Shown here: in pieces, positions 1 through 64,000 of the stretch
Position numbering within the stretch: position 1 is the first letter of the stretch
How the letters are laid out: every line of letters starts with the position of its first letter
Origin: Methanofollis ethanolicus
GTDB taxonomy: Archaea > Halobacteriota > Methanomicrobia > Methanomicrobiales > Methanofollaceae
Direction: 5' to 3'
NCBI RefSeq assembly: GCF_001571385.1
Contig: NZ_BCNW01000001.1
Coordinates: forward strand, 1,054,001 to 1,118,000
DNA length: 64,000 nucleotides
The notes under the pieces: model-generated
Seen by the model: only the letters and a program-made list of their open reading frames with translations
Databases searched by the model: none
What the model was told of the DNA's origin: nothing
Translations under genes and position numbers: made by a program

Positions 1-279
1 GGAGACGATATAGAGGGAACCGCCCGGTCTGAGGATCCGTTCGGCCTCCCTGATCCAGCACTCGCTGAATGCCCCGTACTCCTCTTCCGGGATCTCGACA
101 TAGCCGTCCACCACGAACTCTTCGTCCCTGTTGTAGTGGCGGTCCATCCTGTCGCCATGGATGCCGTACGGCGGGTCGGTGATGATCAGGTCGACGGAAT
201 CCGTCTCAAGGTGCTCCGCGGCGCCGCGGACGCAGTCGCCGTTGTAGAAGAGGTTCCTGCCAATAGTGACCGATCTCAT
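1..279 (-). CDS. DNA methyltransferase (N4/N6 type), N-terminal part, runs off the window
   Basis: The first 93 codons of a minus-strand gene that continues beyond base 1. The protein opens with MRSVTIGRNLFYNGDC and then has DPPYGIHGD, the catalytic DPPY motif of amino-methyltransferases, at about residue 36, which suits the beta-type order with the catalytic motif first. It probably methylates adenine N6 or cytosine N4 in DNA, as part of a restriction-modification system or as an orphan enzyme. Which one cannot be decided because the target-recognition part and the next gene are outside the window. The ATG at 279 is the first start in frame. A TATA-like CGATAAAAAC lies about 80 bases upstream. 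Confidence 0.85.
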   Translation of the reverse strand, partial: MRSVTIGRNLFYNGDCVRGAAEHLETDSVDLIITDPPYGIHGDRMDRHYNRDEEFVVDGYVEIPEEEYGAFSECWIREAERILRPGGSLYIVS

Positions 280-847
280 GTCATCATGTCTGACCCGGCA
301 GTGTGTTTCTTTCCCTGTCCTGCCTCTAGTGATGTATTCCGGTCTCTGTTTTTGTTTTTATCGGTTGCCCTGTTACACAGGGAGGTCATCCCAAAACTGA
401 TCCGAACCCTCATTCACGCCGATGAAAGGATTCAGCCGATGAAAGGACTCACATTCGGTTCTGAAAAATTCTGTTCTGAATTCTGTTCTGGCGTCTTGTC
501 CGGGGGGTTTCACCCCCCGATCCCCCCATCATTGCGAGAGGGGGTGGAGGGCAATCTCCGTCATCAGGATCTCTTTTCCCTGACCCTATCCCGTTTCGGG
601 GGTCCGGGGGCGTCAGTCCCCCGGCAGAGAGGTCGGGGAAGGCGGTGGTTTCGCACTATGCTTCAGGGAATTCAGGAAGATACCGACCCGATCATGATAT
701 TTTCTCCCGATCCCTGCATGCAGAGATGGGGGGAATGAACGAGAGTTTTGGGATATGCTCAGGATATGCCGCCCCGGCAGGAGTGCGACAGGGCCCGGCC
801 CTCGCCTTCTCAGAAGGGCCGGGAAAAAAGTCGGGGACCTTTCTCCC
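280..847. repeat. Intergenic spacer with two GC-rich stem-loops
   Basis: No convincing gene is seen in these 568 bases. Two stem-loops stand out: 501-519 (arms CGGGGGG/CCCCCCG, five-base loop) and 604-624 (arms CCGGGGG/CCCCCGG, seven-base loop). They match the stem-loop family also found near 7.6, 42.9, 45.7 and 47.2 kb. This is the only copy lying between two tandem genes rather than between convergent ones. Reading frames on the plus strand here have arginine/proline-rich composition without domain features and are probably not translated. Confidence 0.6.
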
Positions 848-2194
848 CTATGCCGTGACGGTGATGTAGTCTTCCTTTATCTCCTGCCCGCGTGTGGCGT
901 TTTCGCCGTACACGGTGAGGTTGACGTCAAAGCTGCCCGGTCCGGTGTAGGCATGGGCAGGGTTCTGCTCTGTCGAGGTGTTGCCGTCGCCGAAGTCCCA
1001 GAGCCACGAGGAGATATTCACGACCGTGCTCAGGTCGGTAAACTGCACGGCCAGAGGGGCCGGTCCCGACGTCCTGTTTGCGGTGAAATCGACCGTCCCT
1101 GCGGGTTCGCTGACATTGATGAAGCCTTCCACCGATGTGTTCCAGGTGACGTTCTCCGCATCTGTCAGGGTGAGGGTGACGGTAAAGAGCCCTGGTTCAT
1201 GGTAGGTGTAGATCGGGTTCTGCCGTGTCGACATATAACCGTCTCCGAAGTCCCAGTACCACGAGGAGATGTTGTCCACCGTGCTCAGGTCGGTAAACCG
1301 GACTGTGAGCGGGGCCTCCCCTGCGGTGACGTCCGCGGAGAAGTTTACCGCCGACGAGGCATTTGTCGGGGTCACGTTGATCAATCCCTCTTTTGTTGCG
1401 GTCGATGTCTTGTTCTGTGCATCTGTCACTGTCAGGGAGACATTGTAGAGGCCTGCCCGGGTATAGGTGAACGCCGGGTTCTGCTCTGTCGAGGTGGCGC
1501 CGGCGGTTCCGAAGTCCCAGAACCATGAGGTGACGTCCCTGACCGTGCTCGTGTCGTTGAACTGCACGGTGAGCGGCGCCGGCCCGCTTGTTGGTTCTGC
1601 CGTAAAGTTCGCTGTGTCCTCCCCGGCGAGACGGATCGTCATGTCGACGGCAGTGGTTGCGCTCTCCACGGTCTGTTCGAAGGAGTCTGTCTGGGGTGCG
1701 TAGATGAGCCTGATCTCCTCGCCGTCGCGGAGCGATTTATATGTCGCGTTGTTTGTGATATAGGCTGTCGCGACGTCATAGAACCACCAGATTGTCGTTT
1801 CGTTGTCTTCCGCACTCACGGCGATGTCATTGACTTTGTTGACATAGAACCCCCACTCTGCCTCCCAGACTTCATACGAGAAGTTCCCTGCTTCTGCTGC
1901 GGCATCGAGTGCTCCGAGCGGGGTGTTGCGGCTGATCTCAACGTCGGTGTCGGTGTTGATCGGCCTGATCATGAAAGTCTCGTCAGGGTCGACTGTCACC
2001 GTCCCTTCCCAGACCGTGTTCACCTCGACCGCCGGCACGGCGACGGACGCCCGGGACTGCAGTGCGGTGTCGTCGCCTGCTCCCCCTGCGAGAGAGAGGT
2101 GGCTGATCTCTTCTGCGGCCAGCGCCCCTGCTGGTAGGGCCATGCACAGGACGAAGAGCAGGAGCATTCCGGTTATGCTGTGTGTACGCATCAT
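848..2194 (-). CDS. Secreted protein with DUF4430-like domain and three PKD domains
   Basis: 448 residues. A signal peptide (about residues 1-28, ending near GALAAEE) is followed by a DUF4430-like region (about 55-190, with WGFYVNKVND and WWFYDV) and three PKD repeats (about 195-445), each ending in the typical WDFG(D/T) core and a T/INV strand. There is no C-terminal membrane helix, so it is either released or held by the S-layer. PKD domains usually serve adhesion or spacing on methanogen surfaces. The ATGATG start at 2194/2191 has GGAG about 11 bases upstream; longer reading upstream lacks a signal peptide. A TATA-like element near 2372-2380 would give a leader of about 150 bases. Confidence 0.85.
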   Translation of the reverse strand: MMRTHSITGMLLLFVLCMALPAGALAAEEISHLSLAGGAGDDTALQSRASVAVPAVEVNTVWEGTVTVDPDETFMIRPINTDTDVEISRNTPLGALDAAAEAGNFSYEVWEAEWGFYVNKVNDIAVSAEDNETTIWWFYDVATAYITNNATYKSLRDGEEIRLIYAPQTDSFEQTVESATTAVDMTIRLAGEDTANFTAEPTSGPAPLTVQFNDTSTVRDVTSWFWDFGTAGATSTEQNPAFTYTRAGLYNVSLTVTDAQNKTSTATKEGLINVTPTNASSAVNFSADVTAGEAPLTVRFTDLSTVDNISSWYWDFGDGYMSTRQNPIYTYHEPGLFTVTLTLTDAENVTWNTSVEGFINVSEPAGTVDFTANRTSGPAPLAVQFTDLSTVVNISSWLWDFGDGNTSTEQNPAHAYTGPGSFDVNLTVYGENATRGQEIKEDYITVTA

Positions 2195-2596
2195 TCTCTT
2201 TGTCTCTCCATTTTTTTCCGGGTGGTGCGGCCTCGCCTCCGTGACAACCCTCGGGTCCGGCGGTGGCAGACGGCGACCTGCTCCGTGCAGGCATCTCCGT
2301 ACTCGGTTTCCCGGCCGATGGGCCATGGCCACATACCGCTGGATTTCGGGAAGTATGATGAAGTGACAGATATAATAATGCATTCATGTACGTGCCGGCC
2401 CTGCCGTCTGCTCCCTCAGGTGGCACCTGCCTGTCCTCCGGGGAAGAGAGGGAATTGGTCGTCATGACGAAAGGTGCCGTCGTGAAACCCGGCCAGGGAC
2501 GTGTCGAGGAACTGGTTGCCTGCCACCGACACCTGGGCGTCGTCACATCAAAATGTGCAGAAAAAGAAATTCGGGGATTGATACAATCCCCATCTA
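2195..2596. other. Intergenic region without a recognisable gene
   Basis: About 400 bases between the PKD protein start and tRNA-Phe. ATTATATCT on the minus strand near 2372-2380 is a candidate TATA box for the PKD protein. A short plus-strand frame from 2464 (MTKGAVVKPGQ...) has coding-like codon use but runs into the antisense of the tRNA and matches no family I know. I see no repeat of the stem-loop family here. Confidence 0.4.
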
Positions 2597-2670
2597 TGCC
2601 CCAGCCCGGATTTGAACCGGGGACAACCAGATCTTCAGTCTGGCGCTCTCCCAGTCTGAGCTACTAGGGC
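2597..2670 (-). tRNA. tRNA-Phe (GAA)
   Basis: Read on the minus strand, the 5' acceptor strand GCCCTAG pairs with CTGGGGC at the 3' end. The D-arm is GCTC...GAGC, the anticodon stem is CCAGA/TCTGG with loop CTGAAGA (anticodon GAA), and the T-arm is CCCGG-TTCAAAT-CCGGG. The discriminator base is A and CCA is not encoded. There is no intron. CATTTATTAACC about 30 bases upstream of the 5' end is a good TATA element. Confidence 0.96.
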
Positions 2671-2726
2671 GACCACTACATGTTGGTATTTCCGGTTAAT
2701 AAATGATGCGGTTGCCACCGCCGCCC

Positions 2727-2733
2727 TTTTTAT
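2727..2733 (+). promoter_or_regulatory. TATA box for a leaderless DHH gene
   Basis: TTTTTAT centred 28 bases before the ATG at 2758. At archaeal TATA-to-start-site spacing, transcription would begin at or next to the ATG, giving a leaderless mRNA. No strong Shine-Dalgarno sequence competes with this reading. Confidence 0.5.
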
Positions 2734-2757
2734 GCCTCTGCTCCCAGAATGTAGGTA

Positions 2758-3723
2758 ATGGTTAGCGTCATCGATGGCAGGAAGACCACAGACGAGGACA
2801 TTGTCGCCGCGGTCGAGGGGAGGAAGGCCGGGGTTCTTCACCTCACCCACAACGATCTCGACGCCGCCGGTGCCGACGCCGTCCTCAGGATGAAGTGCGG
2901 GAAGATCACGACGATCTTCTCGTCGGTCGGTCGGTATACCGCGATCCTCGCCCTCATTGCAGGCTGCAAGGGGCGGTTCGACGTCCTCTCGATCAGCGAC
3001 CTCGGGTACCAGAAGGGGGTCGAGGGTATCGTGAAGACGGCGGCAGGGAATGGCTGGAAGGTCGAGTGGCGCGATCATCACCGCTGGACCGCCGCCGAGA
3101 CCGCGCTCGTCGAACCGCACTGTTCCCTCCTCCACATCGACACGACGGTCTGCGCCACCGGCGTCGTCGCCCGGGATATCATGCCCGGCGACGGGACGGC
3201 CGCGGAGGTTGCCAGGGTCGTCTGCGACTATGACCTCTGGAAGAAGGAGGACCCGCGGTCAGACGTCCTCGGGCAGGTGACCCAGCGCCGCCAGCACCTC
3301 ACCTATGTGCGAAACCTCCTCATGCAGGGAAAGTTCACCGACCGCCGTGTGGCGGGGGTGTATGCCGAGATGAAAGCCGAGATGGACGCCGACATCCAGG
3401 CGAGCATCAGGGAAGCGAAGATCTACGGGAAAAAATACCGGATCGCCTTCGCCCCCCTCTACGGCTACCCGTCGGAGACGGCCCATGCGATCAGGGACGC
3501 ACTCGGCACCGACATCGAGGTGATCGTCTCCTCGAACGGCCGGTTCTCCATCAGGTCGGTCCCGCCGGTCAGCCACCTCATCGCCCGCGAGTTCGGCGGC
3601 GGCGGCCACCCGAATGCGGCCGGGGGAAACCTCCCCTTCACTCTCATCGACCGCTTTTTCTTCTGGCTCCTCAAGAAGAACCGTCGCTTCGACGACCTCG
3701 TCGCGGTTGCCGAAGTTATCTGA
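2758..3723 (+). CDS. DHH family phosphoesterase (DHH + DHHA1)
   Basis: 321 residues. The DHH part has THNDLDAAGADA (about 32-43) and WRDHHRW (about 103), the metal-binding histidines and aspartates of the family. The DHHA1 part ends in FGGGGHPNAAGG near residue 280. Such archaeal proteins are 3'-5' exonucleases, nanoRNA/pAp phosphatases or cyclic-dinucleotide phosphodiesterases; the sequence alone does not choose. It lacks RecJ-specific extra domains. Its 3' end overlaps the convergent gene at 3716-4498 by eight bases, so the two mRNAs are antisense at their ends. Confidence 0.9.
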   Translation: MVSVIDGRKTTDEDIVAAVEGRKAGVLHLTHNDLDAAGADAVLRMKCGKITTIFSSVGRYTAILALIAGCKGRFDVLSISDLGYQKGVEGIVKTAAGNGWKVEWRDHHRWTAAETALVEPHCSLLHIDTTVCATGVVARDIMPGDGTAAEVARVVCDYDLWKKEDPRSDVLGQVTQRRQHLTYVRNLLMQGKFTDRRVAGVYAEMKAEMDADIQASIREAKIYGKKYRIAFAPLYGYPSETAHAIRDALGTDIEVIVSSNGRFSIRSVPPVSHLIAREFGGGGHPNAAGGNLPFTLIDRFFFWLLKKNRRFDDLVAVAEVI

Positions 3724-4498
3724 GGATATAGGCCTCCTCACGGAGGGCCTTCCACCTTTCCTCCTCTCCCTCCTCTGTATAGCCCGCGGCCGCGATCTCG
3801 TCGGCGTCGAAGTGGCCCGCGGCCGCCATCAGGTCTTCGTGGGCCGGGTGGAGGAGGGCGAGTTCGCGGACCTCGTACTCGTCGGCAAGACGCCCGGCCT
3901 CGCCGATCCCGGCCGGGTCGGTGATCAGCGTTGTCTGGTGTTCGAGGAGCGCCTGGAGGTGGCCGATATCCCTCTTCAACGGGAAGAAGCAGGCTTTCTT
4001 CCCTGCGAGTTCTTCCAGTTCGATCTCTCCGGCCTCCTCCGCGATGAGGACGTGGCCGCCCGCGCCCGCGTCCCGCATCTCCCGCATCAGGCGGCCGAAG
4101 GCATCGACGACCTCCTCCGTCATCTCGTCGTCGTCGCCATAATACGCGTCCGTGAACTTGAAGAGGGACGGCGCCGGCAGGGCGAACCAGAGACCCTTCT
4201 GTCGCCGGGCAAGCATCCTGACATCCACGACCGCTTCCTCCGCCCGGACGCCGACCTCGCCGGTCACCGCCGTACCCTCGATGCCCTCAAGGCATCCGAG
4301 CACGCGCTGCGCATAGAAGCGCCCGCCCGCGCAGGAGATGTCCACGCCCTGCTGGAGGCCGAAAGAGCGCTCTATCTGATAGGCCGTGAGGTCACCGCCT
4401 ATCCCCCGCCTCTCCTCTATCCAGGGAGCGAGTTCGTCGACCGCCGGCGTCCCGACCTCAGCCCCGAATGAGCGTGTCCTGACAGCAATCCGCTTCAT
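3716..4498 (-). CDS. Conserved-looking protein of unknown function
   Basis: 260 residues, soluble, acidic, alpha/beta in composition, with no signal peptide or membrane helix. I do not recognise a family. The N-terminus (MKRIAVRTRSFGAEVGTP) and segments such as DLTAYQIERSF and FFPLKRDIGHLQALLEHQ look well-formed. Codon use matches the neighbours, so it is a real gene. It is convergent with the DHH gene (eight-base overlap) and divergent from the acetyltransferase gene across a 54-base gap. The ATG at 4498 sits 27 bases from the centre of the shared TATA box at 4520-4530, which supports a leaderless start there rather than any start further upstream. Confidence 0.75.
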   Translation of the reverse strand: MKRIAVRTRSFGAEVGTPAVDELAPWIEERRGIGGDLTAYQIERSFGLQQGVDISCAGGRFYAQRVLGCLEGIEGTAVTGEVGVRAEEAVVDVRMLARRQKGLWFALPAPSLFKFTDAYYGDDDEMTEEVVDAFGRLMREMRDAGAGGHVLIAEEAGEIELEELAGKKACFFPLKRDIGHLQALLEHQTTLITDPAGIGEAGRLADEYEVRELALLHPAHEDLMAAAGHFDADEIAAAGYTEEGEEERWKALREEAYILR

Positions 4499-4519
4499 CG
4501 GATAGTGAATCGCCCTCCT

Positions 4520-4530
4520 CCCATATAGGG
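4520..4530. promoter_or_regulatory. Symmetric TATA box shared by two divergent genes
   Basis: CCCATATAGGG reads CCCTATATGGG on the other strand. Its centre (4525) is 27 bases from the minus-strand ATG at 4498 and 28 bases from the plus-strand GTG at 4553. One TBP-binding site could therefore serve both genes, each with an almost leaderless transcript. Confidence 0.5.
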
Positions 4531-4552
4531 ATGATCGAAAGGAAAGGCAGAT

Positions 4553-5419
4553 GTGCCGGTGCGGCAAGGGATCTCCATGGATAGCAGGCTCTCTGTCAGG
4601 CAGATGGAGCGAAAAGACGTCGACTTCGCCATCGCCCTCGCGCGGGATGAAGGCTGGAACCCCGGCCTCCATGACGCCGACGCCTTCTATGCCCAGGACC
4701 CGGCAGGTTTTTTTATCGGTGAGGCTGAGGACGAACCTATCGCCTGCTCCTCGATGGTGCGGTACGGCGACCGCTTCGCCTTCTTCGGCCTTCTCATCGT
4801 CAGGCCGGACGCCAGAGGGCGGGGGTACGGCCTTGCTGTCACAAAGGCCGCACTCGCCCATGCGGGAGACCGGACGATCGGCGGCGACGGCGTCCTTGCG
4901 ATGCAACAGAAGTACCACGACCACCTCGGCTTCGACGTCATATACCGGAATATCAGGTACAGGGGGACGGGAGGCGGCACAATGCCCGACGGCCTGGTGC
5001 CTGCGTCCGCGTTTTCCTTCACTGACCTCGTTGCCTACGATGCCAGCATCTTCTCCGCGGCACGGCCGAAATTCCTCGCGCCCTGGCTTTCGCAAGAGGG
5101 CGCGACCGCACTCGCTCTCTCTGGCCGCGACGGCATCGCCGGGTACGGCGTGATACGGCCCTGCTTTGAGGGCTACAAGATCGGCCCCCTCTTTGCCGAC
5201 ACTCCCGCCGCCGCGGAGGCTCTGCTCGACGGCCTGCTGGCTTCGGTCCCGGACGCCCCCGTCTTCTTCGATGTCCCCGAACCGAACCCTGTCGCCGTCT
5301 CCCTCGCGAGGGTGCGCGGCATGGTGCAGGTCTTCGAGACCACGAGGATCTACCGCGGCACCCCGCCATCCGTACCTCTTGACCGGGTCTACGGCGTCAC
5401 GACCTTCGAGCTCGGGTGA
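4553..5419 (+). CDS. GNAT family N-acetyltransferase with C-terminal acetyltransferase-like domain
   Basis: 288 residues from a GTG start. The first half is a GNAT fold. Acetyl-CoA is bound around RPDARGRGYG (about 84-93), followed by LAVTKAAL and the YHDHLGF segment. The second half (about 155-280) resembles the YitI/DUF1248-type C-terminal domain that often follows this GNAT. The substrate is unknown. The GTG at 4553 has AGGAAAGG upstream and is also 28 bases from the TATA centre. The ATG at 4577 (MDSRLSV) is a possible shorter start. Confidence 0.88.
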   Translation: MPVRQGISMDSRLSVRQMERKDVDFAIALARDEGWNPGLHDADAFYAQDPAGFFIGEAEDEPIACSSMVRYGDRFAFFGLLIVRPDARGRGYGLAVTKAALAHAGDRTIGGDGVLAMQQKYHDHLGFDVIYRNIRYRGTGGGTMPDGLVPASAFSFTDLVAYDASIFSAARPKFLAPWLSQEGATALALSGRDGIAGYGVIRPCFEGYKIGPLFADTPAAAEALLDGLLASVPDAPVFFDVPEPNPVAVSLARVRGMVQVFETTRIYRGTPPSVPLDRVYGVTTFELG

Positions 5420-5463
5420 ATCGCCCATGAACTCTTTTTCCGGCGGAGTTCACGGCGAGCCCA

Positions 5464-5472
5464 TTTAAATAA
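5464..5472 (+). promoter_or_regulatory. TATA box of metG
   Basis: TTTAAATAA, about 38 bases before the metG ATG at 5506. It predicts a start site near 5494 and a short leader that includes the Shine-Dalgarno AGAGG (just before 5506). Confidence 0.5.
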
Positions 5473-5505
5473 TCTATGTATATCTTCACCACCAAGAGGA
5501 TACAG

Positions 5506-7506
5506 ATGAGTGGCAAACCGTTGCTGGTGACATGCGGGCTTCCCTACACGAATGGCCCCTGTCATCTCGGGCATCTGCGGACCTATGTCCCTGCCGACTT
5601 CTATGTGCGATACCTCAGGCGGTGCGGGGAGGACGTGGTCTTCATCTGCGGGTCTGACAACCATGGAACGCCGATCGTGATCAGCGCCGAGCAGGAGGGT
5701 GCGACCCCCCGCGTCCTGGCCGAGCGCTACCACGCGCACTTCGACGAGACCTTCAAGCGCATGGAGATCTCCTTCGACCACTTCGGCATGACAGACGACG
5801 CAGCCAACCACCGCCGCGCCCAATCGATGGTGCAGGCCCTGATCGACAACGGCTATGTCTACTCGCAGACGATCCAGCAGAGTTTCTGCACGAAGTGCAA
5901 CCGTTTCCTCCCTGACAGGTACGTGGAAGGTATCTGCCCGTACTGCGGGGCGAGTGCGCGGGGCGACGAGTGCGACCGCGGCTGCGGCCGCCACCTGGAA
6001 CCCGGCGAGATCAAGAACCCGGTCTGCAAGGTCTGCGGGTCGCCCGCGGAGATGCGTGAACAGGAGCACTTCTTCTTCAAACTCGGCGAGTTCAAGGACT
6101 TCCTCCTCACCTATCTGGATGGCCTCTCCGGCACCTCGAATGCCCGCAACTATGCGATCGGGTGGGTGAAGGACGAACTCCATGACTGGTGCATCACCCG
6201 GACCCTGGACTGGGGCGTGAAGTTCCCTGGCCGGAACGACCTGGTGGTCTATGTCTGGGTGGACGCTCCCATCGGCTACATCTCCTTCACCGAGGAGTGG
6301 GCGGCGAAGACGGGGAACGACTGGAAGTGCTACTGGTGCGGCGAGGGCGAGGTCACTCACTTCATCGGGAGCGACATCATCTACCATCACTGCATCTTCT
6401 GGCCCGCCCTCCTCCACGGCGCGGGCTACGGGACGCCCCATGCCGTCGTTGCCTCGGGCATGGTGAAGTTCGAGGACCAGAAGTTCTCGAAGTCTCGCGG
6501 CTATGTCGTCTGGACGAACGATGACTACCTGGACCAGGGCCTCCCGGCCGATTACCTTCGCTACTACCTCCTCTCGTACACGAGCCACACGAAGGAACTG
6601 AACTTCTCCTGGCGGATCTTCCAGGAGCGGGTGAACTCCGAGATCGTCAACACTCTCGGGAACTTCTTCTACCGCACCCTCCACTTCGCCCACAAGTTCT
6701 TCGGCGGCGTCCCGCCCGGCCAGGCCGACCCCGAGGTTCTCTCCGAGATCGGGCGCTGCCTGGAGGGGCTGGACGTCTCGGTGCGGGAGTACGAGTTCAA
6801 GAACGCGGTGGACTCGATGATGGCGCTCGCCGCCTACGGGAACACGTACATCCAGAACAACGCCCCCTGGAAATTGGTCAAGACCGACCGCGCCGCCGCG
6901 GAGCAGGTGATCATCAACTGCCTCCAGATCGCCCGCGCCCTCGCCCTCATCATCGAACCGGTCATGCCCGACGCCGCGGGGCGTGCCTGGGCGATGCTCG
7001 GCTATGCTGACAATGTCTCGGCCCACCGGGTCGACGAAGCGCTCGAACTGGTGCAGAGCGGACCCCTGCCGGCACCCGAACCCCTCTTTGCAAAGATCGA
7101 GGACGATAAGGTGGCTGAACTGGAAAAAATTCTGGAAAAACGCGTGAGTGAAGCACGGATGAAAGAAATGAAAGCAGCAGAAGAGACCTCTGAGATCTCC
7201 ATCGACGATTTTGCGGCGATGGACCTCCGGGTCGCCCGCGTCGTCAGCGCGGAAGCGGTGAAGGGTTCGAAGAAACTGCTGAGGATCATGGTCGACCTCG
7301 GCGACGAGCAGAGGCAGGTCGTCTCCGGCATCGCCACGTTCTACTCCCCCGAAGAACTCGTCGGGAAGAGCGTCGTCATGATTGTGAACCTGAAGCCCGC
7401 GAAGATCTTCGGGATCGAGAGCCAGGGCATGATCCTTGCGGCGGGCGACGCGGCCTCCCTCCTCATGCCCCTGCGCGATGTCGCGCCCGGCACGAAGATC
7501 CGATAA
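5506..7506 (+). CDS. metG: Methionyl-tRNA synthetase
   Basis: 666 residues; charges tRNA-Met in the cytoplasm. It has the class I HIGH motif as HLGH (20-23) and KMSKS as KFSKS (326-330). A long zinc-binding insert with paired CxxC motifs lies at about 128-185. The catalytic and anticodon-binding parts are followed by a fused EMAPII/Arc1p-like tRNA-binding domain (about 565-666, starting at [14 protein letters not shown]). In some archaea that domain is a separate protein. The ATG at 5506 is chosen over an in-frame ATG 30 bases upstream because AGAGG precedes it and the enzyme's core begins there. T7 follows the stop codon. Confidence 0.97.
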
Positions 7507-7510
7507 ACTC

Positions 7511-7517
7511 TTTTTTT
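7511..7517 (+). terminator. Oligo-T terminator of metG
   Basis: Seven consecutive T on the plus strand four bases after the metG stop codon. Archaeal RNA polymerase terminates at such T tracts. It directly abuts the left end of the repeat element at 7518-7810. Confidence 0.55.
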
Positions 7518-7810
7518 GGCTCTGTAGAAACCCTCATACTTCGGCCGATGTAACCCCGATCCTATGAAGAGGTATACAGATCCACTGCCTTCCCCACGAT
7601 CTAGCCGGGGGACTTTTGCCCCCGGACCCCCGCTCAGGATTGGACCTCAAAGGGGCAAACGTGCATTTTGAAAAGGGGACTGCCCTCCACCCCCTATCCC
7701 AGTGGCAGGGGGATCGGGGGGCGGCAGCCCCCCGGACCAAGCACATCTGAATAGAATTTTTCTCCCTATCGCTTCAGGAAGTACTTTCCCATGAGGGTTT
7801 CTACAGAGCC
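7518..7810. repeat. 293-bp element bounded by a perfect 20-bp inverted repeat
   Basis: The left end GGCTCTGTAGAAACCCTCAT (7518-7537) is the exact reverse complement of the right end at 7791-7810. Inside are two stem-loops, 7605-7625 (CCGGGGG/CCCCCGG) and 7715-7734 (CGGGGGGC/GCCCCCCG). A 20-mer at 7624-7643 recurs identically at 47193-47212. No open frame long enough for a transposase is inside. The structure resembles a non-autonomous MITE-like element lying between the convergent genes metG and the 148-residue protein. No clear target-site duplication is visible. Confidence 0.65.
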
Positions 7811-7820
7811 CTTCCTCCCT

Positions 7821-8267
7821 TCATTCCTCGACCCGCACCCTTACCCTGACCGTGCCGGCCCCGTCGTTGATCCCGACCTCCCAGATGCCCGCGGAGGGGA
7901 AGGGTTCGACGGTGTCGAGGTAGTCGCCGGAGAAGACCATCCCCGGTTCATTGGTGATCCAGTATTCCGGGGTGTCGGCGCGGCCTGTGCCGTACCTGAA
8001 GAGGTACCAGGTGGTGTTCCGGCCGCCCGCGGTGGGCCGGAGGACGCCTCTGCCGACCGTGTGGCCGACGCCCTCGGGGTCGGTGAGAGTGACATCCACG
8101 GCGCAGATCCCCTCGATCACGATCACTGTCCCGTTCCCCGCGCAGACTGTTTCAGCCCGTGGGATATGCGGGTCATGGGAGGGGGCCGTTACGATCAGGG
8201 GGTATGCGACGAGAACGACGGCTGTAACAAAGACCAGAAGAAGGGCGATTGGCCGCGTGAATGTCAC
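7821..8267 (-). CDS. Hypothetical membrane-anchored or secreted protein
   Basis: 148 residues: one N-terminal hydrophobic helix (about 7-26) followed by a small extracellular beta-rich domain with TDPEGVGHTV, WYLFRYGTG and WEVGINDGAGTVRV strands. I recognise no family; it resembles small Ig-like domains of methanogen envelope proteins. It starts with GTG at 8267, 27 bases from the centre of the TATA-like ACATATATTC (about 8289-8298), which suits a leaderless mRNA. It lies just downstream of tRNA-Arg on the same strand. Confidence 0.65.
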   Translation of the reverse strand: MTFTRPIALLLVFVTAVVLVAYPLIVTAPSHDPHIPRAETVCAGNGTVIVIEGICAVDVTLTDPEGVGHTVGRGVLRPTAGGRNTTWYLFRYGTGRADTPEYWITNEPGMVFSGDYLDTVEPFPSAGIWEVGINDGAGTVRVRVRVEE

Positions 8268-8311
8268 ACAGATGCTTCACGCTCCGGGAATATATGTTTT
8301 GTAGAAATGAG

Positions 8312-8386
8312 CGGGCCTGGAGGGATTCGAACCCCCGGCATCCGGGTTAGAAGCCCGGCGCTATGTCCTGGCTAAGCCACAGGCCC
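8312..8386 (-). tRNA. tRNA-Arg (TCT)
   Basis: Minus strand. Acceptor GGGCCTG pairs with CAGGCCC, with discriminator G. The anticodon stem CCGGG/CCCGG encloses loop CTTCTAA (anticodon TCT). The T-arm is GGGGG-TTCGAAT-CCCTC with one G-U pair. No intron and no encoded CCA. A weak TATA (TTCTTAAC) lies about 32 bases upstream. Confidence 0.95.
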
Positions 8387-8438
8387 CTGTGACCACTAGA
8401 GTTTGCTCTCTGGAGTTAAGAAAGTTATGAAGGAGGGA

Positions 8439-8837
8439 TCAGATGGCGTGGTAATGCGCCGCCTTTACCGCCTCCACCACGACCGGGTGGCAGATGGAAC
8501 CGATCTCCACCGACTTCGCCATGGAGTTGCCGCAGTAACTGACCTGCACCCGGGCGGAGAGGCGCTCGCGCTCCTCGTAGTAGACCGGGTGGATATAGTC
8601 GATCACCCGCTTCATGTTGATGTTTACCGAGAGCACCCTGACGATGATCCCGACATCCCCGGCCGAGAGATCTTCAAGGTCGACGCTCGTGAGAAAGAGG
8701 TGGGTGTCGGGACCCGGTTCGAGCGCTGCGACGGAAACGACATTGTTCGTGCTCTGCAGCTCGATGGTCCGTGGTTTTCCCTGTTTGAGTTCGGATATGA
8801 CCCCACCCGCTATCCCTGTCAATGCAGTCATTTTCAT
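8439..8837 (-). CDS. DUF473 family protein
   Basis: 132 residues, full length for the archaeal DUF473 family (opens MKMTALTGIAGGVISEL; contains FLTSVDLEDLSAGDVGIIVRV). The function is unknown. It follows the PAC2-type gene by six bases, and its Shine-Dalgarno GGGTGAT overlaps that gene's stop region, so the two are probably translated from one mRNA. The C-terminal part has a CGNSMAKSVEIG stretch, a Cys/His-containing strand and helix. Assigned from recall of the family's characteristic start. Confidence 0.75.
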   Translation of the reverse strand: MKMTALTGIAGGVISELKQGKPRTIELQSTNNVVSVAALEPGPDTHLFLTSVDLEDLSAGDVGIIVRVLSVNINMKRVIDYIHPVYYEERERLSARVQVSYCGNSMAKSVEIGSICHPVVVEAVKAAHYHAI

Positions 8838-8843
8838 CGTGCA

Positions 8844-9566
8844 TCACCCGTACATCGGAAGGTTCTCTTTTTTCTGGGGCGTTTCGGTGCTCTGGACCTC
8901 TTCGGCGAGTTTGTGCATCGTCGCCTCGATCTCGGCCGCCTGTTCGAGGAGAGGTTCGATATCGACGTCCAGCCCGTACAGGGTGTTGAGCACCTTCAGC
9001 GTCGCCGCCGCCGAGCGGGGGTCGGGGGTGTTCACCGTCTCGCCGAGGAACCCGTAGCCAGGGAGATTCCTGATCTTGCACTCGGTGAGGATGCTCCCCG
9101 CGATCCCGGAGATGCTCCCCATCGGGAGGATGACAGTCTCGTCCCTGATCCTCTCAAGCATCTCTTCCCGGGTGGCGACGCCGAAGACCCTCTTCTCCGG
9201 TTCGTTGGTGACGATGCCCGCGATGGTGATCACCTCCCTGACCGGGTACCCGGCGAGCCATTCGATGATCCCGTTTGCGACTTCATAGCAGATCATCGGG
9301 TGGATCGGGATGTCGGCGACGATGGCCGCCGTCTCCGCCTTCTCGTAGATCCTGACCGGGACATTGATGACGCCCTTGGCCATCATGGCGACAGGCGGGA
9401 AATATTTGCTCGTGATGTTCCCGATCTGCTCGAACTCCATCTGCTCCACGAGATATTGCAGGGCAATGCTCCCGACGAGTCCACTGCCCGGAAAGCCCAT
9501 GAGGACCAGAGGATTTTCGCCGCTCAGGGGCTTTGAAGTGATTTTTATCTCCGGTTCGGCCGACAT
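8844..9566 (-). CDS. Proteasome assembly chaperone family protein (PAC2-like)
   Basis: About 241 residues from the ATG at 9566 (ATGATG at 9569/9566; GTG at 9581 is a longer option). Family features are the early LVLMGFPGSGLVGSIALQYL segment, DIPIHP, ITIAGIV and the GYGFLGETVN region followed by an alpha-helical tail. Archaeal relatives (PbaB-type) help to assemble proteasomes, or act as general ATP-grasp-like chaperone scaffolds. The ATG at 9566 is 26 bases from the centre of TATA-like CTTTATGTA on the minus strand, and no Shine-Dalgarno is present, so it is probably leaderless. It forms an operon with DUF473 downstream. Confidence 0.88.
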   Translation of the reverse strand: MSAEPEIKITSKPLSGENPLVLMGFPGSGLVGSIALQYLVEQMEFEQIGNITSKYFPPVAMMAKGVINVPVRIYEKAETAAIVADIPIHPMICYEVANGIIEWLAGYPVREVITIAGIVTNEPEKRVFGVATREEMLERIRDETVILPMGSISGIAGSILTECKIRNLPGYGFLGETVNTPDPRSAAATLKVLNTLYGLDVDIEPLLEQAAEIEATMHKLAEEVQSTETPQKKENLPMYG

Positions 9567-9601
9567 CATCTTAAGATACACAGTCGACTACATAAAGTAC
9601 T
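9567..9601. promoter_or_regulatory. Interlocked divergent promoters
   Basis: A gap of about 35 bases holds TTAAGATA (9571-9578), 27 bases before the plus-strand ATG at 9602, and TACATAAA (9589-9596), read on the minus strand about 26 bases before the ATG at 9566. Each TATA box lies close to the other gene's start site, so both promoters cannot easily be occupied at once. Confidence 0.5.
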
Positions 9602-9913
9602 ATGCAGGAATATCCGATTAAGCGGGGGTTTAAGGACGGGCTTGGCGAGCGGATGGTCGCCTCCCTCTCGGAGTGCTTCGGCGTGGAGCCTTCGGAGACG
9701 GCAGGCACGTACACCATCTCGTACGGCGCCCTGAAGATGCTCGCCGTCTCCCTCGGCCCGAAGGGGAGCACGGTCCTTGTGGACACGGAGTCAGACCTTG
9801 CCGCGGACGACGAGACGATCCTGGATACGAACCGCCGGTTCAGGAAGTACCTCGATGTGGTGACCGGGTACACCTCGAAAGAAAGGGCGAAGAAGATGCA
9901 GAAGGCTGATTGA
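9602..9913 (+). CDS. DUF5611 family protein
   Basis: 103 residues. It begins MQEYPIKRGFKDGL and ends in a helix rich in Lys/Glu (YTSKERAKKMQKAD), matching the small archaeal DUF5611 family as I recall it. The function is unknown. It is predicted to be soluble, with a TBP/PUB-like alpha/beta profile. The ATG at 9602 lacks a Shine-Dalgarno and is 27 bases from TTAAGATA, so it is probably leaderless. A T6 tract (about 9923-9928) follows the stop. The gene is monocistronic and divergent from the PAC2-like gene. Confidence 0.7.
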   Translation: MQEYPIKRGFKDGLGERMVASLSECFGVEPSETAGTYTISYGALKMLAVSLGPKGSTVLVDTESDLAADDETILDTNRRFRKYLDVVTGYTSKERAKKMQKAD

Positions 9914-9961
9914 ACAGAATACTTTTTTCCGCCGGCTTCATGCAAAATGGGGAGTGATTGA

Positions 9962-10642
9962 TCACTCCTTCCGGTTTCTCCCGATGTAAAATCCGGTGAT
10001 ACATGCAATGACGACGAGCGATAGCGCCGCCGCCGTCCAGATGATCGTGTTCAGGTCGCCGGGTGATTCAACGACCGGTCCGGCGGTGCCGAGGGGTCCG
10101 GGGGTCTGAACTCCCGCGGTGGCGGCAGGGGCCGGGGGCAGGGTCGCCGTGGTGGCGGCGGCCTCGAGGGCCGGTGCCGTGGTGATGGCGACCTGCGGGG
10201 AGGAGGGAGCACCGCCTGCGCCGCCGCCACCCGGACTGCCGCCGGGGCCGCCCGGCGTGGTGCCGCCGCCTGCCTGTACGCTCAGGTCAATGTTTCCGAG
10301 TTCGCCGGATCTGAAGACTGCGGTTTTTGCAGCTTTATTCCCGTTCACGGTGAAGGTGATGGTCTTGCCGATCGCATCCCCTCCGCCCTTGACGACAAGG
10401 CGGTCGTCGTCTATTTCAACTCCACCATAAACCCCTGTCCTGTCCGTAGTGAGTTTGCCGTACGATGTACCGTCGATAAATGCTTCGATCACTGTTCCTA
10501 CAGGTGCCGGGTTTCCGTTGATGGTTAACGTCCCGCTGAACTCCTGAGGGACGACCGGTGTTTCGTTGGCTGCTACGACGGTGCCGATCAGGGCTGCCAT
10601 CGCGAGGATGAGCACGGTGATTGCTGTTCTGCCTTTCATCAT
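9962..10642 (-). CDS. Secreted, membrane-anchored protein with Ig-like domain and Gly/Pro-rich linker
   Basis: 226 residues. Signal peptide (1-25); a compact beta domain (about 30-125; PVGTVIEAFIDGTSYGKLTT, VYGGVEIDDDRLVV), typical of methanogen surface proteins that hold an Ig-like carrier domain; a low-complexity Gly/Pro/Ala/Thr linker (about 127-195); and one C-terminal helix ending GRNRKE, consistent with anchoring in the membrane. GAGGG precedes the ATGATG start (10642/10639). It is the last gene of the three-gene surface-protein operon 15468-9962, 15 bases after the 1,185-residue protein. Confidence 0.8.
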   Translation of the reverse strand: MMKGRTAITVLILAMAALIGTVVAANETPVVPQEFSGTLTINGNPAPVGTVIEAFIDGTSYGKLTTDRTGVYGGVEIDDDRLVVKGGGDAIGKTITFTVNGNKAAKTAVFRSGELGNIDLSVQAGGGTTPGGPGGSPGGGGAGGAPSSPQVAITTAPALEAAATTATLPPAPAATAGVQTPGPLGTAGPVVESPGDLNTIIWTAAALSLVVIACITGFYIGRNRKE

Positions 10643-10657
10643 ATTCCCTCAAAAATT

Positions 10658-13600
10658 TTAGATGCTGATGGCGGCCAGAGTGCCGCCGGTCCGCATGAAG
10701 AGCCAGTATCCCTCTCCGGGGTTGAGATCTCTCTCGTCTGTGTGCGCTCCGCTGCCACCGTTGATGATCGAGGATTCGTAGGCCTGGTCCCTGGCATCAA
10801 GGCCGATGAGGATTGCCCATGCCTCTTTCACCGATACGAGTGCGTCCTTTGCGGGTGCCGGGCTGATGTCAGAGAAGCCGATGGCGTTCCATCCCGGTAC
10901 GAGGTTCTTTGTCGGGGCGGTTACGGGTTTGAGGGAGTCGAAAGTGAGCACGACGGTTGCAGTGCTGTTAGAGTAGATCCAGATACCATCGAGAGGTCTG
11001 ATCTGCGTGCTGGTCTTGAGGGCTTCCCAGCCGTTCGTACCGTCATAGCCGAAGATCGAGTGACCGGCACAGTCGACGCCGCTGAAGACGGTGACGGTGT
11101 CGTTGCCGGGCGCGAGGGTCCTCGGGGTGGAGACGAAGTTCCAGCCCTTGTGGAGGGTGAGGGCCATGCCCTCATCGCTTCCCGGGAGTCCGGTGAGCCT
11201 GATCGCGTCGATGCTGCCGAGCTGCTTCTCGGCGGGGACAGAAGGCCCGACGAGTTTGAGAGGCCAGTCCCCTTCTTCGAGTGGTCGGCCGCCAATCTCG
11301 TTGGCGAGGATGTAGCCGTTGTTGCGCTTCACGTCGGCACTCTGGAGCTCGACGTTTCTGTCGTCGGCTGTGCCTGCGATGCCGTCTGGGCCGTAGTCGA
11401 TGAGGACGATGGTATAGCCGGCGTCGGCGAGGTCGTCGCGGTATGCCCCGGCCCCGTGCGACTGGCAGTCGTCGACCCAGCCGCAGAGGAGCCAGAGGGG
11501 CATGCCCGACCAGGTCTTCCCGCCGTCGGTCCACTCGGCCCGGTGGATGCCGCCGCTGCACTCGACGCCGTGCTCGTAGTAGGTCCGGCTCATCTCTTCA
11601 GCGATAGCACCATTGAGGGTGAGAGTCCAGTCCTCTCTGGGTGCAGGCAGGATCTCGATAGTGTCGACCTTTGCAACTGAGATCCCGGCCACTGAGGGTT
11701 TCTTCTCGTAGTAGTGCCAGTAGCGTGCCGGGAGGCACTCGTGCATGTCCCAGTTGCCGAAGATCCCGTCCGGGGCCATGAAGAAGAGACGGGGGCCTTC
11801 GCGGTATGCCGGGACTTCACCCTGATAGTCGGTCCACCAGGCGAGGATGGCCTCCCCCTGCCTGGTCGCAGGAGTGTAGACTGAAGAGTACGGGAGGGCT
11901 CCGGTGTATCCGTCTGTGGCGGTGAACGTGATCTCGTTGCCTTCTTCCGCACCGCCGACGAGGCTGCAGAGGTCGCGCACGGAGGTGCCTTTCACGACTT
12001 CGTTGATCTTGCCCGGGTTGGCGTTGACTGTCTCTTCGGCATCCCAGAAGTCGTAGGGTTTGCCCGGGTGGGTCTCGTTCCACGCGTCACTGAAGACCGG
12101 GCCCTGGAAGTGGAGTTCGGTGCCGTTCTCTCCGCCGTAGACAGGGAGGTTCTTCTTCATCCACCGCACGGTGACGGTGGTTTCATCGGCGATGGTCCTC
12201 CCATCTTCTGCATACTTGACGATCCTGATCTTCGGAAGATCGGCGAGGGCGAGGACGGTGACGCTCGCGGTGCCCTGCACCCCCTCGCTCTCTGCGGTGA
12301 GGATCGTGGTGCCGCCGGCGAGGGCCTTGAAGTATCCGGTGGCGTTCACGCTTCCGACGGTGGTGTTGCTGCTCGTCCAGGTGAAGACGAGGTCTTCGAT
12401 CGCCTCGCCGGTGTCGTCATACCCTGCGGCCGAGAACTGGAAGATCTCTTTCTCTTCAAGTTCGATGTCGGCCGGGGTGACGGTGACGGTGGTGGGTGCA
12501 GGTCCTGTGATCTCGCCGTCCTTCCACTCGCCCATCATCGGGTAATCGTCCTTGTAGGCGCCAAAGGACATCGGTGTGTCGCCGATGCCGTTTTTGTCGG
12601 CGTCGATGCCGGTGTACCCGCTGTAGTGGTTCCCGACGTAGCCCGTGTACTCGCCGCCGCGGTAGGTGTAGGTCACCTCTTCGGGGGAGTGGTAGGTGTT
12701 GCCGGTCAGGATCTCAACAGGACCGAGGAAGGCGTTGGCCCAGACGATGTTGTCTTTCGGTGTGTCTTTGATGCAGATCTCTTTATCGATGTTTTTCTCG
12801 CAGGTGTTGTTGAAGACGAGGTTGCCGGAGACGGTGTCCCTGAGGCTGAGGCCGCGCTTGGTGTTCTCGTGGCAGGAGTTCTCTTCGACGGTGTTGCCGG
12901 TGGCGTCGCCGCCGAGGTGGATGCCGTTGTAGCAACCGGCGCAGTCGTTCTTCCTGACGATGCAGTTGTCGAAGCCGACGATCTCAATGCCTGCGACGTG
13001 CTCGTCGGTCGGGCCGCGGACGGAGAAGCCTTCAATGGTCACGCCGTCGGCGTCGACGTCGAAAACCGGTTTGTCGGAGGTCGCGGCCGTGACGGTCACG
13101 GCGCCGGCGCCGTTTTCAGTGCTGATGACGAGATGTTTGTTCACCAGCACGTTCTCGGTGTAGGCGCCGTCTCTGACGACGATAGTGTCGCCACCATTCG
13201 AGGCTGCGACTGCATCAGAGATGCTGGTGTAGATGCCTTCGCCGCCGTCGTCGTCGACGTACCGCGTCTGCGGTTCGGGCGGCGGTGCGTAGGCGTCATG
13301 CGCCGACATTAACGGTGCATAATCGGTGCCCAGGCCGTTGGGGAGGGCGTACGGGGTGTCGATGACGCCGTCGTTGTTGGTGTCGTCGCCGGTGTAGTCG
13401 GACCAGAAGTTGCCGAGGTAGCCGGTGTGAGTGGCGCTGTTGTAGGTGTAGGTGATGGGGGTGGAGTTCCAGATCTGGGCTGGTGATGTGGTTGAAATCA
13501 CATCTGCGGCTTTGTCGATGAAGTCATTGAGATAGACTCTGTTGTCGCCGCCGGACTTGTAAAATTCAAGCCCTGCTGTGGAAGAGGAGCTGAATGTATT

Positions 13601-14215
13601 ATTGACGATGGTGTTGTTTGAAGAAGTTGGACGTGAGATGGATAATCCGACTCCTTTATTCTTTATGAATAGATTATCTGAGATTGTACAACTATTTGCA
13701 TAATTAATGGTCATTGCAGAATATTTACCTGTGGTATTTTTGACGACGTTGTGCGAGAATATGGTGTTATTAGCACCAATATTGATTCCGCTAGGGGCTG
13801 TAAGTCCATCAAAGACACAATGTGTAATTACCGAGTCGGAACAGGGTCCAATATTATAATCAATAAAAATCCCAGATGTACTGTTGGTCACCAATACGCC
13901 CTCAATCCGCGTTCCGGTTGCGTCTGCTGAGGAATGCCCGAGTCCAAAACCAATCAATTCACTCCCTCTGCAGTCGACAGTCACCAGATCGGCGCCCTCG
14001 CCAATGATAGATAGGTGAGGTTTCTGTACTTGAAATTCTGAGTAGGTGCCGTTGTAAAGGAAGATCGTGTCTCCTGGCTGAGTATCTACGGCCCCAGTAA
14101 TACTTGTGTAATCATTAATGTCGTCGCCGCTATGGAGGTACCATGTCGTCGCCGCTGTCGGTGTTATGAGGAGAGCAAGCAGAATAAGGTAGAAAATTCC
14201 AATCGATTTTTTCAT
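10658..14215 (-). CDS. Giant secreted multidomain protein: two NosD-type beta-helices, BIG2, WDMHE domain, C-terminal GWNFVS module
   Basis: 1,185 residues. Signal peptide (about 1-24, ITPTAATTW); two right-handed beta-helix blocks of the NosD/pectate-lyase type (about 25-290 and 310-560), each ending in GNxWSDYTG/GNHYSGYTG; a BIG2-like Ig domain (about 570-660); and the domain shared with its two neighbours (about 665-850; GNWDMHECLP). Then comes a stretch with ADVKRNNGYILANEIGG...WPLKLVGP (about 850-1020), recalling the fold of molybdopterin-oxidoreductase (sulfite-oxidase-like) domains. The shared C-terminal module covers about 1025-1185. The ATG at 14215 is chosen because GGTGAT lies just upstream. 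Probably a cell-surface carbohydrate-binding or structural protein. Confidence 0.88.
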   Translation of the reverse strand: MKKSIGIFYLILLALLITPTAATTWYLHSGDDINDYTSITGAVDTQPGDTIFLYNGTYSEFQVQKPHLSIIGEGADLVTVDCRGSELIGFGLGHSSADATGTRIEGVLVTNSTSGIFIDYNIGPCSDSVITHCVFDGLTAPSGINIGANNTIFSHNVVKNTTGKYSAMTINYANSCTISDNLFIKNKGVGLSISRPTSSNNTIVNNTFSSSSTAGLEFYKSGGDNRVYLNDFIDKAADVISTTSPAQIWNSTPITYTYNSATHTGYLGNFWSDYTGDDTNNDGVIDTPYALPNGLGTDYAPLMSAHDAYAPPPEPQTRYVDDDGGEGIYTSISDAVAASNGGDTIVVRDGAYTENVLVNKHLVISTENGAGAVTVTAATSDKPVFDVDADGVTIEGFSVRGPTDEHVAGIEIVGFDNCIVRKNDCAGCYNGIHLGGDATGNTVEENSCHENTKRGLSLRDTVSGNLVFNNTCEKNIDKEICIKDTPKDNIVWANAFLGPVEILTGNTYHSPEEVTYTYRGGEYTGYVGNHYSGYTGIDADKNGIGDTPMSFGAYKDDYPMMGEWKDGEITGPAPTTVTVTPADIELEEKEIFQFSAAGYDDTGEAIEDLVFTWTSSNTTVGSVNATGYFKALAGGTTILTAESEGVQGTASVTVLALADLPKIRIVKYAEDGRTIADETTVTVRWMKKNLPVYGGENGTELHFQGPVFSDAWNETHPGKPYDFWDAEETVNANPGKINEVVKGTSVRDLCSLVGGAEEGNEITFTATDGYTGALPYSSVYTPATRQGEAILAWWTDYQGEVPAYREGPRLFFMAPDGIFGNWDMHECLPARYWHYYEKKPSVAGISVAKVDTIEILPAPREDWTLTLNGAIAEEMSRTYYEHGVECSGGIHRAEWTDGGKTWSGMPLWLLCGWVDDCQSHGAGAYRDDLADAGYTIVLIDYGPDGIAGTADDRNVELQSADVKRNNGYILANEIGGRPLEEGDWPLKLVGPSVPAEKQLGSIDAIRLTGLPGSDEGMALTLHKGWNFVSTPRTLAPGNDTVTVFSGVDCAGHSIFGYDGTNGWEALKTSTQIRPLDGIWIYSNSTATVVLTFDSLKPVTAPTKNLVPGWNAIGFSDISPAPAKDALVSVKEAWAILIGLDARDQAYESSIINGGSGAHTDERDLNPGEGYWLFMRTGGTLAAISI

Positions 14216-14244
14216 AATAATCACCATAGAAAAGAAAAAAAGGG

Positions 14245-15468
14245 TTAGTTGGTGTGGTGATGGGTCACCACGAGCTTTACGTAGTCGGTCGCAAGAATTG
14301 ATACGTCTCTGTCGACAATACCCTTCTGCTTCACGAGCACGGTGACGTCACCGTTAATGATGTAGTCGCTGATGCTTGAGGTGATGTCGCCCGTGAGCGA
14401 GATTTCGGTGCCGCTGGTGCTCTCTTGCAGGAGTTCGTAGGTGCTGCCGTCCCAGATATAGAGTTCAGCACCGTTCGTCCCACCAGGGTGTGTGCCGGTA
14501 CCGTTCCACGTGACGGCGAGTTTCTCGATGTTGGCAGCGTCCTCGGTGACGTTGAAGACGAAGCGCTGGGCGGCGTACTCGCCATCGTCCACACTGAGGG
14601 TATACTCGGAGGTGCCATCGTCAACGGCGATCTTCGAGGTATCGACGGTGGTGCCGCTCGGGTCGTTCAGGCCCGGGGAGGCGCCGACGCCGCCCTTGTA
14701 CGCATACTCGACGGTGTCGCCGCCGGTGGCGAAGTCATAGCGGTGCGGGGGGTAGATGTCGATGTTGGTGACCTGCTTCACCGAGAGGCCCTTTGCAGAG
14801 GGGTACGCTTTGTAGTTGTCATTCTTGTCGTACCAGTACTTCCAGTACCAGGACGGCAGAGACTCGTGCATGTCCCAGTTGGTGAAATTGTTGTCGGTCG
14901 CATCGTAGAAGTAGAGACGCATGCCGTCGCTCCAGGTCGGAACATCGCCATAGACGGAGTCCCACCAGGTCAGCACCAGTTCGCCGAGTTCTGAGGGCGG
15001 GTTGTTGACGTGGGTGGCGTTGAACCACGTGGTGTAGGTCTTGGTGCCAACGCTCGTGATCGCGATCTCGTCGCCGGCGCTCATGCTGCCAACCTCGCTG
15101 ACAATGTCGCGGATCAAGGTGCCGTTGTGGCCGCCGTAACTGACGAGGTTGACTCCCACCTCGTCCTCGTCCCAGATGTTGTAGTCGCTCTCGTTAAAAC
15201 CTGCGGCGATCCACTCGTCCAGAAACACCGGGCCCTGCATGTAGATGTCGCCGTTGCTTACGACATCGTCGTACTGGCTCCTAAGATACGTATAGGTAAG
15301 GTTCTCCGACTGGTCGATCGCGGAGTAGTTGTTGTCGCAGTACTTGGCCACGATGACGTTTGTCGTTCCTGCTGCCGCTGCCGGCATGACCAGCACCGCG
15401 AGGGCGATGCACAGGCAGAGAACTGCCATTGGCACTTTTATTCGTGTAATCATACTTCTAAGGGTCAT
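14245..15468 (-). CDS. Secreted WDMHE-domain protein, smallest of three paralogues
   Basis: 407 residues. Signal peptide (1-34, ending MPAAAA), the shared domain (about 35-245; QGPVFLDEW, LVLTWWDSVYG, NWDMHESLPSWYWKYW), then a beta-sandwich-like C-terminal region (about 260-407) rich in Thr/Ser/Asp that ends HHHTN without a membrane helix. I know no biochemical function. It is first in an operon with the 1,185- and 226-residue proteins (gaps of 29 and 15 bases). The start at 15468 has AGGAAAGG six bases upstream. ACTTATAG near 15519-15526 is a likely TATA box, and a TGTCGTT/AACGACA hairpin (15482-15497) lies in the leader. Confidence 0.85.
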   Translation of the reverse strand: MTLRSMITRIKVPMAVLCLCIALAVLVMPAAAAGTTNVIVAKYCDNNYSAIDQSENLTYTYLRSQYDDVVSNGDIYMQGPVFLDEWIAAGFNESDYNIWDEDEVGVNLVSYGGHNGTLIRDIVSEVGSMSAGDEIAITSVGTKTYTTWFNATHVNNPPSELGELVLTWWDSVYGDVPTWSDGMRLYFYDATDNNFTNWDMHESLPSWYWKYWYDKNDNYKAYPSAKGLSVKQVTNIDIYPPHRYDFATGGDTVEYAYKGGVGASPGLNDPSGTTVDTSKIAVDDGTSEYTLSVDDGEYAAQRFVFNVTEDAANIEKLAVTWNGTGTHPGGTNGAELYIWDGSTYELLQESTSGTEISLTGDITSSISDYIINGDVTVLVKQKGIVDRDVSILATDYVKLVVTHHHTN

Positions 15469-15616
15469 TTTTTTCCTTTCCTGTCGTTTTAACGACAATG
15501 AATACTCGATCAAGACCACTATAAGTCTCTTTTGATGAAAATGTAAAAAATATTAAGCAAACTATGTTGATGTCATTGACAGATATGCACGATTTTTGCT
15601 GGGGAAATCCCGGAAA

Positions 15617-15638
15617 ATATCGTATATATACGCGATAT
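15617..15638. promoter_or_regulatory. AT-rich palindrome, possible operator or extra promoter
   Basis: CGTATATATACG (15621-15632) is a perfect 12-base palindrome nested in ATATCG...CGATAT arms (15617-15622 and 15633-15638). It lies 150 bases upstream of the 407-residue protein start, beyond that gene's likely TATA box. It may bind a dimeric regulator or TBP in either orientation. Confidence 0.3.
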
Positions 15639-15983
15639 CTCTCTGTTATCTCTACATTGGGTTTAAATTTCTCTATTTGTGGGATCAAAGTGGTCCATTT
15701 CCACGTTTTGGCTCCTATTATAGGAAAAAATGAGAATATAATCGAATCTGTATTCTGCGCACACTATCCTGTGCCGAGGTCCCCGCGAAGGTGCTGTTGC
15801 CCTTCATATGGGGCCAGTAGCCCCGGCCGGGGAAAGTAGTGCCCGGTGTCCGTGAACCCGGCCGCTTTTCAGGTCTTCTCCGGCGGAAGAGAGGAGTATA
15901 TTTTTCGAAATATTGGAGAAACCGATCGAGCCCTGCATATTTCGTGCTCAAAATATTTTGTGATAAGATACGCGAAATGTTTT

Positions 15984-16001
15984 GGGGATTAAAAAATCCC
16001 C
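15984..16001 (-). terminator. Hairpin/oligo-U terminator of the 1,519-residue protein gene
   Basis: Arms GGGGATT/AATCCCC around four bases, starting 12 bases after the stop codon at 16013. The minus-strand RNA carries six U within the stem-loop. In archaea the U tract matters more than the hairpin, so this is a plausible but not certain terminator. Confidence 0.4.
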
Positions 16002-16012
16002 GCCAGACCTGT

Positions 16013-19000
16013 TCATACCCCTATCGCCGCAAAATTCCCCTTCTCGTTCATGAAGATCCAGTAGCCCTCCTTCGGCCCCATGTAAGACACCAGGTTGCTC
16101 CCGGCGGTCACGGCCGGCCTGTACTCCTGTCTGATCCTGTCGAACCCGACAAGAGAGGACCATGCCCCGTCCACCGACTGCAACGTCTCCTCCACCGGTA
16201 CGGGGACGGTGTCCGAGAACCCGATCGCGTTCCATCCCGGTGTGAGGTGCTTCATCGGCGGCACCTGTCGCAGGTCGGGGTTGTACGTCAACCCGACGGC
16301 GGTGCTCTCATTTGCATAGATCCAGATCCCGTCCAGCACCTCGAGCCGGTCATCCGACTTGAGCACCCGCCAGCCGTCAGGCTGGGCGTACCCGAAGATC
16401 GAGTGACCCGCACAGTCCACCGCCTCGAAGACCGCCACCGTATCTGCGCCGGGCGCCAGCCGTTTCGGCACCGAGACGAAGTTCCAGCCGGCGAGCAGGG
16501 TGAGAGTATCGTAATCGTCGCCGCCCGCACCCACGACGACGACGCGCGTGAAGATGTTGTTCTCCTCATCTGCTTCCTCAACGGCGCCGTCGGGGTCGGC
16601 GATGACGGAGAGTTCGTAGACCCCTTCGGCCGCCGGTTTCCAGACGAAGGAGACATCCGCATGGTCCCCGGCCGCAAGCCCGGCCACCGTTTCGGTCGCG
16701 GCCTTCGCGCCGTCCAGTGCAAACGCGACGACAAATGCGTCGGCGTCCTTTCCTCCGCTGTTCTCGACCCGTGCCGTGACCGTCGCATTGACGCCCGGAT
16801 CGAGATCAGGCACCTCGATCCCGGTGACGAGGATGTCGGGCTCTCCGCTCCGGTCGATCACCACCCGGTCGAAGACCTCGCCGGGCGGGCGGATGCCGAG
16901 GACTTCCTTGTTGTCCTCGGAGACGTCTGCCACCGGTACGAACTCCATCGTCGCCGTTTCGTTCGCCGGGTCCACCGTCACCCGCGTATAGCCCAGCGTA
17001 AACTCCAGGCTGTTCTGGTACCCGATCTCTTTCTCCTCGGTGAGGGTGTACAGCGGGCCTCCGCCGGTCGCCGCGACGACGTACTGCGTGCCGTTCACCA
17101 GGTACCGCTGGTATGAATGGACATGCCCGTTGAAGACGACATCGACATCGTTCGCCTCGAATGTCGGCCCCCACAGAGTACGGAAGTTCTTCCATCCGCC
17201 CGGATGACTGGTTCCCGAACTGTACGGCGGGTGGTGGAAGGCGACGAACGTCCAGGACGCGGTGCTCTCCGCGAGGTCCGATGCCAGCCATGCCGTCTCT
17301 TCGTTCATCCTCGGCCCCACATCGTCGTTGGAGTCGAGCATGGCGACATGCACGTCGCCGCAGTCGAAGGAATACCACGAGGGAGCGCCGAATGCCGCCA
17401 TGTAACCCTCTGCATCGTCCAGGTAGTCGTGGTTCCCGCGTGTCGGGTACAGCGTCGTGTTCGCATACAGCGCCCGCCCGGATGCGAAGAACCGGTCCCA
17501 CTCTTCAAGGTTGTCCGGGTCGCCGACAGTGTCGCCGACATGGACCACGAAGGCGGCGTCCTGCTCCTCCGCGGCGATCCGGTCCGCGACGAGTTTGTGC
17601 CGCTCCAGCTGCGTGAAGTCGGATATCTGCTCCTGCGTATCGCCGTAGACGATGAAGGTGCACGGCCCGCTCTCCGGGAAGGTTCTGAAGGTCAAGTCCG
17701 CGGAGACGTTCCTGCCCGCGTGGACGCGGTAATGATAGCGCGTATCGGGCGCAAGGTCGGTGAGACTCACGTGCCTGAGCACCTCCTCGCCGGCGGCGGA
17801 GACATTGCGGTCGTACTTCCCGTGCTCGGTGAAGTACGCTTCAGCGGCGTACTCCACCATCCCGGCCGCCGGGATCTCAGTCTTCCAGTTGATCGTCGTC
17901 CCGTTCGTCGTCGTCCCGGTCAGGTACGGCCCCCACTGTACCTCCGGCACCGGCGGGAGGACCTCGTACTGGTCGACTGGCTCCGTCAGGGGATAATTAT
18001 CACGATCCGTCTCCGAGACGATGTAGGGGATGTCGCCGATACCGTCGCCGTTGGCATCGGTGCCGTTGTAGTCATCCCAGTAGTTACCCAGGTGTCCGGT
18101 GTACGGCGTGCTATTGTAAAGATATTCGATCGGCAGGGAGGCATTGACTGTTGTGGCCGATTTAGAACTCCTCCAATTGACTGTATTTCCAATAAAGGAG
18201 TTCATATAAATAATTTCCACACCCTGACATTTTAGGGTACTAAGACCGCCTCCGTTCTTTGTGAGGGTGTTGTTGGTGATGATGTCGCCGGATGTCTCGG
18301 CTAAGTAAATTGCATCTCCTCCGTTCTGTGTGAATAGATTGTCGGCAATGAGGGAGTTATGCGACTTTTCCATAAATATTCCGTTATACCCACAGGAGAT
18401 GTTGTTCGCTGAGATGGTTGCATTTCTGACATAACTGAAATAAATCTTCATCGGGTTTTTGCTCTTAGAGAATTCGTTCTCTCTAATTGTGACATTCCAG
18501 CACCCATTGCAATTGAGATCACAATACCCTTTTTTAGGCTGTCCTTCGTTTCCGAAACTATTTCTCACAAATGTCGTATTATTTGAATTTTTCAGAGATA
18601 CCCCGAAGGCCTCATGCTCTGAAAAAGAAACATTGTTTATGATGGTGCCATCTGAAGAGATGGACCACAGCCCATATTTTGAGTCGCCCCTCACGCTGCT
18701 GTCGGAGATGATGTTCTGATGCGAGTTCGTGATCTTGATCTCGGACTCTCCGTTGGAAGCCATCACGCATCTCCGGATTGTATTCTCATCCGCTTCATTC
18801 AGATCTATTCCAGAAAGCGAGTTCTCGCTCCCGGTACATCCTGCAATGACATTGCCTTTTGAAGCATTGAGGTAGATTCCGTATTGGGCGTTCCTCTCCC
18901 CAAAAGAGTCGGTGAGGGTGATGTTTTCTGTGCCCCTCAAGATAATTCCATGAAAATTGGACGAAGCAGTGACATCTGCAACCCGGCAATCCCGCACCCC

Positions 19001-20572
19001 GTCCAGGAGAAGCCCGGCCCCCTCGTTCATCGCCCCGGTCAGCGCAAACCCTTCGATGGTGACGTTATCGGCAGTCACGGCGATCACGTCGTCCTGGGTA
19101 TTCGCCGCCTTCACCGTCGTGGCTGCGGTGCCGTGCTCTGAGACGAGGGTCAGGCGTTTGCCGACATCGATGTTCTCGGTGTACGTCCCGTCCCTGACAA
19201 GGACGGTGTCCCCGGGATTGGCAGAGAGCACCGCTTCCTGAATGGTGGTGTAATCCCCGCTCCCGCCGATATCGACGACGATCGTTTTCGCCGGAGGAGG
19301 TGCCAGGGCAACCGTCACGGTCGTTGATCCCGAGACCCCGCCTGTCGTCGCCGTCACCGTCGCCGTCCCCTCTGCCAGCGCCGTGAAGAGCCCGGTGGCC
19401 GGGTCCACCGTCCCGACCGTCTCGTTGTCGCACGACCAGGAGACCGCGACGCCCTCCATCGGTCCGCCGTTCTGGTCCCTGGGCACGGCCGAAAACTGCT
19501 TCGTCTTCCCGACCACCGCCGTTGCATCCGCAGGATAGACCGAGATGGTGGTCAGCACCGGCCGCTCGCTCACTCTGATATATCCCTTCTTTGTCCAGGA
19601 CACCGTACCCTCCGCGGCCGTCACCGTGAGGGTGACATTATATGTGCCAGGTTTTTTGTACTCGTGCACCGGCCGCTCATCCGGCGAGACGGCGGTGTCG
19701 TCGCCGAAGTCCCACTGCCATCCGGTCGGTGTCGTCGCCGAGGTCTCGGGCGTGAAGGCCACGGTGAGGGGAGCATATCCTGAGGTCTGGTTCGCGGCGA
19801 AGGTGACCCTGAAGAGGGGCGCTGGGTCCTGCGAATGGATGATGACCCGGTCGATGTACTTTACCGACAGCCCGGTGGTCGCCGGGTACTCATCAACCTT
19901 GCCGGAGATGTAATAGTGCCAGTATTTCTCGTCCATGCACTCGTGCATGTCCCAGTTGCCGAAGACATGCCACCCCCACGGGTTGGTGGAGTCGTCGGCA
20001 AAGAAGATCAGGCGCATTCCTTCAAAATAGGTTGGGACATGTCCAAGGTCGGGCCGCCACCAAGTGATGACCATCGGCCCCTGCCTGGGATCGGGGTCGT
20101 AGACGTTCCGGTACCCGAAATTTTTGTACATTCCGTCTTCGGCCTTGATCGTGACTGTGTCGCCCGGGTTCATACCGCCGACCAGTTCGCAGAGATCTCT
20201 GACGTCGGTTCCCTTGACGGCGTGATAGTCCTTTTCAGGAATATTTCCACTCTCTGCTCTGTCCCATCTTAGGTCCTCGTCTTTCTCCCCGAGTTCGGGC
20301 CCCTGGTGATAGTAATGCGTCACCCCATCTCCCTGTACCGGGAGATTTTCCTCCATCCAGTGATAGTCGACTGTTTCCTGTGCAATCAACGTCTCGTCTA
20401 CGGCTAGTTTGGAAACCGTCACCTCTGTCGTTGGGGTTCCCGCCGAGACCGGCGCCACCAGGAGGAGGCCCAGGAGAACAAGGATAAGGAGGGGGGTGAT
20501 GCTTGCTTTTATCCTCGATTCAGATATTGATTCTTTGAATAATCTTGATTTGCTATTTTTTTCACTTTTCAT
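16013..20572 (-). CDS. Giant secreted protein with purple-acid-phosphatase-like metallophosphoesterase domain
   Basis: 1,519 residues. Signal peptide (about 24-44); WDMHE domain (about 50-255); PKD (255-340); BIG2 (340-420); NosD-type beta-helix (about 425-890); FN3-like plus metallophosphoesterase (about 900-1190); CARDB (about 1245-1345); C-terminal GWNFVS module (1350-1519). The phosphoesterase metal ligands are visible as YGDTQEQ (about 974), HVGDTVGD (about 1010), GNHDY (about 1044), FHHPPY and GHVHSY (about 1149), the order found in purple acid phosphatases, and nothing obvious is missing. It should act outside the cell, perhaps in phosphate scavenging or on surface polymers. TTTATAA (minus strand, 20621-20628) is the likely TATA box. 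Confidence 0.9.
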   Translation of the reverse strand: MKSEKNSKSRLFKESISESRIKASITPLLILVLLGLLLVAPVSAGTPTTEVTVSKLAVDETLIAQETVDYHWMEENLPVQGDGVTHYYHQGPELGEKDEDLRWDRAESGNIPEKDYHAVKGTDVRDLCELVGGMNPGDTVTIKAEDGMYKNFGYRNVYDPDPRQGPMVITWWRPDLGHVPTYFEGMRLIFFADDSTNPWGWHVFGNWDMHECMDEKYWHYYISGKVDEYPATTGLSVKYIDRVIIHSQDPAPLFRVTFAANQTSGYAPLTVAFTPETSATTPTGWQWDFGDDTAVSPDERPVHEYKKPGTYNVTLTVTAAEGTVSWTKKGYIRVSERPVLTTISVYPADATAVVGKTKQFSAVPRDQNGGPMEGVAVSWSCDNETVGTVDPATGLFTALAEGTATVTATTGGVSGSTTVTVALAPPPAKTIVVDIGGSGDYTTIQEAVLSANPGDTVLVRDGTYTENIDVGKRLTLVSEHGTAATTVKAANTQDDVIAVTADNVTIEGFALTGAMNEGAGLLLDGVRDCRVADVTASSNFHGIILRGTENITLTDSFGERNAQYGIYLNASKGNVIAGCTGSENSLSGIDLNEADENTIRRCVMASNGESEIKITNSHQNIISDSSVRGDSKYGLWSISSDGTIINNVSFSEHEAFGVSLKNSNNTTFVRNSFGNEGQPKKGYCDLNCNGCWNVTIRENEFSKSKNPMKIYFSYVRNATISANNISCGYNGIFMEKSHNSLIADNLFTQNGGDAIYLAETSGDIITNNTLTKNGGGLSTLKCQGVEIIYMNSFIGNTVNWRSSKSATTVNASLPIEYLYNSTPYTGHLGNYWDDYNGTDANGDGIGDIPYIVSETDRDNYPLTEPVDQYEVLPPVPEVQWGPYLTGTTTNGTTINWKTEIPAAGMVEYAAEAYFTEHGKYDRNVSAAGEEVLRHVSLTDLAPDTRYHYRVHAGRNVSADLTFRTFPESGPCTFIVYGDTQEQISDFTQLERHKLVADRIAAEEQDAAFVVHVGDTVGDPDNLEEWDRFFASGRALYANTTLYPTRGNHDYLDDAEGYMAAFGAPSWYSFDCGDVHVAMLDSNDDVGPRMNEETAWLASDLAESTASWTFVAFHHPPYSSGTSHPGGWKNFRTLWGPTFEANDVDVVFNGHVHSYQRYLVNGTQYVVAATGGGPLYTLTEEKEIGYQNSLEFTLGYTRVTVDPANETATMEFVPVADVSEDNKEVLGIRPPGEVFDRVVIDRSGEPDILVTGIEVPDLDPGVNATVTARVENSGGKDADAFVVAFALDGAKAATETVAGLAAGDHADVSFVWKPAAEGVYELSVIADPDGAVEEADEENNIFTRVVVVGAGGDDYDTLTLLAGWNFVSVPKRLAPGADTVAVFEAVDCAGHSIFGYAQPDGWRVLKSDDRLEVLDGIWIYANESTAVGLTYNPDLRQVPPMKHLTPGWNAIGFSDTVPVPVEETLQSVDGAWSSLVGFDRIRQEYRPAVTAGSNLVSYMGPKEGYWIFMNEKGNFAAIGV

Positions 20573-20923
20573 GCGATCTCATCCGGTAATATGTATATCG
20601 ATATCACCTCTCTGCCGGTATTATAAATTGGTTTTCATTATTCTGTTAATTATGTTAAACTGCCTTTGTTAATGTCTCGGGCATGAAGGCGGGCTGAAAA
20701 ACCGTGAAAAACGTGTGCGTTGCTTGAAAGTGGCGTGATGTCGGGATGAGTGCCTGAAAAAGGATTTTTCGCCCGCTCCTCTCCCCTCCGTCCGGGCATT
20801 TCTGGGGGATGGGGCCCTATCCGCCGATATGGGAGCGGATCCGGGATGCGCCCGTGATCAGAGAGAAAATGGGGTCGTATCTCGCTGTTTATGGGCTGGA
20901 TGGGGCAAAAAAGAGGAAAAAGA
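20573..20923. other. Intergenic region upstream of the giant phosphoesterase gene
   Basis: About 350 bases. The part next to 20572 is AT-rich and contains the TATA box TTTATAA of the minus-strand surface gene (20621-20628). The part next to leuS holds A-tracts (about 20909-20914 and beyond), which on the minus strand are T tracts suited to terminate leuS. No gene seen. Confidence 0.5.
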
Positions 20924-23716
20924 TTATTCGATCACGATCGCGGGCTTGAAGGGGAGGGCGGCGTCGGCCTTCGCCTCGCCGCTTCCCTCCGCGCTGAGGA
21001 CCTGCACCGGCACGCCGAACTCCCTCTCCAGGAACTCCTTTGCCGACATAAAGACCGCCATCTCGTCGACGCCGTGCGTCGCAATGCTCCTGACCAGTTC
21101 TGGCGGCAGGCGGTGGATGAACTTCGTCACCTGTTTCGCCGTGTTCACCGCCTCCTTGCCGCGGGCCCGCAGGCCCTCGTCGGCCATCACGAGCTTCACC
21201 GCATTGGTCCTGTCCTCGGCCGCCGCGATCATTGCGAAGACCTGCTCCTTCCAGGTCGGGGCGACATAGAGCCTGATCGCCTTCGGCTGGAGCTGGATCA
21301 ACTTCGTGATCGACTCCACGTCCTCGACAGTCCGTGCGAGGAGTTCCTCGGCAAGTTCAGCCTTCTCGTCGACCTTCGCAGTGTCGACCACAGGCCAGGG
21401 GGCGAAGGCCACGGGGCCGTCATTGCCCATCGCGTGCCAGAGTTCTTCGCAGGTGTACGGCACGATCGGGGCGAGCAACCGCACCCAGACAGAGCAGAGC
21501 TCCTGCACCGCCGCAGAACCCGGCGCGATCGTCGGCAGGCGCCTGCGGTACCACTTCAGGTCGGCCTCGATCCCGAAGAACGCCTCCTGGAGGGCCTGCC
21601 GCGTCTGGAAGTTCAGCATCGCTGCGGTGGCGTTCTCGATCCTGTGCTGCAGCCTGGAGATGAGCCAGCCGTCGATCTCGCGGCCGTCATTCTCCTCGAC
21701 CGCGAGCCCCTCGGAGACCGTGTTCCAGAACCGCTCGATCTGCTTCTTCGCGCCGATCACCAGTTCGTTCCGCCAGTCGAAGTCCTGCCACGGCTCGGCC
21801 GAACCGATCAGGAACATCCGCACCGTGTCAGGCCCGAACTCGTTCAGGGCATCCTCCAGCAGGACGACGTTCCCCTTCGACGAGGACATCTTCGCCCCGT
21901 TCAACAGGCCCATGCCGAAGATGACCATTCCCTGCGGCTGTTTGTCCGCCGGCATCACCGCGCGGTGGTGGAAGAGCTGGAAGGTGAGGTGGTTCGAGAT
22001 GAGGTCCTTTGCCGAGAACCGGTAGTCGTACGGGTACCAGTACAGGAACTCGGCCCTGATCGCGTCCAGAGTCTCCCTCGGCACCGTCGTCGGGTTGCCC
22101 GTGCCGTAAACGACGTACTCGAAGACCTCGGGCGTGAGCTTCTCCGCCTCGATCTTCTTCACGTGGTGGGCGATCGTGTAGAAGGCCATGTAGATCGTCG
22201 AGTCTGAGAGAGGCTCGATGATCCAGGCCGGGTCCCAGGGGAGCTTCGTCCCCAGGCCGACCCGGCGGGTGCAGGCCCAGTCCTTCAGCCAGTCCACCGT
22301 CCGGTGGAACTCGGCGCGGACCTCCGCGGGCACGACCTTCATCTCGTCGAGCTGCTCGTGCACCTCCGCCTTCCAGGCCGGGTCCGAGTACTGGAGGAAC
22401 CACTGGTCATGGAGGATCTTCACGTACACCCGGCCGCCGCACCGGCAGATCACCTGGCGGGTGTCGAAGTCGAACATCTCCTTCGAGCCATAGTTCTCGA
22501 CCATGATCGCGGCCACGTCGTCGCGGGCCTGCTTCACCGGCTTGCCGGCCTGGTCGCCGCAGTTCGCGAGAAGAGTGCCGCGGAGCACCTCGGCCGCGTA
22601 CACCTCGCGGGTCACATCGTCCATCCTCGGGTCGAGCTGGTTCCTGATCCCGGCCTTTTCGATGGCGTCCTTTGCCGGGAGTTTGCCATATCCCTCGGTC
22701 TTGATGATCGCGACCGGCGCGATCTCGGCGAAGCGCCCCTCCTCCTGGAGGTCGCGCAGGGCGATATAGTCGAAAGGTGCGTGGGCCGGCACGGACATCA
22801 CGAGACCTGAGCCCATGTCTGGGTCCACGAAGTCAGCGGGCAGCACGGGCACCGCCCCGCAGAGCGGGTGCGACGCCGTCGTCCCGACGATCTCCGTGCC
22901 CTTCACCGAGCCTGTGATCTTGACGGTGTGGTCCTGGAGTTCGAGTTTGTACGCCGCCTCGCGGGAGAGCACCCACGCCTCGCCGTCCACCGTCGCCCGC
23001 ACATAGGTGACGCCCGGGTTTGCCCAGAGGTTGGTCACGCCATAGACCGTCTCCGGCCGCAGGGTTGCGCACGGGATCTTTGCACCCTGCCACTCGAAGA
23101 CGACAAGGGTGAACTTCATGATCTCCGCCTTTTCGCCTTCGAGGAGGTCGTGGTCGCCCACAGGGTTGTCGCACGACGGGCAGTACTTCACCGGGTGGAC
23201 GCCCTTCACCACATGCTCGCCCTCGCGGAGGTGCTTGTACTGCCACTCGATGTACTTCGAATACTGCGGGTCCACGGTGATGAACCGGCGGCGCCAGTCG
23301 ATGGACAGGCCGCACCGGCGCATCAACCTCTCGTATTCCCCGGCAAAGTACCGGACGATCGTCATCGGGTCGTCGAACCTGTCGAGGACGTCCTGCGGCA
23401 CCCGGTACAGGTCGCGGTAGATCCGCACCGTCGAGGGGTCGTTCTTCGCGATCCGGCGCGAGATCCCGATCACCGGCGTGCCGGTGACATGGAAACCCAT
23501 CGGGAAGAGGACATTTTTGCCCTGCATCCTCCAGAAACGGGCGACCACGTCGGGTACGATATAGGTCCGCCCGTGCCCCACGTGCATGGCGCCGCTCGGG
23601 TACGGGAAGGCGACGTTCAGGTAGAACTTTTCCTTGTCGTCCGGGTTGGCCTCGAATGCCGCCGGCCATGTGTCCCGGTACTTCTCTTCCAGTTTCTGAA
23701 TATCCCATTCAGCCAC
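20924..23716 (-). CDS. leuS: Leucyl-tRNA synthetase
   Basis: 930 residues, archaeal/eukaryotic-type LeuRS. HIGH is HVGH (45-48) and KMSKS is KMSSSK (about 608-613). Between them lies the editing (CP1) domain with the threonine-rich VTNLWANPGVTYV and MSVPAHAPFDY segments. The C-terminal anticodon-binding and tail regions are complete. Translation starts at GTG 23716 with GGGAGTGAT just upstream, in the 26-base gap after the PIN-ATPase gene. It is the last gene of the operon 26866-20924. Confidence 0.97.
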   Translation of the reverse strand: MAEWDIQKLEEKYRDTWPAAFEANPDDKEKFYLNVAFPYPSGAMHVGHGRTYIVPDVVARFWRMQGKNVLFPMGFHVTGTPVIGISRRIAKNDPSTVRIYRDLYRVPQDVLDRFDDPMTIVRYFAGEYERLMRRCGLSIDWRRRFITVDPQYSKYIEWQYKHLREGEHVVKGVHPVKYCPSCDNPVGDHDLLEGEKAEIMKFTLVVFEWQGAKIPCATLRPETVYGVTNLWANPGVTYVRATVDGEAWVLSREAAYKLELQDHTVKITGSVKGTEIVGTTASHPLCGAVPVLPADFVDPDMGSGLVMSVPAHAPFDYIALRDLQEEGRFAEIAPVAIIKTEGYGKLPAKDAIEKAGIRNQLDPRMDDVTREVYAAEVLRGTLLANCGDQAGKPVKQARDDVAAIMVENYGSKEMFDFDTRQVICRCGGRVYVKILHDQWFLQYSDPAWKAEVHEQLDEMKVVPAEVRAEFHRTVDWLKDWACTRRVGLGTKLPWDPAWIIEPLSDSTIYMAFYTIAHHVKKIEAEKLTPEVFEYVVYGTGNPTTVPRETLDAIRAEFLYWYPYDYRFSAKDLISNHLTFQLFHHRAVMPADKQPQGMVIFGMGLLNGAKMSSSKGNVVLLEDALNEFGPDTVRMFLIGSAEPWQDFDWRNELVIGAKKQIERFWNTVSEGLAVEENDGREIDGWLISRLQHRIENATAAMLNFQTRQALQEAFFGIEADLKWYRRRLPTIAPGSAAVQELCSVWVRLLAPIVPYTCEELWHAMGNDGPVAFAPWPVVDTAKVDEKAELAEELLARTVEDVESITKLIQLQPKAIRLYVAPTWKEQVFAMIAAAEDRTNAVKLVMADEGLRARGKEAVNTAKQVTKFIHRLPPELVRSIATHGVDEMAVFMSAKEFLEREFGVPVQVLSAEGSGEAKADAALPFKPAIVIE

Positions 23717-23742
23717 GGTATATCACTCCCACGATACTCTTT

Positions 23743-25677
23743 TTATACAGGTCTCAGTCTGATGGCCTCACGGTCGTTGTACCTGCGGATCAGTTCCTGT
23801 GCGATGCTGCTGCTCTTTGCCAGGTCGATCTCGCCCTTCTCGTTTACTGTTGCAGTAAAGAGGTACTCTTTCCCGGCAAAAACATCGACGATCGCCTCCC
23901 TGAATTCGGGGGCGACCAGGGTGAGATGCTTCTTCTCGACGCGGAGGCACAGGCCCTCGCTCGCGGGTATTTCCTCGGCGGTCTCCTTCACCTCCGGGGG
24001 CGGGAGCTCGGAACGCGGCCTGATATCGATCCCGATGCCGATCTTGTTTACGATCCCGGCGATATTCTTGCCGCCCCTCCCGATGGCTGCAGGGACGTCC
24101 TTGTCCTCGATATAGGCGACGGCCTTCGTGTCGCTCTTCATGAAGACATCGATAGCCCCGGCGGTGAACCGGCCGAGTTCACGCTGGACCTCCCGCTCGG
24201 TGACCTCCCAGGCGGTCTCTTTCTCCTCGGCTTCGGGTTTTTCTTCGGCAACAGGCTCGGGGGCTTTCTCTTCCGCCTTCGCCTCGACCTTTTCCTCGAC
24301 CTTCTTCGCTGGTGCCTTCTTTTCGGCGCCGTTCCCTGTCGGCATCACGATCGTCTCGCCCTCGTACTTGAAGATCTCGAAGGCGATCCTGCCGGTCACC
24401 GCGTCGCGCACGGTCGTCACCGGCCTGATGTGCAGACCCGGGTCCATGCCCTCGGGCACCTTTATCGAGAAGCTGACATCGTAGACCCTGGTGATCTCGC
24501 CGTTGTCCACGTAGATGATGGTGTTTATGATCTGGGGCAGGACGCTCGGCTCGACCCGGCCGAAGAAACGCTGGATTGCGTCCTTCACCTCCATCGCATG
24601 GATCACGCCGACCATGCCGACGCCGGCAAGGCGCATGTCGGCAAAGACACGGAAGTCCTCGTTCTTCCGCAGTTCGTCGAAGACCACGTAGTCGGGCCGC
24701 ACGAGCAGAAGCACCTCGGCGGTGTTCTCCATGCTCCCTTCAAGGGCGGTGTACTGGGTGATGTTGTCAGGCACCTGGAGGTCGCGCGGGGCCTCCATCG
24801 TCTTGACGATAAACTCTTTATCGGCAAGGAAGGTGGCGACGCTCTGGGCGAGCGTGCTCTTCCCGGCACCCGGCGGCCCGGCAATGAGAACGCCCTGACG
24901 GACGCCCGTGATCCGCTCCTTGATCTGGTCTGCCATCGCGTAGTTTTCGAGTGCCACGTCACGGATCGGCCTGACCGCCGTAATCTCCATCCCGTCGGAG
25001 AAGGGCCGCCGGGCGATCGCGATCCTGATCGATCCGATCTGCACCACGGTGATGCCGCGGCGCTCGATCTCGATGAAACCGTCTGGGTCGCGCTTTGCCC
25101 GTTCCAGCACCTCCTGTGCCATGGTGCGGAGTTCGTACTCGTTCATCGGGCTGTCGCGGAGCTGGACCAGACGCAGGTCCTTCATCGTCCCTTTTCTTGC
25201 CATCGGCGGGACGCGCTCCTTAAGATGGACGGCGATCGTCTCCTCGTCGAAGTACTGATCGAGCATGAGAGGGGTACACTCCCCGACCTGGGGCTTCAGG
25301 TACATGACGTCGATCCCTTTCGCCTTCGCCACCTCTGACTGGACGACATCGCTCGTGACGAACCTTGCGTCATATTCGATGGCGACGTTCCTGATCAGGG
25401 CGTCGATCTCGCCGCCGCTTGCGAGTTTGACCTGGCTGAGGCTCGGGCGTTCCCCCACATATCGGAGTTCTATAGTCCCCTCGCCTGCCATTCTGGAGAG
25501 GTTCTGCAGTTCTGTCAGACCGGAGAAACCGATCTCGCGGCCCTGGTTTGCCTGGGCCTCGAGCTCAGCAACGACCGCTTCCGGAATGATTATTGTCGAC
25601 CCTGTATATTCACCGGTTTTTATCATCTGGGTGATGCGTCCGTCTATGACGACACTTGTATCAGGCACTATTTTCAT
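23743..25677 (-). CDS. PIN-domain ATPase with KH domain (PINA-like)
   Basis: 644 residues. The N-terminal PIN domain has acidic residues at VPDTSVVIDGR (4-14), GGEIDALI (88-95) and ARFVTSDVV (104-112). A PilT/VirB11-like ATPase core follows with Walker A GPPGAGKS (267-274), then an Ala/Glu/Lys-rich linker (about 455-500) and a KH-type GRGGKN loop (about 545). The Sulfolobus homologue, PINA, is a hexameric ATPase that interacts with Holliday-junction resolvase and promotes branch migration. It follows hisI by 27 bases and precedes leuS by 26. GGTGAA precedes the ATG. Confidence 0.92.
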   Translation of the reverse strand: MKIVPDTSVVIDGRITQMIKTGEYTGSTIIIPEAVVAELEAQANQGREIGFSGLTELQNLSRMAGEGTIELRYVGERPSLSQVKLASGGEIDALIRNVAIEYDARFVTSDVVQSEVAKAKGIDVMYLKPQVGECTPLMLDQYFDEETIAVHLKERVPPMARKGTMKDLRLVQLRDSPMNEYELRTMAQEVLERAKRDPDGFIEIERRGITVVQIGSIRIAIARRPFSDGMEITAVRPIRDVALENYAMADQIKERITGVRQGVLIAGPPGAGKSTLAQSVATFLADKEFIVKTMEAPRDLQVPDNITQYTALEGSMENTAEVLLLVRPDYVVFDELRKNEDFRVFADMRLAGVGMVGVIHAMEVKDAIQRFFGRVEPSVLPQIINTIIYVDNGEITRVYDVSFSIKVPEGMDPGLHIRPVTTVRDAVTGRIAFEIFKYEGETIVMPTGNGAEKKAPAKKVEEKVEAKAEEKAPEPVAEEKPEAEEKETAWEVTEREVQRELGRFTAGAIDVFMKSDTKAVAYIEDKDVPAAIGRGGKNIAGIVNKIGIGIDIRPRSELPPPEVKETAEEIPASEGLCLRVEKKHLTLVAPEFREAIVDVFAGKEYLFTATVNEKGEIDLAKSSSIAQELIRRYNDREAIRLRPV

Positions 25678-25704
25678 AAAAAATTCACCATATTCTACGT
25701 GTCT

Positions 25705-26067
25705 TTATCCTTTATTAGGATATACATCCGCAGGATCGAAGAGCGGCGCGGCGATCTCCCTCCCCTCGATCGTCCGGTAAAAACAGGAATAATGGCCGGT
25801 ATGGCAGGCCGCTCCCCTCTGCCTGACAAGGTACAGGAGGGCGTCCGCGTCGCAGTCGGCCCTGACCTCGACGACCTCCTGCACATTCCCGCTCTCCTCT
25901 CCCTTCTTCCAGATCTTCTGCCTGCTGCGCGACCAGTAGTGGGCAAAGCCCGTCTCCCCGGTCAGCCGCACCGCCTCCTCGTTTGCCCAGGCGAGCATCA
26001 GAACCTCTTTTGTCCCCGCGTCCTGCACCACGACCGGGACAAGGCCGTCTGCATAGTTCAGTTCCAT
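25705..26067 (-). CDS. hisI: Phosphoribosyl-AMP cyclohydrolase (histidine biosynthesis)
   Basis: About 120 residues, opening the purine ring of PR-AMP in histidine synthesis. The zinc/magnesium sites appear as [11 protein letters not shown] (Asp/Cys cluster) and [14 protein letters not shown], and the [16 protein letters not shown] loop is diagnostic. It is a stand-alone HisI without a fused HisE. The ATG at 26067 is chosen because GGAG lies nine bases upstream; a TTG at 26085 would overlap the preceding peptidase gene. Only five bases separate it from that gene. Confidence 0.96.
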
Positions 26068-26071
26068 CACC

Positions 26072-26866
26072 TCACACTCCTGCAAGTACCTTTATGATCA
26101 TAAAGAGCAGGTCGCCGATAAAAAGTGCCGTGACGAAACCGGCGGTGATCGGGATGATGAAGGGGACGGCATAACTGATCCAGACTCTGCCTGCCTTTCT
26201 GTACAGGGCGAGTTCCTGCGCGTAGCGCTCGGGGTGCTCGCGCAGATCCTTCGTGTACATCCGCCTTTCGCCGCCCTGCACAGTCCGCCGCAGGGACTCG
26301 CGGATCGTGAGGAAGCGGCGGGTGATCGTCATGTCCTCCTCCTCGGTGATCTCCTCCATCACAAAGCCGAAATGGTTCCTGATATCTTTCCCTTCCACCG
26401 GATAGCCGAAGAACATGTACGGGAAGGGCGCCCTGTTCCCCTTCACGATATTATACACGCAGAGGGCGAGGGGCGCGACGAGGTTGAGGAGGAGGGCGTC
26501 TGTGATCACGGAGAAGGGAAAGAAACCCATGGGTGGGACGCCGAGCAGCGGTTCGATTGGGAAGGCCGGGATGCAGAGGGAAAGAAAGATCAGGGCCCAG
26601 GCATCGGCGCCGCCGAAGAGGTGGAGCATGCCGAAGGTATAGAAGACGGCGGCAAAGATCAGGGAGAGCGCGAGGAAGTACAGGGCCGTCCCGGAAAGGC
26701 CTCCGGCGAGGAGGCCTGCGTAAAATATGATGGCAGAGGGCCCTGCCACTATAAGCATCGGGTACCAGGTGCGGAAAGGCACCCGCCGTTCACGGTGATC
26801 GAGCATCGATGCGTAGAGAAGCGTTGCACCCACAGCAAGAGATGCGATGACAAGAGGAAGTATCAT
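26072..26866 (-). CDS. A24 family prepilin peptidase
   Basis: 264 residues, with six to seven membrane helices. The two catalytic aspartates are visible as MLDHRERR (D23) and FGGADAWAL (D88); the second is a GGAD variant of the GxGD motif, which I recall as common in archaeal members. A cytoplasmic Arg/Glu-rich loop (about 165-225) sits before the last helices. It should cleave class III signal peptides from type IV pilins or archaellins. It heads the hisI-PIN-leuS operon and diverges from the hydrogenase/pilus locus with a 112-base gap. No pilin gene is nearby. CTTAAAAAG about 30 bases upstream suggests a leaderless start. Confidence 0.92.
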
Positions 26867-26920
26867 GACTCATATTTCTTATATTTTCATCCCTTTTTAA
26901 GGCTAACTATTTTCAATACA

Positions 26921-26958
26921 TTTTAATACTGTGGGATAGGAGAATTGTATCATTCTCC
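26921..26958 (+). promoter_or_regulatory. Hydrogenase operon promoter with operator-like inverted repeat over the start site
   Basis: TTTTAATAC (26921-26929) is a TATA box that predicts transcription start near 26950. The inverted repeat GGAGAAT-N6-ATTCTCC (26939-26945 and 26952-26958) is centred on this position. A dimeric repressor bound there would block initiation, and in RNA form it could fold as a hairpin ahead of the first gene. Confidence 0.45.
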
Positions 26959-26978
26959 GTTTGAATCCGGTGGTGTGT

Positions 26979-27224
26979 GTGATAGAGATAACTGTCGATT
27001 CAACGGCCTGTAACGGATGCGGTCTTTGCGTGAAGGATTGTCCGATGCGGGTCTATGAACTCAAAGGAGGGATCAGTGTTCCTGTCCGTCCCGAGAACTG
27101 CATGGGCTGTCTCTCCTGCCATGAGATCTGCCCTGCCCAGGCACTGGAACACCGGGGGGTCTACCCCTCGAAACGTCACTATGTCGATATCCGCGTCTGC
27201 GAGATGCTCAATCGGGTGATCTGA
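26979..27224 (+). CDS. Small 4Fe-4S ferredoxin-like protein
   Basis: 81 residues with two clusters of cysteines: CNGCGLCVKDCP and CMGCLSCHEICP, the pattern of a 2[4Fe-4S] ferredoxin of the polyferredoxin/PsaC type. It probably carries electrons to or from the hydrogenase encoded downstream. I chose the GTG at 26979 because GGTGG lies just upstream; TTG 26961 and GTG 26970/26973 are alternatives. Its stop overlaps the start of the V4R gene (TGATG). First gene of the operon. Confidence 0.85.
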   Translation: MIEITVDSTACNGCGLCVKDCPMRVYELKGGISVPVRPENCMGCLSCHEICPAQALEHRGVYPSKRHYVDIRVCEMLNRVI

Positions 27225-27787
27225 TGGTCGACATTACTGCGGAAGAGATGAACAAACAGTTTCATGCAGGTGCGGTCTTCAAGGCCGAGGACGTCCCTCT
27301 CTCCTGCTCGCCGAACCCGAAGGAGCTCGAACCGACTCTCCACGGTGTCATGCATATGAACGGCATGATCATCAAGTCCCTGGAAGAGATCGCGGGTCGG
27401 GGTGCGAACGCCGTCACCTACCGCGCCGGCAAAAAGTTCGGCCATGAGACGGCGAAGTACTTCAGGAAGATCGACAATGTCGAGGAAGCCCTGCGCGAAC
27501 TCTCGTACATCCTCCACGGCCAGTACACCTTCGAACTCTGGAAACCCGAGGACAAAGAGAACTATGTCGTCACCGAGAACGGGGAGACCTTCATCTTCCT
27601 CGTCTTCCACGACTGCATCGTCCGTCAGACCCTCCGCCGCAACGGCATGGAGCAGGGCGGCCCCCTCTGCCAGACTCTGTACGGCTATGTGGTCGGCGCG
27701 ATTGAGGAGATCACCGGAAAACGGGCGAAACTGGAGATCGTCCACACCGGCCCGAATGCCTGCCTGAAGAAACTGATCCTGAAGTGA
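27224..27787 (+). CDS. V4R-domain protein (putative small-molecule sensor or hydrocarbon-binding protein)
   Basis: 187 residues, a stand-alone V4R fold: GVMHMNGMIIKSLEEI, TYRAGKKFG, a central helix, then FHDCIVRQTL and LCQTLYGYVVGAIEEITGKRAKLEIVHTGPNACLKKL at the end. V4R domains bind small ligands in regulators such as XylR/DmpR and occur beside B12 and tetrapyrrole enzymes. Cys at FHDC, PLC and NAC could bind zinc or a cluster. It sits between the ferredoxin and hydrogenase genes with overlapping start and stop codons on both sides, so it is made in step with the hydrogenase. Confidence 0.83.
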   Translation: MVDITAEEMNKQFHAGAVFKAEDVPLSCSPNPKELEPTLHGVMHMNGMIIKSLEEIAGRGANAVTYRAGKKFGHETAKYFRKIDNVEEALRELSYILHGQYTFELWKPEDKENYVVTENGETFIFLVFHDCIVRQTLRRNGMEQGGPLCQTLYGYVVGAIEEITGKRAKLEIVHTGPNACLKKLILK

Positions 27788-28713
27788 TGATGGTTATGAA
27801 GATAGCAATCGAAGAACTTGCAGGGTGCTCGGGCTGCACCATCTCTGTCCTCGATCTCCACGAGGCCCTTCTCGACCTGGTTGCAAAGGCCGATATCGTC
27901 TATTCCCCGGTGATCATGGATGCGAAAGAACCCCCTGAAGGCATCGACATCGCCTTCGTCACCGGGGCCGTCAGGAACGAGGAGAACGAGGCGCGCCTGA
28001 GACTTCTCAGGAAGCGGGCAAAGACCCTCATCGCCTTCGGCACCTGTGCCTGCTACGGCGGGGTCTCGGGCTTGTCCATGCTCGGCAAACAGGAGGACCT
28101 CTTTGCCTGCGTCTACCGCGGCGTCGAGACAGCGGACGAAGGGAACGTCGTCCCCACCGACGTCCCTCCCTTCCTGTACCGCGCCTTCGCCGTCGGCGAC
28201 CTGGTGAAGGTGGACTACTATGTCACCGGCTGCCCCCCGAAGGAAAAGTTCCTGAAAGAGATCCTCCCGGCTCTTGTTTCCGGGAACAGAATCGAACTCT
28301 CCAAAAAATCGGTCTGTTCCGAGTGCGACAGGAAGATGGGTGACGTCAAGGACTGGCACCTGAAGAGGCGCTATGAAGGTATTCCTGACCGCGAGCACTG
28401 CCTCCTTGGTCAGGGCTATCTCTGCCTCGGCCCTGTCACCTTCGGCCGGTGCAACGCCTCCTGTCCGCGCAACAACATCCCCTGCCACGGCTGCAACGGC
28501 CCCTCCCTTGACATTCTCAGGGAGCCCTGCCGTGACATCTACAATATGATGGTGAAGCGGATCGCCGACCTCACCGACCTCCCTGAAAAGGAGGTTGAGA
28601 AGGAGATCTACGACGTGGCCCATACTATGTATCCCTTCACCATCGGGAGCTTGATCATGGAAGACAAAGAGATCTCAAAGATCCGTGACCTCGTGAAGGG
28701 GGCAGGTAATTGA
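27787..28713 (+). CDS. [NiFe]-hydrogenase small subunit (MvhG/FrhG type)
   Basis: 308 residues from the ATG at 27787 (ATG 27796 also possible). The proximal cluster ligands are ELAGCSGC (C14, C17), GTCACYGG and TGCPP. A second half with CSECDRK and CLGP...CNASCPRNNIPCHGCNGP binds two more [4Fe-4S] clusters, as in group 3 methanogen hydrogenases. There is no Tat signal, so the enzyme is cytoplasmic. The start overlaps the V4R stop (TGATG) and the stop overlaps the large-subunit start (TTGA). Whether it is F420-reducing (Frh) or heterodisulfide-reductase-linked (Mvh) cannot be told, because neither frhB nor mvhD is present. Confidence 0.88.
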   Translation: MMVMKIAIEELAGCSGCTISVLDLHEALLDLVAKADIVYSPVIMDAKEPPEGIDIAFVTGAVRNEENEARLRLLRKRAKTLIAFGTCACYGGVSGLSMLGKQEDLFACVYRGVETADEGNVVPTDVPPFLYRAFAVGDLVKVDYYVTGCPPKEKFLKEILPALVSGNRIELSKKSVCSECDRKMGDVKDWHLKRRYEGIPDREHCLLGQGYLCLGPVTFGRCNASCPRNNIPCHGCNGPSLDILREPCRDIYNMMVKRIADLTDLPEKEVEKEIYDVAHTMYPFTIGSLIMEDKEISKIRDLVKGAGN

Positions 28714-30113
28714 CGCGGCTGACCATCTCGCCGGTGACCAGGATCGAGGGGCACGCGGAGGTGCGGATCGACCTCGACGAACAGGGCGAGGTATCGAGCG
28801 CCCACTTCAATGTCGTCGAACTCCGCGGTTTCGAGAAGTTCCTTATCGGTGCTGCTGTCGAGGAGGCGCCTCGGATCACCCCGCGCATCTGCGGGATCTG
28901 CCCCACCTCCCACCATGTGGCGGCAGCCATGGCCACAGACCAGATCTTCGGTGCGGAACCCCCGGCGACAGGCAGAAAACTCAGGGAACTCCTGATGGCC
29001 GGGCAGTACATCCACTCGCACGCCCTCCACTTCTTCATGCTTGCCGCCCCTGACTTCCTCCTCGGCGACGCCCCTGCCGAGGAGAGAAACGTCATCGGGC
29101 TTGCGAAGAAGGCCCCTGAGATCGCAAAGAAGGCGATCGAGGTGAGAAAACTTGGCCAGAGGATCACCGAGGCCGTCGGCGGCAAACCTATCCACCCCTC
29201 GAACGCCATTCCCGGCGGCATGTCCAGACCCCTCTCCGAAGACCAGCGCCAGACTCTCCTTGCCTCAGCACAGGCAGGCCTTGCCATTGCCGAAGAGGGA
29301 TGGGAGACGGCGCAGGGGATCATGGACGGCGTCGACCTCTCCCTCGGTGCGGTCGAGACGGCCTTCATGAGCCTCTCCGACAACGGGGTCCACAGCGTCC
29401 TCGGTGGTGCCGTGACCATCCTCGGAAAGGACGGTTCTCCCGCGGGATCGTTCACCGGTGCGGACTACGCCCGGCAGATCCGGGAATACTCGGAGGACTG
29501 GTCGTACCTGAAGTTCTGCCGCCTTGCGAACGGCGACCACTACCGGGTCGGCCCCCTTGCGCGGCTGAACATCGTCCGGTCCATGGGCACTCCGAAGGCC
29601 GATGCCGCCCTTGCCCGGTATCACGATACCTTCGGCGCCTGCACCCAGACGACCCTCGCCTACAACATCGCGCGGTACGTCGAGTTCCTCGGCGCCTGCG
29701 AGAAGGCCGTCGCCCTCCTCGAAGACACGGCCATCACCGGCACCGACGTCCGGACGCCGGTCACCGGCGTCGTGGAGAAGCGTGGCGTCGGGATCGTCGA
29801 GGCCCCCCGCGGCACCCTCATCCATGACTACGTGGTGGACGATCAGGGCATGATTGAGACGTGCAACCTCATCGTCGCCACCTGCCAGAATAATTACGCA
29901 ATGGACCGGGGTGTCGAGGAAGTTGCCCGCAAGGTGATCGTCGGCGGTGAACTGACCGAAGCCGCATCGAACAGGATCGAAACCGTCATCCGTGCCTATG
30001 ATCCATGCATCTCCTGTGCAACCCATGCCCTGGGTCGGATGCCGATGCGGATCCGGGTGGTACAGCGGTCCGGTAGCGGTCATGAGATCATTCAGGAAAA
30101 GGAAGTGAATTAA
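28710..30113 (+). CDS. [NiFe]-hydrogenase large subunit (MvhA/FrhA type)
   Basis: 467 residues. The four nickel-iron ligands are present: RICGIC (C61, C64) near the N-terminus and DPCISC (C433, C436) near the C-terminus, followed by ATH. The 28 residues after H439 are the expected tail removed by a maturation protease, so the enzyme looks active. It starts at TTG 28710 overlapping the small-subunit stop, with AGGT upstream. No maturation gene (hypA-F, protease) is in the window. It is followed by roadblock genes rather than frhB or mvhD. Confidence 0.92.
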   Translation: MTRLTISPVTRIEGHAEVRIDLDEQGEVSSAHFNVVELRGFEKFLIGAAVEEAPRITPRICGICPTSHHVAAAMATDQIFGAEPPATGRKLRELLMAGQYIHSHALHFFMLAAPDFLLGDAPAEERNVIGLAKKAPEIAKKAIEVRKLGQRITEAVGGKPIHPSNAIPGGMSRPLSEDQRQTLLASAQAGLAIAEEGWETAQGIMDGVDLSLGAVETAFMSLSDNGVHSVLGGAVTILGKDGSPAGSFTGADYARQIREYSEDWSYLKFCRLANGDHYRVGPLARLNIVRSMGTPKADAALARYHDTFGACTQTTLAYNIARYVEFLGACEKAVALLEDTAITGTDVRTPVTGVVEKRGVGIVEAPRGTLIHDYVVDDQGMIETCNLIVATCQNNYAMDRGVEEVARKVIVGGELTEAASNRIETVIRAYDPCISCATHALGRMPMRIRVVQRSGSGHEIIQEKEVN

Positions 30114-30114
30114 A

Positions 30115-30468
30115 ATGGAGATGCTCAAACAGATCTTGACGGAGTTTCTCAGGCTTGATGGTGTGACTGCTGCTGTTGTCGTCGGGCGGGACGGGTTTGT
30201 GATCGAGGACGCCATATCCGGCGAGATCGACACCGATGCCCTCGGTGCCATGGCATCGACAGGCATGGGTACCTCCGAAGCGATGGGTACCGAGCTCGGC
30301 AAGGGAAACCTCAATCAGATGCTTGTCGAACTGGAGAGCGGGCCTATCCTCCTCTCTCCTCTTTCCGAGGACGAACTCATCGCCATCGTTGCCGGTGGTG
30401 GTGCAAACATCGGCAGGATCCGGTACGAACTGAAGAAGAACAAGGAACGGATCATCGCAGCCCTGTAG
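30115..30468 (+). CDS. Roadblock/LC7 domain protein
   Basis: 117 residues, one complete roadblock fold: initial helix MLKQILTEFLRLDG, strands TAAVVVGRDGFVIEDA, a Gly/Met-rich helix (ALGAMASTGMGTSEAMG), then LVELESGPILLSPL and DELIAIVAGGGANIGRIRYELKK. Roadblock proteins form dimers that regulate small GTPases (MglB) or act as scaffolds. No MglA-type GTPase gene is present here. It starts two bases after the hydrogenase stop, so co-expression is strongly implied. Confidence 0.88.
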   Translation: MEMLKQILTEFLRLDGVTAAVVVGRDGFVIEDAISGEIDTDALGAMASTGMGTSEAMGTELGKGNLNQMLVELESGPILLSPLSEDELIAIVAGGGANIGRIRYELKKNKERIIAAL

Positions 30469-30478
30469 AGTACGTATC

Positions 30479-31198
30479 ATGATGTTGCCTGATGGGAAGA
30501 CTTTCGGGAGCATGACGGCCCCGCTCACCGAGGTGCTGCCATTTACCGAGGCGTTCCACGCCATTGTGCGAATACGCACCGACGACGGCGAAGGCTTCGT
30601 CCTCTCTGACGAGGGAAAAGCGGTAGCTGCCTGGTGCCGGGAGGGGGCAAAGGATTTGAGAGGTGGTTTTGCCCTCGCCCGTCTCCTTGCCGAATCGTCA
30701 CTCTCGTGCGAGCTCAGCAGGTACGGGAATGATGAATATGGCCTTGCCCTGGAGAGGTGCCGGGATGCGGGATACCTTATTGGCTGGGAGAGTCCGGACG
30801 AGGACGGTGCGGTCCCTGTAACGACGTTTCCCGAGGCCGAGGGTTCTGCCCCTGCAGGGTCCGCGGTGCCCGAACTGAACGAAGAGTCCTTACATCTCAT
30901 TCTCTCCCAGCCGGGAGTCGTCGCCGTATCCGCGTTCTATGAAGGTTTTGCTGTTCAGTCTGTCGGTGCGACCGACTTTGACCGCATTGCCGCCATCTCC
31001 GAGGACCTCCTCCGGGCCGGCCTGAAGATTGCCGATGATATGGAGATGGGCGGTCTCGACGAGATAATTCTTGAGACCCCGGGCGGAAAATTGATCATCG
31101 CTCCCTTCGGCGACCTCTCCCTCTGTGTCCTCACCGCAGCCAATGCCAATCTTGGTCTCGTGCGGGTCGCCCTGCGGAGCATCAGGTGGGAGGGATAG
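30479..31198 (+). CDS. Protein with C-terminal roadblock/LC7-like domain
   Basis: 239 residues. The first ~120 residues (DGEGFVLSDEGKAVAAWCREGAKDLRGGFALARLL) may be a ligand- or effector-binding region and are not recognised. After an Ala/Pro/Gly-rich linker (about 118-135), the second half has roadblock features: LILSQPGVVAVSAFYEGFAVQSVG, RIAAISEDLLRAGL, IILETPGGKLIIAPFGDLSLCVLT and ANLGLVRVALRS. It may pair with the preceding 117-residue roadblock protein. Start ATGATG at 30479, ten bases after the previous stop. Confidence 0.78.
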   Translation: MMLPDGKTFGSMTAPLTEVLPFTEAFHAIVRIRTDDGEGFVLSDEGKAVAAWCREGAKDLRGGFALARLLAESSLSCELSRYGNDEYGLALERCRDAGYLIGWESPDEDGAVPVTTFPEAEGSAPAGSAVPELNEESLHLILSQPGVVAVSAFYEGFAVQSVGATDFDRIAAISEDLLRAGLKIADDMEMGGLDEIILETPGGKLIIAPFGDLSLCVLTAANANLGLVRVALRSIRWEG

Positions 31199-31201
31199 AT
31201 C

Positions 31202-31789
31202 ATGCGCCTGCCGCGGTCAGGGTCTTCTGGTGCTAGCCTGACCATGCCCCTCAGGGCCGTCATTGCCGACTGCCGGAAGAAGGGCTTCACCGGTGCCGTG
31301 ACCTTTATGGTGCACGGCTCGCCGGCGTCTCTCCTCTTCAGGTGCGGTATGCCGCTCTGCGCGGAGTCTGGCAGGGCCACCGGCATCCGGGCACTTGAGG
31401 AGATGGAGAGAGTACTTGACGTCGTCACCGCAGAACTTTCCGGGTATTCTGATGTGGAGATCGGCGCCGCTCTTCTTTTTAACGATGCCTGCAGGGTGAC
31501 AACCGGGCCGCGTGATGCCCGGCCGGCGACCACGATCCATGCGGTGCGGGTCGGCCAGAAGAGCCGGTCTGCAACGGTGAAGGTGATACGGACGGTGGAG
31601 GCAGGCGACGACAGGTCGGCGACGCCCCCTCTCCCGAAGACCGGGGAGAAGAAGGACGTCCTCAACCCGGAATCGGTTACGGCCCTGAAAAAGATGCAAC
31701 AGAATTTCATGGCCGACGCATCCGATCTCCTTAAAGAAATGCACATGGGACACCTCATTGTCGATCCAGGAAACAGCCCGGATCAGTGA
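31202..31789 (+). CDS. Putative regulator with PATAN/DUF4388-like domain
   Basis: 195 residues. The N-terminal ~90 residues (ADCRKKGFTGAVTFMV, ASLLFRCGMPLCAESG, GIRALEEMERVLDVVTAELSGYSDVEIGAALLFN) have the layout of PATAN/DUF4388/DUF2226-type domains found beside roadblock proteins and response regulators. The second half is polar and probably flexible, ending in a helix (LKKMQQNFMADASDLLKEMHMGHLIVD). This is a recalled similarity only. GGAGGG precedes the start. A hairpin (TGGATCT/AGATCCA, 31790-31813) follows the stop and may end the first transcript. Confidence 0.65.
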   Translation: MRLPRSGSSGASLTMPLRAVIADCRKKGFTGAVTFMVHGSPASLLFRCGMPLCAESGRATGIRALEEMERVLDVVTAELSGYSDVEIGAALLFNDACRVTTGPRDARPATTIHAVRVGQKSRSATVKVIRTVEAGDDRSATPPLPKTGEKKDVLNPESVTALKKMQQNFMADASDLLKEMHMGHLIVDPGNSPDQ

Positions 31790-31813
31790 TGGATCTGATA
31801 TATTCGAGATCCA
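31790..31813 (+). terminator. Possible terminator hairpin after the hydrogenase-roadblock operon
   Basis: Arms TGGATCT (31790-31796) and AGATCCA (31807-31813) around a ten-base loop, directly after the stop at 31787-31789. No long T tract follows, so read-through into the MinD operon remains likely. Confidence 0.3.
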
Positions 31814-31859
31814 TCCTTAAATGATGGTTTAGGCTGCTCTATCGGCACGCGATAAATTA

Positions 31860-31875
31860 GGTATAATTAAATACC
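31860..31875 (+). promoter_or_regulatory. Promoter of the MinD-pilus operon
   Basis: TATAATTAA inside GGTAT-N6-ATACC arms. The TATA centre near 31866 predicts a start site near 31892, 18 bases before the TTG of the MinD-type gene. The symmetric arms around the TATA box could also be a regulator site. Confidence 0.5.
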
Positions 31876-31909
31876 ATCTTTCACAATCATTGGAGTAGAA
31901 GGTGTCGGA

Positions 31910-32695
31910 TTGATCAGGGCATTTACGATCGCATCGGGGAAAGGAGGGACGGGGAAGACAACGGTAACCGTCAACCTCGGCACCTCTCTTGCCCAGCTCG
32001 GGAAAGAAACCTACATTCTTGATGCTGATATCGGTATGGCAAATCTGGGCCTGGTGCTCGGGCTTGAAGACGCACCTGTCACGCTCCACGAGGTGCTGGC
32101 CGGGAAGGCGAAGGTGGACGACGCGATATATGAAGGACCGAACGGTGTCAAGGTGGTCCCGAGCGGGATCTCCCTCCAGGGTTTCCAGAACGCCGATCCC
32201 GATCGTCTGCGTGATGTGATGAGGGATCTCGTCGACCGCTGCGATTATCTCCTTGTCGATGCCGCCGCTGGCATCAGCAAGGACGGGGTTGTCGCCCTCG
32301 CCATATCCGACGAGGTCATCCTGGTGGTGAACCCAGAACTCTCCTCCATGGCCGACGCCCTCAAGACGAAGATCCTCACTGAGATGGTGGGGGGCGAGGT
32401 CTATGGAGCGATCATCAACCGTTCGGGAATGGAGAACACCGAAATCAGGAGACATTCTGTCGAGGACGTGCTCGGTGTTCGTGTCATCGACATGATACCT
32501 GAAGACCCGAATGTCCGCAGGTCGGCCGCGTATAAGACGCCGGTCGTGATCAAGTACCCTGCTTCCGAGGCCTCCCGTGCATTCAGGAGGATCGCCGCCG
32601 ATATCGCCGGTGTCCACTATGAGGAGGAGACCGAGGAGAGTAAGCAGCACTTCATCGACCGTCTGGCTCACACGCTCTTCGGGGGGGCCCAGTAA
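31910..32695 (+). CDS. MinD/ParA-family ATPase
   Basis: 261 residues. Deviant Walker A SGKGGTGKTT (9-18), switch I DADIGMANLGL (39-49), and LVDAAAGISKD as Walker B. It lacks an N-terminal extension. MinD/ParA proteins form ATP-dependent dimers and place membrane or polar machines such as pili or chemoreceptor arrays. The tail (EESKQHFIDRLAHTLFGG) looks like an amphipathic membrane-targeting helix, as in MinD. Start TTG 31910 with GGTG five bases upstream. First gene of the pilus-like operon. Confidence 0.88.
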   Translation: MIRAFTIASGKGGTGKTTVTVNLGTSLAQLGKETYILDADIGMANLGLVLGLEDAPVTLHEVLAGKAKVDDAIYEGPNGVKVVPSGISLQGFQNADPDRLRDVMRDLVDRCDYLLVDAAAGISKDGVVALAISDEVILVVNPELSSMADALKTKILTEMVGGEVYGAIINRSGMENTEIRRHSVEDVLGVRVIDMIPEDPNVRRSAAYKTPVVIKYPASEASRAFRRIAADIAGVHYEEETEESKQHFIDRLAHTLFGGAQ

Positions 32696-32791
32696 CATCT
32701 CATCATTTTCTGTGCTCGGTTCTGATCTGGATACCGACATGCTGGCGGTGAGCGGAACACAGAGCCTGGCAAAAATCCCGGGAGACGATCG

Positions 32792-33418
32792 ATGAAGATC
32801 ATGGACGTCATTAACGAGATCCTTGGTCAGTCGCGATACCTGGGGTCGTTCCCCTATTGCGAGATGGCACAGAGGGCCGGGTCCGAGGAAGGGGCCATAG
32901 GTGTCTTCGTCGATGGTCTCAGGAACTCGGTGGTCCTCTTTTCCTGCGGTGAACCCTCGGGGGCAATCTATGGGGACGAGGCCGGAGCGCTCTACGGGGA
33001 CCCCGCGGCACTGAAGATCCTGGAGATGGGTGAGTACGAACTCTATGCCGCGGAGAAGAGGATTGTCGATATGATCGTGGCGCGGTGCCGGGTCTTTAAC
33101 AGGAGCCATTTCCCGCATCAACTCACGTCTGACATCCCCGAGTTCGGGGGCGAGAGAAAGAGTCCCGGCGTCCTTTCGATCGTGGTAGAGAAGGAGAACA
33201 GTCCTCAGTCGGGGATGCGGGTTTCGATCCGGAAAGGGCGGCACGTGCTCCTGACCGATACGACAACCGGCGATGGCAGGGCTTCCTTCCGCCTCCTCAA
33301 CGGACGATATGATGTTGTCGTCGTTGACAGGGCGCAGGAGGTCTACACCTTTATGGTGGACTTTCATGGGTCCCGCAGTGAACTGGTCATTGAACTGGGT
33401 GGGATGATGGATGGATAA
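32792..33418 (+). CDS. Putative regulator related to the 195-residue protein
   Basis: 208 residues. The segment SVVLFSCGEPSGAIYGDEAG...AALKILEMGEYELYAAEKRIVDMIVARCRVFNRS lines up with LLFRCGMPLCAESG...IRALEEM...ALLFND of the protein at 31202-31789, so both probably carry the same domain. The second half (about 125-205) is a small beta-sandwich with MRVSIRKGRHVLLTDTTTGDGRASFRLLNGRYDVVVVD, typical of a carboxypeptidase-regulatory-like (CNA-B) fold. GGGAG precedes the ATG. Its end overlaps the GspE-type ATPase start by eight bases. Confidence 0.65.
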   Translation: MKIMDVINEILGQSRYLGSFPYCEMAQRAGSEEGAIGVFVDGLRNSVVLFSCGEPSGAIYGDEAGALYGDPAALKILEMGEYELYAAEKRIVDMIVARCRVFNRSHFPHQLTSDIPEFGGERKSPGVLSIVVEKENSPQSGMRVSIRKGRHVLLTDTTTGDGRASFRLLNGRYDVVVVDRAQEVYTFMVDFHGSRSELVIELGGMMDG

Positions 33419-35843
33419 AGGCAAACACGCGCAGCACCGCCTGCATGATATTCTGGATCGTATACGGGGAAATCCGACAGAGCAGACCGACGGTTATGTC
33501 TCTCCCGGAGAGGACGCGGAAAAAGGCGAGGACGACAGGGCCCTCACCTCCCTCAGGTCAATGGTGGAAGGAAACAGAAACCTTGACATTCATTCCATAA
33601 TCCGAGATGTCAGGAGCATGCACGAGGTTTCCGGCGCGGGTCCCACGGATCCGGCCGTTCAAGAGATCCCTGCGGTGAAAGAAAGCCCTGTTGCCACTCC
33701 TGCGGAACCCTACCCCGGCGAGGCTGAAACGGCTCCTGGTCCGGTCCCCGCAGAAGAGAAAAGCCCGGCACCGGAAAGCCGGGTGCCGGCTATCAACCTT
33801 GACGATATCGATGCGCTCCAGGGCATGATCGATTCGATCTTCGGTGACGAGGGTGCCACAACCCCCGCGGCATCCCGGCTCAACGAGGCGAATAATGGGG
33901 ACATTGCAGGTTTGACCGACATGCCTGCGGCGTCTCCGGTTACAGCCACCCCGAAAAAGACCCGGTGGTCGGGAGGGGCCGTTCCCGACGCCGAAGAGAA
34001 CGGAGAATCTGTCCTTGCCGGGATCACGGATGCCGAGGATATCGGTGCCCTTTCAGAACTGATCCTCCCGAAGGCCGCGACTTTCGACGTCGAAGAACTT
34101 GCACTCGACCAGGCCGCGCGCGATGCCCCGCTCGGGATGGGCTCTCTCCCCCCCGAGATCGACACCCTCTGGAAGGAGGCGTTCCCGACGATCACCGAAG
34201 AGGCACGGAGCGTGGTGATCGGGAAAGACCAGGAGAAAAAAGCCGGTTTCCTGGGGAAGATCAACCTCTTTACCAACCTTGTCCAGAAAGTGGAGGAGTA
34301 CGACCCCCGGCGCCACGGCCCTCTCGTCGACCTCGCCTTCACACCTGGGCCCGGCATCGAGGAAGTCGAACTCTACCCGGTCAACGAACCTTATGCCTAT
34401 ATCAGGATCATCTACGACAATGCCTCGCACGAGTACACCTACGAGGTGCTTGAACCGGTCCTCTCCGATGCCGAAAAAGAACTCCTCGGCGAGATCAAGA
34501 GCCGTCTCTTCGAGCAGCTCGACGTCAACACGAAGGACATCTCCAGAGATGGGGCCAGAAAGGTTCTCCGCGACCTCTCCGACGAAATCATCCAGGATTA
34601 CGGTATCAGCCTGACACCGGTCGCCCGCGAGAAACTCTTCTACCACATCGAACGCGACTTCCTCGGTGACGGTCTGATCGACGCCATCATGCACGACAAG
34701 TTTATCGAGGATATCTCCTGCGACGGCCTCGACAACCCGATCTTCGTTTTCCACGGCGGGTACGAGTCGATCAAGACGAACATGATGTACACCAATGCGG
34801 TCGAACTCGACTCCTTCGTCACCAAACTCGCCCAGAGGTCGGGGAAGTACATCTCCATCGCTGAACCGATGCTCGATGCAACGATGGTCGATGGTTCCCG
34901 TATCCAGATGACCCTTGGCAAGGAGGTCACGGCCCACGGTTCGACCTTCACCATCAGGAAATTCAAGGACGAACCTATCACCCCGACCGACCTCATCGAG
35001 TGGGGCACCTTCTCGCCCCTCTCCGTCGCCTTCCTCTGGCTTGCTGTCGAGGCGGGGAACTCGGCGATCTTTGCTGGCGGCACGGCATCAGGGAAGACCA
35101 CCGCCCTCAACGCCATCTCGCTCTTCATCCCGCCCCTGGCGAAGATCGTCTCCCTGGAAGATACGCGTGAACTGAAACTCCCGCACCCCAACTGGATCCC
35201 CTCGGTCACCCGTGACTCCTTCGACACAGGCGGCAAGGGTGCGATCGACATGTACGAACTCCTCCGTGCTGCACTGCGGCAGAGGCCTGAGTACATCTGT
35301 GTCGGTGAGGTCCGTGGCAAGGAGGCCCAGACTCTCTTCCAGGCAATGTCCACCGGCCACGTCACCTATGCGACCATGCACGCCGACTCGGTGGCGAGCG
35401 TCGTCCACCGTCTTGAAAACCCGCCCCTGGACGTCCCGAGGAACATGCTCACCTCCCTGAACCTCGTCTGCATCCAGGTGCAGGCGCGGGTCGGCGGCCA
35501 GCGTATCCGTCGCAACAAACAGGTCATCGAGATCCTGGACATCGACCCCCGGACAAACGAATTGATCACGAACGAGGTCTTCTCCTGGCACCAGGCCACC
35601 GACGAGATCAGGTATTCGGGCAAGTCGTACGTGCTTGAGAGCATCATGGAGACGCGGGGATGGAGCGAGGCACGGATGCGCGAGGAACTCAAGAGGCGGC
35701 AGGAGATCCTGGAGTGGATGCGGAGACAGAAGATCCGGCACTTCAAGGACGTTTCGAAGATGCTCATCTCGTACTTCCGCGACCCCGACGCGGTCATGGA
35801 CGTCGTACGGCATGACCTCTATGGAGAAGGTGCACCGCAATGA
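33411..35843 (+). CDS. Type II/IV secretion ATPase (GspE/ArlI/TadA family) with long disordered N-terminus
   Basis: 810 residues. Walker A is GGTASGKT (556-563); the Asp-box LEDTREL and Walker B/His-box regions (VGEVRGKEAQTLFQAMSTGHVTYATMHADS) are intact, so it is an active motor for pilus, archaellum or secretion assembly. Residues 1 to about 270 are Pro/Glu/Ala-rich and predicted disordered, unusually long for the family, which normally has a compact N-terminal domain; they may dock to the neighbours. It overlaps the genes on both sides, so translation is coupled. Confidence 0.93.
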   Translation: MDKGKHAQHRLHDILDRIRGNPTEQTDGYVSPGEDAEKGEDDRALTSLRSMVEGNRNLDIHSIIRDVRSMHEVSGAGPTDPAVQEIPAVKESPVATPAEPYPGEAETAPGPVPAEEKSPAPESRVPAINLDDIDALQGMIDSIFGDEGATTPAASRLNEANNGDIAGLTDMPAASPVTATPKKTRWSGGAVPDAEENGESVLAGITDAEDIGALSELILPKAATFDVEELALDQAARDAPLGMGSLPPEIDTLWKEAFPTITEEARSVVIGKDQEKKAGFLGKINLFTNLVQKVEEYDPRRHGPLVDLAFTPGPGIEEVELYPVNEPYAYIRIIYDNASHEYTYEVLEPVLSDAEKELLGEIKSRLFEQLDVNTKDISRDGARKVLRDLSDEIIQDYGISLTPVAREKLFYHIERDFLGDGLIDAIMHDKFIEDISCDGLDNPIFVFHGGYESIKTNMMYTNAVELDSFVTKLAQRSGKYISIAEPMLDATMVDGSRIQMTLGKEVTAHGSTFTIRKFKDEPITPTDLIEWGTFSPLSVAFLWLAVEAGNSAIFAGGTASGKTTALNAISLFIPPLAKIVSLEDTRELKLPHPNWIPSVTRDSFDTGGKGAIDMYELLRAALRQRPEYICVGEVRGKEAQTLFQAMSTGHVTYATMHADSVASVVHRLENPPLDVPRNMLTSLNLVCIQVQARVGGQRIRRNKQVIEILDIDPRTNELITNEVFSWHQATDEIRYSGKSYVLESIMETRGWSEARMREELKRRQEILEWMRRQKIRHFKDVSKMLISYFRDPDAVMDVVRHDLYGEGAPQ

Positions 35844-36763
35844 ATGGTTTTGAACGGTTCAGTTTCAACCTGCTCGGGCAGCGGGTGAAGGAAAAAAGGG
35901 AAGATTATGTTGAGTTGAGGAGCGACCTGATGCAGGCGCGGCTGAAGACCCCTTTCGAGGCGTACCTCTCGACAGCCTATGTCGCCTCCATCGTTGCAGG
36001 CCTTGGCATGGCAGTGCTGCTCGGTGCGATCACCTTCTTCCTGAACATACCCTCGATGATCTCCTATAAAGGTGCGTTGCCCTCCTTCTTTTATGGGTTT
36101 TCAGACTACCGTCTCCTCATCGGGACAACGGTCGTCGTCCTCCTCTCTCTCCTCATCTTCGGGGGATTCACCTACTTTGCCTTCTTGATCTACCCGAAGG
36201 TCGTGTCCGGGAACAGGCGGCGGAACATCGATGCCACTCTCCCGTACGCGATCAACTATGTGACGGCGATGTCCACTGCAGGCATCACGCCTGCCGAGGT
36301 CTTCAGGCTCCTCGGACAGAGCCCGATCTACGGGGAGACCGCTGTCGAAGCGCGGTACATCTCCCGCGAGATCGATATGTTCGGCAAAGATCTCATCGAG
36401 GCGATGCGGATCGCCTCGACCTTCACGCCGAGTGCGCGGATGAAGGAATTTTTCCAGGGTGCGATGGCGACGATCTCCTCGGGTGCGAACCTCACCGAGT
36501 ACTTCCGGAACAAGGCCGTCCAGTACAGCAACGAGAACCACCAGCAGCAAAAAAATTTCCTTGAGACCCTCGGACTCATTGCCGAGAGTTATGTGACGGC
36601 CATGGTCGCCGGCACCCTCTTCCTGATCATCCTGCAGTCGATCATGTCGATCATCGGCGGCGACTCGAACCCGATCTTCCTGATGATCATCATCTATCTC
36701 ATGGTGCCGTTCGGGAGTATCATGTTCATCATCCTGATCAGTTCCATGACCCCGGAGGTGTGA
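35840..36763 (+). CDS. Type II secretion system F family protein (first copy)
   Basis: 307 residues, inner-membrane platform of a type IV pilus-like machine. Two hydrophobic helices in the first half (about 48-80 and 90-122), a cytoplasmic T2SSF domain (YAINYVTAMSTAGITPAEVFRLLGQSPIYGE, about 135-250) and C-terminal helices (about 255-305). TadC/ArlJ-type halves often come in pairs in archaea, as here. ATGA overlap with the ATPase gene. Confidence 0.9.
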   Translation: MNGFERFSFNLLGQRVKEKREDYVELRSDLMQARLKTPFEAYLSTAYVASIVAGLGMAVLLGAITFFLNIPSMISYKGALPSFFYGFSDYRLLIGTTVVVLLSLLIFGGFTYFAFLIYPKVVSGNRRRNIDATLPYAINYVTAMSTAGITPAEVFRLLGQSPIYGETAVEARYISREIDMFGKDLIEAMRIASTFTPSARMKEFFQGAMATISSGANLTEYFRNKAVQYSNENHQQQKNFLETLGLIAESYVTAMVAGTLFLIILQSIMSIIGGDSNPIFLMIIIYLMVPFGSIMFIILISSMTPEV

Positions 36764-36765
36764 AA

Positions 36766-37803
36766 ATGGGATTCAAGTCACTCTTTAACGACCTTTTCAA
36801 CCGTGGGAGAACTGGCAACGCCCCGGTGAAGGCGTCCGAACTGGAAAGGTACGAGAACCGGGAAATGCAGATCGTCGATAAGATCGAACACCAGCGGAAG
36901 GCGCGGGTGGGCTTTGGACGGTTCATGAAGCACCCGGTCCAGGTGCTCACGGAAACGCCGCTCAACAGCCTCATAGCGACGGTCCCCTTCTCATTCCTCT
37001 TCTTTATCGTCGGTTTCTCCCTGATCATCGTCAATTACGGGTGGTCGGCCCTCTTCAACACCACCCTCATCGACGATGTCATCGTCTTTACCGTCCTGAT
37101 CCCGGTGATCCCGCTCGCAATTCTCGACTTCAGGGAGGGGAAGCGGGAGAAGAACCTTGAAGACGCGCTTCCGAACTTTTTCAGGGACGTTGCCGGGATG
37201 AACGACGCGGGAATGACCCTGCCCAATGCCATTCACATCGTCGCTGGAGGCGAGTACGGGACGCTCACGCCGTACATCAGGAAACTCGACGTGGACATGT
37301 CCTGGAACATCCCCTTTGTCGAGGCAATCTATAACTTCGGCCAGCGTATCGGGACTCCCCTTGCCGAGCGTTCTGTCGACCTCATCGCAAAGGCGAGCAA
37401 GGCAGGCGGCGACATCTCCGAGGTGCTGCGGGCGGCTGCGCGCGACAGTTACGAGTTCATCAACCTGAAGACAGAGCGGGCGAGCAACATGATCATCTAT
37501 GAGGTGATCATCCTCATCGCCTTCTTCGTCTTCCTCTTCGTGATCGTGGTCCTGGAGTCCACCTTCCTCACGACGATGGCCGAGGCCGGTGCCGCTGCGT
37601 CGGCGTCCGGTGCAGGAAGCCAGTTCATGGGTAATGTTGATATGGACCTCTACAAGAGGATTTTCTCCCACTCCGCGATGGTCATGGGCTTCTTCTCCGG
37701 CCTCGTCGCCGGGCAGATGGGCGAGGGTAGGGCGACGGCCGGTCTCAAGTTCTCTGCCATCATGCTCATCATTGCCTGGGCTCTCTTCAGGTTCGCGGTC
37801 TGA
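36766..37803 (+). CDS. Type II secretion system F family protein (second copy)
   Basis: 345 residues from ATG 36766, which has a full GGAGGTG six bases upstream; GTG 36760 is less likely. Two central helices (about 70-120), a T2SSF domain with LEDALPNFFRDVAGMNDAGMTLPNAI (about 130-230), then helices to the end. It should pair with the preceding F protein to form the membrane platform. No pilin, secretin or ArlX/ArlF gene follows, so the operon appears to lack its filament subunit. T8 at 37815-37822 ends it. Confidence 0.9.
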   Translation: MGFKSLFNDLFNRGRTGNAPVKASELERYENREMQIVDKIEHQRKARVGFGRFMKHPVQVLTETPLNSLIATVPFSFLFFIVGFSLIIVNYGWSALFNTTLIDDVIVFTVLIPVIPLAILDFREGKREKNLEDALPNFFRDVAGMNDAGMTLPNAIHIVAGGEYGTLTPYIRKLDVDMSWNIPFVEAIYNFGQRIGTPLAERSVDLIAKASKAGGDISEVLRAAARDSYEFINLKTERASNMIIYEVIILIAFFVFLFVIVVLESTFLTTMAEAGAAASASGAGSQFMGNVDMDLYKRIFSHSAMVMGFFSGLVAGQMGEGRATAGLKFSAIMLIIAWALFRFAV

Positions 37804-37814
37804 AGGTCGTCCCC

Positions 37815-37822
37815 TTTTTTTC
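37815..37822 (+). terminator. Oligo-T terminator of the pilus-like operon
   Basis: Eight T residues 12 bases after the last stop codon of the operon, a strong archaeal termination signal. Confidence 0.55.
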
Positions 37823-38324
37823 GTGCTGCCGGCACGGCTTCATGACGGAAGAGGGCAGGGAACGGGATCGAGAATTCCTGTTTCGAGGTGCCTGTGCCGT
37901 GGGGCTACATCCCTGGGTCTTCTCGAACGCCCCCTAGGTCGCAGCCACCCGCCCTCGAAGGTCATCAGGTCTTCGAGGAACCCCCGGTTTGGATTGTATG
38001 GAAGGCAGGGGCTCCGCACTCCCCTCATGGGATCAGGGAGATACATTTGCCGGAGCATGAGGGTTTGCCATGAAAAACAGTTCCTGCAGTATACTTGAGA
38101 CGTGCTCCCGGCTCATGCCCGATTCTCCTGAGCCAGAATAATCTCTGATTTTTGCGAAGGTCATTCGTCCTGGTGAGATAGAGACGGGGAACCAGAGAGA
38201 CCTCCGTGAAGAGAGATGGAGATGTACCATGACCTATTCATGCGGAATTTTCCAAAGAACCACCTGAAACTCTGTTTCATGAGCGGTTCTACAGGACTAA
38301 AAAAAGTATTAAAAAGGTCGGGGG
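37823..38324. repeat. Convergent-gene spacer with relics of the repeat family
   Basis: About 500 bases between the pilus operon and the convergent aIF1 gene, with no credible gene. A segment at 38026-38066 (CATGGGATC ... ATGAGGGTTT) matches the end sequences of the elements at 43036-43087 and, inverted, at 7518-7566. ATGAGCGGTTCTACAGGACT (38279-38298) resembles the terminal repeat of the 7518-7810 element at about 15 of 20 positions. A7 at about 38299-38305 serves as a T tract for the minus-strand aIF1 gene. Confidence 0.5.
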
Positions 38325-38630
38325 TTAATTGATCTGTTCCAATTTATACCCCTTCTTAGCCAGCAATTCCTTGACTCTTTCCTTGTGGTTACCCTGAAGC
38401 TCGATGGACGTGTCCTTGACAGTCCCGCCGCAGGCAAGTTTGGCTTTGAGGAATTTTGTGAGGTCTACAAGGTCGATGTCGTAGGGATCGAGTCCTTCGA
38501 TAATGGTGACTTCTTTCCCGTATCGGCGTTTATTGATCTTGACCTGAATCCTCTGCTGTTCCTTTGCGACCTCCTCACAGATACACAGTTCCTTTGGTAG
38601 TCCGCATTTGGGACATATCCCACCATTCAT
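38325..38630 (-). CDS. Translation initiation factor aIF1 / SUI1 family
   Basis: 101 residues. N-terminal [13 protein letters not shown] zinc-ribbon-like segment, then the SUI1 fold ([56 protein letters not shown]). It acts on the small ribosomal subunit in start-codon selection. AAATATATAACG centred about 30 bases before the ATG and no Shine-Dalgarno suggest a leaderless mRNA. Confidence 0.94.
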
Positions 38631-38775
38631 TAGTTATACCTTCAAGTTCTCGTTATATATTTCTTGGCATGAATATCCTTTCCATCCGGTGAATATGTAT
38701 TTTGAGGTGACCGATGTGGCTCTCCTCCCCTTCTGATCGCACCTGTTATCCGCTCTGACAACAAACCAGAGATCG

Positions 38776-40227
38776 ATGTCGCTGATGGTCCTCGGGACCG
38801 CTTCCCATGTCGGTAAGAGCACGATAGTCGCAGGGCTCTGCCGGGCCCTTCGAAACCGCAGGATTACGAACGCCCCTTTTAAGTCCCAGAACATGAGCCT
38901 CAACTCTTGGGTGACGGCCGACGGCGCCGAGATCGGGATCGCCCAGGCCGAACAGGCGAGGGCTGCTGGCATCGAACCCACCGCGGAGATGAACCCGGTC
39001 CTCCTCAAGCCGAAGGGTGACATGATCTCGCAGGTCGTCCTCTTTGGGCATCCCTATAAGGACGTGCGGATCGGGGAGTATTACCGGGAGACCGACGCAC
39101 TCCTCAAACAGGCGGTCGACGCATTTCGGGTGTTGGAAGTGCGCTATGGCACTGTTGTCGTCGAAGGCGCCGGGGGTGCGGCCGAAGTCAACCTCTATGA
39201 CCGCGACATTGCCAATATGCGGCTTGCCCGGGAACTCCGCCTCCCGATCCTCCTTGTCGCTGACATCGAGCGCGGCGGGGTCTTTGCCCAGGCCTTCGGC
39301 ACCATGGCGCTCCTCCCCGAGGACGTCCGCCCGCTGGTCGCCGGGATCATCGTCAACAAGTTCAGGGGAGACCCTTCTCTCTTCGAAAGCGGGGTGAAGG
39401 CGCTGGAGGACCTCTGTGGCGTCCCGGTCCTCGGTGTCGTCCCGTACGCCGATACAGGCATCGCCTCGGAGGACTCCCTCTCCATCGAGGACAAGCAGGC
39501 ACGGGACAAACCCATCAGGATCGCCGTCATCAAGCTTCCCCATATCGCGAACTTCACCGACTTCGAACTCCTCGAACGCCATGCCGCGGTCACCTATGTC
39601 AGGCCGGGCGAATCTCTCGCGGGTTACGATTGCATCATCCTCCCGGGCACCAAGAACACCATTGACGACCTTGCCGTCCTCCGTGCCGCAGGAACTGCCG
39701 ACGAGATATGCCGCATGCGGGCGGCAGGCGTGCCAGTCATCGGGATCTGCGGCGGGTACCAGATGCTCGGGACGCACCTTGCCGATGCCGGTTATGAGTC
39801 GGGAGAACCTGCCGAGGCAGAGGGGCTCGGCCTCCTCGATGTCTCGACCACCTTCTCGGCCTACAGAAAAACGACCCGCCAGGTACGGACCCATGCCGCT
39901 CCTGTCCCGCCTATCCTCACCCGGTTTGGCGAGGTGGAAGGCTACGAGATCCACATGGGCGAAAGCCGGAGGGGCGTTTGCAGGGAGGCCTTCGACGGCG
40001 ACGGTGCGGTGAGTGACGACGGCCTCGTTTTTGGAACCTATCTCCACGGCATCTTCACCCGCCCCCCTGCTGCCGCCGCCCTTCTTTCGTATCTTGCCGG
40101 GAGAAAAGGGCTGGAGATCGAGGAAGAAGACGTTTTCAGAGACCCGTACGACGACCTCGCCGACCTTCTGGAGAGGCACCTGGATATGGACCATATTGTC
40201 GGGCTTGCTCTCGGGAGGGTACGATGA
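38776..40227 (+). CDS. cobQ: Cobyric acid synthase
   Basis: 483 residues; amidates adenosylcobyrinic diamide at four carboxylates in cobamide synthesis. N-terminal dethiobiotin-synthetase-like domain with P-loop [10 protein letters not shown] (7-16) and the [12 protein letters not shown] signature; C-terminal class I glutaminase-like domain with nucleophile Cys325 (GICGGYQML) and GTYLHGIF. Full length. Methanogens need B12 for the Mtr complex. An upstream promoter is not obvious. No other cob gene is adjacent. Confidence 0.96.
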
Positions 40228-40292
40228 TTTATGCCGGCAGGGAACGTACTCTCAATACTGTGTCCGGAGAACTGGCTGCGGAGTGAGAGAGT

Positions 40293-40640
40293 ATGGTGAT
40301 GCGGTGTTCTTTTACCCTCGACCCGGAGATGCTTGATAGCATCGACGCCTTTGCGAAAAAACATTCGATCGAACGGAATGAAGCGATCCTTGAACTGATT
40401 GAGACGGGCTTTGCAAGCCTTGAGAGCGGCAAAGAGATCGAGATCAAGAAGCAGCGGGCATTCGAGGAGTTTATGCAGATCCGGCGCGATATAGACGGGC
40501 TCAAAGAGATCGTGCAGCACATGCGCGACGAACTCCGGCTGATCCATCACACCATCGAGTCGGATTACTGCAAGGAAGCCAGGTGCGTCCCGTACCAGAC
40601 GAGGAACATCTGGGACTACCTGATGAAAAGAAAAGAGTGA
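40293..40640 (+). CDS. Ribbon-helix-helix regulator with coiled coil
   Basis: 115 residues. N-terminal RHH DNA-binding fold (MRCSFTLDPEMLDSIDAFAKKHSIERNEAILELIETGF), then a charged coiled coil (about 50-95) and a C-terminal tail with two Cys (YCKEARCVPY), which may bind metal or sense redox. Target genes are unknown. It is close behind cobQ (65 bases) and may be co-transcribed with it. Start ATG 40293, or the ATG six bases later. Confidence 0.82.
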   Translation: MVMRCSFTLDPEMLDSIDAFAKKHSIERNEAILELIETGFASLESGKEIEIKKQRAFEEFMQIRRDIDGLKEIVQHMRDELRLIHHTIESDYCKEARCVPYQTRNIWDYLMKRKE

Positions 40641-40656
40641 CCGATGATCGTCAGGA

Positions 40657-40911
40657 CTAACTGATGATTGACATGATGCTCCTGAAGCCCTCGCTGCCGT
40701 CGTCGTCGCACTCCACGGCGCTCACCTGCCCCATGTTCACCTCTCCGGTCGCTCGCTTCAGCATGCAGTAGGCGCGTGCCGGTGAGATCACCCATCGTCC
40801 GTCCTCGCAGAACCGTACTGAGTGGACGCAGAACCGGCAGTTGTCCAGTGTCCGCGTCGCCCCTGCCTGGCAGGAGGGGACCGCCCCTTTTTCGACCTTC
40901 AGCACCCGCAT
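40657..40911 (-). CDS. Small cysteine-containing protein of unknown function
   Basis: 84 residues with Cys at SCQAG, NCRFC, RFCED, YCMLK and VECDDD, possibly a metal-binding module. I recognise no family. GGAGGAGTGAG precedes the ATG, and the gene starts within two bases of the YkgJ-family gene's stop, so the two Cys-rich proteins are probably made together. It converges with the RHH gene, with a 16-base gap. Confidence 0.65.
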   Translation of the reverse strand: MRVLKVEKGAVPSCQAGATRTLDNCRFCVHSVRFCEDGRWVISPARAYCMLKRATGEVNMGQVSAVECDDDGSEGFRSIMSIIS

Positions 40912-40912
40912 C

Positions 40913-41407
40913 TCACTCCTCCCTGTACCACTCCGCTACATACCCGGCGTTCGCGAGCACCCTGTCGGCAGCGGCGTGCCAGGCGTCCCCGGCATCGCCT
41001 GCATGGGGGACGACCTCCGTCTCCCACAGGGCCTTCAGCGCCGGGTCGTCTGTCCTGAGGTCGAGCCTCCCTTTCAGTTCGCCGACAAACTCGCCGTCGC
41101 GCAGTACCCGCATTTTGCAGCAGGCGAAGTCCCGGCAGAATGAAGGGCGAGAAGCATGGACCGTGCAGACGTACGTCCCCTTCTCCGCCCTCAGGAAGGG
41201 GCAGGCGGCAGGGTTGGTCCACTGGACGGATGGACGCCTGAAGGCCGGGAGGTGGCAGTCCTCCACCCTCGCCGTGAATGTCTCTCCTGTGATCGCGACG
41301 GTGCACCTGAACTCCTGCGGCCCGGTCTGCCGCAGGATCCTGACAGAGCGCCCGAAGCCCATGCAGCATCTGCCGCAGAGGGTGCAGGTGAAGGGCTCTT
41401 CTCTCAT
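40913..41407 (-). CDS. YkgJ family cysteine-cluster protein
   Basis: 164 residues. N-terminal CTLCGRCCMGFG and central CPFLRAEKGTYVCTVHASRPSFCRDFACC segments are the eight-cysteine signature of the YkgJ/zinc- or iron-chelating family. Its exact role is unknown; relatives sit near flagellar and methylation genes. Start ATG 41407 with GAGGT immediately before it and GGGAG further up. Operon with the 84-residue protein. Confidence 0.88.
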   Translation of the reverse strand: MREEPFTCTLCGRCCMGFGRSVRILRQTGPQEFRCTVAITGETFTARVEDCHLPAFRRPSVQWTNPAACPFLRAEKGTYVCTVHASRPSFCRDFACCKMRVLRDGEFVGELKGRLDLRTDDPALKALWETEVVPHAGDAGDAWHAAADRVLANAGYVAEWYREE

Positions 41408-41487
41408 ACCTCGTACTCTCCCGGCCGGCCAATAGCCTTTTCCTTTCCAGTAGGTTCAAATGGTTTTTCGCGCTATTCTTCTTCACT

Positions 41488-42666
41488 ATGAAGGTTTGCA
41501 TCATGTGCGGGGGAGAAGGGACCCGCCTCCGCCCGCTCACTTTTGAGCGGCCCAAGCCCTGCATCCCTATCGTGAACCGGCCCTCGATCACCCATCTCGT
41601 CACCCACCTGGCCAACCTCGGCTTTACCGAGATGGTCATCACCCTCGGCTACAAGGGGGACGATATCGAGCAGGCCCTCGGCGACGGTTCGCTCTTCGGC
41701 GCCGAGATCACCTATGTCCACGAGGACATCAAGCTCGGGACGGCCGGAAGCGTCAAGAACGCCCAGCAGTTTCTTGACGGCGCTCCCTTCCTGGTGGTCG
41801 GCGGCGACCATGTGGCAGACCTCAACCTTCTGGAGTTCTACCGTGAGCACCTGAAACGCGATGCTATCGCCACCATTGGCCTCATCTCCATCGACGACCC
41901 CTCGGAGTACGGCATCGCCGAGATCGACGTGAACTATTGCATCAAGCGCTTCAAAGAGAAGCCCGGCCCAGGCGAGATCTTCTCGAATCTCGCCTCGACA
42001 GGGATGTACGTCTGCAGCCCGGAGATCTTCGACTATATCCCGACAGGCGAGAAGGTGGACTTCGCGAGGGACGTCTTCCCGCGTCTCCTTGGTGAGGGGA
42101 AGACCATCCGCGCCTGGCTTGCCCGCGGCAACTGGAGCGATGTGGGCAGCCCGCGGTCCCTGCGGCAGGCAGAGCGCTGGAAACTCCAGGAGATCACGAC
42201 GACGAACATCTCCGGCGACCTCCATGTGAAGGGTGCGAAGATCGTTGGCCCTGTCTCCCTCGGCGGTTCCCTCTCTCTCGGGAACAACTCCCAGATCATC
42301 GGCCCGGTCTCGATCGGTAGGGGGACAACCATCGAGAGCAATGTCCTCATCGGCCCGTACACAAGCATCGGGGAGGACTGCGTGATCAAGAGCAACGCGA
42401 AGATCTTCTCTGCCTCCATCTACAATCAGGTCGTCATCGGCAATGGAACCACAGTCTCGGGGGCTATCCTGGACAATGAAACCATCGTCGGTGACGGGTG
42501 CTCCATCGAGAACGACACGGTCATCGGCCCCCGGAGCGTCATCCAGAATAGGGTGACCATCCACTCCGGGACTCGCCTCTGGCCCGAGGTGATCGTGCCC
42601 GACGGGTCTGTCGTCAAGGAGCATGTCCTCAACGACAAATATGACGTGCGCTATGAGGGGTCGTGA
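41488..42666 (+). CDS. NDP-sugar synthase (nucleotidyltransferase with beta-helix)
   Basis: 392 residues. The nucleotidyltransferase domain starts MKVCIMCGGEGTRLRPLTFERPKPCIPI (1-28), with GGDHVADL as the metal-binding Asp region. A left-handed beta-helix follows (about 245-375) with hexapeptide repeats such as IGPVSIGRGTTI and IGPYTSIGEDCVI. It activates a sugar-1-phosphate with an NTP, for S-layer or N-glycan precursors; the specificity (mannose-1-P guanylyl or glucose-1-P thymidylyl type) is not visible. It is divergent from the YkgJ gene. Confidence 0.9.
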   Translation: MKVCIMCGGEGTRLRPLTFERPKPCIPIVNRPSITHLVTHLANLGFTEMVITLGYKGDDIEQALGDGSLFGAEITYVHEDIKLGTAGSVKNAQQFLDGAPFLVVGGDHVADLNLLEFYREHLKRDAIATIGLISIDDPSEYGIAEIDVNYCIKRFKEKPGPGEIFSNLASTGMYVCSPEIFDYIPTGEKVDFARDVFPRLLGEGKTIRAWLARGNWSDVGSPRSLRQAERWKLQEITTTNISGDLHVKGAKIVGPVSLGGSLSLGNNSQIIGPVSIGRGTTIESNVLIGPYTSIGEDCVIKSNAKIFSASIYNQVVIGNGTTVSGAILDNETIVGDGCSIENDTVIGPRSVIQNRVTIHSGTRLWPEVIVPDGSVVKEHVLNDKYDVRYEGS

Positions 42667-42685
42667 GGGGCCTCACCTTTTTTTT
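42663..42685 (+). terminator. Hairpin plus T8 terminator
   Basis: GTGAGG-GG-CCTCAC followed by eight T (42678-42685). The stem overlaps the stop codon of the NDP-sugar synthase. It has the form of a bacterial intrinsic terminator and is the clearest in the window. Confidence 0.65.
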
Positions 42686-43089
42686 GATGGGGCTGCAGTC
42701 GTATGGGCGGCAGTCCCCGTTTTGAGAATGTGGGACGGTTAGTGGATTGGTTTCCCGCGCCGGGGGACTACCTCCCCCCGACCCTCCGGTGCAGGATAGG
42801 CAGGGTATTGCTGTAGGGACCCACCTGTTCTTCGTACTCTCCTCTCTCGATCCACCTTCTTTCCCGCGCTCTCCCATCCCCCACTCTATCCTGATGGCAG
42901 GGGGTCCGGGGGTGAAACCCCCGGCGTCTGATTATGGGATGGCAGTCATAAGAACTTTGCAGGATTTGATTTCCTGCATCGGATGAAAATCCTGTTTTGA
43001 GGGAAAAGCGGTTGATCGGTGTCCCTGATGGAGATCATGGGATCACCAAGAACATATCGACCCGAGAATGAGGGTTTCTCTAGAGCCTG
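42686..43089. repeat. Convergent-gene spacer filled with repeat-family DNA
   Basis: No gene seen. Stem-loop CCGGGGG-TGAAA-CCCCCGG at 42906-42924. The stretch 42827-42975 is a diverged copy of 45655-45798 (both run from a TTCTTCGTA(C/T)TCTCC motif through the stem-loop to a TTTTGCAGGA/CTTTGCAGGA motif). The end segment 43036-43087 matches the 7518 element, finishing ATGAGGGTTTCTCTAGAGCC, 18 of 20 identical to that element's terminal repeat. Confidence 0.6.
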
Positions 43090-43096
43090 AAAAAAA
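43090..43096 (-). terminator. Oligo-T terminator of the CBS-ParB gene
   Basis: Seven A on the plus strand (T7 in the minus-strand transcript) about 30 bases after the stop at 43126. Confidence 0.5.
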
Positions 43097-43125
43097 GAAT
43101 ACGCGGGTCCTCTCCGGACGACCTT

Positions 43126-43914
43126 CTAACTCTGCCGCACCAGGCGGTGGGTGACGGCGACGAGGGGGTGACGGGCATAGTCCATGACCTTGATGTCGTC
43201 GAGTGTCCTGAGGTTCTGGGCGTGGGCGGTCCTCTCCATGCCGAGCTCAAAATTCTCGGTGACATTGATGATATAGGCGTCGAGGGTCTTGTACCCAAGT
43301 CTCTTTGCGGCGATTGCACGGTGGTGGCCATCGACAAGGATGTAACGGCCCGGGCGCTTCACCACGATCAGGGGTTCGGCCAGGCCCTTCTTGATCTCGT
43401 ATATCCTCCCCTCCAGTTCGTCCTCGTATATCTTCGCCTGGGTGGGGAGGAGCTGGTCGATGGGGACGAAACCCCGCGACAGGGTCGGTTCAATGCCGTG
43501 GAGGCGCCTGAGCGTGTCCATAAAATTGTAGACCTTTTCCGGGGAGACATGCTCGATCTGGGATCTGATCACGTCGGCATTCGAGATGATCCCGATCAGG
43601 TGGTTGTTCTCGTCCACCACCGGGAGTTTCTGGATCCCTGACCTGAAGATCACGCGGGCGGCGTCGTTGACGCTCATCTCCGGGTCGGCAACGATGAGAT
43701 GGCGGCTCATGACCCGCTCGACCGGCGTTCCCGGATGGATCGTCAGGAGGTCCCGTGCGGAGATATAGCCCACGACCTCTTTTTTATCGTTGACGACCGG
43801 GAAACCGTCGTGTTTGGTCTTCTGGATCTTGTCGATGACGTCCTTGGCCGTTTCGTTGGCGCCGACGGTGACGACATCATAGGTCATGTAATCCTTGACC
43901 CGCTTTTTATCCAT
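43126..43914 (-). CDS. CBS-domain pair fused to a ParB-like nuclease/CTPase domain
   Basis: 262 residues from the ATG at 43914 (six bases after AGAG; ATG 43920 gives two more residues). Two CBS repeats (about 5-62, VKDYMTYDVVTV and GYISARDLL; and 66-122, ERVMSRHLIVA and GIISNADVI) bind adenine nucleotides. A ParB/sulfiredoxin-like domain follows (about 140-235), with the P-motif ILVDGHHRAIAAKRLG. The combination is known in archaea and suggests nucleotide-controlled regulation; DNA binding is not evident because no helix-turn-helix is seen. Confidence 0.88.
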   Translation of the reverse strand: MDKKRVKDYMTYDVVTVGANETAKDVIDKIQKTKHDGFPVVNDKKEVVGYISARDLLTIHPGTPVERVMSRHLIVADPEMSVNDAARVIFRSGIQKLPVVDENNHLIGIISNADVIRSQIEHVSPEKVYNFMDTLRRLHGIEPTLSRGFVPIDQLLPTQAKIYEDELEGRIYEIKKGLAEPLIVVKRPGRYILVDGHHRAIAAKRLGYKTLDAYIINVTENFELGMERTAHAQNLRTLDDIKVMDYARHPLVAVTHRLVRQS

Positions 43915-43993
43915 TAACATCTCTTGTAACCAGGGCTACATCAAGGATTCGGTGATATATAGTGTTTACGAAAAAAAGGGGGAGAATTGGCGG

Positions 43994-44458
43994 TTACTCG
44001 ATCGGGATGACCGCACCCTTCTCGACCTCCGCCTTCTTGAAGCGGACCTCGAGGACGCCGTTCTTGAAGGTGGCGCTCGCGCTTTCCTCCCTGACCTCGA
44101 CCGGAAGAGATACCACCCTTTTCATGGTCCCGTAGAAACGCTCCCGCATGACATATCCCTCCTCACCGCCCTCCCTCTCTTCCTTCTGGACGGCTGCAAT
44201 CTCAAGGAGCCGCGGGTTGATGAGCCGCAGCGTGATGTTCTCCTTCTCGGTGCCCGGGAGGTCCGCGACGACGATCACCTCGTCTTCGTGAGCATAGACG
44301 TCCACCCTCGGCCCTTCCCCCCTGAGCATGGGGAGGGCGCGGGCCGGTGCCGACTCGGCGATAAGGGACTGGAAGCGTCCCTCCATCTCTGCCCGCATCT
44401 CGTTCATCACCTCGTCGAAATCTCTCCAGAATGAGTAAAATCCACGTTTCTGTGCCAT
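43994..44458 (-). CDS. Small heat-shock protein Hsp20
   Basis: 154 residues. The alpha-crystallin domain (about 48-145) has RVDVYAHEDEVIVVADLPGTEKENI, RERFYGTMKRVVSLP and the conserved C-terminal FKNGVLEVRFKK. The C-terminal IPIE is the I-x-I type tail motif that mediates oligomerisation. A holding chaperone. AAGGAG precedes the ATG. The leader has a hairpin (GCACC...GGTGC) just upstream of it. Confidence 0.94.
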   Translation of the reverse strand: MAQKRGFYSFWRDFDEVMNEMRAEMEGRFQSLIAESAPARALPMLRGEGPRVDVYAHEDEVIVVADLPGTEKENITLRLINPRLLEIAAVQKEEREGGEEGYVMRERFYGTMKRVVSLPVEVREESASATFKNGVLEVRFKKAEVEKGAVIPIE

Positions 44459-44513
44459 ATTTTCTTTTCTCCTTGCACCCTCTGTGTGGTGCTAACCTCT
44501 CGTTAGTATCTGT

Positions 44514-44523
44514 TATATTTATA
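44514..44523. promoter_or_regulatory. TATA region between hsp20 and the FKBP-like gene
   Basis: TATATTTATA, nearly self-complementary, lies 56 bases from the Hsp20 ATG and 60 bases from the opposite ATG at 44583. It gives Hsp20 a leader of about 30 bases and could be read in both directions. Confidence 0.5.
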
Positions 44524-44582
44524 CATTCTCTATGGTGTGCCGACAGCGTCCTTTATGGCCTGGGGATACGATTGAGTACATA

Positions 44583-45293
44583 ATGGTCAGCAAACCAAAG
44601 ACGCGCACCCCGGAAGAGAAAGATTCCGGGAAGAGAACGAAGACCCAGATCGCGATGCTGGTCTTCGGTGTGCTCTTTGCCTTCCTCATGGTGGCTTCGT
44701 ATGCCGTCCCGGCAATGAGCGCGTTCAAGAGCGTACAACCTGGAGATTCTGTCCTGGTCGACTGCACCATCCGCGATGACGCGGGCATTCCGGTCCTTAC
44801 GACGAGCCAGCAGATCCAGGCCGATGAGTATGCAAAGAAGCGGGCCGTCTTCCTCACCTCCCCGATGAGCCTCGTCGGCGGGGCTGAGTCCTCGGAAGAC
44901 ACCTTTATCCACCCGGTGCCGGCAGTCGTTCCGGGCATCACACAGGGCGACTTCGGCATCCTCCCCTGGGAGATGGCCGCCCTTAACAAGGGTATTCTCG
45001 GCATGCACGAGCTGGAGACGAAAAAGATCCCGATCAACACCGAGTCCTCCTCCATCACTGTTGGGGCGAACGAGTCTGACCGTCTGGGCCTGAACTTCTC
45101 CGAGGTCAATGTCGGTGACCGCTTCATCAGGCAGATGACGATCACGAAGAACGCGACGGTCTTCACCGACCCGGAGTCTTCGATATCGTACCTCCGTATC
45201 GGGAAGGTCACTGAGAAGAATAACGAAAACCTGACAGTTGACTTCACCTATGCCACGGCCGACGTGACGGTCAGGTCGATCGCCTCCGCGTGA
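44583..45293 (+). CDS. Membrane-anchored FKBP-like protein
   Basis: 236 residues from ATG 44583. A basic N-terminus, one membrane helix (about 22-46), then an extracytoplasmic domain with VQPGDSVLVDCTIRDDAGIPVLTTS and LNKGILGMHELETKKIPI, which follow the beginning and the GM-x-G region of FKBP-type prolyl isomerases, plus a long central insert. The catalytic aromatic residues are not all apparent, so isomerase activity is uncertain. Divergent from hsp20; followed by the thioredoxin gene at 42 bases. Confidence 0.7.
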   Translation: MVSKPKTRTPEEKDSGKRTKTQIAMLVFGVLFAFLMVASYAVPAMSAFKSVQPGDSVLVDCTIRDDAGIPVLTTSQQIQADEYAKKRAVFLTSPMSLVGGAESSEDTFIHPVPAVVPGITQGDFGILPWEMAALNKGILGMHELETKKIPINTESSSITVGANESDRLGLNFSEVNVGDRFIRQMTITKNATVFTDPESSISYLRIGKVTEKNNENLTVDFTYATADVTVRSIASA

Positions 45294-45301
45294 TTCCCGG
45301 T

Positions 45302-45315
45302 GGGTATTTATACCC
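45302..45315 (+). promoter_or_regulatory. Palindromic TATA box of the thioredoxin gene
   Basis: GGGTATTTATACCC, centred 26-27 bases before the ATG at 45335. This predicts a leaderless transcript, separate from the upstream FKBP-like gene. Confidence 0.55.
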
Positions 45316-45334
45316 ACGCTCTCTTCTTTTGCCC

Positions 45335-45595
45335 ATGGCACTGACTATCCTCTGCTACTTTCAGGAAGGCTGTATGGGGTGCATGGAGCAGGAACCGATC
45401 AACCGCGAGGTCGAGCGCACCTTCGGGGTGACGATCGAGGAACGTGACGCCGTCATGCATCCCGAGGACATCCAGACATACGCCCTCACCGTGACCCCCA
45501 CCATCCTCGTCATCGTGGACGGCGAGGTCAAAGAACGGTTCGAGGGCGTCGTCCACACCGAGACTCTCGGAGAGGCGATAGGGAAGTATCGGTGA
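45335..45595 (+). CDS. Small thioredoxin/glutaredoxin-like protein
   Basis: 86 residues. Active-site CMGC (13-16) after the first strand MALTILCYFQ, and the cis-proline loop VTPTILVIVDGE; the rest is a minimal thioredoxin fold ending in GEAIGKYR. The CxxC with Met-Gly between the cysteines is unusual compared with CGPC or CPYC, so its redox partner is unclear. ATG 45335 fits the TATA spacing. Confidence 0.88.
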   Translation: MALTILCYFQEGCMGCMEQEPINREVERTFGVTIEERDAVMHPEDIQTYALTVTPTILVIVDGEVKERFEGVVHTETLGEAIGKYR

Positions 45596-45994
45596 GAACA
45601 GTGCGGATCGGGTGTGGAGGACCGTTCGCAGCGAATTGTCGTCGCAGCCTACGAGTTCTTCGTATTCTCCCCCTATCCACCTTCAGGCCCCTGCTCTCCC
45701 ATCCCCAACCCTATCCTGATTGTGGGGGTCCAGGGGGCTAAGGCCCCCTGGGGGTCTGATTTGGGGCTGGCGGTTGTAAGGGTTTTGCAGGACCTGAAGC
45801 CTGTGCCGGGGGACTACAGAGAAACCTCCGGTTTCTCGAACTCGCTATCGCTTGACCAGCAAAGGCCTGAAAGTCTTCATGGCAGTCCCCCAGCACGTGC
45901 ACTCCAGAACGGGAATTCTCCCCAACCAAAAAAAAGTCTCTCAAAAAACGATGTGAAAGGTGTGCGGACAGGGCGGTACCCCCGCCCCCTGCCC
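45596..45994. repeat. Convergent-gene spacer filled with repeat-family DNA
   Basis: No gene seen in 399 bases. Stem-loop CCAGGGGGC-TAAG-GCCCCCTGG (45730-45751, nine-base arms). The stretch 45655-45798 is the diverged partner of 42827-42975. A-rich tracts near 45928-45936 give T tracts that end the minus-strand zinc-finger gene. Confidence 0.55.
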
Positions 45995-46567
45995 TCACAC
46001 CCGGTATCCGTAGATCCGCTTGATCTTTTTTGCAACCGTCTTCCAGCCTTCCTTTCTGAGGACGGGCCCGTCACGCAGTTTGATGTGGGAAATACGGAAC
46101 TTTATCTTGCCGAAGGTATAGACCTCATCAACGGCGAAGAACTCCTCGCCGTCGCACTTTTTGTAGAGGGGGAGGGTCTTGGCCTTGTCGTGGACCGACA
46201 CCCTGACCACGACCTCCTCGATCGCACGCGTCCAGAGTGCGGTGATCTCCGGCGCCTGGGCCTTTATGACCCGCCTTTCTCCCACCTCGATCGCCGTCAC
46301 CTCAACCGAGACGCCTTCCTCGCCGCACTCGGCGACGAGGTAATCGCCGACAGAACAGACATCCTCTTCGAGGAGTTCGACGGTGCAGACCTCTGACTCC
46401 TGCTCGCGGCTCACGATCGCCTTCACCGAGAAGGTCTTTTCTATGGGTATGGGAACATGATGAACGGCCCCGCAGACGGTGCAGCGCACCAGGAGGTCGC
46501 CCGCCTCCTTGAGGAGGTCATGATCGGTTTCATCCTCGCACTGCGGACAATAGGTGGTGATGTACAT
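45995..46567 (-). CDS. HVO_0476-type zinc-finger protein
   Basis: 190 residues. N-terminal zinc ribbon with C7, C10, C29 and C32 (YCPQC, RCTVC), then a beta-rich OB-like domain (VEVTAIEVGERRVIKAQAPEIT, WTRAIEEVVVRVSVHD) and a C-terminal Lys-rich segment. The family is widespread in Euryarchaeota with unknown function, probably RNA- or ribosome-associated. ATG 46567 is 27 bases from TTTAATAA on the minus strand, so it is leaderless. Confidence 0.85.
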   Translation of the reverse strand: MYITTYCPQCEDETDHDLLKEAGDLLVRCTVCGAVHHVPIPIEKTFSVKAIVSREQESEVCTVELLEEDVCSVGDYLVAECGEEGVSVEVTAIEVGERRVIKAQAPEITALWTRAIEEVVVRVSVHDKAKTLPLYKKCDGEEFFAVDEVYTFGKIKFRISHIKLRDGPVLRKEGWKTVAKKIKRIYGYRV

Positions 46568-46600
46568 TTCAATAGAATAAGGGTACACCATTATTAAAGG
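46568..46600. promoter_or_regulatory. Interlocked divergent promoters
   Basis: A 33-base gap. TTATTAAA (46591-46598) serves the minus-strand ATG at 46567 (27 bases), and AATAGAATAA (46571-46580) the plus-strand ATG at 46601 (24-27 bases). Each TATA box lies within about ten bases of the other gene's first codon. Confidence 0.5.
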
Positions 46601-47029
46601 ATGAAGGCGCAGGACACTATCCACTGTTTCGGGCACGTCAATGTGCGGGCCCTCCACCGCACCACTTTTGAGGTGACGAAGGAGGCCGACCTTTCGCCGG
46701 CCGGCGACTGTATTATCGGGGTATCTGCCGACAAAGGCGCTGCCGATCTCGACCCCGCACTGAAGGCCCTGCTTACCGACGACCGTGCCGAGGTGACCAC
46801 CCGTCTCTGTGCCGGGGGGGTCGAGGTCGTCGTCAGGTCTCACGGCAGCGCCGCCTTTTCTCTCGACCATCCTGCCGACCTTGTCTGGCGGCGGAGCACC
46901 TTCGCCTGCGGCAGGACCGTGGCCGTCGGGTCAGACACCGTCGCGGGATCGATCGACAGGCGACTCGTCGCCGCCCTTGCCGCCGGTGCCGAACTCGTCG
47001 TCGAGATCGAGGCATCCGTCCCTGAGTAG
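46601..47029 (+). CDS. DUF371 family protein
   Basis: 142 residues, full length for DUF371: begins MKAQDTIHCFGHVNVRALHRTTFEVTKE and ends AALAAGAELVVEIEA. A beta-strand-rich protein of unknown function, conserved in methanogens and other archaea. The conserved THFEVT-like and GCIIGVSADKG-like segments are present (here TTFEVT and DCIIGVSADKG). Leaderless by TATA spacing, divergent from the zinc-finger gene. Confidence 0.88.
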   Translation: MKAQDTIHCFGHVNVRALHRTTFEVTKEADLSPAGDCIIGVSADKGAADLDPALKALLTDDRAEVTTRLCAGGVEVVVRSHGSAAFSLDHPADLVWRRSTFACGRTVAVGSDTVAGSIDRRLVAALAAGAELVVEIEASVPE

Positions 47030-47435
47030 TGACTACAACGAAAACTCCGGTTTCTTGATTCACTTCGGTCAAACCCTGAAATTCAGGTTCGTGGTAGGGC
47101 TATCTCCCTCCTCGGGATCTCCTTTTCGCTCTTCCCCGGGCCAATCGCAAGGGGGGGTCCGGGGGCAACAGCCCCCGGCGGACTACGCCCCTGGACCCCC
47201 GCTCAGGATTGGGGATAGATAGAAATCTCCCTCTCAGGATCTCCTGTTCGTTCTTGCTCTCCAAATAAGGAGATTACCATAGCCCGACCTATCCTGAGCG
47301 GGAACGACTGAAGGGAGTCGAGAAGGTCGAAGACCTTCGAGGTCCGAACGAAGTGAGGTCAAGAAACCGAAGTCTTCGAGTTAGTCCCCCGCACAGGCAC
47401 ACCAGAACAGAACTTTTCCCGACCCGCCCTCCTCC
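47030..47435. repeat. Convergent-gene spacer filled with repeat-family DNA
   Basis: No gene seen. Stem-loop CCGGGGGC-AACA-GCCCCCGG (47159-47178). GGACCCCCGCTCAGGATTGG at 47193-47212 is identical to 7624-7643. A short region rich in GTCTTCGA/TCGAAGAC words (about 47310-47380) has small local inverted repeats. Confidence 0.55.
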
Positions 47436-47618
47436 CTACCCTTCAGTCAATTCCGTGATCTTCATCTCGGCCTCTTCGAGGAGGCGTTCGCAGCGGCGGA
47501 TCAGATCCTCGCCGCGCTCGTACAGGGCGATGCTCTCCTCGAGGCTCGTCGAGTTGTCCTCGATCTTTTTTATCGTTTCTTTCAGTTCGTTCAGGAGTTC
47601 TTCATACGTCTCTGTCAT
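47436..47618 (-). CDS. xseB: Exodeoxyribonuclease VII small subunit
   Basis: 60 residues, wholly helical, with the family signature SLEESIALYERGEDLIRRCERLLEEAEMKI. It binds the large subunit to form the ssDNA exonuclease. The start overlaps the xseA stop region by 17 bases, so the two are translationally coupled. Confidence 0.94.
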   Translation of the reverse strand: MTETYEELLNELKETIKKIEDNSTSLEESIALYERGEDLIRRCERLLEEAEMKITELTEG

Positions 47619-48822
47619 GGCTCACACGCTCTGTGATGACGGTACATGTCCCATCGGCAAATCTCAGGTCCAGGCGGTCGCCAGGGGCGATGCCCTCTAC
47701 CGAGCGCACCACCTCCCCATCCCTCCTCACCAGCACATAGCCGCGGCGCACCGGTGAGAGGGGGTCTGACGCCACCAGGCGGGCCGCAAGCCCGGAGAGG
47801 ACGAGGTGTTCTCGCCCTGTCCGCCCCTGATAGCCCCGCCTCATCCGCTCCTCCAGGTCTGCAATCTGCTGCCTCCCCTCCTCGGTGCGCCGGCGGAGAC
47901 GTTCGGGCCTGAACCGCAGGGAGAGGGCATCGAGGTCGGCACGACAGCGGTCGACCTTCCCGAGGGCGGCGTCCTGCAACCTCTGTCTGTCCTTCCCGAG
48001 GCCGGCCCGGAGTTCGGCACGGTCGGGCGCGGCAAGTTCCGCGGCGGCCGAAGGCGTCGGTGCCCGCAGGTCGGCCGCAAGGTCGGCAAGAGTCACGTCC
48101 ACCTCATGGCCCACCGCACTGATCACCGGCGTCGTACACGTTGCGATCGCCCGCACCACCTCAGGCCTGTTGAAGGGGAAGAGGTCCTCGAAACTCCCGC
48201 CCCCTCTGGCGACGATCAGCACGTCGGCGAGACCGTCGGCCCGCCTGATCGCCTCTGCGATCTCAAGATGGGCTGTCTCCCCCTGCACCGTCGTCGGCGA
48301 GAGGAGAATCTCGACAGGGTACCGCCGGGCGAGGACATTTTCGATGTCGTGGAGGACCGCGCCCGACGGTGAGGTGACGACGGCGACACGCCGGGGGAAG
48401 GGCGGGATCCCTCTCTTCCGTGCAGCCGCAAAGAGCCCCTCGGCTGCGAGATCCCTCTTCCAGTGCTCGACGAGGAGGTGCTTCTCCCCTTCCCCTGCGA
48501 GTCGCATGTCCTCCACATAGAACTGGTACTTCCCCTGCGGTTCGTACAGGCCCACGTGGCCGTAGGCGATGACGTCCATCCCGTTCGCCGGTTCAAAGGC
48601 GAGCGCCCGTGCGCTCCCCCGGAACATCACCGCGCCGATGACCGCACTCTTCCCACCCCTCACCTCGGAGAGCGAAAAATAGCGGTGGCCTGAGGAGGCA
48701 TGGGTGTAGTTCGTCACCTCTCCCCGCACCCAGCACCCGGCCAGCACCGGGAGGTCGAGGGCGTCCCTGATGATCGCCGTGATCTCAAGGACGCCTCGCA
48801 CTCCGTCCAGCCCCGGATCCAT
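47602..48822 (-). CDS. xseA: Exodeoxyribonuclease VII large subunit
   Basis: 406 residues. N-terminal OB-fold (WVRGEVTNYTHASSGHRYFSL), then the catalytic domain with VVTSPSGAVLHDIENVLARRYP, GGGSFEDLFPFN and ISAVGHEVDVTLADL, a coiled-coil region and a C-terminal tail (RRGYVLVRRDGEVV). Degrades single-stranded DNA from either end. ExoVII is bacterial in origin, and its presence in a methanogen suggests old lateral transfer; base composition now matches the neighbours. Minus-strand TTCTTATAG centred 28 bases upstream of the ATG makes it leaderless. Confidence 0.95.
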   Translation of the reverse strand: MDPGLDGVRGVLEITAIIRDALDLPVLAGCWVRGEVTNYTHASSGHRYFSLSEVRGGKSAVIGAVMFRGSARALAFEPANGMDVIAYGHVGLYEPQGKYQFYVEDMRLAGEGEKHLLVEHWKRDLAAEGLFAAARKRGIPPFPRRVAVVTSPSGAVLHDIENVLARRYPVEILLSPTTVQGETAHLEIAEAIRRADGLADVLIVARGGGSFEDLFPFNRPEVVRAIATCTTPVISAVGHEVDVTLADLAADLRAPTPSAAAELAAPDRAELRAGLGKDRQRLQDAALGKVDRCRADLDALSLRFRPERLRRRTEEGRQQIADLEERMRRGYQGRTGREHLVLSGLAARLVASDPLSPVRRGYVLVRRDGEVVRSVEGIAPGDRLDLRFADGTCTVITERVSHDRDV

Positions 48823-48860
48823 TGTTTTTATCGTGGGTCGAGGACCTATAAGAACATGTC
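48823..48860. promoter_or_regulatory. Interlocked divergent promoters of xseA and the TIM-barrel gene
   Basis: A 38-base gap. CTATAAGAA (48846-48854), read on the minus strand, is 28 bases from the xseA ATG; TTTTTATC (48825-48832) is about 32 bases from the plus-strand ATG at 48861. Each promoter element lies near the other start site. Confidence 0.45.
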
Positions 48861-49682
48861 ATGGGTCGCCTCGCTGTCTCAAGCATGTTCTTCCATGAAT
48901 ACCCCCTCGACGAGATCTTCGCCTCTGTCGAGGAAGCAGGCCTCACCGGCATCGAGTTCTGGGTCGAGACCCCGCACTTCTGGCTGCGTGGCCTGCCCTT
49001 CGCCGACCTGGAGGCCGCGGTCAGGGCCTACCCGGCCCTTGCGCCGATCACCGTCCATGCCCCTGTCCTCGACCTCAACCCCTGCTCCATCAACCCCCGC
49101 GTCGCCGCTGCCTCCCAGCAGTACGCCGTCGAGGCCGTCGACCTCGCCCGTGCCATCGGTGCGGAGGTGCTCACCGTCCACCCCGGCCGCCGGACCGCGA
49201 AGAGGCGCCCGAGCGCCTATGACTACGAGCACTTCAGGACCTATCTCGCGCGCCTGCGGGATGCCGCGGAAAGGACAGGAATCAGGGTCGCGATCGAGAA
49301 CATGGAACAGACGATCAACTCCCTCCTCAGCACCCCCGAAGAGATGCGGGAAGTCCTCGACGCCAACCCCTGGCTCTCCTTCACCCTCGACATCTCACAC
49401 GCCATGGCCGTCTCGCCCGCCGTTGTCGGGCAGTACATCGGCTTCTGTGGCGACCGACTTGCTAACGTCCACCTGAGCATTGCAGACGGTCGGAAGATGC
49501 ACCTCCCTGTCGCCGGGAACAGGTATGCGCGGGACGTTGTCAGGGCCCTTGCCGCTGCGGGTTACGACGGGTGCCTCACCCTCGAGATCGAGGACAGGAA
49601 TTTTTTGCATCAGCTCTCTATCGAGGAGAAGATCACCGTTTTACGGCAGGAAAAAGAGTTTCTTGAGTGCTGTCTCCCCTGA
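48861..49682 (+). CDS. Sugar phosphate isomerase/epimerase family TIM-barrel protein (AP endonuclease 2 fold)
   Basis: 273 residues. Barrel strands carry FWVETPHFW, ITVHAPVLDLNP, EVLTVHPGRR, IRVAIENMEQ, FTLDISHAMA, NVHLSIADG and LTLEIED, the His/Glu/Asp metal ligands of the AP2Ec superfamily. The substrate may be a sugar phosphate or abasic DNA; its placement opposite exonuclease VII is suggestive but not proof of a repair role. Confidence 0.88.
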   Translation: MGRLAVSSMFFHEYPLDEIFASVEEAGLTGIEFWVETPHFWLRGLPFADLEAAVRAYPALAPITVHAPVLDLNPCSINPRVAAASQQYAVEAVDLARAIGAEVLTVHPGRRTAKRRPSAYDYEHFRTYLARLRDAAERTGIRVAIENMEQTINSLLSTPEEMREVLDANPWLSFTLDISHAMAVSPAVVGQYIGFCGDRLANVHLSIADGRKMHLPVAGNRYARDVVRALAAAGYDGCLTLEIEDRNFLHQLSIEEKITVLRQEKEFLECCLP

Positions 49683-49776
49683 ACGCTGGTTTTAAGAACT
49701 CACAGTACATATCACCCTATAGTACTACATTTATGAACGATAGTTGGATAATGAGCCGTACACCGGCGTGGCAGCG

Positions 49777-51051
49777 ATGACACCCGATGAAATCATATTA
49801 AGTGGCTTATTCATCGCATGTCTCGCCCTTTCGGGTTTTTTCTCCAGTTCTGAAGTCGCCCTTATATCGATCACGCGGGCAAAAGTCCGCACCCTCGTTA
49901 ATGAGGGGAAAAAGGGCGCCGACGCTCTTGCACGCCTGAAGGAATTCCCGGACCACATCCTGATCGCCATTCTCATCGGCAACAATGTCGTCAACGTCGC
50001 CGCAGCCTCGATTGCGACTGCGATCGCCATCGAACGCTTCGGGAACGCCGGCGTCGGGATCGCCACCGGTTTTGTCGTCATCCTCATGCTTGTCTTCGGC
50101 GAGATCGGGCCGAAGACCTATGCGTCGAGGTACACCGAGAAACTGGCCCTCTTTGCCGCCCCGATAATCCTCTTCCTCACGAAACTTCTCCTCCCCATCC
50201 TCTGGTTCTACGATCGGCTGAGCGCCCGTTTTTCCCCGGGTGCAGGCCTCGCCGAACCCGCGATCACCGAGGAGGAGATCAAGGAATGGATCGATGTCGG
50301 CGAAGAAGAAGGGATGATCGAGGAGGAGGAGCGGCAGATGCTCTACTCTGTCTTCAGGTTCGGTGAGACGACCGCCCGCGAGATCATGACTCCCCGCATG
50401 GACGTCGTGCTGATTGAGGGCGTCAGTTCCCTGGAGAACGCGATCACCCTCTTCAACGAGACCGGCCTCTCGCGCTTACCCGTGTACCACGACCAGATCG
50501 ACAACATCGTCGGTGTCCTTAACATCAAGGATGTCTTTGCTGCCGAGTTCTCCAAAAAAGAGGTCGTCACGATCAAGGAACTGATGCACGACGCCTACTT
50601 TGTCCCGGAGAGCAAGATGATCGACGACCTCCTCAAGGAGATGCAGCTCCGGAAGGTCCACATGGCCATCGTCATGGACGAATACGGCGGTTTTGCCGGT
50701 GTCGTCACCGTCGAGGACATCCTCGAAGAACTTGTCGGCGAGATCCTTGACGAGTTCGACGAAGAGGAACCCTCTATCCAGAAACTCGGCGAAGGCGTCT
50801 ATATGGTGGACGCGCAGGTCTGGGTCGAACACCTCAACGAGGAACTCGGCACGAGTCTCCCGGTCGGAGAGTCGTATGAGACTCTTGGCGGCCTCCTCTT
50901 CACCATCCTCGGCCACATACCTCTCCGCGGCGAGGTCGTAAAACTGGCGAGCGGCGTCACCATTGCGGTGATGCAGATGCGTGGACGGCGGATCGTGAAG
51001 GTCAAACTGATCCTCCCGCCTCCCGCGGCAGAGGAGGGAGAGAATCGTTAA
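49777..51051 (+). CDS. CNNM/CorC family transporter-like protein
   Basis: 424 residues from the ATG at 49777 (TTG 49744 is possible). The CNNM (DUF21) membrane domain (about 1-165) starts [32 protein letters not shown]; two CBS domains follow (about 190-310; [36 protein letters not shown]) and a CorC_HlyC domain (about 330-415). The family exports Mg2+ or Co2+, or controls Mg2+/Na+ exchange. TATA-like CTATAG lies at about 49717-49722. Confidence 0.92.
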
Positions 51052-51076
51052 TACCTCCCCGCGCCGACGTGTGAGC

Positions 51077-51697
51077 ATGAAGCGCATTGCAGTGCTGGCA
51101 TCAGGGAGGGGCTCCAACTTCCAGGCCGTCCTCGACGCAATCTGTGCCGGTACGATCAGGGCCGGGTGCGTCAGGCTGATCACCGACAAACCCGGCGCCT
51201 ACGCGATCATCCGCGCGGAACAGGCCGGCATCCCGGTGACAGTCCTCGACTACGCCTCGTACCCCTCGAAACAGGCCTACGAGGTCGACCTGCTTGCGGC
51301 AATGCAGGACTGCGGCGCCGACATCTTTGTGCTTGCAGGCTACATGCGCATCGTCGGCGACGCTATCGTGGAGGCCTTTGCAGGGAGGATGATCAATATC
51401 CACCCTGCCCTCCTCCCCAGTTTCACCGGCCTCCACGCGCAGAGACAGGCAATCGAGTACGGCGTGAAAGTTGCCGGGTGCACGGTCCACTTCGTCGACA
51501 CAGGTCTGGACAGCGGGCCTATCATCATCCAGGCCTGTGTCCCTGTCCTTGACGGCGACGACGAGGATACCCTTGCGGGCAGGATCCTGGTCGAGGAGCA
51601 CCGCGTCCTTCCCCGGGCCGTGTCCCTCCTCTGCGACGACCGTATCCAGGTCGAAGGACGGCATGTCAGGATCCTGCCGCCGCCCAAGGCTCTTTGA
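51077..51697 (+). CDS. purN: Phosphoribosylglycinamide formyltransferase
   Basis: 206 residues. MKRIAVLASGRGSNFQAVLDAI at the start binds GAR. The formyl-transfer site NIHPALLPSFTGLHAQRQAIEYGVKVAGCTVHFVD holds the catalytic Asn, His and Asp. It uses 10-formyl-tetrahydrofolate to make FGAR in purine synthesis. A THF-dependent PurN in a methanogen, which mainly use PurT and tetrahydromethanopterin, is a small oddity. GTG 51071 is an alternative start. Confidence 0.94.
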   Translation: MKRIAVLASGRGSNFQAVLDAICAGTIRAGCVRLITDKPGAYAIIRAEQAGIPVTVLDYASYPSKQAYEVDLLAAMQDCGADIFVLAGYMRIVGDAIVEAFAGRMINIHPALLPSFTGLHAQRQAIEYGVKVAGCTVHFVDTGLDSGPIIIQACVPVLDGDDEDTLAGRILVEEHRVLPRAVSLLCDDRIQVEGRHVRILPPPKAL

Positions 51698-51725
51698 GTT
51701 TGTGCGATCAATCTGGTTCTATACG

Positions 51726-52055
51726 ATGGCCATGCGATGGAAATCCCGCACCTCAGGCACAAAACGGATCGCGGAGGAGCGGATCGCCCGCCTCTTTGCC
51801 CTTGCCAGTGAAACCTTCGGATCAGACCCGGCCTTTGCAAACCGGTATGTGGCGCTCGCCCGCCAGATTGCAATGCGCCAGCGTATCTCGATCCCGCGGG
51901 ACTTGCGGCACCGGTTCTGCAGGCGGTGTTCTGCCTACCTCGTCCCGGGCGCCAATGCCAGGGTGCGAGTGCAGCGCGGGAAGGTGATCGTCACCTGCCT
52001 TGTATGCGGCCATCAGAAAAGGTATCCGGTGGTGAAGAGACATCGAAAAGAATGA
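51726..52055 (+). CDS. rnp4: Ribonuclease P protein component 4 (Rpp21)
   Basis: 109 residues. Two N-terminal helices (IAEERIARLFALASETF, PAFANRYVALARQIAMRQRISI), then the zinc ribbon CRRC...CLVC near the end and a basic tail KRHRKE. It binds the specificity end of the RNase P RNA. The stop at 52053-52055 lies inside the next gene, which is in a different frame. Confidence 0.92.
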   Translation: MAMRWKSRTSGTKRIAEERIARLFALASETFGSDPAFANRYVALARQIAMRQRISIPRDLRHRFCRRCSAYLVPGANARVRVQRGKVIVTCLVCGHQKRYPVVKRHRKE

Positions 52056-52293
52056 ACTGTTCCAGGAACTCAAGCCGACTGTCTGGATCGGCAAAAATGG
52101 CTATTCGGAGACTCTCATTGAGGAGATCAGGCTCCAGTTGAAGGAGCGGAAGTACATCAAGATCAAGTGGCTCCGCAGCACCGATGTGGACCCCGTGGAA
52201 CTCGCACGTCTCGCCCGGGTCGACCTGGTGGGTGTGCGCGGGCGAACGATTGTGCTTGCCGAACGGGGCCGTGGCGGGAGCCAGGGCCGCTGA
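52042..52293 (+). CDS. YhbY/CRM-domain RNA-binding protein with no standard start codon
   Basis: About 83 residues. After a TGA at 52033-52035 the frame is open to the TGA at 52291-52293 and encodes a complete CRM fold: ELKPTVWIGKNGYSETLIEEI, then LKERKYIKIKWLRS and LVGVRGRTIVLAERGRG. No ATG, GTG or TTG occurs before residue 33, which is inside the fold. ATC at 52042 (with GGTGGTG about seven bases upstream) or CTG at 52057 would have to serve as the start, unless a +1 frameshift joins it to Rpp21. It may bind ribosomal RNA or RNase P RNA, given its neighbour. Confidence 0.75.
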   Translation: MEKNELFQELKPTVWIGKNGYSETLIEEIRLQLKERKYIKIKWLRSTDVDPVELARLARVDLVGVRGRTIVLAERGRGGSQGR

Positions 52294-52360
52294 TCCGGTC
52301 CCTCCTTTTCTCCCGGGTTTCCGGTTTGATCGCCGGAAAACTCCGGGGATTTCCCGCTCG

Positions 52361-52370
52361 AAATATATAA
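52361..52370 (+). promoter_or_regulatory. Promoter of the S19e information-processing operon
   Basis: AAATATATAA is the strongest TATA box in the window. It predicts a leader of about 35-40 bases that contains GTAAC...GTTAC (52400-52416), an imperfect palindrome, and the Shine-Dalgarno GAGGTT embedded in GGTTAACC (52422-52429). Confidence 0.65.
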
Positions 52371-52430
52371 AAACATCCATGGCAAATAGATAAAGACTGG
52401 TAACATCGATCGTTACAGTGAGGTTAACCA

Positions 52431-52880
52431 ATGACAACTGTATATGACATCCCGGCTGAGATGCTCATTCCGCAGGCTGCTCGCGATCTTAAGGAGCTCC
52501 CTGTTATCCAGCCACCTGAATGGGCAGCAGTCGTCAAGACCGGGATCCACAAGGAGATGCCTCCCGAGGACCCTGACTGGTGGTACACGAGGGTCGCATC
52601 CGTTCTTCGCCGGATCTATATCGACGGTCCGGTCGGCGTTGAGAGACTGAGAAGCGCATATGGTGGAAACCGGGACCGCGGCTCGAACCCGAGCCAGTTC
52701 CGGAAGGGAAGCGGGTCCATCCCGAGAAAGGCACTCCAGCAGCTCGAAGCTGCAGGTTTTGTCGAGAAGGTCAAAGGCGGCCGGCAGATTTCGGCACAGG
52801 GCCGTGCCTTTATGGACGGCGTCGCGCACGGTCTCCGGGCCGCGGCGACCGAAGCTGCACCCGAGCTGGCGCGCTACTGA
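52431..52880 (+). CDS. rps19e: Ribosomal protein S19e
   Basis: 149 residues: VYDIPAEMLIPQAARDLKELP, WWYTRVASVLRRIYIDGPVGVERLRSAYGG and KGSGSIPRKALQQLEAAGFVEKV mark S19e of the small subunit. First gene of the operon to ksgA. GAGGTT precedes the ATG. Confidence 0.97.
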   Translation: MTTVYDIPAEMLIPQAARDLKELPVIQPPEWAAVVKTGIHKEMPPEDPDWWYTRVASVLRRIYIDGPVGVERLRSAYGGNRDRGSNPSQFRKGSGSIPRKALQQLEAAGFVEKVKGGRQISAQGRAFMDGVAHGLRAAATEAAPELARY

Positions 52881-52897
52881 TGCGGTGAGGGATGCTG

Positions 52898-53227
52898 ATG
52901 GGTGACGATGAACTCTCTGAGATCAGACGCAAGAGAATGGAGCAGCTCCAGCGGCAGTCTGCCGAACAGCAGGAGGATATGGAGCGCCAGAAAAGAGCTG
53001 AATCAGAGATGCAGCTTGCGCTCATGCAGATCCTGGAACCTGAAGCGCGGGAACGGCTGAACACGATCAAACTCACCAAACCTGAGTTTGCCCGTGCGAT
53101 CGAGCAGCAACTTGTGATGCTTGCCCAGAGCGGCCGGATCCGGCAGAAGATCACGGACGAGCAATTCAAGGCACTGCTGGTGCAGGTCGCCCCGCCGAAA
53201 AAAGAGTTTCGCATCACACGAAAATAG
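52898..53227 (+). CDS. PDCD5-family DNA-binding protein
   Basis: 109 residues from ATG 52898 (GTGAGGG six bases upstream; ATG 52892 also possible). Long basic/acidic N-terminal helix (ELSEIRRKRMEQLQRQSAEQQEDMERQKRAE), then the three-helix core ILEPEARERLNTIKLTKPEFARAIEQQLVMLAQSGRI. Archaeal PDCD5 binds double-stranded DNA non-specifically. The S19e-PDCD5 order is conserved in Euryarchaeota. Confidence 0.93.
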   Translation: MGDDELSEIRRKRMEQLQRQSAEQQEDMERQKRAESEMQLALMQILEPEARERLNTIKLTKPEFARAIEQQLVMLAQSGRIRQKITDEQFKALLVQVAPPKKEFRITRK

Positions 53228-53818
53228 ATGAAAGCCGGTCTTCTCTTCAGCGGAGGAAAGGACAGTGCCCTCGCGGCTCTGATGCTCGCGAGGGACTACG
53301 AGGTCGAACTCAATACCTTTGTCTTCGACCCTGAGCGTGAGCTGCCGTCGGTCGAGGCGGCAGCCCGTGCGCTCGGCTTTCCCTGGCACAAAAGGTCGTT
53401 CGGCCTGGAATATCGTGACGAGGCGGCGCGCATGGTGCTCGCCTCGGGCTACCCGAACGACGCCATCACCGCTGTGCACCGGCGGGCCGTCGAGGCCCTT
53501 GCGCAGGAGTACGGGGTGGTCGGAGACGGCACGCGGCTCAACGACCGGGTGCCGATGCTGACGAAGAGCGATGTTCTCCGCATCGCGGACCGGTATGGGT
53601 GTTCTTATGTCCGACCCCTCCTCGGATATGGGAAGACCGAGGTGCAGCGTCTTGCCGGACGATACCTTATCGTCACGAACGGCGAGACGGGCACCCTCGA
53701 GAACGGGGACTACGAGTACGAGATCAGGGCCGCCATTGAGCGCATGGGGCACCCGTGTGCGGGGCTTTTCCCCGCGCACCACGGGCAGTCCCTTGTTGTT
53801 GGTGCGACCGGCACCTGA
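53228..53818 (+). CDS. PP-loop ATP pyrophosphatase (COG2117-like)
   Basis: 196 residues. PP-loop [15 protein letters not shown] at 6-20; later [12 protein letters not shown] and [16 protein letters not shown]-type ATP pyrophosphatases adenylate a substrate; archaeal members at this place in the ribosomal operon are predicted tRNA thiolation or modification enzymes. No partner domain is fused. Starts directly at the PDCD5 stop. Confidence 0.85.
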
Positions 53819-53834
53819 GAGATTGGTGATAACC

Positions 53835-53987
53835 ATGAGCAAGGTATCAAAAGGCCGGAAAATTCGGCTGGCTAAGGCGTGCATGCAGAACCGGCGCGTT
53901 CCTGCATGGGTGATGATTCGGACGAAGCGCCAGGTGGTATCCCACCCGAAGAGGCGCATGTGGAGAAGAAGCACGCTGAAGGTGTAG
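53835..53987 (+). CDS. rpl39e: Ribosomal protein L39e
   Basis: 50 residues, very basic: [15 protein letters not shown] ... [11 protein letters not shown]. Part of the large-subunit exit tunnel. GGTGAT lies five bases before the ATG. Followed by L31e at four bases. Confidence 0.96.
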
Positions 53988-53991
53988 AGAC

Positions 53992-54255
53992 ATGGTCGAA
54001 GTCTTAAAAGAGCAGATCTATGTTGTCCCTCTTCGCAGCACCAGACGCGCTCCCCGGTGGAAGCGCTGCAATGTTGCGGTGAAGGACATCAGGGCGTACC
54101 TGGTCCGTCACATGAAGAGTGAGAACGTCAGGCTTGACAGCAGCATCAACGAGAAGGTCTGGGAGCACGGCAGCCAGAAGCCTCCGGCGCAGATCCGTAT
54201 CCGTGCCATGAAGTTCGAGGACGGCCAGGTTCAGGCCGAACTCGCTGAGGATTGA
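53992..54255 (+). CDS. rpl31e: Ribosomal protein L31e
   Basis: 87 residues: [36 protein letters not shown] is diagnostic. A large-subunit protein near the exit tunnel that contacts SRP and chaperones. Sits between L39e and aIF6, the conserved archaeal order. Confidence 0.97.
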
Positions 54256-54256
54256 A

Positions 54257-54922
54257 ATGCAAAGAACGATCGCCTTTGCCGCAGATCCCCATATCGGTGT
54301 CTTTGCGCGGGCCTTTGAGGAGTTCGCCGTCGTGCCGCCCACCGCACCCGACGCATTTGTGGCGGGCATAGCCGAGGCGCTCGACGTCGACGTTGTCAGG
54401 ACAACCATTCAGGGGTCTTCGATCATCGGCTCGCTCCTTGCCGGGAACTCGAACGGCATGGTGGTCAGCGGTCTTGTGACCGAGGACGAACGTGCCGTCC
54501 TGGAGGAGCACGGCGAGGTGATGACCCTCGGGACCTCGATGAATGCAGCCGGGAATGTGATCCTCGCGAACGACCAGTTCGCGGCGGTGCACCCCGAGAT
54601 GTCGATCGAGGAGGCTGAGGCGGTCGGGACGTTCCTCGGCGTGCCGGTCAGGCGCCTCACCTTCGGCGGGATCAAGACCGTCGGGATGGCGGCAGTCGCC
54701 ACGAACAAGGGTGTGCTCATCCATGCGCGGAGCAGCGACACCGAGGTTGCCCGTCTTGTTGAATGTGCGGAAGGCCTCCAGATCGGGGCCGGGACCGTCA
54801 ACATGGGCGGTGGCCTTGTGGGGACCGGCGTCCTTGCGAACAGCAAGGGGTATATTGCCGGGCTTGAGACCACCGGTTTTGAGCTTGGAAGAATTGAGGA
54901 AGTTTTTGGCTTTCTGGAGTGA
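54257..54922 (+). CDS. eif6: Translation initiation factor aIF6
   Basis: 221 residues, five-fold pentein repeat: [87 protein letters not shown]. Binds the large subunit and prevents premature joining. One base after the L31e stop. Confidence 0.97.
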
Positions 54923-54928
54923 TGTATA

Positions 54929-55117
54929 ATGGCTATGCAGAGTTATGAAATCACAGGTGCCTGCCTGATCGGCGACTCCTGGCAGCCCTTCACGAAGGTG
55001 GTCTCGGCCCCGAATGAGGATGTTGCCCGGGAACATGTCTTCACTGATATTGGCAGCAAACACCGCCTGAAGAGAAATTATATCTCAATCAAGGGCGTTA
55101 CGGTAGTAGGTGAGTAA
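54929..55117 (+). CDS. rplX: Ribosomal protein L18Ae (LX)
   Basis: 62 residues: YEITGACLIGDSWQPFTKVVSAPNEDVAREHVFTDIGSKHRLKRNYI matches LX. Present in archaea beside prefoldin alpha. Six bases after aIF6, with a Met-Ala-Met start (ATG 54929; ATG 54935 possible). Confidence 0.94.
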   Translation: MAMQSYEITGACLIGDSWQPFTKVVSAPNEDVAREHVFTDIGSKHRLKRNYISIKGVTVVGE

Positions 55118-55121
55118 AAAT

Positions 55122-55556
55122 ATGGATGAGGCCGACCCGCGGGAGCTGCAGTCGCTCCAGTATTATCTGAACGAGTATGGACAGCAGGCAGAGGTCTTTG
55201 CCCGCCAGCTGGAGATGCTGGAGCAGCAGAGACTTGAGTCCCTCGCAGCGGTCGAGACCCTCCAGTCCCTGGGTAGTGCGGAGGACGGTACGGTTCTTCT
55301 CCCCCTCGGCGGCGGTGTCAGCGTCAGGGTGCAGGTGCCTGACCCTGACAGCGTGCTCGTCGCCATTGGGGCAGGGGTGACGGTCGGGCGGAGTTCTGCC
55401 GGGGCCGTATCCTATCTTGAAGACCGGGCTCGCGAGCTCGAAGCCTCTGAAAAGAAACTTTCCGAGACGATCGAGAAGATCCGGGCACAGATGAACGACC
55501 TCGCCGCCCGGCTCGACGCCGCCTATCGCCAGCAGCAACCGGCTCCGGGCAGGTAA
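55122..55556 (+). CDS. pfdA: Prefoldin alpha subunit
   Basis: 144 residues. Two coiled-coil arms (about 5-50 and 90-140) around a central beta-hairpin (GSAEDGTVLLPLGGGVSVRV). Passes unfolded proteins to the thermosome. ATG 55122 with AGGTGAG seven bases upstream; GTG 55110 would overlap the LX stop. Confidence 0.95.
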   Translation: MDEADPRELQSLQYYLNEYGQQAEVFARQLEMLEQQRLESLAAVETLQSLGSAEDGTVLLPLGGGVSVRVQVPDPDSVLVAIGAGVTVGRSSAGAVSYLEDRARELEASEKKLSETIEKIRAQMNDLAARLDAAYRQQQPAPGR

Positions 55557-55561
55557 TCCCC

Positions 55562-56686
55562 ATGTTTGAGGGCCTCAAGAACAAATTACAGGGCATCAGG
55601 GAGAAGTTCGGGAAATCCATCGGGGATGCGGCCGGCCCTGATGTGCGGGAAGTGGAGAAGCTGGTAGCAATCCCTGCACCGCAGCCCGAAACTGTATTAA
55701 AGCCTGTTTTGCCGGAGGCCCCGAGGGCCCCGGTCGAGCCTGAAAAGGCCGTCCCCGTACCGGTCAAAATCGTCCCGGTCGAATCGAAGAAGCCTGAAGG
55801 ACTGGTCTCCCGTTTCAAGTCTCTGGTGATCGAGCGCGAACTCGTCGTTTCTGAGAAGGACATTGAGGAACCTCTGACCGACCTTGAAATGGTCCTCCTG
55901 GAGAACGATGTCGCCCTGGAGGTCTCTGACGCGATCCTCGCCTCTATGCGCGAGGACCTCGTCGGGAAGCACCGAAAGATCGGCACCTCCGTGGACGAGA
56001 TCGTCAGCACGGCTCTTCGCGGGGCACTCCTCCGGGTGCTCGGGGACGGTTTCGATCTCCCTGCTTACATTGACAGCCACGAAAAGCCGGTAAAAATCCT
56101 GGTGACCGGCGTGAACGGCACCGGCAAGACGACGTCAATCGCGAAGATGGCCCATCACCTGATGGAGAATGGTTATTCGGTCGTCCTCGGTGCTGGCGAC
56201 ACCTTCCGGGCCGGTGCGATCGAGCAGATCGCGGAGCACGGCCGGAGGCTGAACGTCAAGGTGATCCACCATCAGGAAGGATCCGACCCTGCGGCTGTCC
56301 TCTTCGACACGGTGGACTATGCAAAGGCCCATGGGATCGACGTGGTGCTCGGCGATACGGCCGGGAGGTTCCATAACAGGAAGAACCTGATGAACCAGCT
56401 CGACAAGATCCGCCGGGTGGTGAAGCCTGACCTCGTCGTCTACGTTGACGAGGCGGTTGCCGGGAACGATGCCGTCGTCAGGGCGAAGGACTTCAACGAC
56501 CTCGTCGGGACCGACGCTGTGATGCTCACAAAGGCCGACATGGACTCGCGGGGCGGTGCGGCCATCTCGATCGCCCAGACGATCGGGAAACCGATCCTCT
56601 TCCTGGGTACCGGCCAGGCGTACGGCGACATCGTGCCCTTCCGTCCGGCGACTGTCGTGGACGAACTCCTTGGAGTGGAAAAATAA
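55562..56686 (+). CDS. ftsY: Signal recognition particle receptor FtsY
   Basis: 374 residues. Linker region (Pro/Glu/Val-rich, about 20-80), N domain, then the G domain with [30 protein letters not shown] and TKAD motifs. Docks ribosome-SRP complexes at the membrane. Its stop overlaps the Ffh start (TAATG). Confidence 0.97.
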
Positions 56687-58002
56687 TGTTAGACTCGCTC
56701 AGTTCATCCCTGAAAGACGCGTTGAAGAAGATTGCAGGCAAGACGGTCGTCGACCGTGCGGCGGTGGAGGAGCTGGTGCGGAGTCTCCAGCGCGCCCTGC
56801 TGCAGGCAGACGTGAATGTCAAGCTCGTGATGCAGCTCTCCCAGTCGATCAAGACGCGTGCCCTCGAAGAAGAGCCGCCGAAAGGGATGAACGTGCGTGA
56901 GCACGTCCTGCGGATCGTCTACCAGGAACTGGTCGGCCTGATGGGCGGGGCCGGGAAGGTGGAACTTGTCCCGCAGACAATCCTTATGGCCGGTCTACAG
57001 GGGAGCGGCAAGACCACAACGACCGCGAAACTCGCCCGCTATTTCCAGAGGAAGGGTCTCAAGGTCGGGCTGGTCTGCGCCGATACCTTCAGGCCCGGTG
57101 CCTACAAGCAGCTCGCCACCCTTGCCGGGAAGATCAATGTCCCGATCTTCGGGGACCCGGACGAGACGGACGCCCTGAAGATCGTCCGCGAGGGGATAAA
57201 GTACTTTGCCGGGGCGCAGGTCGTGATCATCGATACCCAGGGGCGCCACGCCCTTGAGGACGAACTGATCGAGGAGATCGTCAATATCAACGAGATCGCA
57301 CGGCCCGAACACCGCTGGCTTGTCATCGACGCTGCTCTCGGTCAGCAGGCGTCCGAACAGGCGCGCCGTTTCAACGAGGCTATCGGGATCGACGGCGTGC
57401 TGATCACGAAGATGGACGGCACGGCCAAAGGCGGCGGCGCCCTCTCCGCGGTCTCGGAAACGAAGAGCGGGATCGTGTTCATCGGCGCCGGCGAGACGAT
57501 CGACGACCTCGAACGCTTCGAGCCTGACGGATTCATCTCCCGTCTCCTCGGCATGGGCGACCTGAAGGCCTTGGCCGAGAAGGCCGAGGAAGTGATGGCT
57601 GACGAAGAGATGGACGTCAACGCCATGCTGCGGGGCAAGTTCACCCTGAGGGACATGTACAAGCAACTTGAGGCGGTGAACAAGATGGGGCCCCTCAAGC
57701 AGGTGATGTCCATGCTCCCTCTCGGCGGCCTCCAGATCCCCGACGACGCCTATGACGTCACCTCGACCAAGATGGACCGGTACAAGGTGATCATGGACTC
57801 GATGACGAATGTCGAACTCGAAGACCCCCAGGTCATCTCGGGGTCGCATGTCCAGAGGATCTCCCGTGGCGCCGGCGTCTCTCCCGATGACGTGCGTGAA
57901 CTCCTGAAATATTATCGGACCATGCAGAAGGCGTTGAAGGGTATGCGGGGGAGCAAGTTCTCCATGCAGCGCATGATGAAGCGCTTCGGGAAGATGCAGT
58001 AG
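56686..58002 (+). CDS. ffh: Signal recognition particle SRP54 (Ffh)
   Basis: 438 residues. N domain, GTPase with [37 protein letters not shown] and [11 protein letters not shown], then a Met-rich M domain ([15 protein letters not shown] ... [11 protein letters not shown]) that binds signal sequences and 7S RNA. The usual DTAGR is DTQGR here, as seen in archaeal SRP54. Confidence 0.97.
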
Positions 58003-58578
58003 ATGAGACGTTTTGTGGTGGTCGGTCATCTCGCGTGCACCGACCCTGACTTTTCTTTGAATGACCTGCCGGGCGCCGGCAGGATGGACGAACTCTGCCG
58101 GTGCGTGGCAGCGTCTCTTTGCCTCTCCCACGGGATGAGGAAAGACGTAGAGTGCTGGCTTGTCCTCCTCGGGGCGCCGAAGGCGCCAAAGACGATCTGT
58201 TTTTCAGGCGACGGCATGAGAAATCTCAGCCCCGACGAGCGGAACATTGCCGGTCTCATCAGGAAGGCCCTTGCCCTCCCATGCGGCACCGTCTTCCGGG
58301 AGTCCACTCCCGGGGTCTCGGTGCGCAAGGGAGGTCTTGCCGGGGTGCTCGCCGGGTGTGGGTGCGCGGTGCTCGACGAGGGGGGAGAGGACGTGCGGAA
58401 GGTTTCGTCCCTTCCCGACACCTTCCTCCTCTCCGACCACCTGAACTTTACCGACGAAGAACAGGGGGCGATAGCAGGGTTGCCGGCGTACTCCCTTGGC
58501 CCTGCCGTCCTCCATGCCGACCAGGCGATTGTGGTCCTGCAGAACGAACAGGACAGGAGAGAAAGAGGATGGATCTGA
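58003..58578 (+). CDS. trmY: tRNA (pseudouridine-54-N1)-methyltransferase TrmY
   Basis: 191 residues, SPOUT fold: FVVVGHLACTDPDFSLNDLPGAGRMDEL at the start, LSDHLNFTDEE and YSLGPAVLHADQAIVVLQNEQD at the end. Makes m1-pseudouridine-54 in tRNA. Starts on the base after the Ffh stop and precedes Pus10, the enzyme that makes its substrate pseudouridine. Confidence 0.95.
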   Translation: MRRFVVVGHLACTDPDFSLNDLPGAGRMDELCRCVAASLCLSHGMRKDVECWLVLLGAPKAPKTICFSGDGMRNLSPDERNIAGLIRKALALPCGTVFRESTPGVSVRKGGLAGVLAGCGCAVLDEGGEDVRKVSSLPDTFLLSDHLNFTDEEQGAIAGLPAYSLGPAVLHADQAIVVLQNEQDRRERGWI

Positions 58579-59816
58579 TCGAGACGGTCGGGGCGATCCT
58601 TGAGTATGGCCCGATCTGTGACCATTGCCTCGGGCGTTTCTTCGGGAAACGCTCGTTCGGGCTGTCTAATAATGAACGGGGGCATGCCCTGCGGACGGCA
58701 TATGCCCTGGTGAAGAACGAGCCTTTTGCCGGAGAACCTGACGAGTGCTGGGTCTGCGGAAGGCTTTTCGATCATGTCGACCTCTGGGCCGACCGGGTCG
58801 TTGCGGCTGTGGAGGGGACCGAGCACACCACTTTCCTTGTGGGGACACGTGTGCCCCCCCTCATGGCCGAGAGCGAGGAGATGGTCTGGAGCGACCTCTC
58901 CCTCGCCGATCCCGAGCCCCTGAAGTCAGAGGCGAACCGGGAGGTCGGAAAGGCGGTCTCGGCGCTGAACGGAAAAGTCGTCGACTTCAAGCGCCCCGAC
59001 GTCGTCGCCATCCTGAACCTTGCAGAAGACAGGGTGGAGATCGAGATCAACCCGGTCTATTTCCGGGGCCGGTACTTCAAGTACGAACGGGGCATCCCGC
59101 AGACGCACTGGGACTGCCGGGTCTGTGGCGGCAAGGGCTGCGAGAGGTGTAATTTCACCGGGAAGATGTACGCCGACTCGGTCGAGGAACTCATCGGGAA
59201 GAGCGCGATGGAGGCATTTGATGCCGAGAACGCAGTCCTCCACGGTGCCGGACGGGAGGACATCGATGCCCGGATGATCGGGAGCGGTCGTCCTTTCGTG
59301 ATGGAAATGATGAACCCCCGGAAGAGAGACGTGGATCTCTCCGAACTCGAGGCCGAGATCAACCGGTATGCCGAAGACCGCGTCGGGGTGAAACTGACCG
59401 GATGGAGTTCTCACTCCGAAGTGGAAACCCTTAAATCGAACAAAGCGCATAAAAAATACAGGATTCTCGTTGAGGTCGGTGGAGAGATCTCCATAGACGA
59501 ACTCAGATCCGCACTTGTCCTGTTGAACGGGGCAGTGATCCACCAGCGCACCCCACAAAGGGTTGCACACCGGAGGGCCGATCTGATCCGGGATCGCCAG
59601 GTGATCGACATCCAGTCGCCCGGGATGCAGGATGGCAGGTTTGTCATCGAGGTCGTCGGCGAGGCCGGACTGTATATCAAGGAACTGGTCTCGGGCGACA
59701 GCGGGCGGACGAATCCCAGTCTTGCCGGGATCCTGGGCAAAGACGCTCATGTAACCAGCCTCGATGTAGTGCTGGTGGAAGAACCAGGGAGTGGTGAATG
59801 CAATGGCACATCATAA
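58569..59816 (+). CDS. pus10: tRNA pseudouridine synthase Pus10
   Basis: 415 residues. N-terminal THUMP-containing accessory region with CDHCLGRFFG and CWVCGR zinc ligands, then the catalytic fold with AGREDIDARMIGSGRPFVME (the catalytic Asp) and ... SGDSGRTNPSLAGILG. Converts U54 and U55 in tRNA. Overlaps TrmY by ten bases, an arrangement that fits their consecutive steps on U54. Confidence 0.96.
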   Translation: MDLIETVGAILEYGPICDHCLGRFFGKRSFGLSNNERGHALRTAYALVKNEPFAGEPDECWVCGRLFDHVDLWADRVVAAVEGTEHTTFLVGTRVPPLMAESEEMVWSDLSLADPEPLKSEANREVGKAVSALNGKVVDFKRPDVVAILNLAEDRVEIEINPVYFRGRYFKYERGIPQTHWDCRVCGGKGCERCNFTGKMYADSVEELIGKSAMEAFDAENAVLHGAGREDIDARMIGSGRPFVMEMMNPRKRDVDLSELEAEINRYAEDRVGVKLTGWSSHSEVETLKSNKAHKKYRILVEVGGEISIDELRSALVLLNGAVIHQRTPQRVAHRRADLIRDRQVIDIQSPGMQDGRFVIEVVGEAGLYIKELVSGDSGRTNPSLAGILGKDAHVTSLDVVLVEEPGSGECNGTS

Positions 59817-60096
59817 CGGTCCAAGGAAGAAGACACGGTATAAGTTTAAGAAGGATCTCAGACGCCGCGGTCTGGTCCCTCTCACGGCAGTGATCCAGAA
59901 GTTCGAGATGGGGCAGAAGGTCCACATTGTCTGTGAACCGAGCATCCAGAAAGGAATGCCCCACCGCAGGTTCCACGGGAAGACCGGCACCGTTATCGGC
60001 CAGCGCGGTCGTGCATGGCTTGTCGAGATCCCGGACGGAAATGCAACGAAGATTGTAATTTCGAGACCACAACATCTAAAGCCTCAGAGGCAATAA
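59803..60096 (+). CDS. rpl21e: Ribosomal protein L21e
   Basis: 97 residues: MAHHNGPRKKTRYKFKKDLRRRG and HRRFHGKTGTVIGQRGRAWLVEI. The ATG at 59803, with GGTGA seven bases upstream, lies inside the pus10 3' end. Confidence 0.97.
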   Translation: MAHHNGPRKKTRYKFKKDLRRRGLVPLTAVIQKFEMGQKVHIVCEPSIQKGMPHRRFHGKTGTVIGQRGRAWLVEIPDGNATKIVISRPQHLKPQRQ

Positions 60097-60115
60097 ATCT
60101 GCACGAGTGATTGGC

Positions 60116-60466
60116 ATGAAGGTTAAAGGAGTTATCAGCGAAGAGCGGGTCACCCTCCCTGATATGAGGGATCAACTCTCTCGGGTTGACGCAAAGCGCC
60201 GTGAGGCAGGGCAGGAGATGTCCTATGAACTCCGCCAGAGCATTGAGCATGCCAATCACCTTTCCAAGACGACAGCGGAACAGTCCCGTGCCCTGGTGGA
60301 CTCCCTTCTCTCCCTTGAGAAGATGAAACCCGACATCGCCTACCGGATCGCCAATATCATGCCCCAGTCAAGGGACGAGTTGAGGGCGATCTACGCCAAA
60401 GAGCGGTACACGCTCACCGGCGAGGAACTCGATGCTATTCTGGAGATGGTGATCACCCACCTCTGA
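60116..60466 (+). CDS. rpoF: RNA polymerase subunit F (Rpo4/RpoF)
   Basis: 116 residues: MKVKGVISEERVTLPDMRDQL and the HRDC-like C-terminal helices ARALVDSLLSLEKM, IAYRIANIMPQSRDELRAIYAKERYTLTGEELDAILEMV. Forms the stalk with Rpo7. Confidence 0.95.
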   Translation: MKVKGVISEERVTLPDMRDQLSRVDAKRREAGQEMSYELRQSIEHANHLSKTTAEQSRALVDSLLSLEKMKPDIAYRIANIMPQSRDELRAIYAKERYTLTGEELDAILEMVITHL

Positions 60467-60475
60467 GGGGTTTCT

Positions 60476-61039
60476 ATGAAGGCTGAGAAAAAGGAGATCT
60501 ACGCAGTAGTTGTGGATGTACTTCTTCAGGGACGTGCTGACGACCCGAAACCGGTCTTCAAGCGCGATCCTATCGTGCAGGCGGTCGGGACCGACCAGTT
60601 CAAGCTCCTTGAACTGATCCCGAAGAAGGGCACCGATATCCAGATCCATGATACGGTCTATATCGGGGACGAGGCGCGGGACAAGGTCGAGCGGGTGAAA
60701 CGCCGGATCGGGTTATCCGATCTGACGAACATGGCCCGACTCGAACTCCCCTTTGCTATCGAGACGATCGTGAAGGCGAACGAGGCACGTTTCGTTACGT
60801 TCTTCAATACGGCCGTCCCGATCACGCCGAAGCTCCACATGTTCCACCTGTTGCCGGGCGTCGGAAAGAAACTGATGTGGGAACTTATTCAGGAAAGGGA
60901 GAAGAAGCCCTTTGAGAGCTTCGAAGATATCTCTCTCCGGATCAAGTCCCTGCCAGGCCCGGTGAAGCTGATCGTCGGACGGGTGCTCGAGGAGCTCGAG
61001 GACCCTGAGGTGAAGTACCGTCTCTTTACGGCAAAATGA
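60476..61039 (+). CDS. DUF655 family protein with helix-hairpin-helix motif
   Basis: 187 residues: N-terminal OB-like half (EIYAVVVDVLLQG, QFKLLELIPKKGTDIQIHDTVYIG) and a C-terminal HhH region (LHMFHLLPGVGKKLMWELIQEREKKPFESFEDI). Probably an RNA-binding protein; always between rpoF and ksgA in many archaea. Overlaps ksgA by ATGA. Confidence 0.92.
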   Translation: MKAEKKEIYAVVVDVLLQGRADDPKPVFKRDPIVQAVGTDQFKLLELIPKKGTDIQIHDTVYIGDEARDKVERVKRRIGLSDLTNMARLELPFAIETIVKANEARFVTFFNTAVPITPKLHMFHLLPGVGKKLMWELIQEREKKPFESFEDISLRIKSLPGPVKLIVGRVLEELEDPEVKYRLFTAK

Positions 61040-61812
61040 AGGCCCGGCACGACCAGCATTTCCTCACCGACCCGCGGGCAGTCAGGCGGATCGTCGCCCT
61101 CGCTCCTGTTTCCGGACGGCGGGTGCTCGAGATCGGGCCTGGCGAGGGGGTGCTGACCGCCGAACTTCTTTCGGCCGGGGCGAGTGTCGTTGCAATCGAA
61201 CTCGACGGCGCTCTGGTCGAGGATTTGTCCTCCCGTTTTGCCGTGGAGATGGCGTCTGGCCGGTTTGAACTGGTTCACGGCGACGCCGTGAAGATCCCGT
61301 ATCCGTCCTTTGATATCGTCGTTGCGAATCTTCCCTATTCTGCGTCGTCCCCGATCACATTCCGCCTCCTTGACGCGGGTTTCGAGTCTGCGGTGCTGAT
61401 GTACCAGCGGGAGTTTGCCGAGAGGATGGCGGCGCGGGTCGGGACGCCAGAGTGCGGGCGTCTCTCGGTGATGGTCCAGACGTACGCCGACGTGGAACTC
61501 TGCTTCAACCTCAAGCCCGGGGCTTTCTCCCCGCCGCCGCAGGTCGCTTCGACGGTGGTCCGCCTCACGCCGCACGAGCCCCCGTACTTCATCGCGGACA
61601 GGCGGGTGTATGCGGACGTGGTGCGGGAACTTTTCTCCCACCGGCGGAAGACGGTGCGGAATGGTCTTCGCGGCGGCCGTGCCGCCCTGGGTGCGGAGAA
61701 CGTGGAGAGGGCGGTCAGCGAACTCCCTGAGGAGATCCTCTCGATGCGGCCGGAGGAGTTGTCCCTGATGGTGTTCGCGATGATCGCGAATCTCTGCGTG
61801 CCTGAAGAGTGA
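61036..61812 (+). CDS. rsmA: 16S rRNA dimethyladenosine transferase KsgA/RsmA
   Basis: 258 residues: DQHFLTDPRAVRRIVALA start, VLEIGPGEGVLTAELL SAM loop, NLPYSASSP catalytic motif, and the C-terminal recognition domain. Dimethylates the two adenosines of helix 45. Last gene of the operon, ending four bases from the convergent wHTH gene. Confidence 0.96.
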   Translation: MKARHDQHFLTDPRAVRRIVALAPVSGRRVLEIGPGEGVLTAELLSAGASVVAIELDGALVEDLSSRFAVEMASGRFELVHGDAVKIPYPSFDIVVANLPYSASSPITFRLLDAGFESAVLMYQREFAERMAARVGTPECGRLSVMVQTYADVELCFNLKPGAFSPPPQVASTVVRLTPHEPPYFIADRRVYADVVRELFSHRRKTVRNGLRGGRAALGAENVERAVSELPEEILSMRPEELSLMVFAMIANLCVPEE

Positions 61813-61816
61813 GTCG

Positions 61817-62596
61817 TCATCCGGGGACGGGCCCGGACTCCGGTGTCGTCCTCTGGTCCGCCTCCCTCCTCGCAGTCCCGAGGGCCTCCACGGCGGCGGG
61901 GGTGAGGAGGTACTTCGTCTTTTTTTCTTCGCGGTACGACGCGACGACCCCGTCGGCGATGAGGCGTTTCATCTGCCAGGATATGGTCGGACTTGCGGTG
62001 CCGGTCGCCGCCATCAGGTCGTGGTGCGAGAGGTCGTCGTCTCGGGAGAGGAGGTCGAGGATCACGCGGGCGTTTTCAGTGTGGAGGTAGGTGAGGAGGG
62101 CCGCCTCCATTCTGCCGTAGTCTTTGTTCCTGGCATAGTAGTACCTGGACCCGTGATAGGAGCGGCAGACGATCATACCGTGGAGGTTCAGGAGTCCGAG
62201 GTGGTAGCGTGCCGTCCCGTCATTCAGTCCTGTCTTTTCTCGAAGAGTGGAAAGGGATATTCCCGGATTGCCCCGGATCAGTTCATAGAGTTCACGTCTT
62301 TCTTTATGGTCGAGGATGGTCTGCCTGGTGACCCGGTGAAACCCGAGGCACGAGACGAGAAAGAGTGAGGAGAGGATCTCCGCCGGAAGGATGAGTGCCG
62401 GTGAGAGAAAGAGTGCCAGTTCGATGATCATCATCCTGGGAGGGAGATCAGAGAAGGAGATCTCGTCGAAGTCATGGTACTCCTGGTCGGGGATGTCATA
62501 GGCCGGGGTGACGGTGTATCCTCCAAGGGCGGCGGCGGGGGGTGCGGTCAGGATACAGGACAGGACGAGGATGGAAAAAAGGAGGCGCTTCTCCAT
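61817..62596 (-). CDS. Membrane-anchored winged-helix regulator
   Basis: 259 residues. Signal-like helix (4-23), a short extracellular segment (about 24-52), a second helix pair (about 56-88), then two winged-helix domains in the cytoplasm: REL-YELIRGNPGISLSTLREKTGLNDGTARYHLGLL (about 98-160) and VILDLLSRDDDLSHHDLMAATGTASPTISWQMKRLI (about 175-235), ArsR/MarR-like. It could pass an outside signal to DNA without a kinase. Targets unknown. Confidence 0.82.
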   Translation of the reverse strand: MEKRLLFSILVLSCILTAPPAAALGGYTVTPAYDIPDQEYHDFDEISFSDLPPRMMIIELALFLSPALILPAEILSSLFLVSCLGFHRVTRQTILDHKERRELYELIRGNPGISLSTLREKTGLNDGTARYHLGLLNLHGMIVCRSYHGSRYYYARNKDYGRMEAALLTYLHTENARVILDLLSRDDDLSHHDLMAATGTASPTISWQMKRLIADGVVASYREEKKTKYLLTPAAVEALGTARREADQRTTPESGPVPG

Positions 62597-63049
62597 GCGA
62601 TACCGATGGGGAGGCGACGGGATAACACCATCGGTTTTGCTCCCGCCGGGTGCGGGTCATCTTCCTCCGACACCCGGTGCGTCGGCGGAGGAGTTCGCGA
62701 AGGACCGCTACGAACTGGCGCAGGCGCTGGAGACGTGGGGGAACAGGTAAGGATCAGAAAATTTTCTTTTTTTTGCGGGGTCGGACCCCTCTTGTGGGAC
62801 GGCACGGGTGTGCGGGGCGTACGGTTCCCCCGACGCGTAGACGATCTGCACAGAACAGACATATATAACGACAGAGATATTCTGGGTCGTGGATGCCTGA
62901 AAAGGTGTCCCGCGAGGTGTCGAGCTGTTCGTTCTGCACACGGCGCCCGGCCCCTCGTGTACCCGGAGGCGATCGGGTTGTTGGATGTCATCAGAGATAG
63001 CCGTTGCGATCTGTTGCTCTTTCCGGGAGATGAAAAAGAGGTGTTGAAC
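62597..63049. other. Intergenic region with a possible gene remnant and a promoter
   Basis: About 62685-62750 (plus) reads SAEEFAKDRYELAQALETWGNR and a stop, with coding-like codon use but no start of its own, so it may be the end of a decayed gene. ACATATATAACG near 62859-62870 is a good plus-strand TATA box for the secreted protein at 63050, giving a leader of about 160 bases. Confidence 0.4.
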
Positions 63050-63484
63050 ATGAAAACAGAACATGGTCTAGGCTTTGCACTGGCGACACTGCTGCTTGCA
63101 AGCCTTGTTTTCGTTCCCGCAAGTGCGAATGATGGGATTCTGTCCTCAGATCCCGTACTCTCCATCGGGATTGACAGAAGCGGCGATGATTTCCTCAACT
63201 GTTACGCATATCTCTCCGGTGAACCGAACTGGATCAGGTATGGGGGATGGGGAAGAGCATCGGGAACTGCATATCACATGGAAGTCGTGGTCAAACTGAT
63301 AGACAAGAGAACTGGTCAAAAAGTACAGCAGACTGCATATAGTCTGTATAACACAAATTACGTCGAGCCACAGGAAAACCTCGCATCCCACCCTCCAAGC
63401 GGCACATACTATGCTTTTGCCACGGCGGAGACCATAAATCCTAACCATTATGCAACTTACAGAAGCAACGACCTCATCTATTGA
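63050..63484 (+). CDS. Small secreted protein of unknown function
   Basis: 144 residues. Signal peptide (1-27, ending PASAND), then a beta-rich domain with DDFLNCYAYLSGEPNWIRYGGWG, MEVVVKLIDKRTGQKVQQTAYSLYNTN and GTYYAFATAET. Family not recognised. AGAGGTG lies six bases before the ATG. Its base composition is a little more AT-rich than the nearby genes. Confidence 0.75.
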   Translation: MKTEHGLGFALATLLLASLVFVPASANDGILSSDPVLSIGIDRSGDDFLNCYAYLSGEPNWIRYGGWGRASGTAYHMEVVVKLIDKRTGQKVQQTAYSLYNTNYVEPQENLASHPPSGTYYAFATAETINPNHYATYRSNDLIY

Positions 63485-63630
63485 CCAACGCGAAGGTCGC
63501 TGCCCTACTTATGGACAAACACAGGAGCAGGATAAAAAAAGGAATTTACATTGGTTACTTGAACCAGATCCAAATTTACCCATTTTTCAAAATTATGGCA
63601 AATTAATGAGTATTTCCGGAGAGAGAGAAA

Positions 63631-64000
63631 ATGAGCAAAAAAATTATAGGGATTCTTATCATAATCTGTGCAGTCCTTGCCCTTATCCTTATCGCGGTCC
63701 CCGGCCTTTCAGGTGCGGGAAACCCCATACCGCCTCCAAATCCTCCCACTACCGACATCCCGGCGACGACTCCCATCGCGAACGCGACCGGGATCACCGG
63801 AGATGAGGCGAAGGCGATCGCCATCGCCGCCTTCCCCGCGATCATCGGGGTCGACACGGCTGAATTCAGGCTCATCGACCAACCCCATTCCCGGCGCTCC
63901 TGGCAGGTCGACGACTTCAGCGCCGATCTCGGCATGCCGGGCACACGGAACGCCCAGGTCTGGGTCGACGCCAACACCGGCGAGATCTATCAGTTTGCCG
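63631..64000 (+). CDS. Secreted PepSY-like protein, N-terminal part, runs off the window
   Basis: 123 codons are visible. A hydrophobic signal/anchor helix (about 4-28), a Pro/Thr-rich linker (PIPPPNPPTTDIPATTP), then TGITGDEAKAIAIAAFPAIIGVDTAEFRLIDQ and RNAQVWVDANTGEIYQF, the PepSY/YpeB pattern. GGAGAGAG precedes the ATG. PepSY domains often inhibit proteases or occur in envelope proteins; the function here is open because the C-terminus is missing. Confidence 0.78.
   Translation, partial: MSKKIIGILIIICAVLALILIAVPGLSGAGNPIPPPNPPTTDIPATTPIANATGITGDEAKAIAIAAFPAIIGVDTAEFRLIDQPHSRRSWQVDDFSADLGMPGTRNAQVWVDANTGEIYQFA

Follow-up and report, generated by a model that had tools for sequence, protein, structure and literature searches.

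Methanogens and ANME archaea rely on tungsten and molybdenum enzymes for CO2 and formate chemistry; to our knowledge, the gathering of these scarce metals outside the membrane by such archaea has barely been described. Four known systems come closest to the locus reported here. The first is the WtpABC tungstate transporter, and the second is the Oxidored_molyb family (PF00174), which includes the sulfite-oxidase (SUOX) enzymes SorA, SorT and YedY/MsrP. SUOX enzymes must be loaded with their cofactor ahead of Tat export. The third is PruR (PDB 7kom, 7kos and 7rkb), a secreted SUOX-fold protein that lacks the molybdenum-ligand cysteine, with Trp in its place, and binds pterins. PruR is a single small protein and is tied to a c-di-GMP regulator (PMC13259868). 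The fourth is the YkoEDC-type ECF vitamin transporter.

Here, we compare with these systems an unnamed domain, for which we use the working name D, that is common to three neighboring proteins of 1,189, 407 and 1,519 residues encoded in the window, the 64,000-nucleotide stretch of DNA that was analyzed. The features are as follows, in order of position:

10658-14227, minus strand: gene of the 1,189-residue protein (1,185 residues if counted from the second ATG)
10661-11140, minus strand: unnamed C-terminal domain of about 150 residues, 1,189-residue protein (found by blastp against the 1,519-residue protein)
11171-11623, minus strand: SUOX-fold repeat directly after D, residues 869-1019 of the 1,189-residue protein (profile match iE 4.8e-53)
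11639-12238, minus strand: D copy 1, residues 664-863 of the 1,189-residue protein, P0001 (profile match iE 2.6e-77)
14245-15468, minus strand: gene of the 407-residue protein
14740-15369, minus strand: D copy 2, residues 34-243 of the 407-residue protein, P0002 (profile match iE 3.8e-57)
16013-20572, minus strand: gene of the 1,519-residue protein
16016-16495, minus strand: unnamed C-terminal domain of about 150 residues, 1,519-residue protein (blastp against the 1,189-residue protein, 43% identity, E 1e-46)
16544-16840, minus strand: CARDB domain, residues 1245-1343 of the 1,519-residue protein (PF07705 2.7e-22)
17111-17923, minus strand: purple-acid-phosphatase N-terminal domain and calcineurin-like phosphoesterase, residues 884-1154 of the 1,519-residue protein (PF16656 3.4e-8, PF00149 3.1e-15)
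18020-19243, minus strand: NosD-type parallel beta-helix, residues 444-851 of the 1,519-residue protein (PF05048 6.4e-43; TIGR04247 8.9e-36)
19310-19774, minus strand: PKD and Big_2 domains, residues 267-421 of the 1,519-residue protein (PF18911 1.6e-13, PF02368 8.1e-11)
19826-20434, minus strand: D copy 3, residues 47-249 of the 1,519-residue protein, P0003 (profile match iE 6e-97; the copy modeled with AF2)
20645-20660, minus strand: conserved promoter element of the triplet, GTTTAACATAATTAAC (one exact copy in the genome; relatives have it, exact or with one mismatch, ahead of their orthologous triplets)
20654-20673, no strand assigned: operator-like palindrome that departs from GTTAA-N10-TTAAC at one position and lies 82 bp ahead of where the 1,519-residue protein's gene starts

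A sequence-only reading of this DNA had claimed that the three proteins share a domain of about 200 residues for which it knew no name. Pairwise blastp bears out the sharing (E-values 2.4e-38 for the 1,189- and 1,519-residue proteins, 3.3e-30 for the 1,189- and 407-residue proteins, and 4.4e-21 for the 407- and 1,519-residue proteins), and the domain is indeed nameless: scans of the window copies against Pfam-A and NCBIfam found no model for D, none of 61 diverse members scanned singly against Pfam gave a credible match (0/61), and PF00174 matched 0/61 at E 0.1. Pfam Antimicrobial10 matched two members, and the Shiga-toxin-B model matched the 407-residue protein (E 0.12); both were rejected as chance. 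A literature search found no earlier description of D or its gene cluster. The three-copy alignment shows no variation in QGP, WW, G-x-VP, G-x-RL-x-F or NWDMHE; the motifs quoted in the earlier reading are present, except that the D-x-W it placed after QGP is missing from the 1,519-residue copy. Pfam agrees with the partner domains it listed (NosD-type beta-helix, PKD, Big_2 and phosphoesterase) and adds CARDB and the purple-acid-phosphatase N-terminal domain. The description of D as a mobile module, joined to varied partners, is supported. The 1,189- and 1,519-residue proteins also have a second domain in common at their C-termini (GWNFVS...GHSIFGY...GWNAIGFSD...GEGYWLFM), and a Pfam scan of the 1,189-residue protein's copy gave no match.

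D is present in 21 of the 41 related genomes searched, mostly in multiple copies, with seven copies in the genome that contains the window, and in 37 of 296 sampled genomes of the phylum, most with several copies. Named contigs with D belong to Methanomicrobiales, Methanosarcinales, Argoarchaeum, Methanothrix (as Methanosaeta), Methanocellales, and ANME-1 (Methanophagales); D also occurs on a few MAGs labeled Bacillota or Dehalococcoidia. Across 130 sequences the conserved positions are Q46-G47-P48, W59, E63, G77, D82, D102 and G121, together with W127, G141, R143, D164, P186 and G190. The N-terminus of D proteins is signal-like, and an RR-type motif lies near it in only 11 of 225 D-protein ORFs.

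The sequence-only reading had suggested structure prediction and fold comparison; these show that D is no new fold and place it in the SUOX fold, a kinship that the reading had missed for the shared domain itself. The AlphaFold model of D copy 3, built with 61 sequences, has pLDDT 94.7 and pTM 0.90, and in a Foldseek search of the PDB it matched the SUOX fold only, with PruR, SorA (sulfite dehydrogenase) and YedY filling ranks 1-10. The best match is PruR (E 7.7e-4); the scores of these matches are moderate (TM about 0.4-0.5 by query length). The D profile had no significant match among the sequences of solved structures, and the fold assignment therefore rests on profile–profile and structure comparison. 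The profile evidence runs through lipoproteins of about 195 residues that adjoin D genes and match PF00174 (3.8e-12): an HMM of the three window copies matches them (E 1e-2 to 2e-6), hhalign of the D and lipoprotein profiles gives 97.5% (E 8.6e-12), and the lipoprotein profile matches plant sulfite oxidase (E 6.9e-7). With PF00174 members such as SorA, SorT and YedY/MsrP, D has in common the fold, the KGT/GG/DG core, the G-x-R-L site and the C-terminal VK-x-V-x-x-I strand; unlike those enzymes, it lacks the metal-ligand Cys before the W-x-G/K-G motif, is missed by the Pfam model, and in most cases has no RR motif for its export. Because the 130 sequences show no conserved Cys N-terminal of G77, the metal ligand of the enzymes has been lost from D, and the lipoprotein is likewise without it. 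By sequence and model, then, D forms a branch of the SUOX fold that is divergent and has no ligand cysteine; with that Cys absent and no match to the Pfam model, we do not place D in the sulfite-oxidase enzyme family.

A sulfite-oxidase fold had also been hinted at elsewhere in the 1,189-residue protein (under its 1,185-residue count), and it proves to be real, at residues 869-1019. The AF2 model of this SUOX repeat (pLDDT 87.4) has SUOX-fold molybdoenzymes as its top 38 Foldseek matches (sulfite oxidase, SorT, SorA and YedY). We counted 166 such repeats; of the 58 fetched proteins that carry them, 55 contain D as well. Direct hhalign of D against the repeats is weak (21%), so the relation between the two runs via the lipoprotein family, and the repeat is a related but separate domain. 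In the repeats a Cys (137/159) is near-invariant, as is a His close by (144/163); both stand before W-x-G-x-PLW, a placement that in sequence corresponds to the layout of the ligand loop in SUOX enzymes. Trp replaces Cys in three members, and PruR likewise has Trp at this place (PMC13259868). In repeats on the Methanosarcinales contigs L063, L064, L069 and L076, the Cys-His pair reads CxxCH, a c-type haem motif.

These repeats bear on the reading in which the proteins act outside the cell as molybdo- or tungsto-enzymes of the sulfite-oxidase type, carrying out redox chemistry at the surface, with the Wtp genes and the operator link described below merely supplying their metal. Cys and His retained at the metal-ligand place, the structural resemblance to SUOX enzymes, and the haem-like copies all speak for such a role, but D and the lipoprotein are without Cys, the RR-type motif is rare (see above) though Tat export would be expected, and no electron-transfer partner is seen in the window cluster. 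We consider this reading unlikely.

The gene neighborhood of D points in another direction. About 40 loci in Methanomicrobiales, Methanosarcinales and ANME-1 have a conserved order in which one or more D proteins are followed by the SUOX lipoprotein and WtpA, and in many of them by WtpB and WtpC. In the genome that contains the window, the main D operon (L021) forms another cluster, some 60 kb away from the window triplet. The triplet is a second gene set with D, SUOX repeat and phosphoesterase modules but without a transporter; no wtp gene adjoins it. This separation, and the occurrence of D in large beta-helix/PKD/Big proteins, would fit D being a structural or adhesive surface-protein module that has metal genes as incidental neighbors. 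Yet in different families and orders single-domain D proteins of 270-300 residues stand directly before the SUOX lipoprotein and WtpA, the co-occurrence and operator sharing reported below far exceed chance, and the positions conserved in D (QGP, W, E and D) resemble a site, all of which make an incidental association highly improbable.

The WtpA of these clusters belongs to the described family, and the copy in the window's own genome scores above the TIGR03730 cut-off (1.8e-101, 338.9 bits against 242.75); the WtpB and WtpC of the D cluster are named by NCBIfam at scores below their cut-offs. Unlike the WtpABC system as described, the D-linked WtpA forms a separate subfamily (EGHGSIQ, VADxSLIP, SNPMLDACGYR) that stands alongside an ordinary WtpA in most such genomes. 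Compared with the solved WtpA pocket, the Asp of NxDPCGYR is kept, with variation at the LEAG Glu position and in other pocket motifs; the ligand of the D-linked WtpA could therefore differ from that of the structurally solved WtpA. The EGHGSIQ signature occurs in 31 of the 296 phylum genomes, D is present in 30 of these 31, and in all 30 the signature and a D gene are 0.9-1.6 kb apart. The thirty-first match (G301) was rejected because the protein is not a WtpA. Seven D-containing genomes of the 296 are without the signature. The co-occurrence across the 296 genomes is strong (Fisher p 3e-33, a statistic that ignores shared ancestry). Among the 41 relatives, the D cluster includes a WtpA in all D-containing genomes but one, which is 88% complete. 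The D-linked WtpA at G030:C18:11190-12009 is split into two frames, perhaps by a frameshift or a sequencing error. The D cluster extends the WtpABC kind of system by a surface layer.

A calcineurin-type phosphoesterase homologous to that of the 1,519-residue protein recurs in 38 of 67 D loci, either free or, in several lineages, fused to D. The annotated D neighbors recurrently include WtpA, WtpB and WtpC, the SUOX lipoprotein and this phosphoesterase, and none is a GGDEF/EAL-type (DcpA-type) protein. This neighborhood has to be weighed against the closest structural likeness. Since PruR is both the best structural match of D and a Cys-less, secreted SUOX-fold pterin binder (PMC13259868), D and the lipoprotein might be PruR-like pterin sensors that steer adhesion or envelope behavior instead of metal uptake. 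The constant partner of D, however, is a binding protein of the tungstate type, accompanied by WtpBC, the shared operator precedes metal transporters, and the GGDEF/EAL-type partner is missing from the annotated neighbors, so that we judge sensing to be very improbable. By analogy, D would work most like PruR, from which it differs in its length of about 200 residues, an extra segment with NWDMHE, its frequent placement within giant proteins and its tie to WtpA; because the gene neighborhood differs, we do not place D in the PruR family.

An operator-like palindrome further connects D with metal transport. GTTAA-N10-TTAAC was noticed first in these promoters and counted genome-wide afterwards; the 2.7-Mb genome has three exact copies, two upstream of the main D operon and one upstream of the ordinary wtpA. 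The 41 genomes contain 60 exact sites, of which 14 are no more than 2 kb away from a D, WtpA or MOT1 gene, where 0.45 would be expected; this is an undercount that misses sites before long genes with a C-terminal D, such as the two in the window's own genome. Exact sites stand ahead of a giant protein at the head of the D operon in two relatives and ahead of a MOT1 molybdate transporter in G037, and a one-mismatch site precedes MOT1 in G018. Within the window, only the site at 20654-20673 has one mismatch or fewer (0.15 expected), and it is kept in G009. One-mismatch sites genome-wide number 18 against 19 for a reversed-pattern control, and the membership of the triplet in the same regulon is for this reason only suggestive. 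A search of this genome for the ModE repressor found none. GTTTAACATAWTTRAC was rejected as a genome-wide operator; it has a single exact copy in the genome and is therefore a triplet-specific feature. A near-palindrome, CAGTTTAACATAATTAACAG, at 20643-20662 upstream of the triplet is kept in relatives though the flanking sequence differs. Sites also occur near the start of methanogenesis marker 11-like genes (exact, upstream, in L118:2461-3162; one mismatch in L109:7878-8990).

Gene neighborhood, co-occurrence and the shared operator point to molybdenum/tungsten acquisition. The surface-assembly role offered in the sequence-only reading is not borne out, as these same lines favor acquisition instead; its alternative of ligand binding is compatible with the SUOX fold and the metal-gene context, as a putative function. 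We therefore propose, as the probable role of D, that it is the ligand-capture module of a surface system that acquires tungsten or molybdenum in methanogenic and related archaea. The giant exported proteins would display D, the Cys-bearing SUOX repeats and the phosphoesterase on beta-helix/PKD/Ig stalks beyond the envelope, and in the main operon the SUOX lipoprotein and the dedicated WtpA-type protein would receive the metal and hand it over to WtpBC. We infer both the binding of a metal species by D and the membership of the triplet in the shared regulon. The bound form may be the pterin cofactor (Moco/Wco) instead of the bare oxyanion, because PruR, with the same fold, binds pterins without Cys; the phosphoesterase, which would then act on the cofactor, fits the processing of a phosphorylated cofactor, and it adds to this reading, as do the YkoEDC-like ECF genes described below. 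Binding of the bare oxyanion is equally compatible with the WtpA link. If the proposal is correct, a conserved and probably co-regulated surface operon would give major methane-cycling lineages a new layer for acquiring metal (or cofactor), and proteins currently annotated as NosD-like or hypothetical would gain a function; the proposal predicts Mo/W-responsive expression and binding by the recombinant domains.

More tentatively, and with considerable doubt, acquisition may take the form of surface salvage, in which the SUOX domains of the giant proteins catch pterin-bound Mo/W shed by other cells, the phosphoesterase opens the phosphate or nucleotide part, the oxyanion passes to WtpA and WtpBC, and the pterin passes to an ECF transporter. 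Sets of ECF genes resembling YkoEDC lie near D clusters in several lineages (L109:7878-12536, L120:7104-11369, L121:1-3497, L082, L083 and L085) and, like the YkoEDC-type vitamin transporter, have a PF09819 S component. In two Bacillota MAGs (L083 and L085), this S component is fused to a PF00174 SUOX domain, a fusion that we know from no described ECF system. In three genomes of the genus, the ECF operon has operator-like sites at its head or close to it.

Follow-up and report, generated by a model that had tools for sequence, protein, structure and literature searches.

A [NiFe] hydrogenase, switch proteins and a pilus motor in one locus of Methanofollis ethanolicus: a possible hydrogen input to a surface filament

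HupUV/RH are regulatory, H2-sensing hydrogenases of group 2b. The hydrogenase considered here, which is encoded in a 64,000-nucleotide stretch of the M. ethanolicus genome (the window), resembles them in its proposed role as an H2 sensor, but it is nearest to Vhu/Mvh and would act on a surface machine, not on a histidine kinase. MvhAG/VhuAG of HdrABC-MvhAGD (group 3c [NiFe]) have the same two subunits, aligned Fe-S cysteines and Ni-Fe cysteine motifs, whereas the window type forms a separate branch in which ferredoxin, V4R-fold and (in methanogens) roadblock genes replace mvhD/hdrABC. The adjoining filament genes are most like those of the PilB3/PilC3 archaeal pili (clade 2; Makarova 2016, PMC4858521), which share an ATPase with two platform proteins and in which a MinD-family ATPase is an expected participant. 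Two signal-peptide patterns found no pilin in the window, and a lack of pilins is reported for PilB3 loci (PMC4858521), as is the frequent presence of roadblock proteins in archaeal type IV pilus loci. The window locus differs from these in its additional hydrogenase, V4R-fold protein, RB2 and REG1, and the main text of PMC4858521 does not contain the word "hydrogen".

Two bacterial systems are also comparable. In Synechocystis phototaxis, where PixG/PixE act on PilB/PilC, PATAN-like proteins likewise accompany a pilus motor and a sensory module, and PATAN regulators bind the motor (PMC7690835, PMC12288463); in the window, however, the input would be a hydrogenase, the motor is archaeal, and domain searches of REG1 and RB2 family members found no response-regulator domain. 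The MglA/MglB polarity switch shares the roadblock domain, and MglB is a structural match to RB2, but none of the 13 genes at the window locus encodes a small GTPase. In the titles and abstract openings of a mostly open-access literature, no report was found that ties a hydrogenase of these archaea to genes for pili, roadblock proteins or MinD.

Layout of the locus

The initial annotation had listed 13 genes here, nearly back-to-back in their first part and with a 120-base promoter gap ahead of minD. Every one of them was recovered at the same position (Table 1); the spacings from the ferredoxin gene through REG1 are −4 to +10 bp, and REG1 and the MinD gene are separated by exactly 120 bp. The MinD and REG2 genes are 96 bp apart, and from there on neighbouring genes overlap.

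Table 1. Features of the hydrogenase-pilus locus (positions are those of the window)
Feature	Position	Strand	Evidence
A24 prepilin peptidase (Arc_PepC_II), divergent from locus head	26072..26866	-	PF06847 6.8e-25, PF01478 2.7e-6
2[4Fe-4S] ferredoxin	26979..27224	+	Fer4_7 4.4e-12
V4R/H-NOX/TRAPPC3-fold protein (V4R-like)	27224..27787	+	Predicted model (pLDDT 72), structural matches
[NiFe] hydrogenase small subunit (SSU), MvhG/VhuG-like	27784..28713	+	PF01058 5.2e-28
[NiFe] hydrogenase large subunit (LSU), V4R/roadblock-type branch	28710..30113	+	PF00374 9.2e-39
RB1, Roadblock/LC7	30115..30468	+	PF03259 2.1e-16, 59.8 bits
RB2, PATAN-like domain + roadblock domain	30479..31198	+	PF03259 28.0 bits
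REG1, PATAN/DUF4388-like regulator, conserved C-terminal HLI motif	31202..31789	+	Alignment, PF14332 in members
120-bp gap, possible second promoter	31790..31909		Spacing, sequence inspection
MinD/ParA-family ATPase (minD_arch)	31910..32695	+	TIGR01969 342 bits, above cut-off
REG2, weakly PATAN-like N-terminus, CarboxypepD_reg-like C-terminus	32792..33418	+	Profile comparison, PF13620
Type IV pilus motor ATPase (T2SSE, FlaI/PilB3-like)	33411..35843	+	PF00437 1.9e-32
GspF/TadC-type platform protein 1	35840..36763	+	PF00482 3e-14
GspF/TadC-type platform protein 2	36760..37803	+	PF00482 4.7e-14

Comparison with related genomes suggests that a hydrogenase which shares a locus with switch proteins and a filament motor may tell that motor about hydrogen. 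The reading favored here, to which an about even chance is given, is that these genes form a control system for a type IV pilus, to which the hydrogenase supplies an H2/redox input; the enzyme would be distinct from the Hdr-linked Mvh as which it is annotated. A cytoplasmic [NiFe] hydrogenase of the V4R/roadblock branch (SSU, LSU, ferredoxin and V4R-fold protein) would react to H2 or to an H2-dependent redox state, and RB1/RB2 and the PATAN-like REG1 would pick up its state through protein contact. These, with MinD and REG2, would set the activity or place of the PilB3-like ATPase together with the pair of platform proteins, pilins would be supplied from other sites in the genome, and the output would be H2-dependent surface motility or attachment. 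We infer in this scheme that the hydrogenase is input and not output, as well as its contact with RB1/RB2, the direction of the signal and the biological output. The system has few parts, and direct tests are possible for the contacts predicted between RB1 and both the hydrogenase and the pilus ATPase.

The hydrogenase and its V4R-fold partner

MvhG and MvhA (5odc) are among the closest solved relatives of the small subunit (E = 1.2e-68, cysteines aligned) and the large subunit (2.1e-114), respectively, and the catalytic cysteine motifs R.CG.C and DPC..C are intact in all 46 LSUs of the V4R type that the tree set contains. That every catalytic residue is intact, as in a metabolic enzyme, is a point against the sensor reading and is consistent with an ordinary catabolic Mvh, whose H2 electrons would pass to HdrABC through an MvhD encoded elsewhere and whose adjacency to the pilus and roadblock genes would reflect shared history or co-regulation. 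This alternative is possible but doubtful. It agrees with the naming of Memar_1007-1008 as Mvh and the location of mvhD in the hdr locus (Anderson 2009, PMC2686161), and with the presence in the M. ethanolicus genome of a single FlpD/MvhD match, which lies within an hdrABC locus. On the other hand, neither mvhD nor a full hdr set lies beside the hydrogenase in the window or in any V4R-type locus examined, and upstream of three of the four V4R-type clusters of Methanocella there is a single HdrB-like gene; mvhD or hdr genes were present in 17 of 20 non-V4R-type LSU loci taken for comparison.

The phylogeny of the large subunit also argues against a catabolic Mvh. The LSU is VhuA/MvhA-like, yet in a tree of 42 rows it falls outside the Hdr-linked branches; the window LSU and the roadblock-type LSUs of Methanocella make up one clade (support 99/97), the Hdr-linked rows are placed apart, and the ANME-1-like and Archaeoglobaceae-like LSUs are joined to the V4R branch at a weak support of 72/90. 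This is the second of two LSU trees; five rows were left out of it (L200, the Frh outgroup, and four outliers on long branches), and the Methanomicrobiales were cut to ten rows. In the first tree (77 rows) the V4R type required four changes of label, including one at L115, a locus in which a contig end removes the V4R gene. The Methanocella family carries both types, as all four genomes examined have a second, Hdr-type LSU (a separate Mvh) with hdr genes adjoining where the contig shows them. The NCBIfam VhuA and VhuG models score the window subunits at 391.7 bits (cut-off 800) and 241.9 bits (cut-off 450), respectively, with the Hdr-linked Methanocella control also below at 507 and 278.5 bits; with VhuA, four V4R-type LSUs score only 360–403 bits against the 507 of that Hdr-linked LSU. 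A catabolic Mvh would, in addition, leave unexplained the V4R protein of group f5 and the ANME-1-like cassette at the motor that are described below.

The protein encoded between ferredoxin and SSU had been called a V4R protein. Its place in the V4R/H-NOX/TRAPPC3 superfold is upheld by its predicted fold and by a distant homolog in L211 (V4R 1.1e-4, below cut-off), but membership in Pfam V4R is not, as PF02830 gives no match to the window protein at E ≤ 1. ATC_hydrolase is weakly matched by 11 of the 15 members of its family (best 1.1e-4). The predicted model matches Bet3/TRAPPC, the DmpR/MopR sensor and the MJ1460 V4R protein at VIA Z values of 9–10; against 2oso Z is 9.0 with an rmsd of 5.7 over 129 aligned positions, although middling Z values are common and the pLDDT of the model is only 72. 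The protein is highly conserved, with C28, C131, C149 and C180 invariant in the alignment, and ferredoxin adjoins the V4R-like and hydrogenase genes in the uncut loci with a V4R-type hydrogenase.

The pilus motor and its switch proteins

The T2SSE ATPase is accompanied by two GspF/TadC proteins, a feature of archaeal type IV pilus motors of the PilB3 type (clade 2). PilB3_C (PF23989) matches the ATPase at 1.6e-4 (22.2 bits against a cut-off of 27), and the FlaI model scores it at 415 bits, which is likewise below its cut-off. The A24 peptidase gene lies close to those for REG2 and the ATPase in most of the f1–f6 loci fetched.

Both RB1 and RB2 exceed the PF03259 cut-off of 23 bits, and the Robl domain is present in 18 of 18 RB2 members. 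In a fold search with the RB2 model (pLDDT 86), matches were confined to the roadblock half (Z 16), with MglB among them (Z 14). The N-terminal half of RB2 is related to REG1 (96.5% probability in a profile comparison of clean alignments), and the two are DUF4388/PATAN-like; at E ≤ 1 PF14332 matches 8 of 15 REG1 members, with 7.7e-4 the best value, but not the REG1 of the window itself. An earlier hhalign value of 98.8% for REG1 against RB2 was discarded because the REG1 alignment included an 873-aa ORF of L127 that also contains RB2. REG2, at first described as a related regulator, does show a relationship to REG1 and the RB2 N-terminus, but no more than a weak one (77.7% against the RB2 profile); PF13620 is found in 3 of its 15 members (best 1.7e-7), and REG2 adjoins the pilus ATPase in f4 and f6 loci as well. 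Further PATAN/roadblock sets in the Methanofollis genome are paralogs whose neighbor is in L202 a HAMP protein and in L201 a response regulator, which fits an exchange of sensors. A point against the favored reading is that the MinD proteins of the f4, f2 and f5 clusters group with the second Methanofollis copy (L201), apart from the window copy.

The dependence could also run in the opposite direction, in that the pilus-like machine and the MinD/roadblock proteins might tether the hydrogenase to, or position it at, the membrane or a pole, or conduct the electrons of a syntrophic partner. The tight spacing of the hydrogenase and roadblock genes, the ferredoxin with its Fe-S-rich small subunit neighbor, and the positioning of surface machines by MinD proteins in Haloferax (PMC11588486) would all suit such an arrangement. 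It is nevertheless quite unlikely, given the window's lack of a pilin by the two patterns, the retention of a roadblock-motor unit in f5 loci that have no V4R-type hydrogenase, and the Methanocella hydrogenase and roadblock genes, near which no pilus motor was found in the 20 kb fetched.

Synteny and exchange of modules

Conserved synteny across several genera, which the initial annotation had named as support for a hydrogenase-pilus connection, does occur: the ATPase lies within 12 kb of the hydrogenase in 27 of the 72 Methanomicrobiales genomes that have a near full-length hydrogenase match, and these 27 span nine genera and three families (G055, G056, G062, G107, G134 and G159, with LSU pieces or fragments, were omitted). 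Among the matches listed, the ATPase is elsewhere, away from the hydrogenase, in 40 of the 72 and without a match in 5. In group f4 (Methanoculleus-type) 32 of 35 genomes have the halves apart, again among the matches listed, which include no ATPase for the other three; in f2 they are apart in 8 of 18 among those matches, one of the eight (G106) being broken by a contig end. The six f4 stretches fetched, like the seven from unlinked f2 genomes, show no ATPase close to the hydrogenase. Co-location of hydrogenase and motor is not obligatory, since f4 keeps the halves apart, and synteny alone is little proof, since the unrelated neighbors HisI, SUI1 and CobQ are equally syntenic and hold the same place across families. 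These observations would suit two halves that are accidental neighbors, an old gene order kept in a slowly rearranging region. That explanation is unlikely, however, as the roadblock pair changes partner between hydrogenase and motor, and an ANME-1-like cassette recurs at the pilus ATPase in comparison with a cassette-free sister.

The linkage is recurrent and its parts interchangeable. Among 294 genomes of the phylum, full-length RB2 matches are confined to f1–f5 and the Methanocella family, and within the same set the roadblock pair adjoins the LSU gene in all 26 LSU-bearing genomes of the order and all four of the Methanocella family. In f5, which lacks the hydrogenase, the pair is instead the immediate upstream neighbor of the pilus ATPase in each of the 15 genomes that have it; window RB1 is 75–80% identical to four f5 copies, and the ATPase only 59–60%. 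The f5 locus encodes a 368-aa V4R-type protein in six of seven cases (the L157 copy matches PF02830 at 3e-23, and the remaining copies are its homologs) and in three also a response regulator, which is read as replacement of the sensor. Module swapping of this kind is the new evidence, and it fits a hydrogenase that would feed H2 information to the filament.

In the ANME-1-like genomes G438 and G394, a ferredoxin-V4R-SSU-LSU cassette immediately precedes genes for a pilus ATPase and a platform protein, with gaps of about 107 and 55 bp, respectively, between cassette and ATPase; in G438 (contig L222) the MinD gene is divergent, on the far side. A 4-bp overlap of LSU and ATPase given by the longest frame in L222 was dropped, as the start common to G394 and G290 leaves 107 bp. 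The sister genome G290 has an adjacent ATPase (95% identical) and MinD but no cassette there, and the 111 bp before the shared ATPase start in G438 are identical to those of G290 at 101 positions (91%). The G438 ATPase may therefore keep its own promoter, and its co-transcription with the cassette is putative.

A wider form of the favored reading, rated somewhat short of even, is that the [NiFe] class annotated as Mvh is a sensory enzyme and not an Hdr partner, that it is wired through the V4R-fold protein, roadblock/PATAN adaptors and MinD to a pilus motor for H2-directed attachment or surface motility, and that it was joined to the motor separately in Methanomicrobiales and ANME-1-like archaea. 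If true, this would provide a molecular route for H2-dependent attachment or surface movement of hydrogen-eating methanogens and bear on how syntrophic partners meet. The enzyme that passes for Mvh in Methanoculleus and other Methanomicrobiales would be reassigned, and HdrABC electron schemes that rely on it would therefore need another donor.

In-frame stops reported for several Methanoculleus LSUs led to selenocysteine being considered; it was rejected on the two LSUs read in the right orientation, L017 and L024, whose stops are normal gene ends past the last conserved residues. The ANME-1-like contig L267 carries a GTPase gene with roadblock genes on both sides.

Gene content and order of the locus

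All of the genes in the 13-gene observation of the initial annotation were located in the window, which lies at positions 1054001–1118000 of contig C1 in the 2.71 Mb genome of a Methanofollis-type methanogen, and the parts of the locus belong to known families. The genes for a ferredoxin, a V4R-like protein, the [NiFe] hydrogenase small and large subunits (SSU and LSU), two roadblock proteins (RB1 and RB2) and a regulator (REG1) are separated there by −4 to +10 bp; MinD follows REG1 after 120 bp, 96 bp lie between MinD and a second regulator (REG2), and the REG2, T2SSE pilus motor ATPase and two GspF genes overlap. The A24 peptidase gene is oriented divergently. At many loci across the order a PIN/T2SSE-like gene like the nearby one (see table) is conserved alongside the A24 peptidase and HisI, although nothing evident links it to pili.

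The window's V4R-like protein, one of the more conserved of the locus, has no match to Pfam V4R, and 11 of 15 relatives match ATC_hydrolase weakly; its model (pLDDT 72) resembles TRAPPC3/Bet3, the phenol sensors DmpR/MopR, H-NOX and the V4R protein MJ1460. Galperin et al. (PMC5847659) describe a methanogen domain, MetOD1, related to V4R, H-NOX and ATC hydrolase. RB2 is composed of a PATAN-like and a roadblock domain, REG1 is PATAN/DUF4388-like, and REG2 is weakly PATAN-like.

Among 199 genomes searched, an LSU ortholog is present in families f1–f4 of the Methanomicrobiales (f2 includes Methanogenium; f4 is Methanoculleus-type); the search gave none in f5 or f6. In the 72 genomes with near full-length LSU rows (six with LSU pieces were excluded), the ATPase lies, among the matches listed, within 12 kb of the LSU in 27 genomes of nine genera (11/11 in f1, 10/18 in f2, 6/8 in f3), elsewhere in 40 (32/35 in f4, 8/18 in f2), and is unlisted in five (two f3, three f4). 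One genome tallied as "elsewhere" (G106, locus L121) has a contig end inside REG2, and in one tallied as unlisted (G032, L120) an ATPase fragment adjoins the cluster.

The f1 and f3 order is peptidase(−) / ferredoxin-V4R-SSU-LSU-RB1-RB2-REG1-MinD-REG2-ATPase-GspF-GspF / SUI1(−) CobQ, and linked f2 loci lack REG1 and MinD at this place. The hydrogenase cluster of f4 and unlinked f2 genomes reads REG1-(small protein)-MinD-ferredoxin-V4R-SSU-LSU-RB1-RB2 (7/7 f2 and 4/6 f4 stretches); the small protein is membrane-anchored by eye, and a HycI-like maturation protease gene lies upstream in 10 of 11 such clusters (Pfam check on L067 only). There peptidase/REG2-ATPase-GspF-GspF is retained at the old place, apart from the hydrogenase. 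Gene order alone is weak evidence of a link, since the PIN-HisI, SUI1 and CobQ flanks are equally conserved.

Four f2 loci (L112–L114, L121) have a second, diverged and divergent RB1-RB2 pair adjoining the hydrogenase operon, in the peptidase-ferredoxin interval. The hydrogenase, ATPase, GspF and CobQ frames of L101, from a Methanogenium cariaci draft, are split, probably by assembly errors.

Features of the window and of related loci
Locus	Coordinates	Genome	Feature
window	23743-25677 (-)	M. ethanolicus	PIN domain fused to T2SSE-like ATPase
L127	10210-12831	one f3 genome	single 873-aa frame spanning RB2 and REG1; fusion or sequencing error
L179	13126-13839	one Methanocella-family genome (f14)	237-aa protein of unknown family separating REG1 from MinD
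L067	6627-7148	f4	small protein separating REG1 from MinD; single membrane segment, roadblock-looking C-terminal half by eye; no Pfam match
L157	6100-6615	f5	as L067
L202	9021-10666	own genome, C1 ~1364.5-1366.2 kb	HAMP membrane protein, then short roadblock protein and PATAN-roadblock paralog
L267	1-6549	ANME-1-like G394	single contig with roadblock-GTPase-roadblock, another roadblock, MinD and a 662-aa protein judged PATAN-like by eye
L211	8622-12588	Archaeoglobaceae-like g68	hydrogenase, ferredoxin, two short V4R-like genes; single divergent roadblock gene
L264	2789-6765	Archaeoglobaceae-like g68	as L211

The hydrogenase and the pilus motor

The initial annotation had proposed that hydrogen oxidation or sensing may set the activity or position of a surface filament. 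We argue from sequence comparison that the link is functional and not mere neighborhood, because the sensor slot appears to have been swapped and because the ferredoxin-V4R-SSU-LSU cassette also lies at a pilus motor in a second lineage. This partly supports the proposal and sharpens it; protein contact, signal direction and output are what we infer.

Among 294 genomes of the phylum, full-length RB2 matches are confined to f1–f5 and the Methanocella family (f14); elsewhere single roadblock or PATAN-like stretches match, and some genomes of the order carry a second copy. RB2 lies beside the LSU in all LSU-bearing genomes of this draw from the order (26/26) and f14 (4/4). In f5, which is without the LSU, the ATPase is directly downstream of RB2 in 15 of 15 RB2-bearing genomes among the matches listed (four further f5 genomes gave no RB2 match); the window is 75–80% identical to four f5 copies in RB1 and 59–60% in the ATPase. 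A V4R-type protein (368 aa in L157; PF02830, 3e-23) separates REG2 and MinD in six of seven f5 loci with the roadblock pair, and three f5 loci with this protein have a response regulator; L155, a second ATPase locus in one of these genomes, has none of these. Paralogous sets in M. ethanolicus itself have other neighbors: the one in L202 lies by a HAMP protein, the one in L201 by a response regulator. Thus the roadblock/PATAN part is constant, and the apparent input is exchanged. The second RB2 copy of one f4 genome (L265) is likewise downstream of a HAMP protein.

In two drafts (56 and 74% complete), G438 (L222) and G394 (L192), the cassette is immediately 5′ of a pilus ATPase and GspF protein, with gaps of 107 bp (to the shared start) and 55 bp, respectively. 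We call them ANME-1-like because the G394 McrA best matches, among solved structures, 3sqg (1156 bits; runner-up 690), which we take to be ANME-1 McrA. Beyond the cassette L222 has a divergent MinD; L192 stops short of that point. In the sister genome G290 (L290) a 95% identical ATPase is adjacent and divergent to MinD with no hydrogenase in between, and no LSU matched at 1e-40 in this 87% complete genome; four of seven further loci (L292–L298) share this cassette-free adjacency. Across the 111 bp that precede the shared start of the ATPase, G438 and G290 are 91% identical, and the cassette sits exactly 5′ of this retained leader, so transcription of the ATPase may still begin at a promoter of its own. 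The edge of contig L267 carries a pilin-like N-terminus of the DUF7287 type.

In the pathway we envisage, the hydrogenase, ferredoxin and V4R-fold protein would form the input, RB1, RB2 and REG1 would relay the state of the hydrogenase, and MinD and REG2 would act on the ATPase. Precedents have been published: in Synechocystis, PATAN regulators bind to PilB/PilC (PMC7690835, PMC12288463), archaeal pilus loci often contain roadblock proteins (PMC4858521), and MinD proteins position motility machines in Haloferax (PMC11588486). In the literature accessible to search, we found no earlier description of pilus control with a hydrogenase as its input.

Relationship to the Hdr-linked Mvh hydrogenase

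Judged by sequence and gene neighborhood, the V4R-type hydrogenase of the window (one with a V4R-like gene beside it) is probably distinct from the Hdr-linked Mvh; a metabolic role may coexist with a sensory one. Both Ni-Fe cysteine motifs are retained in 46 of 46 V4R-type LSUs in the tree set, and the SSU cysteines align with those of MvhG. Each of four f14 genomes has two Mvh-like LSUs. The first adjoins hdrABC-mvhD in L183 and L184 (L185 and L186 are broken by contig ends); the second lies with ferredoxin, V4R-fold, RB1, RB2, REG1-like and MinD genes in the window's order (L179–L182), with a solitary HdrB-like gene upstream in three of four. The Methanomicrobiales LSUs cluster with this second, roadblock-type LSU (support 99/97); placement of the G438 and G394 LSUs in the V4R branch is weakly supported. 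The two Mvh sets reported for M. paludicola, MCP_2492-2493 and MCP_2773-2774 (PMC3146512), would correspond to the two f14 types, judging by gene number against map position.

A V4R-like gene is present at none of 20 more LSU loci from outside the order, 17 of which carry mvhD or hdr genes; mvhD is absent from all V4R-type loci examined. Among the matches listed, V4R-type loci outside the order occur only in f14, the two ANME-1-like genomes and two Archaeoglobaceae-like genomes assigned to genus g68, and in the last (L211, L264) a divergent roadblock gene adjoins the hydrogenase.
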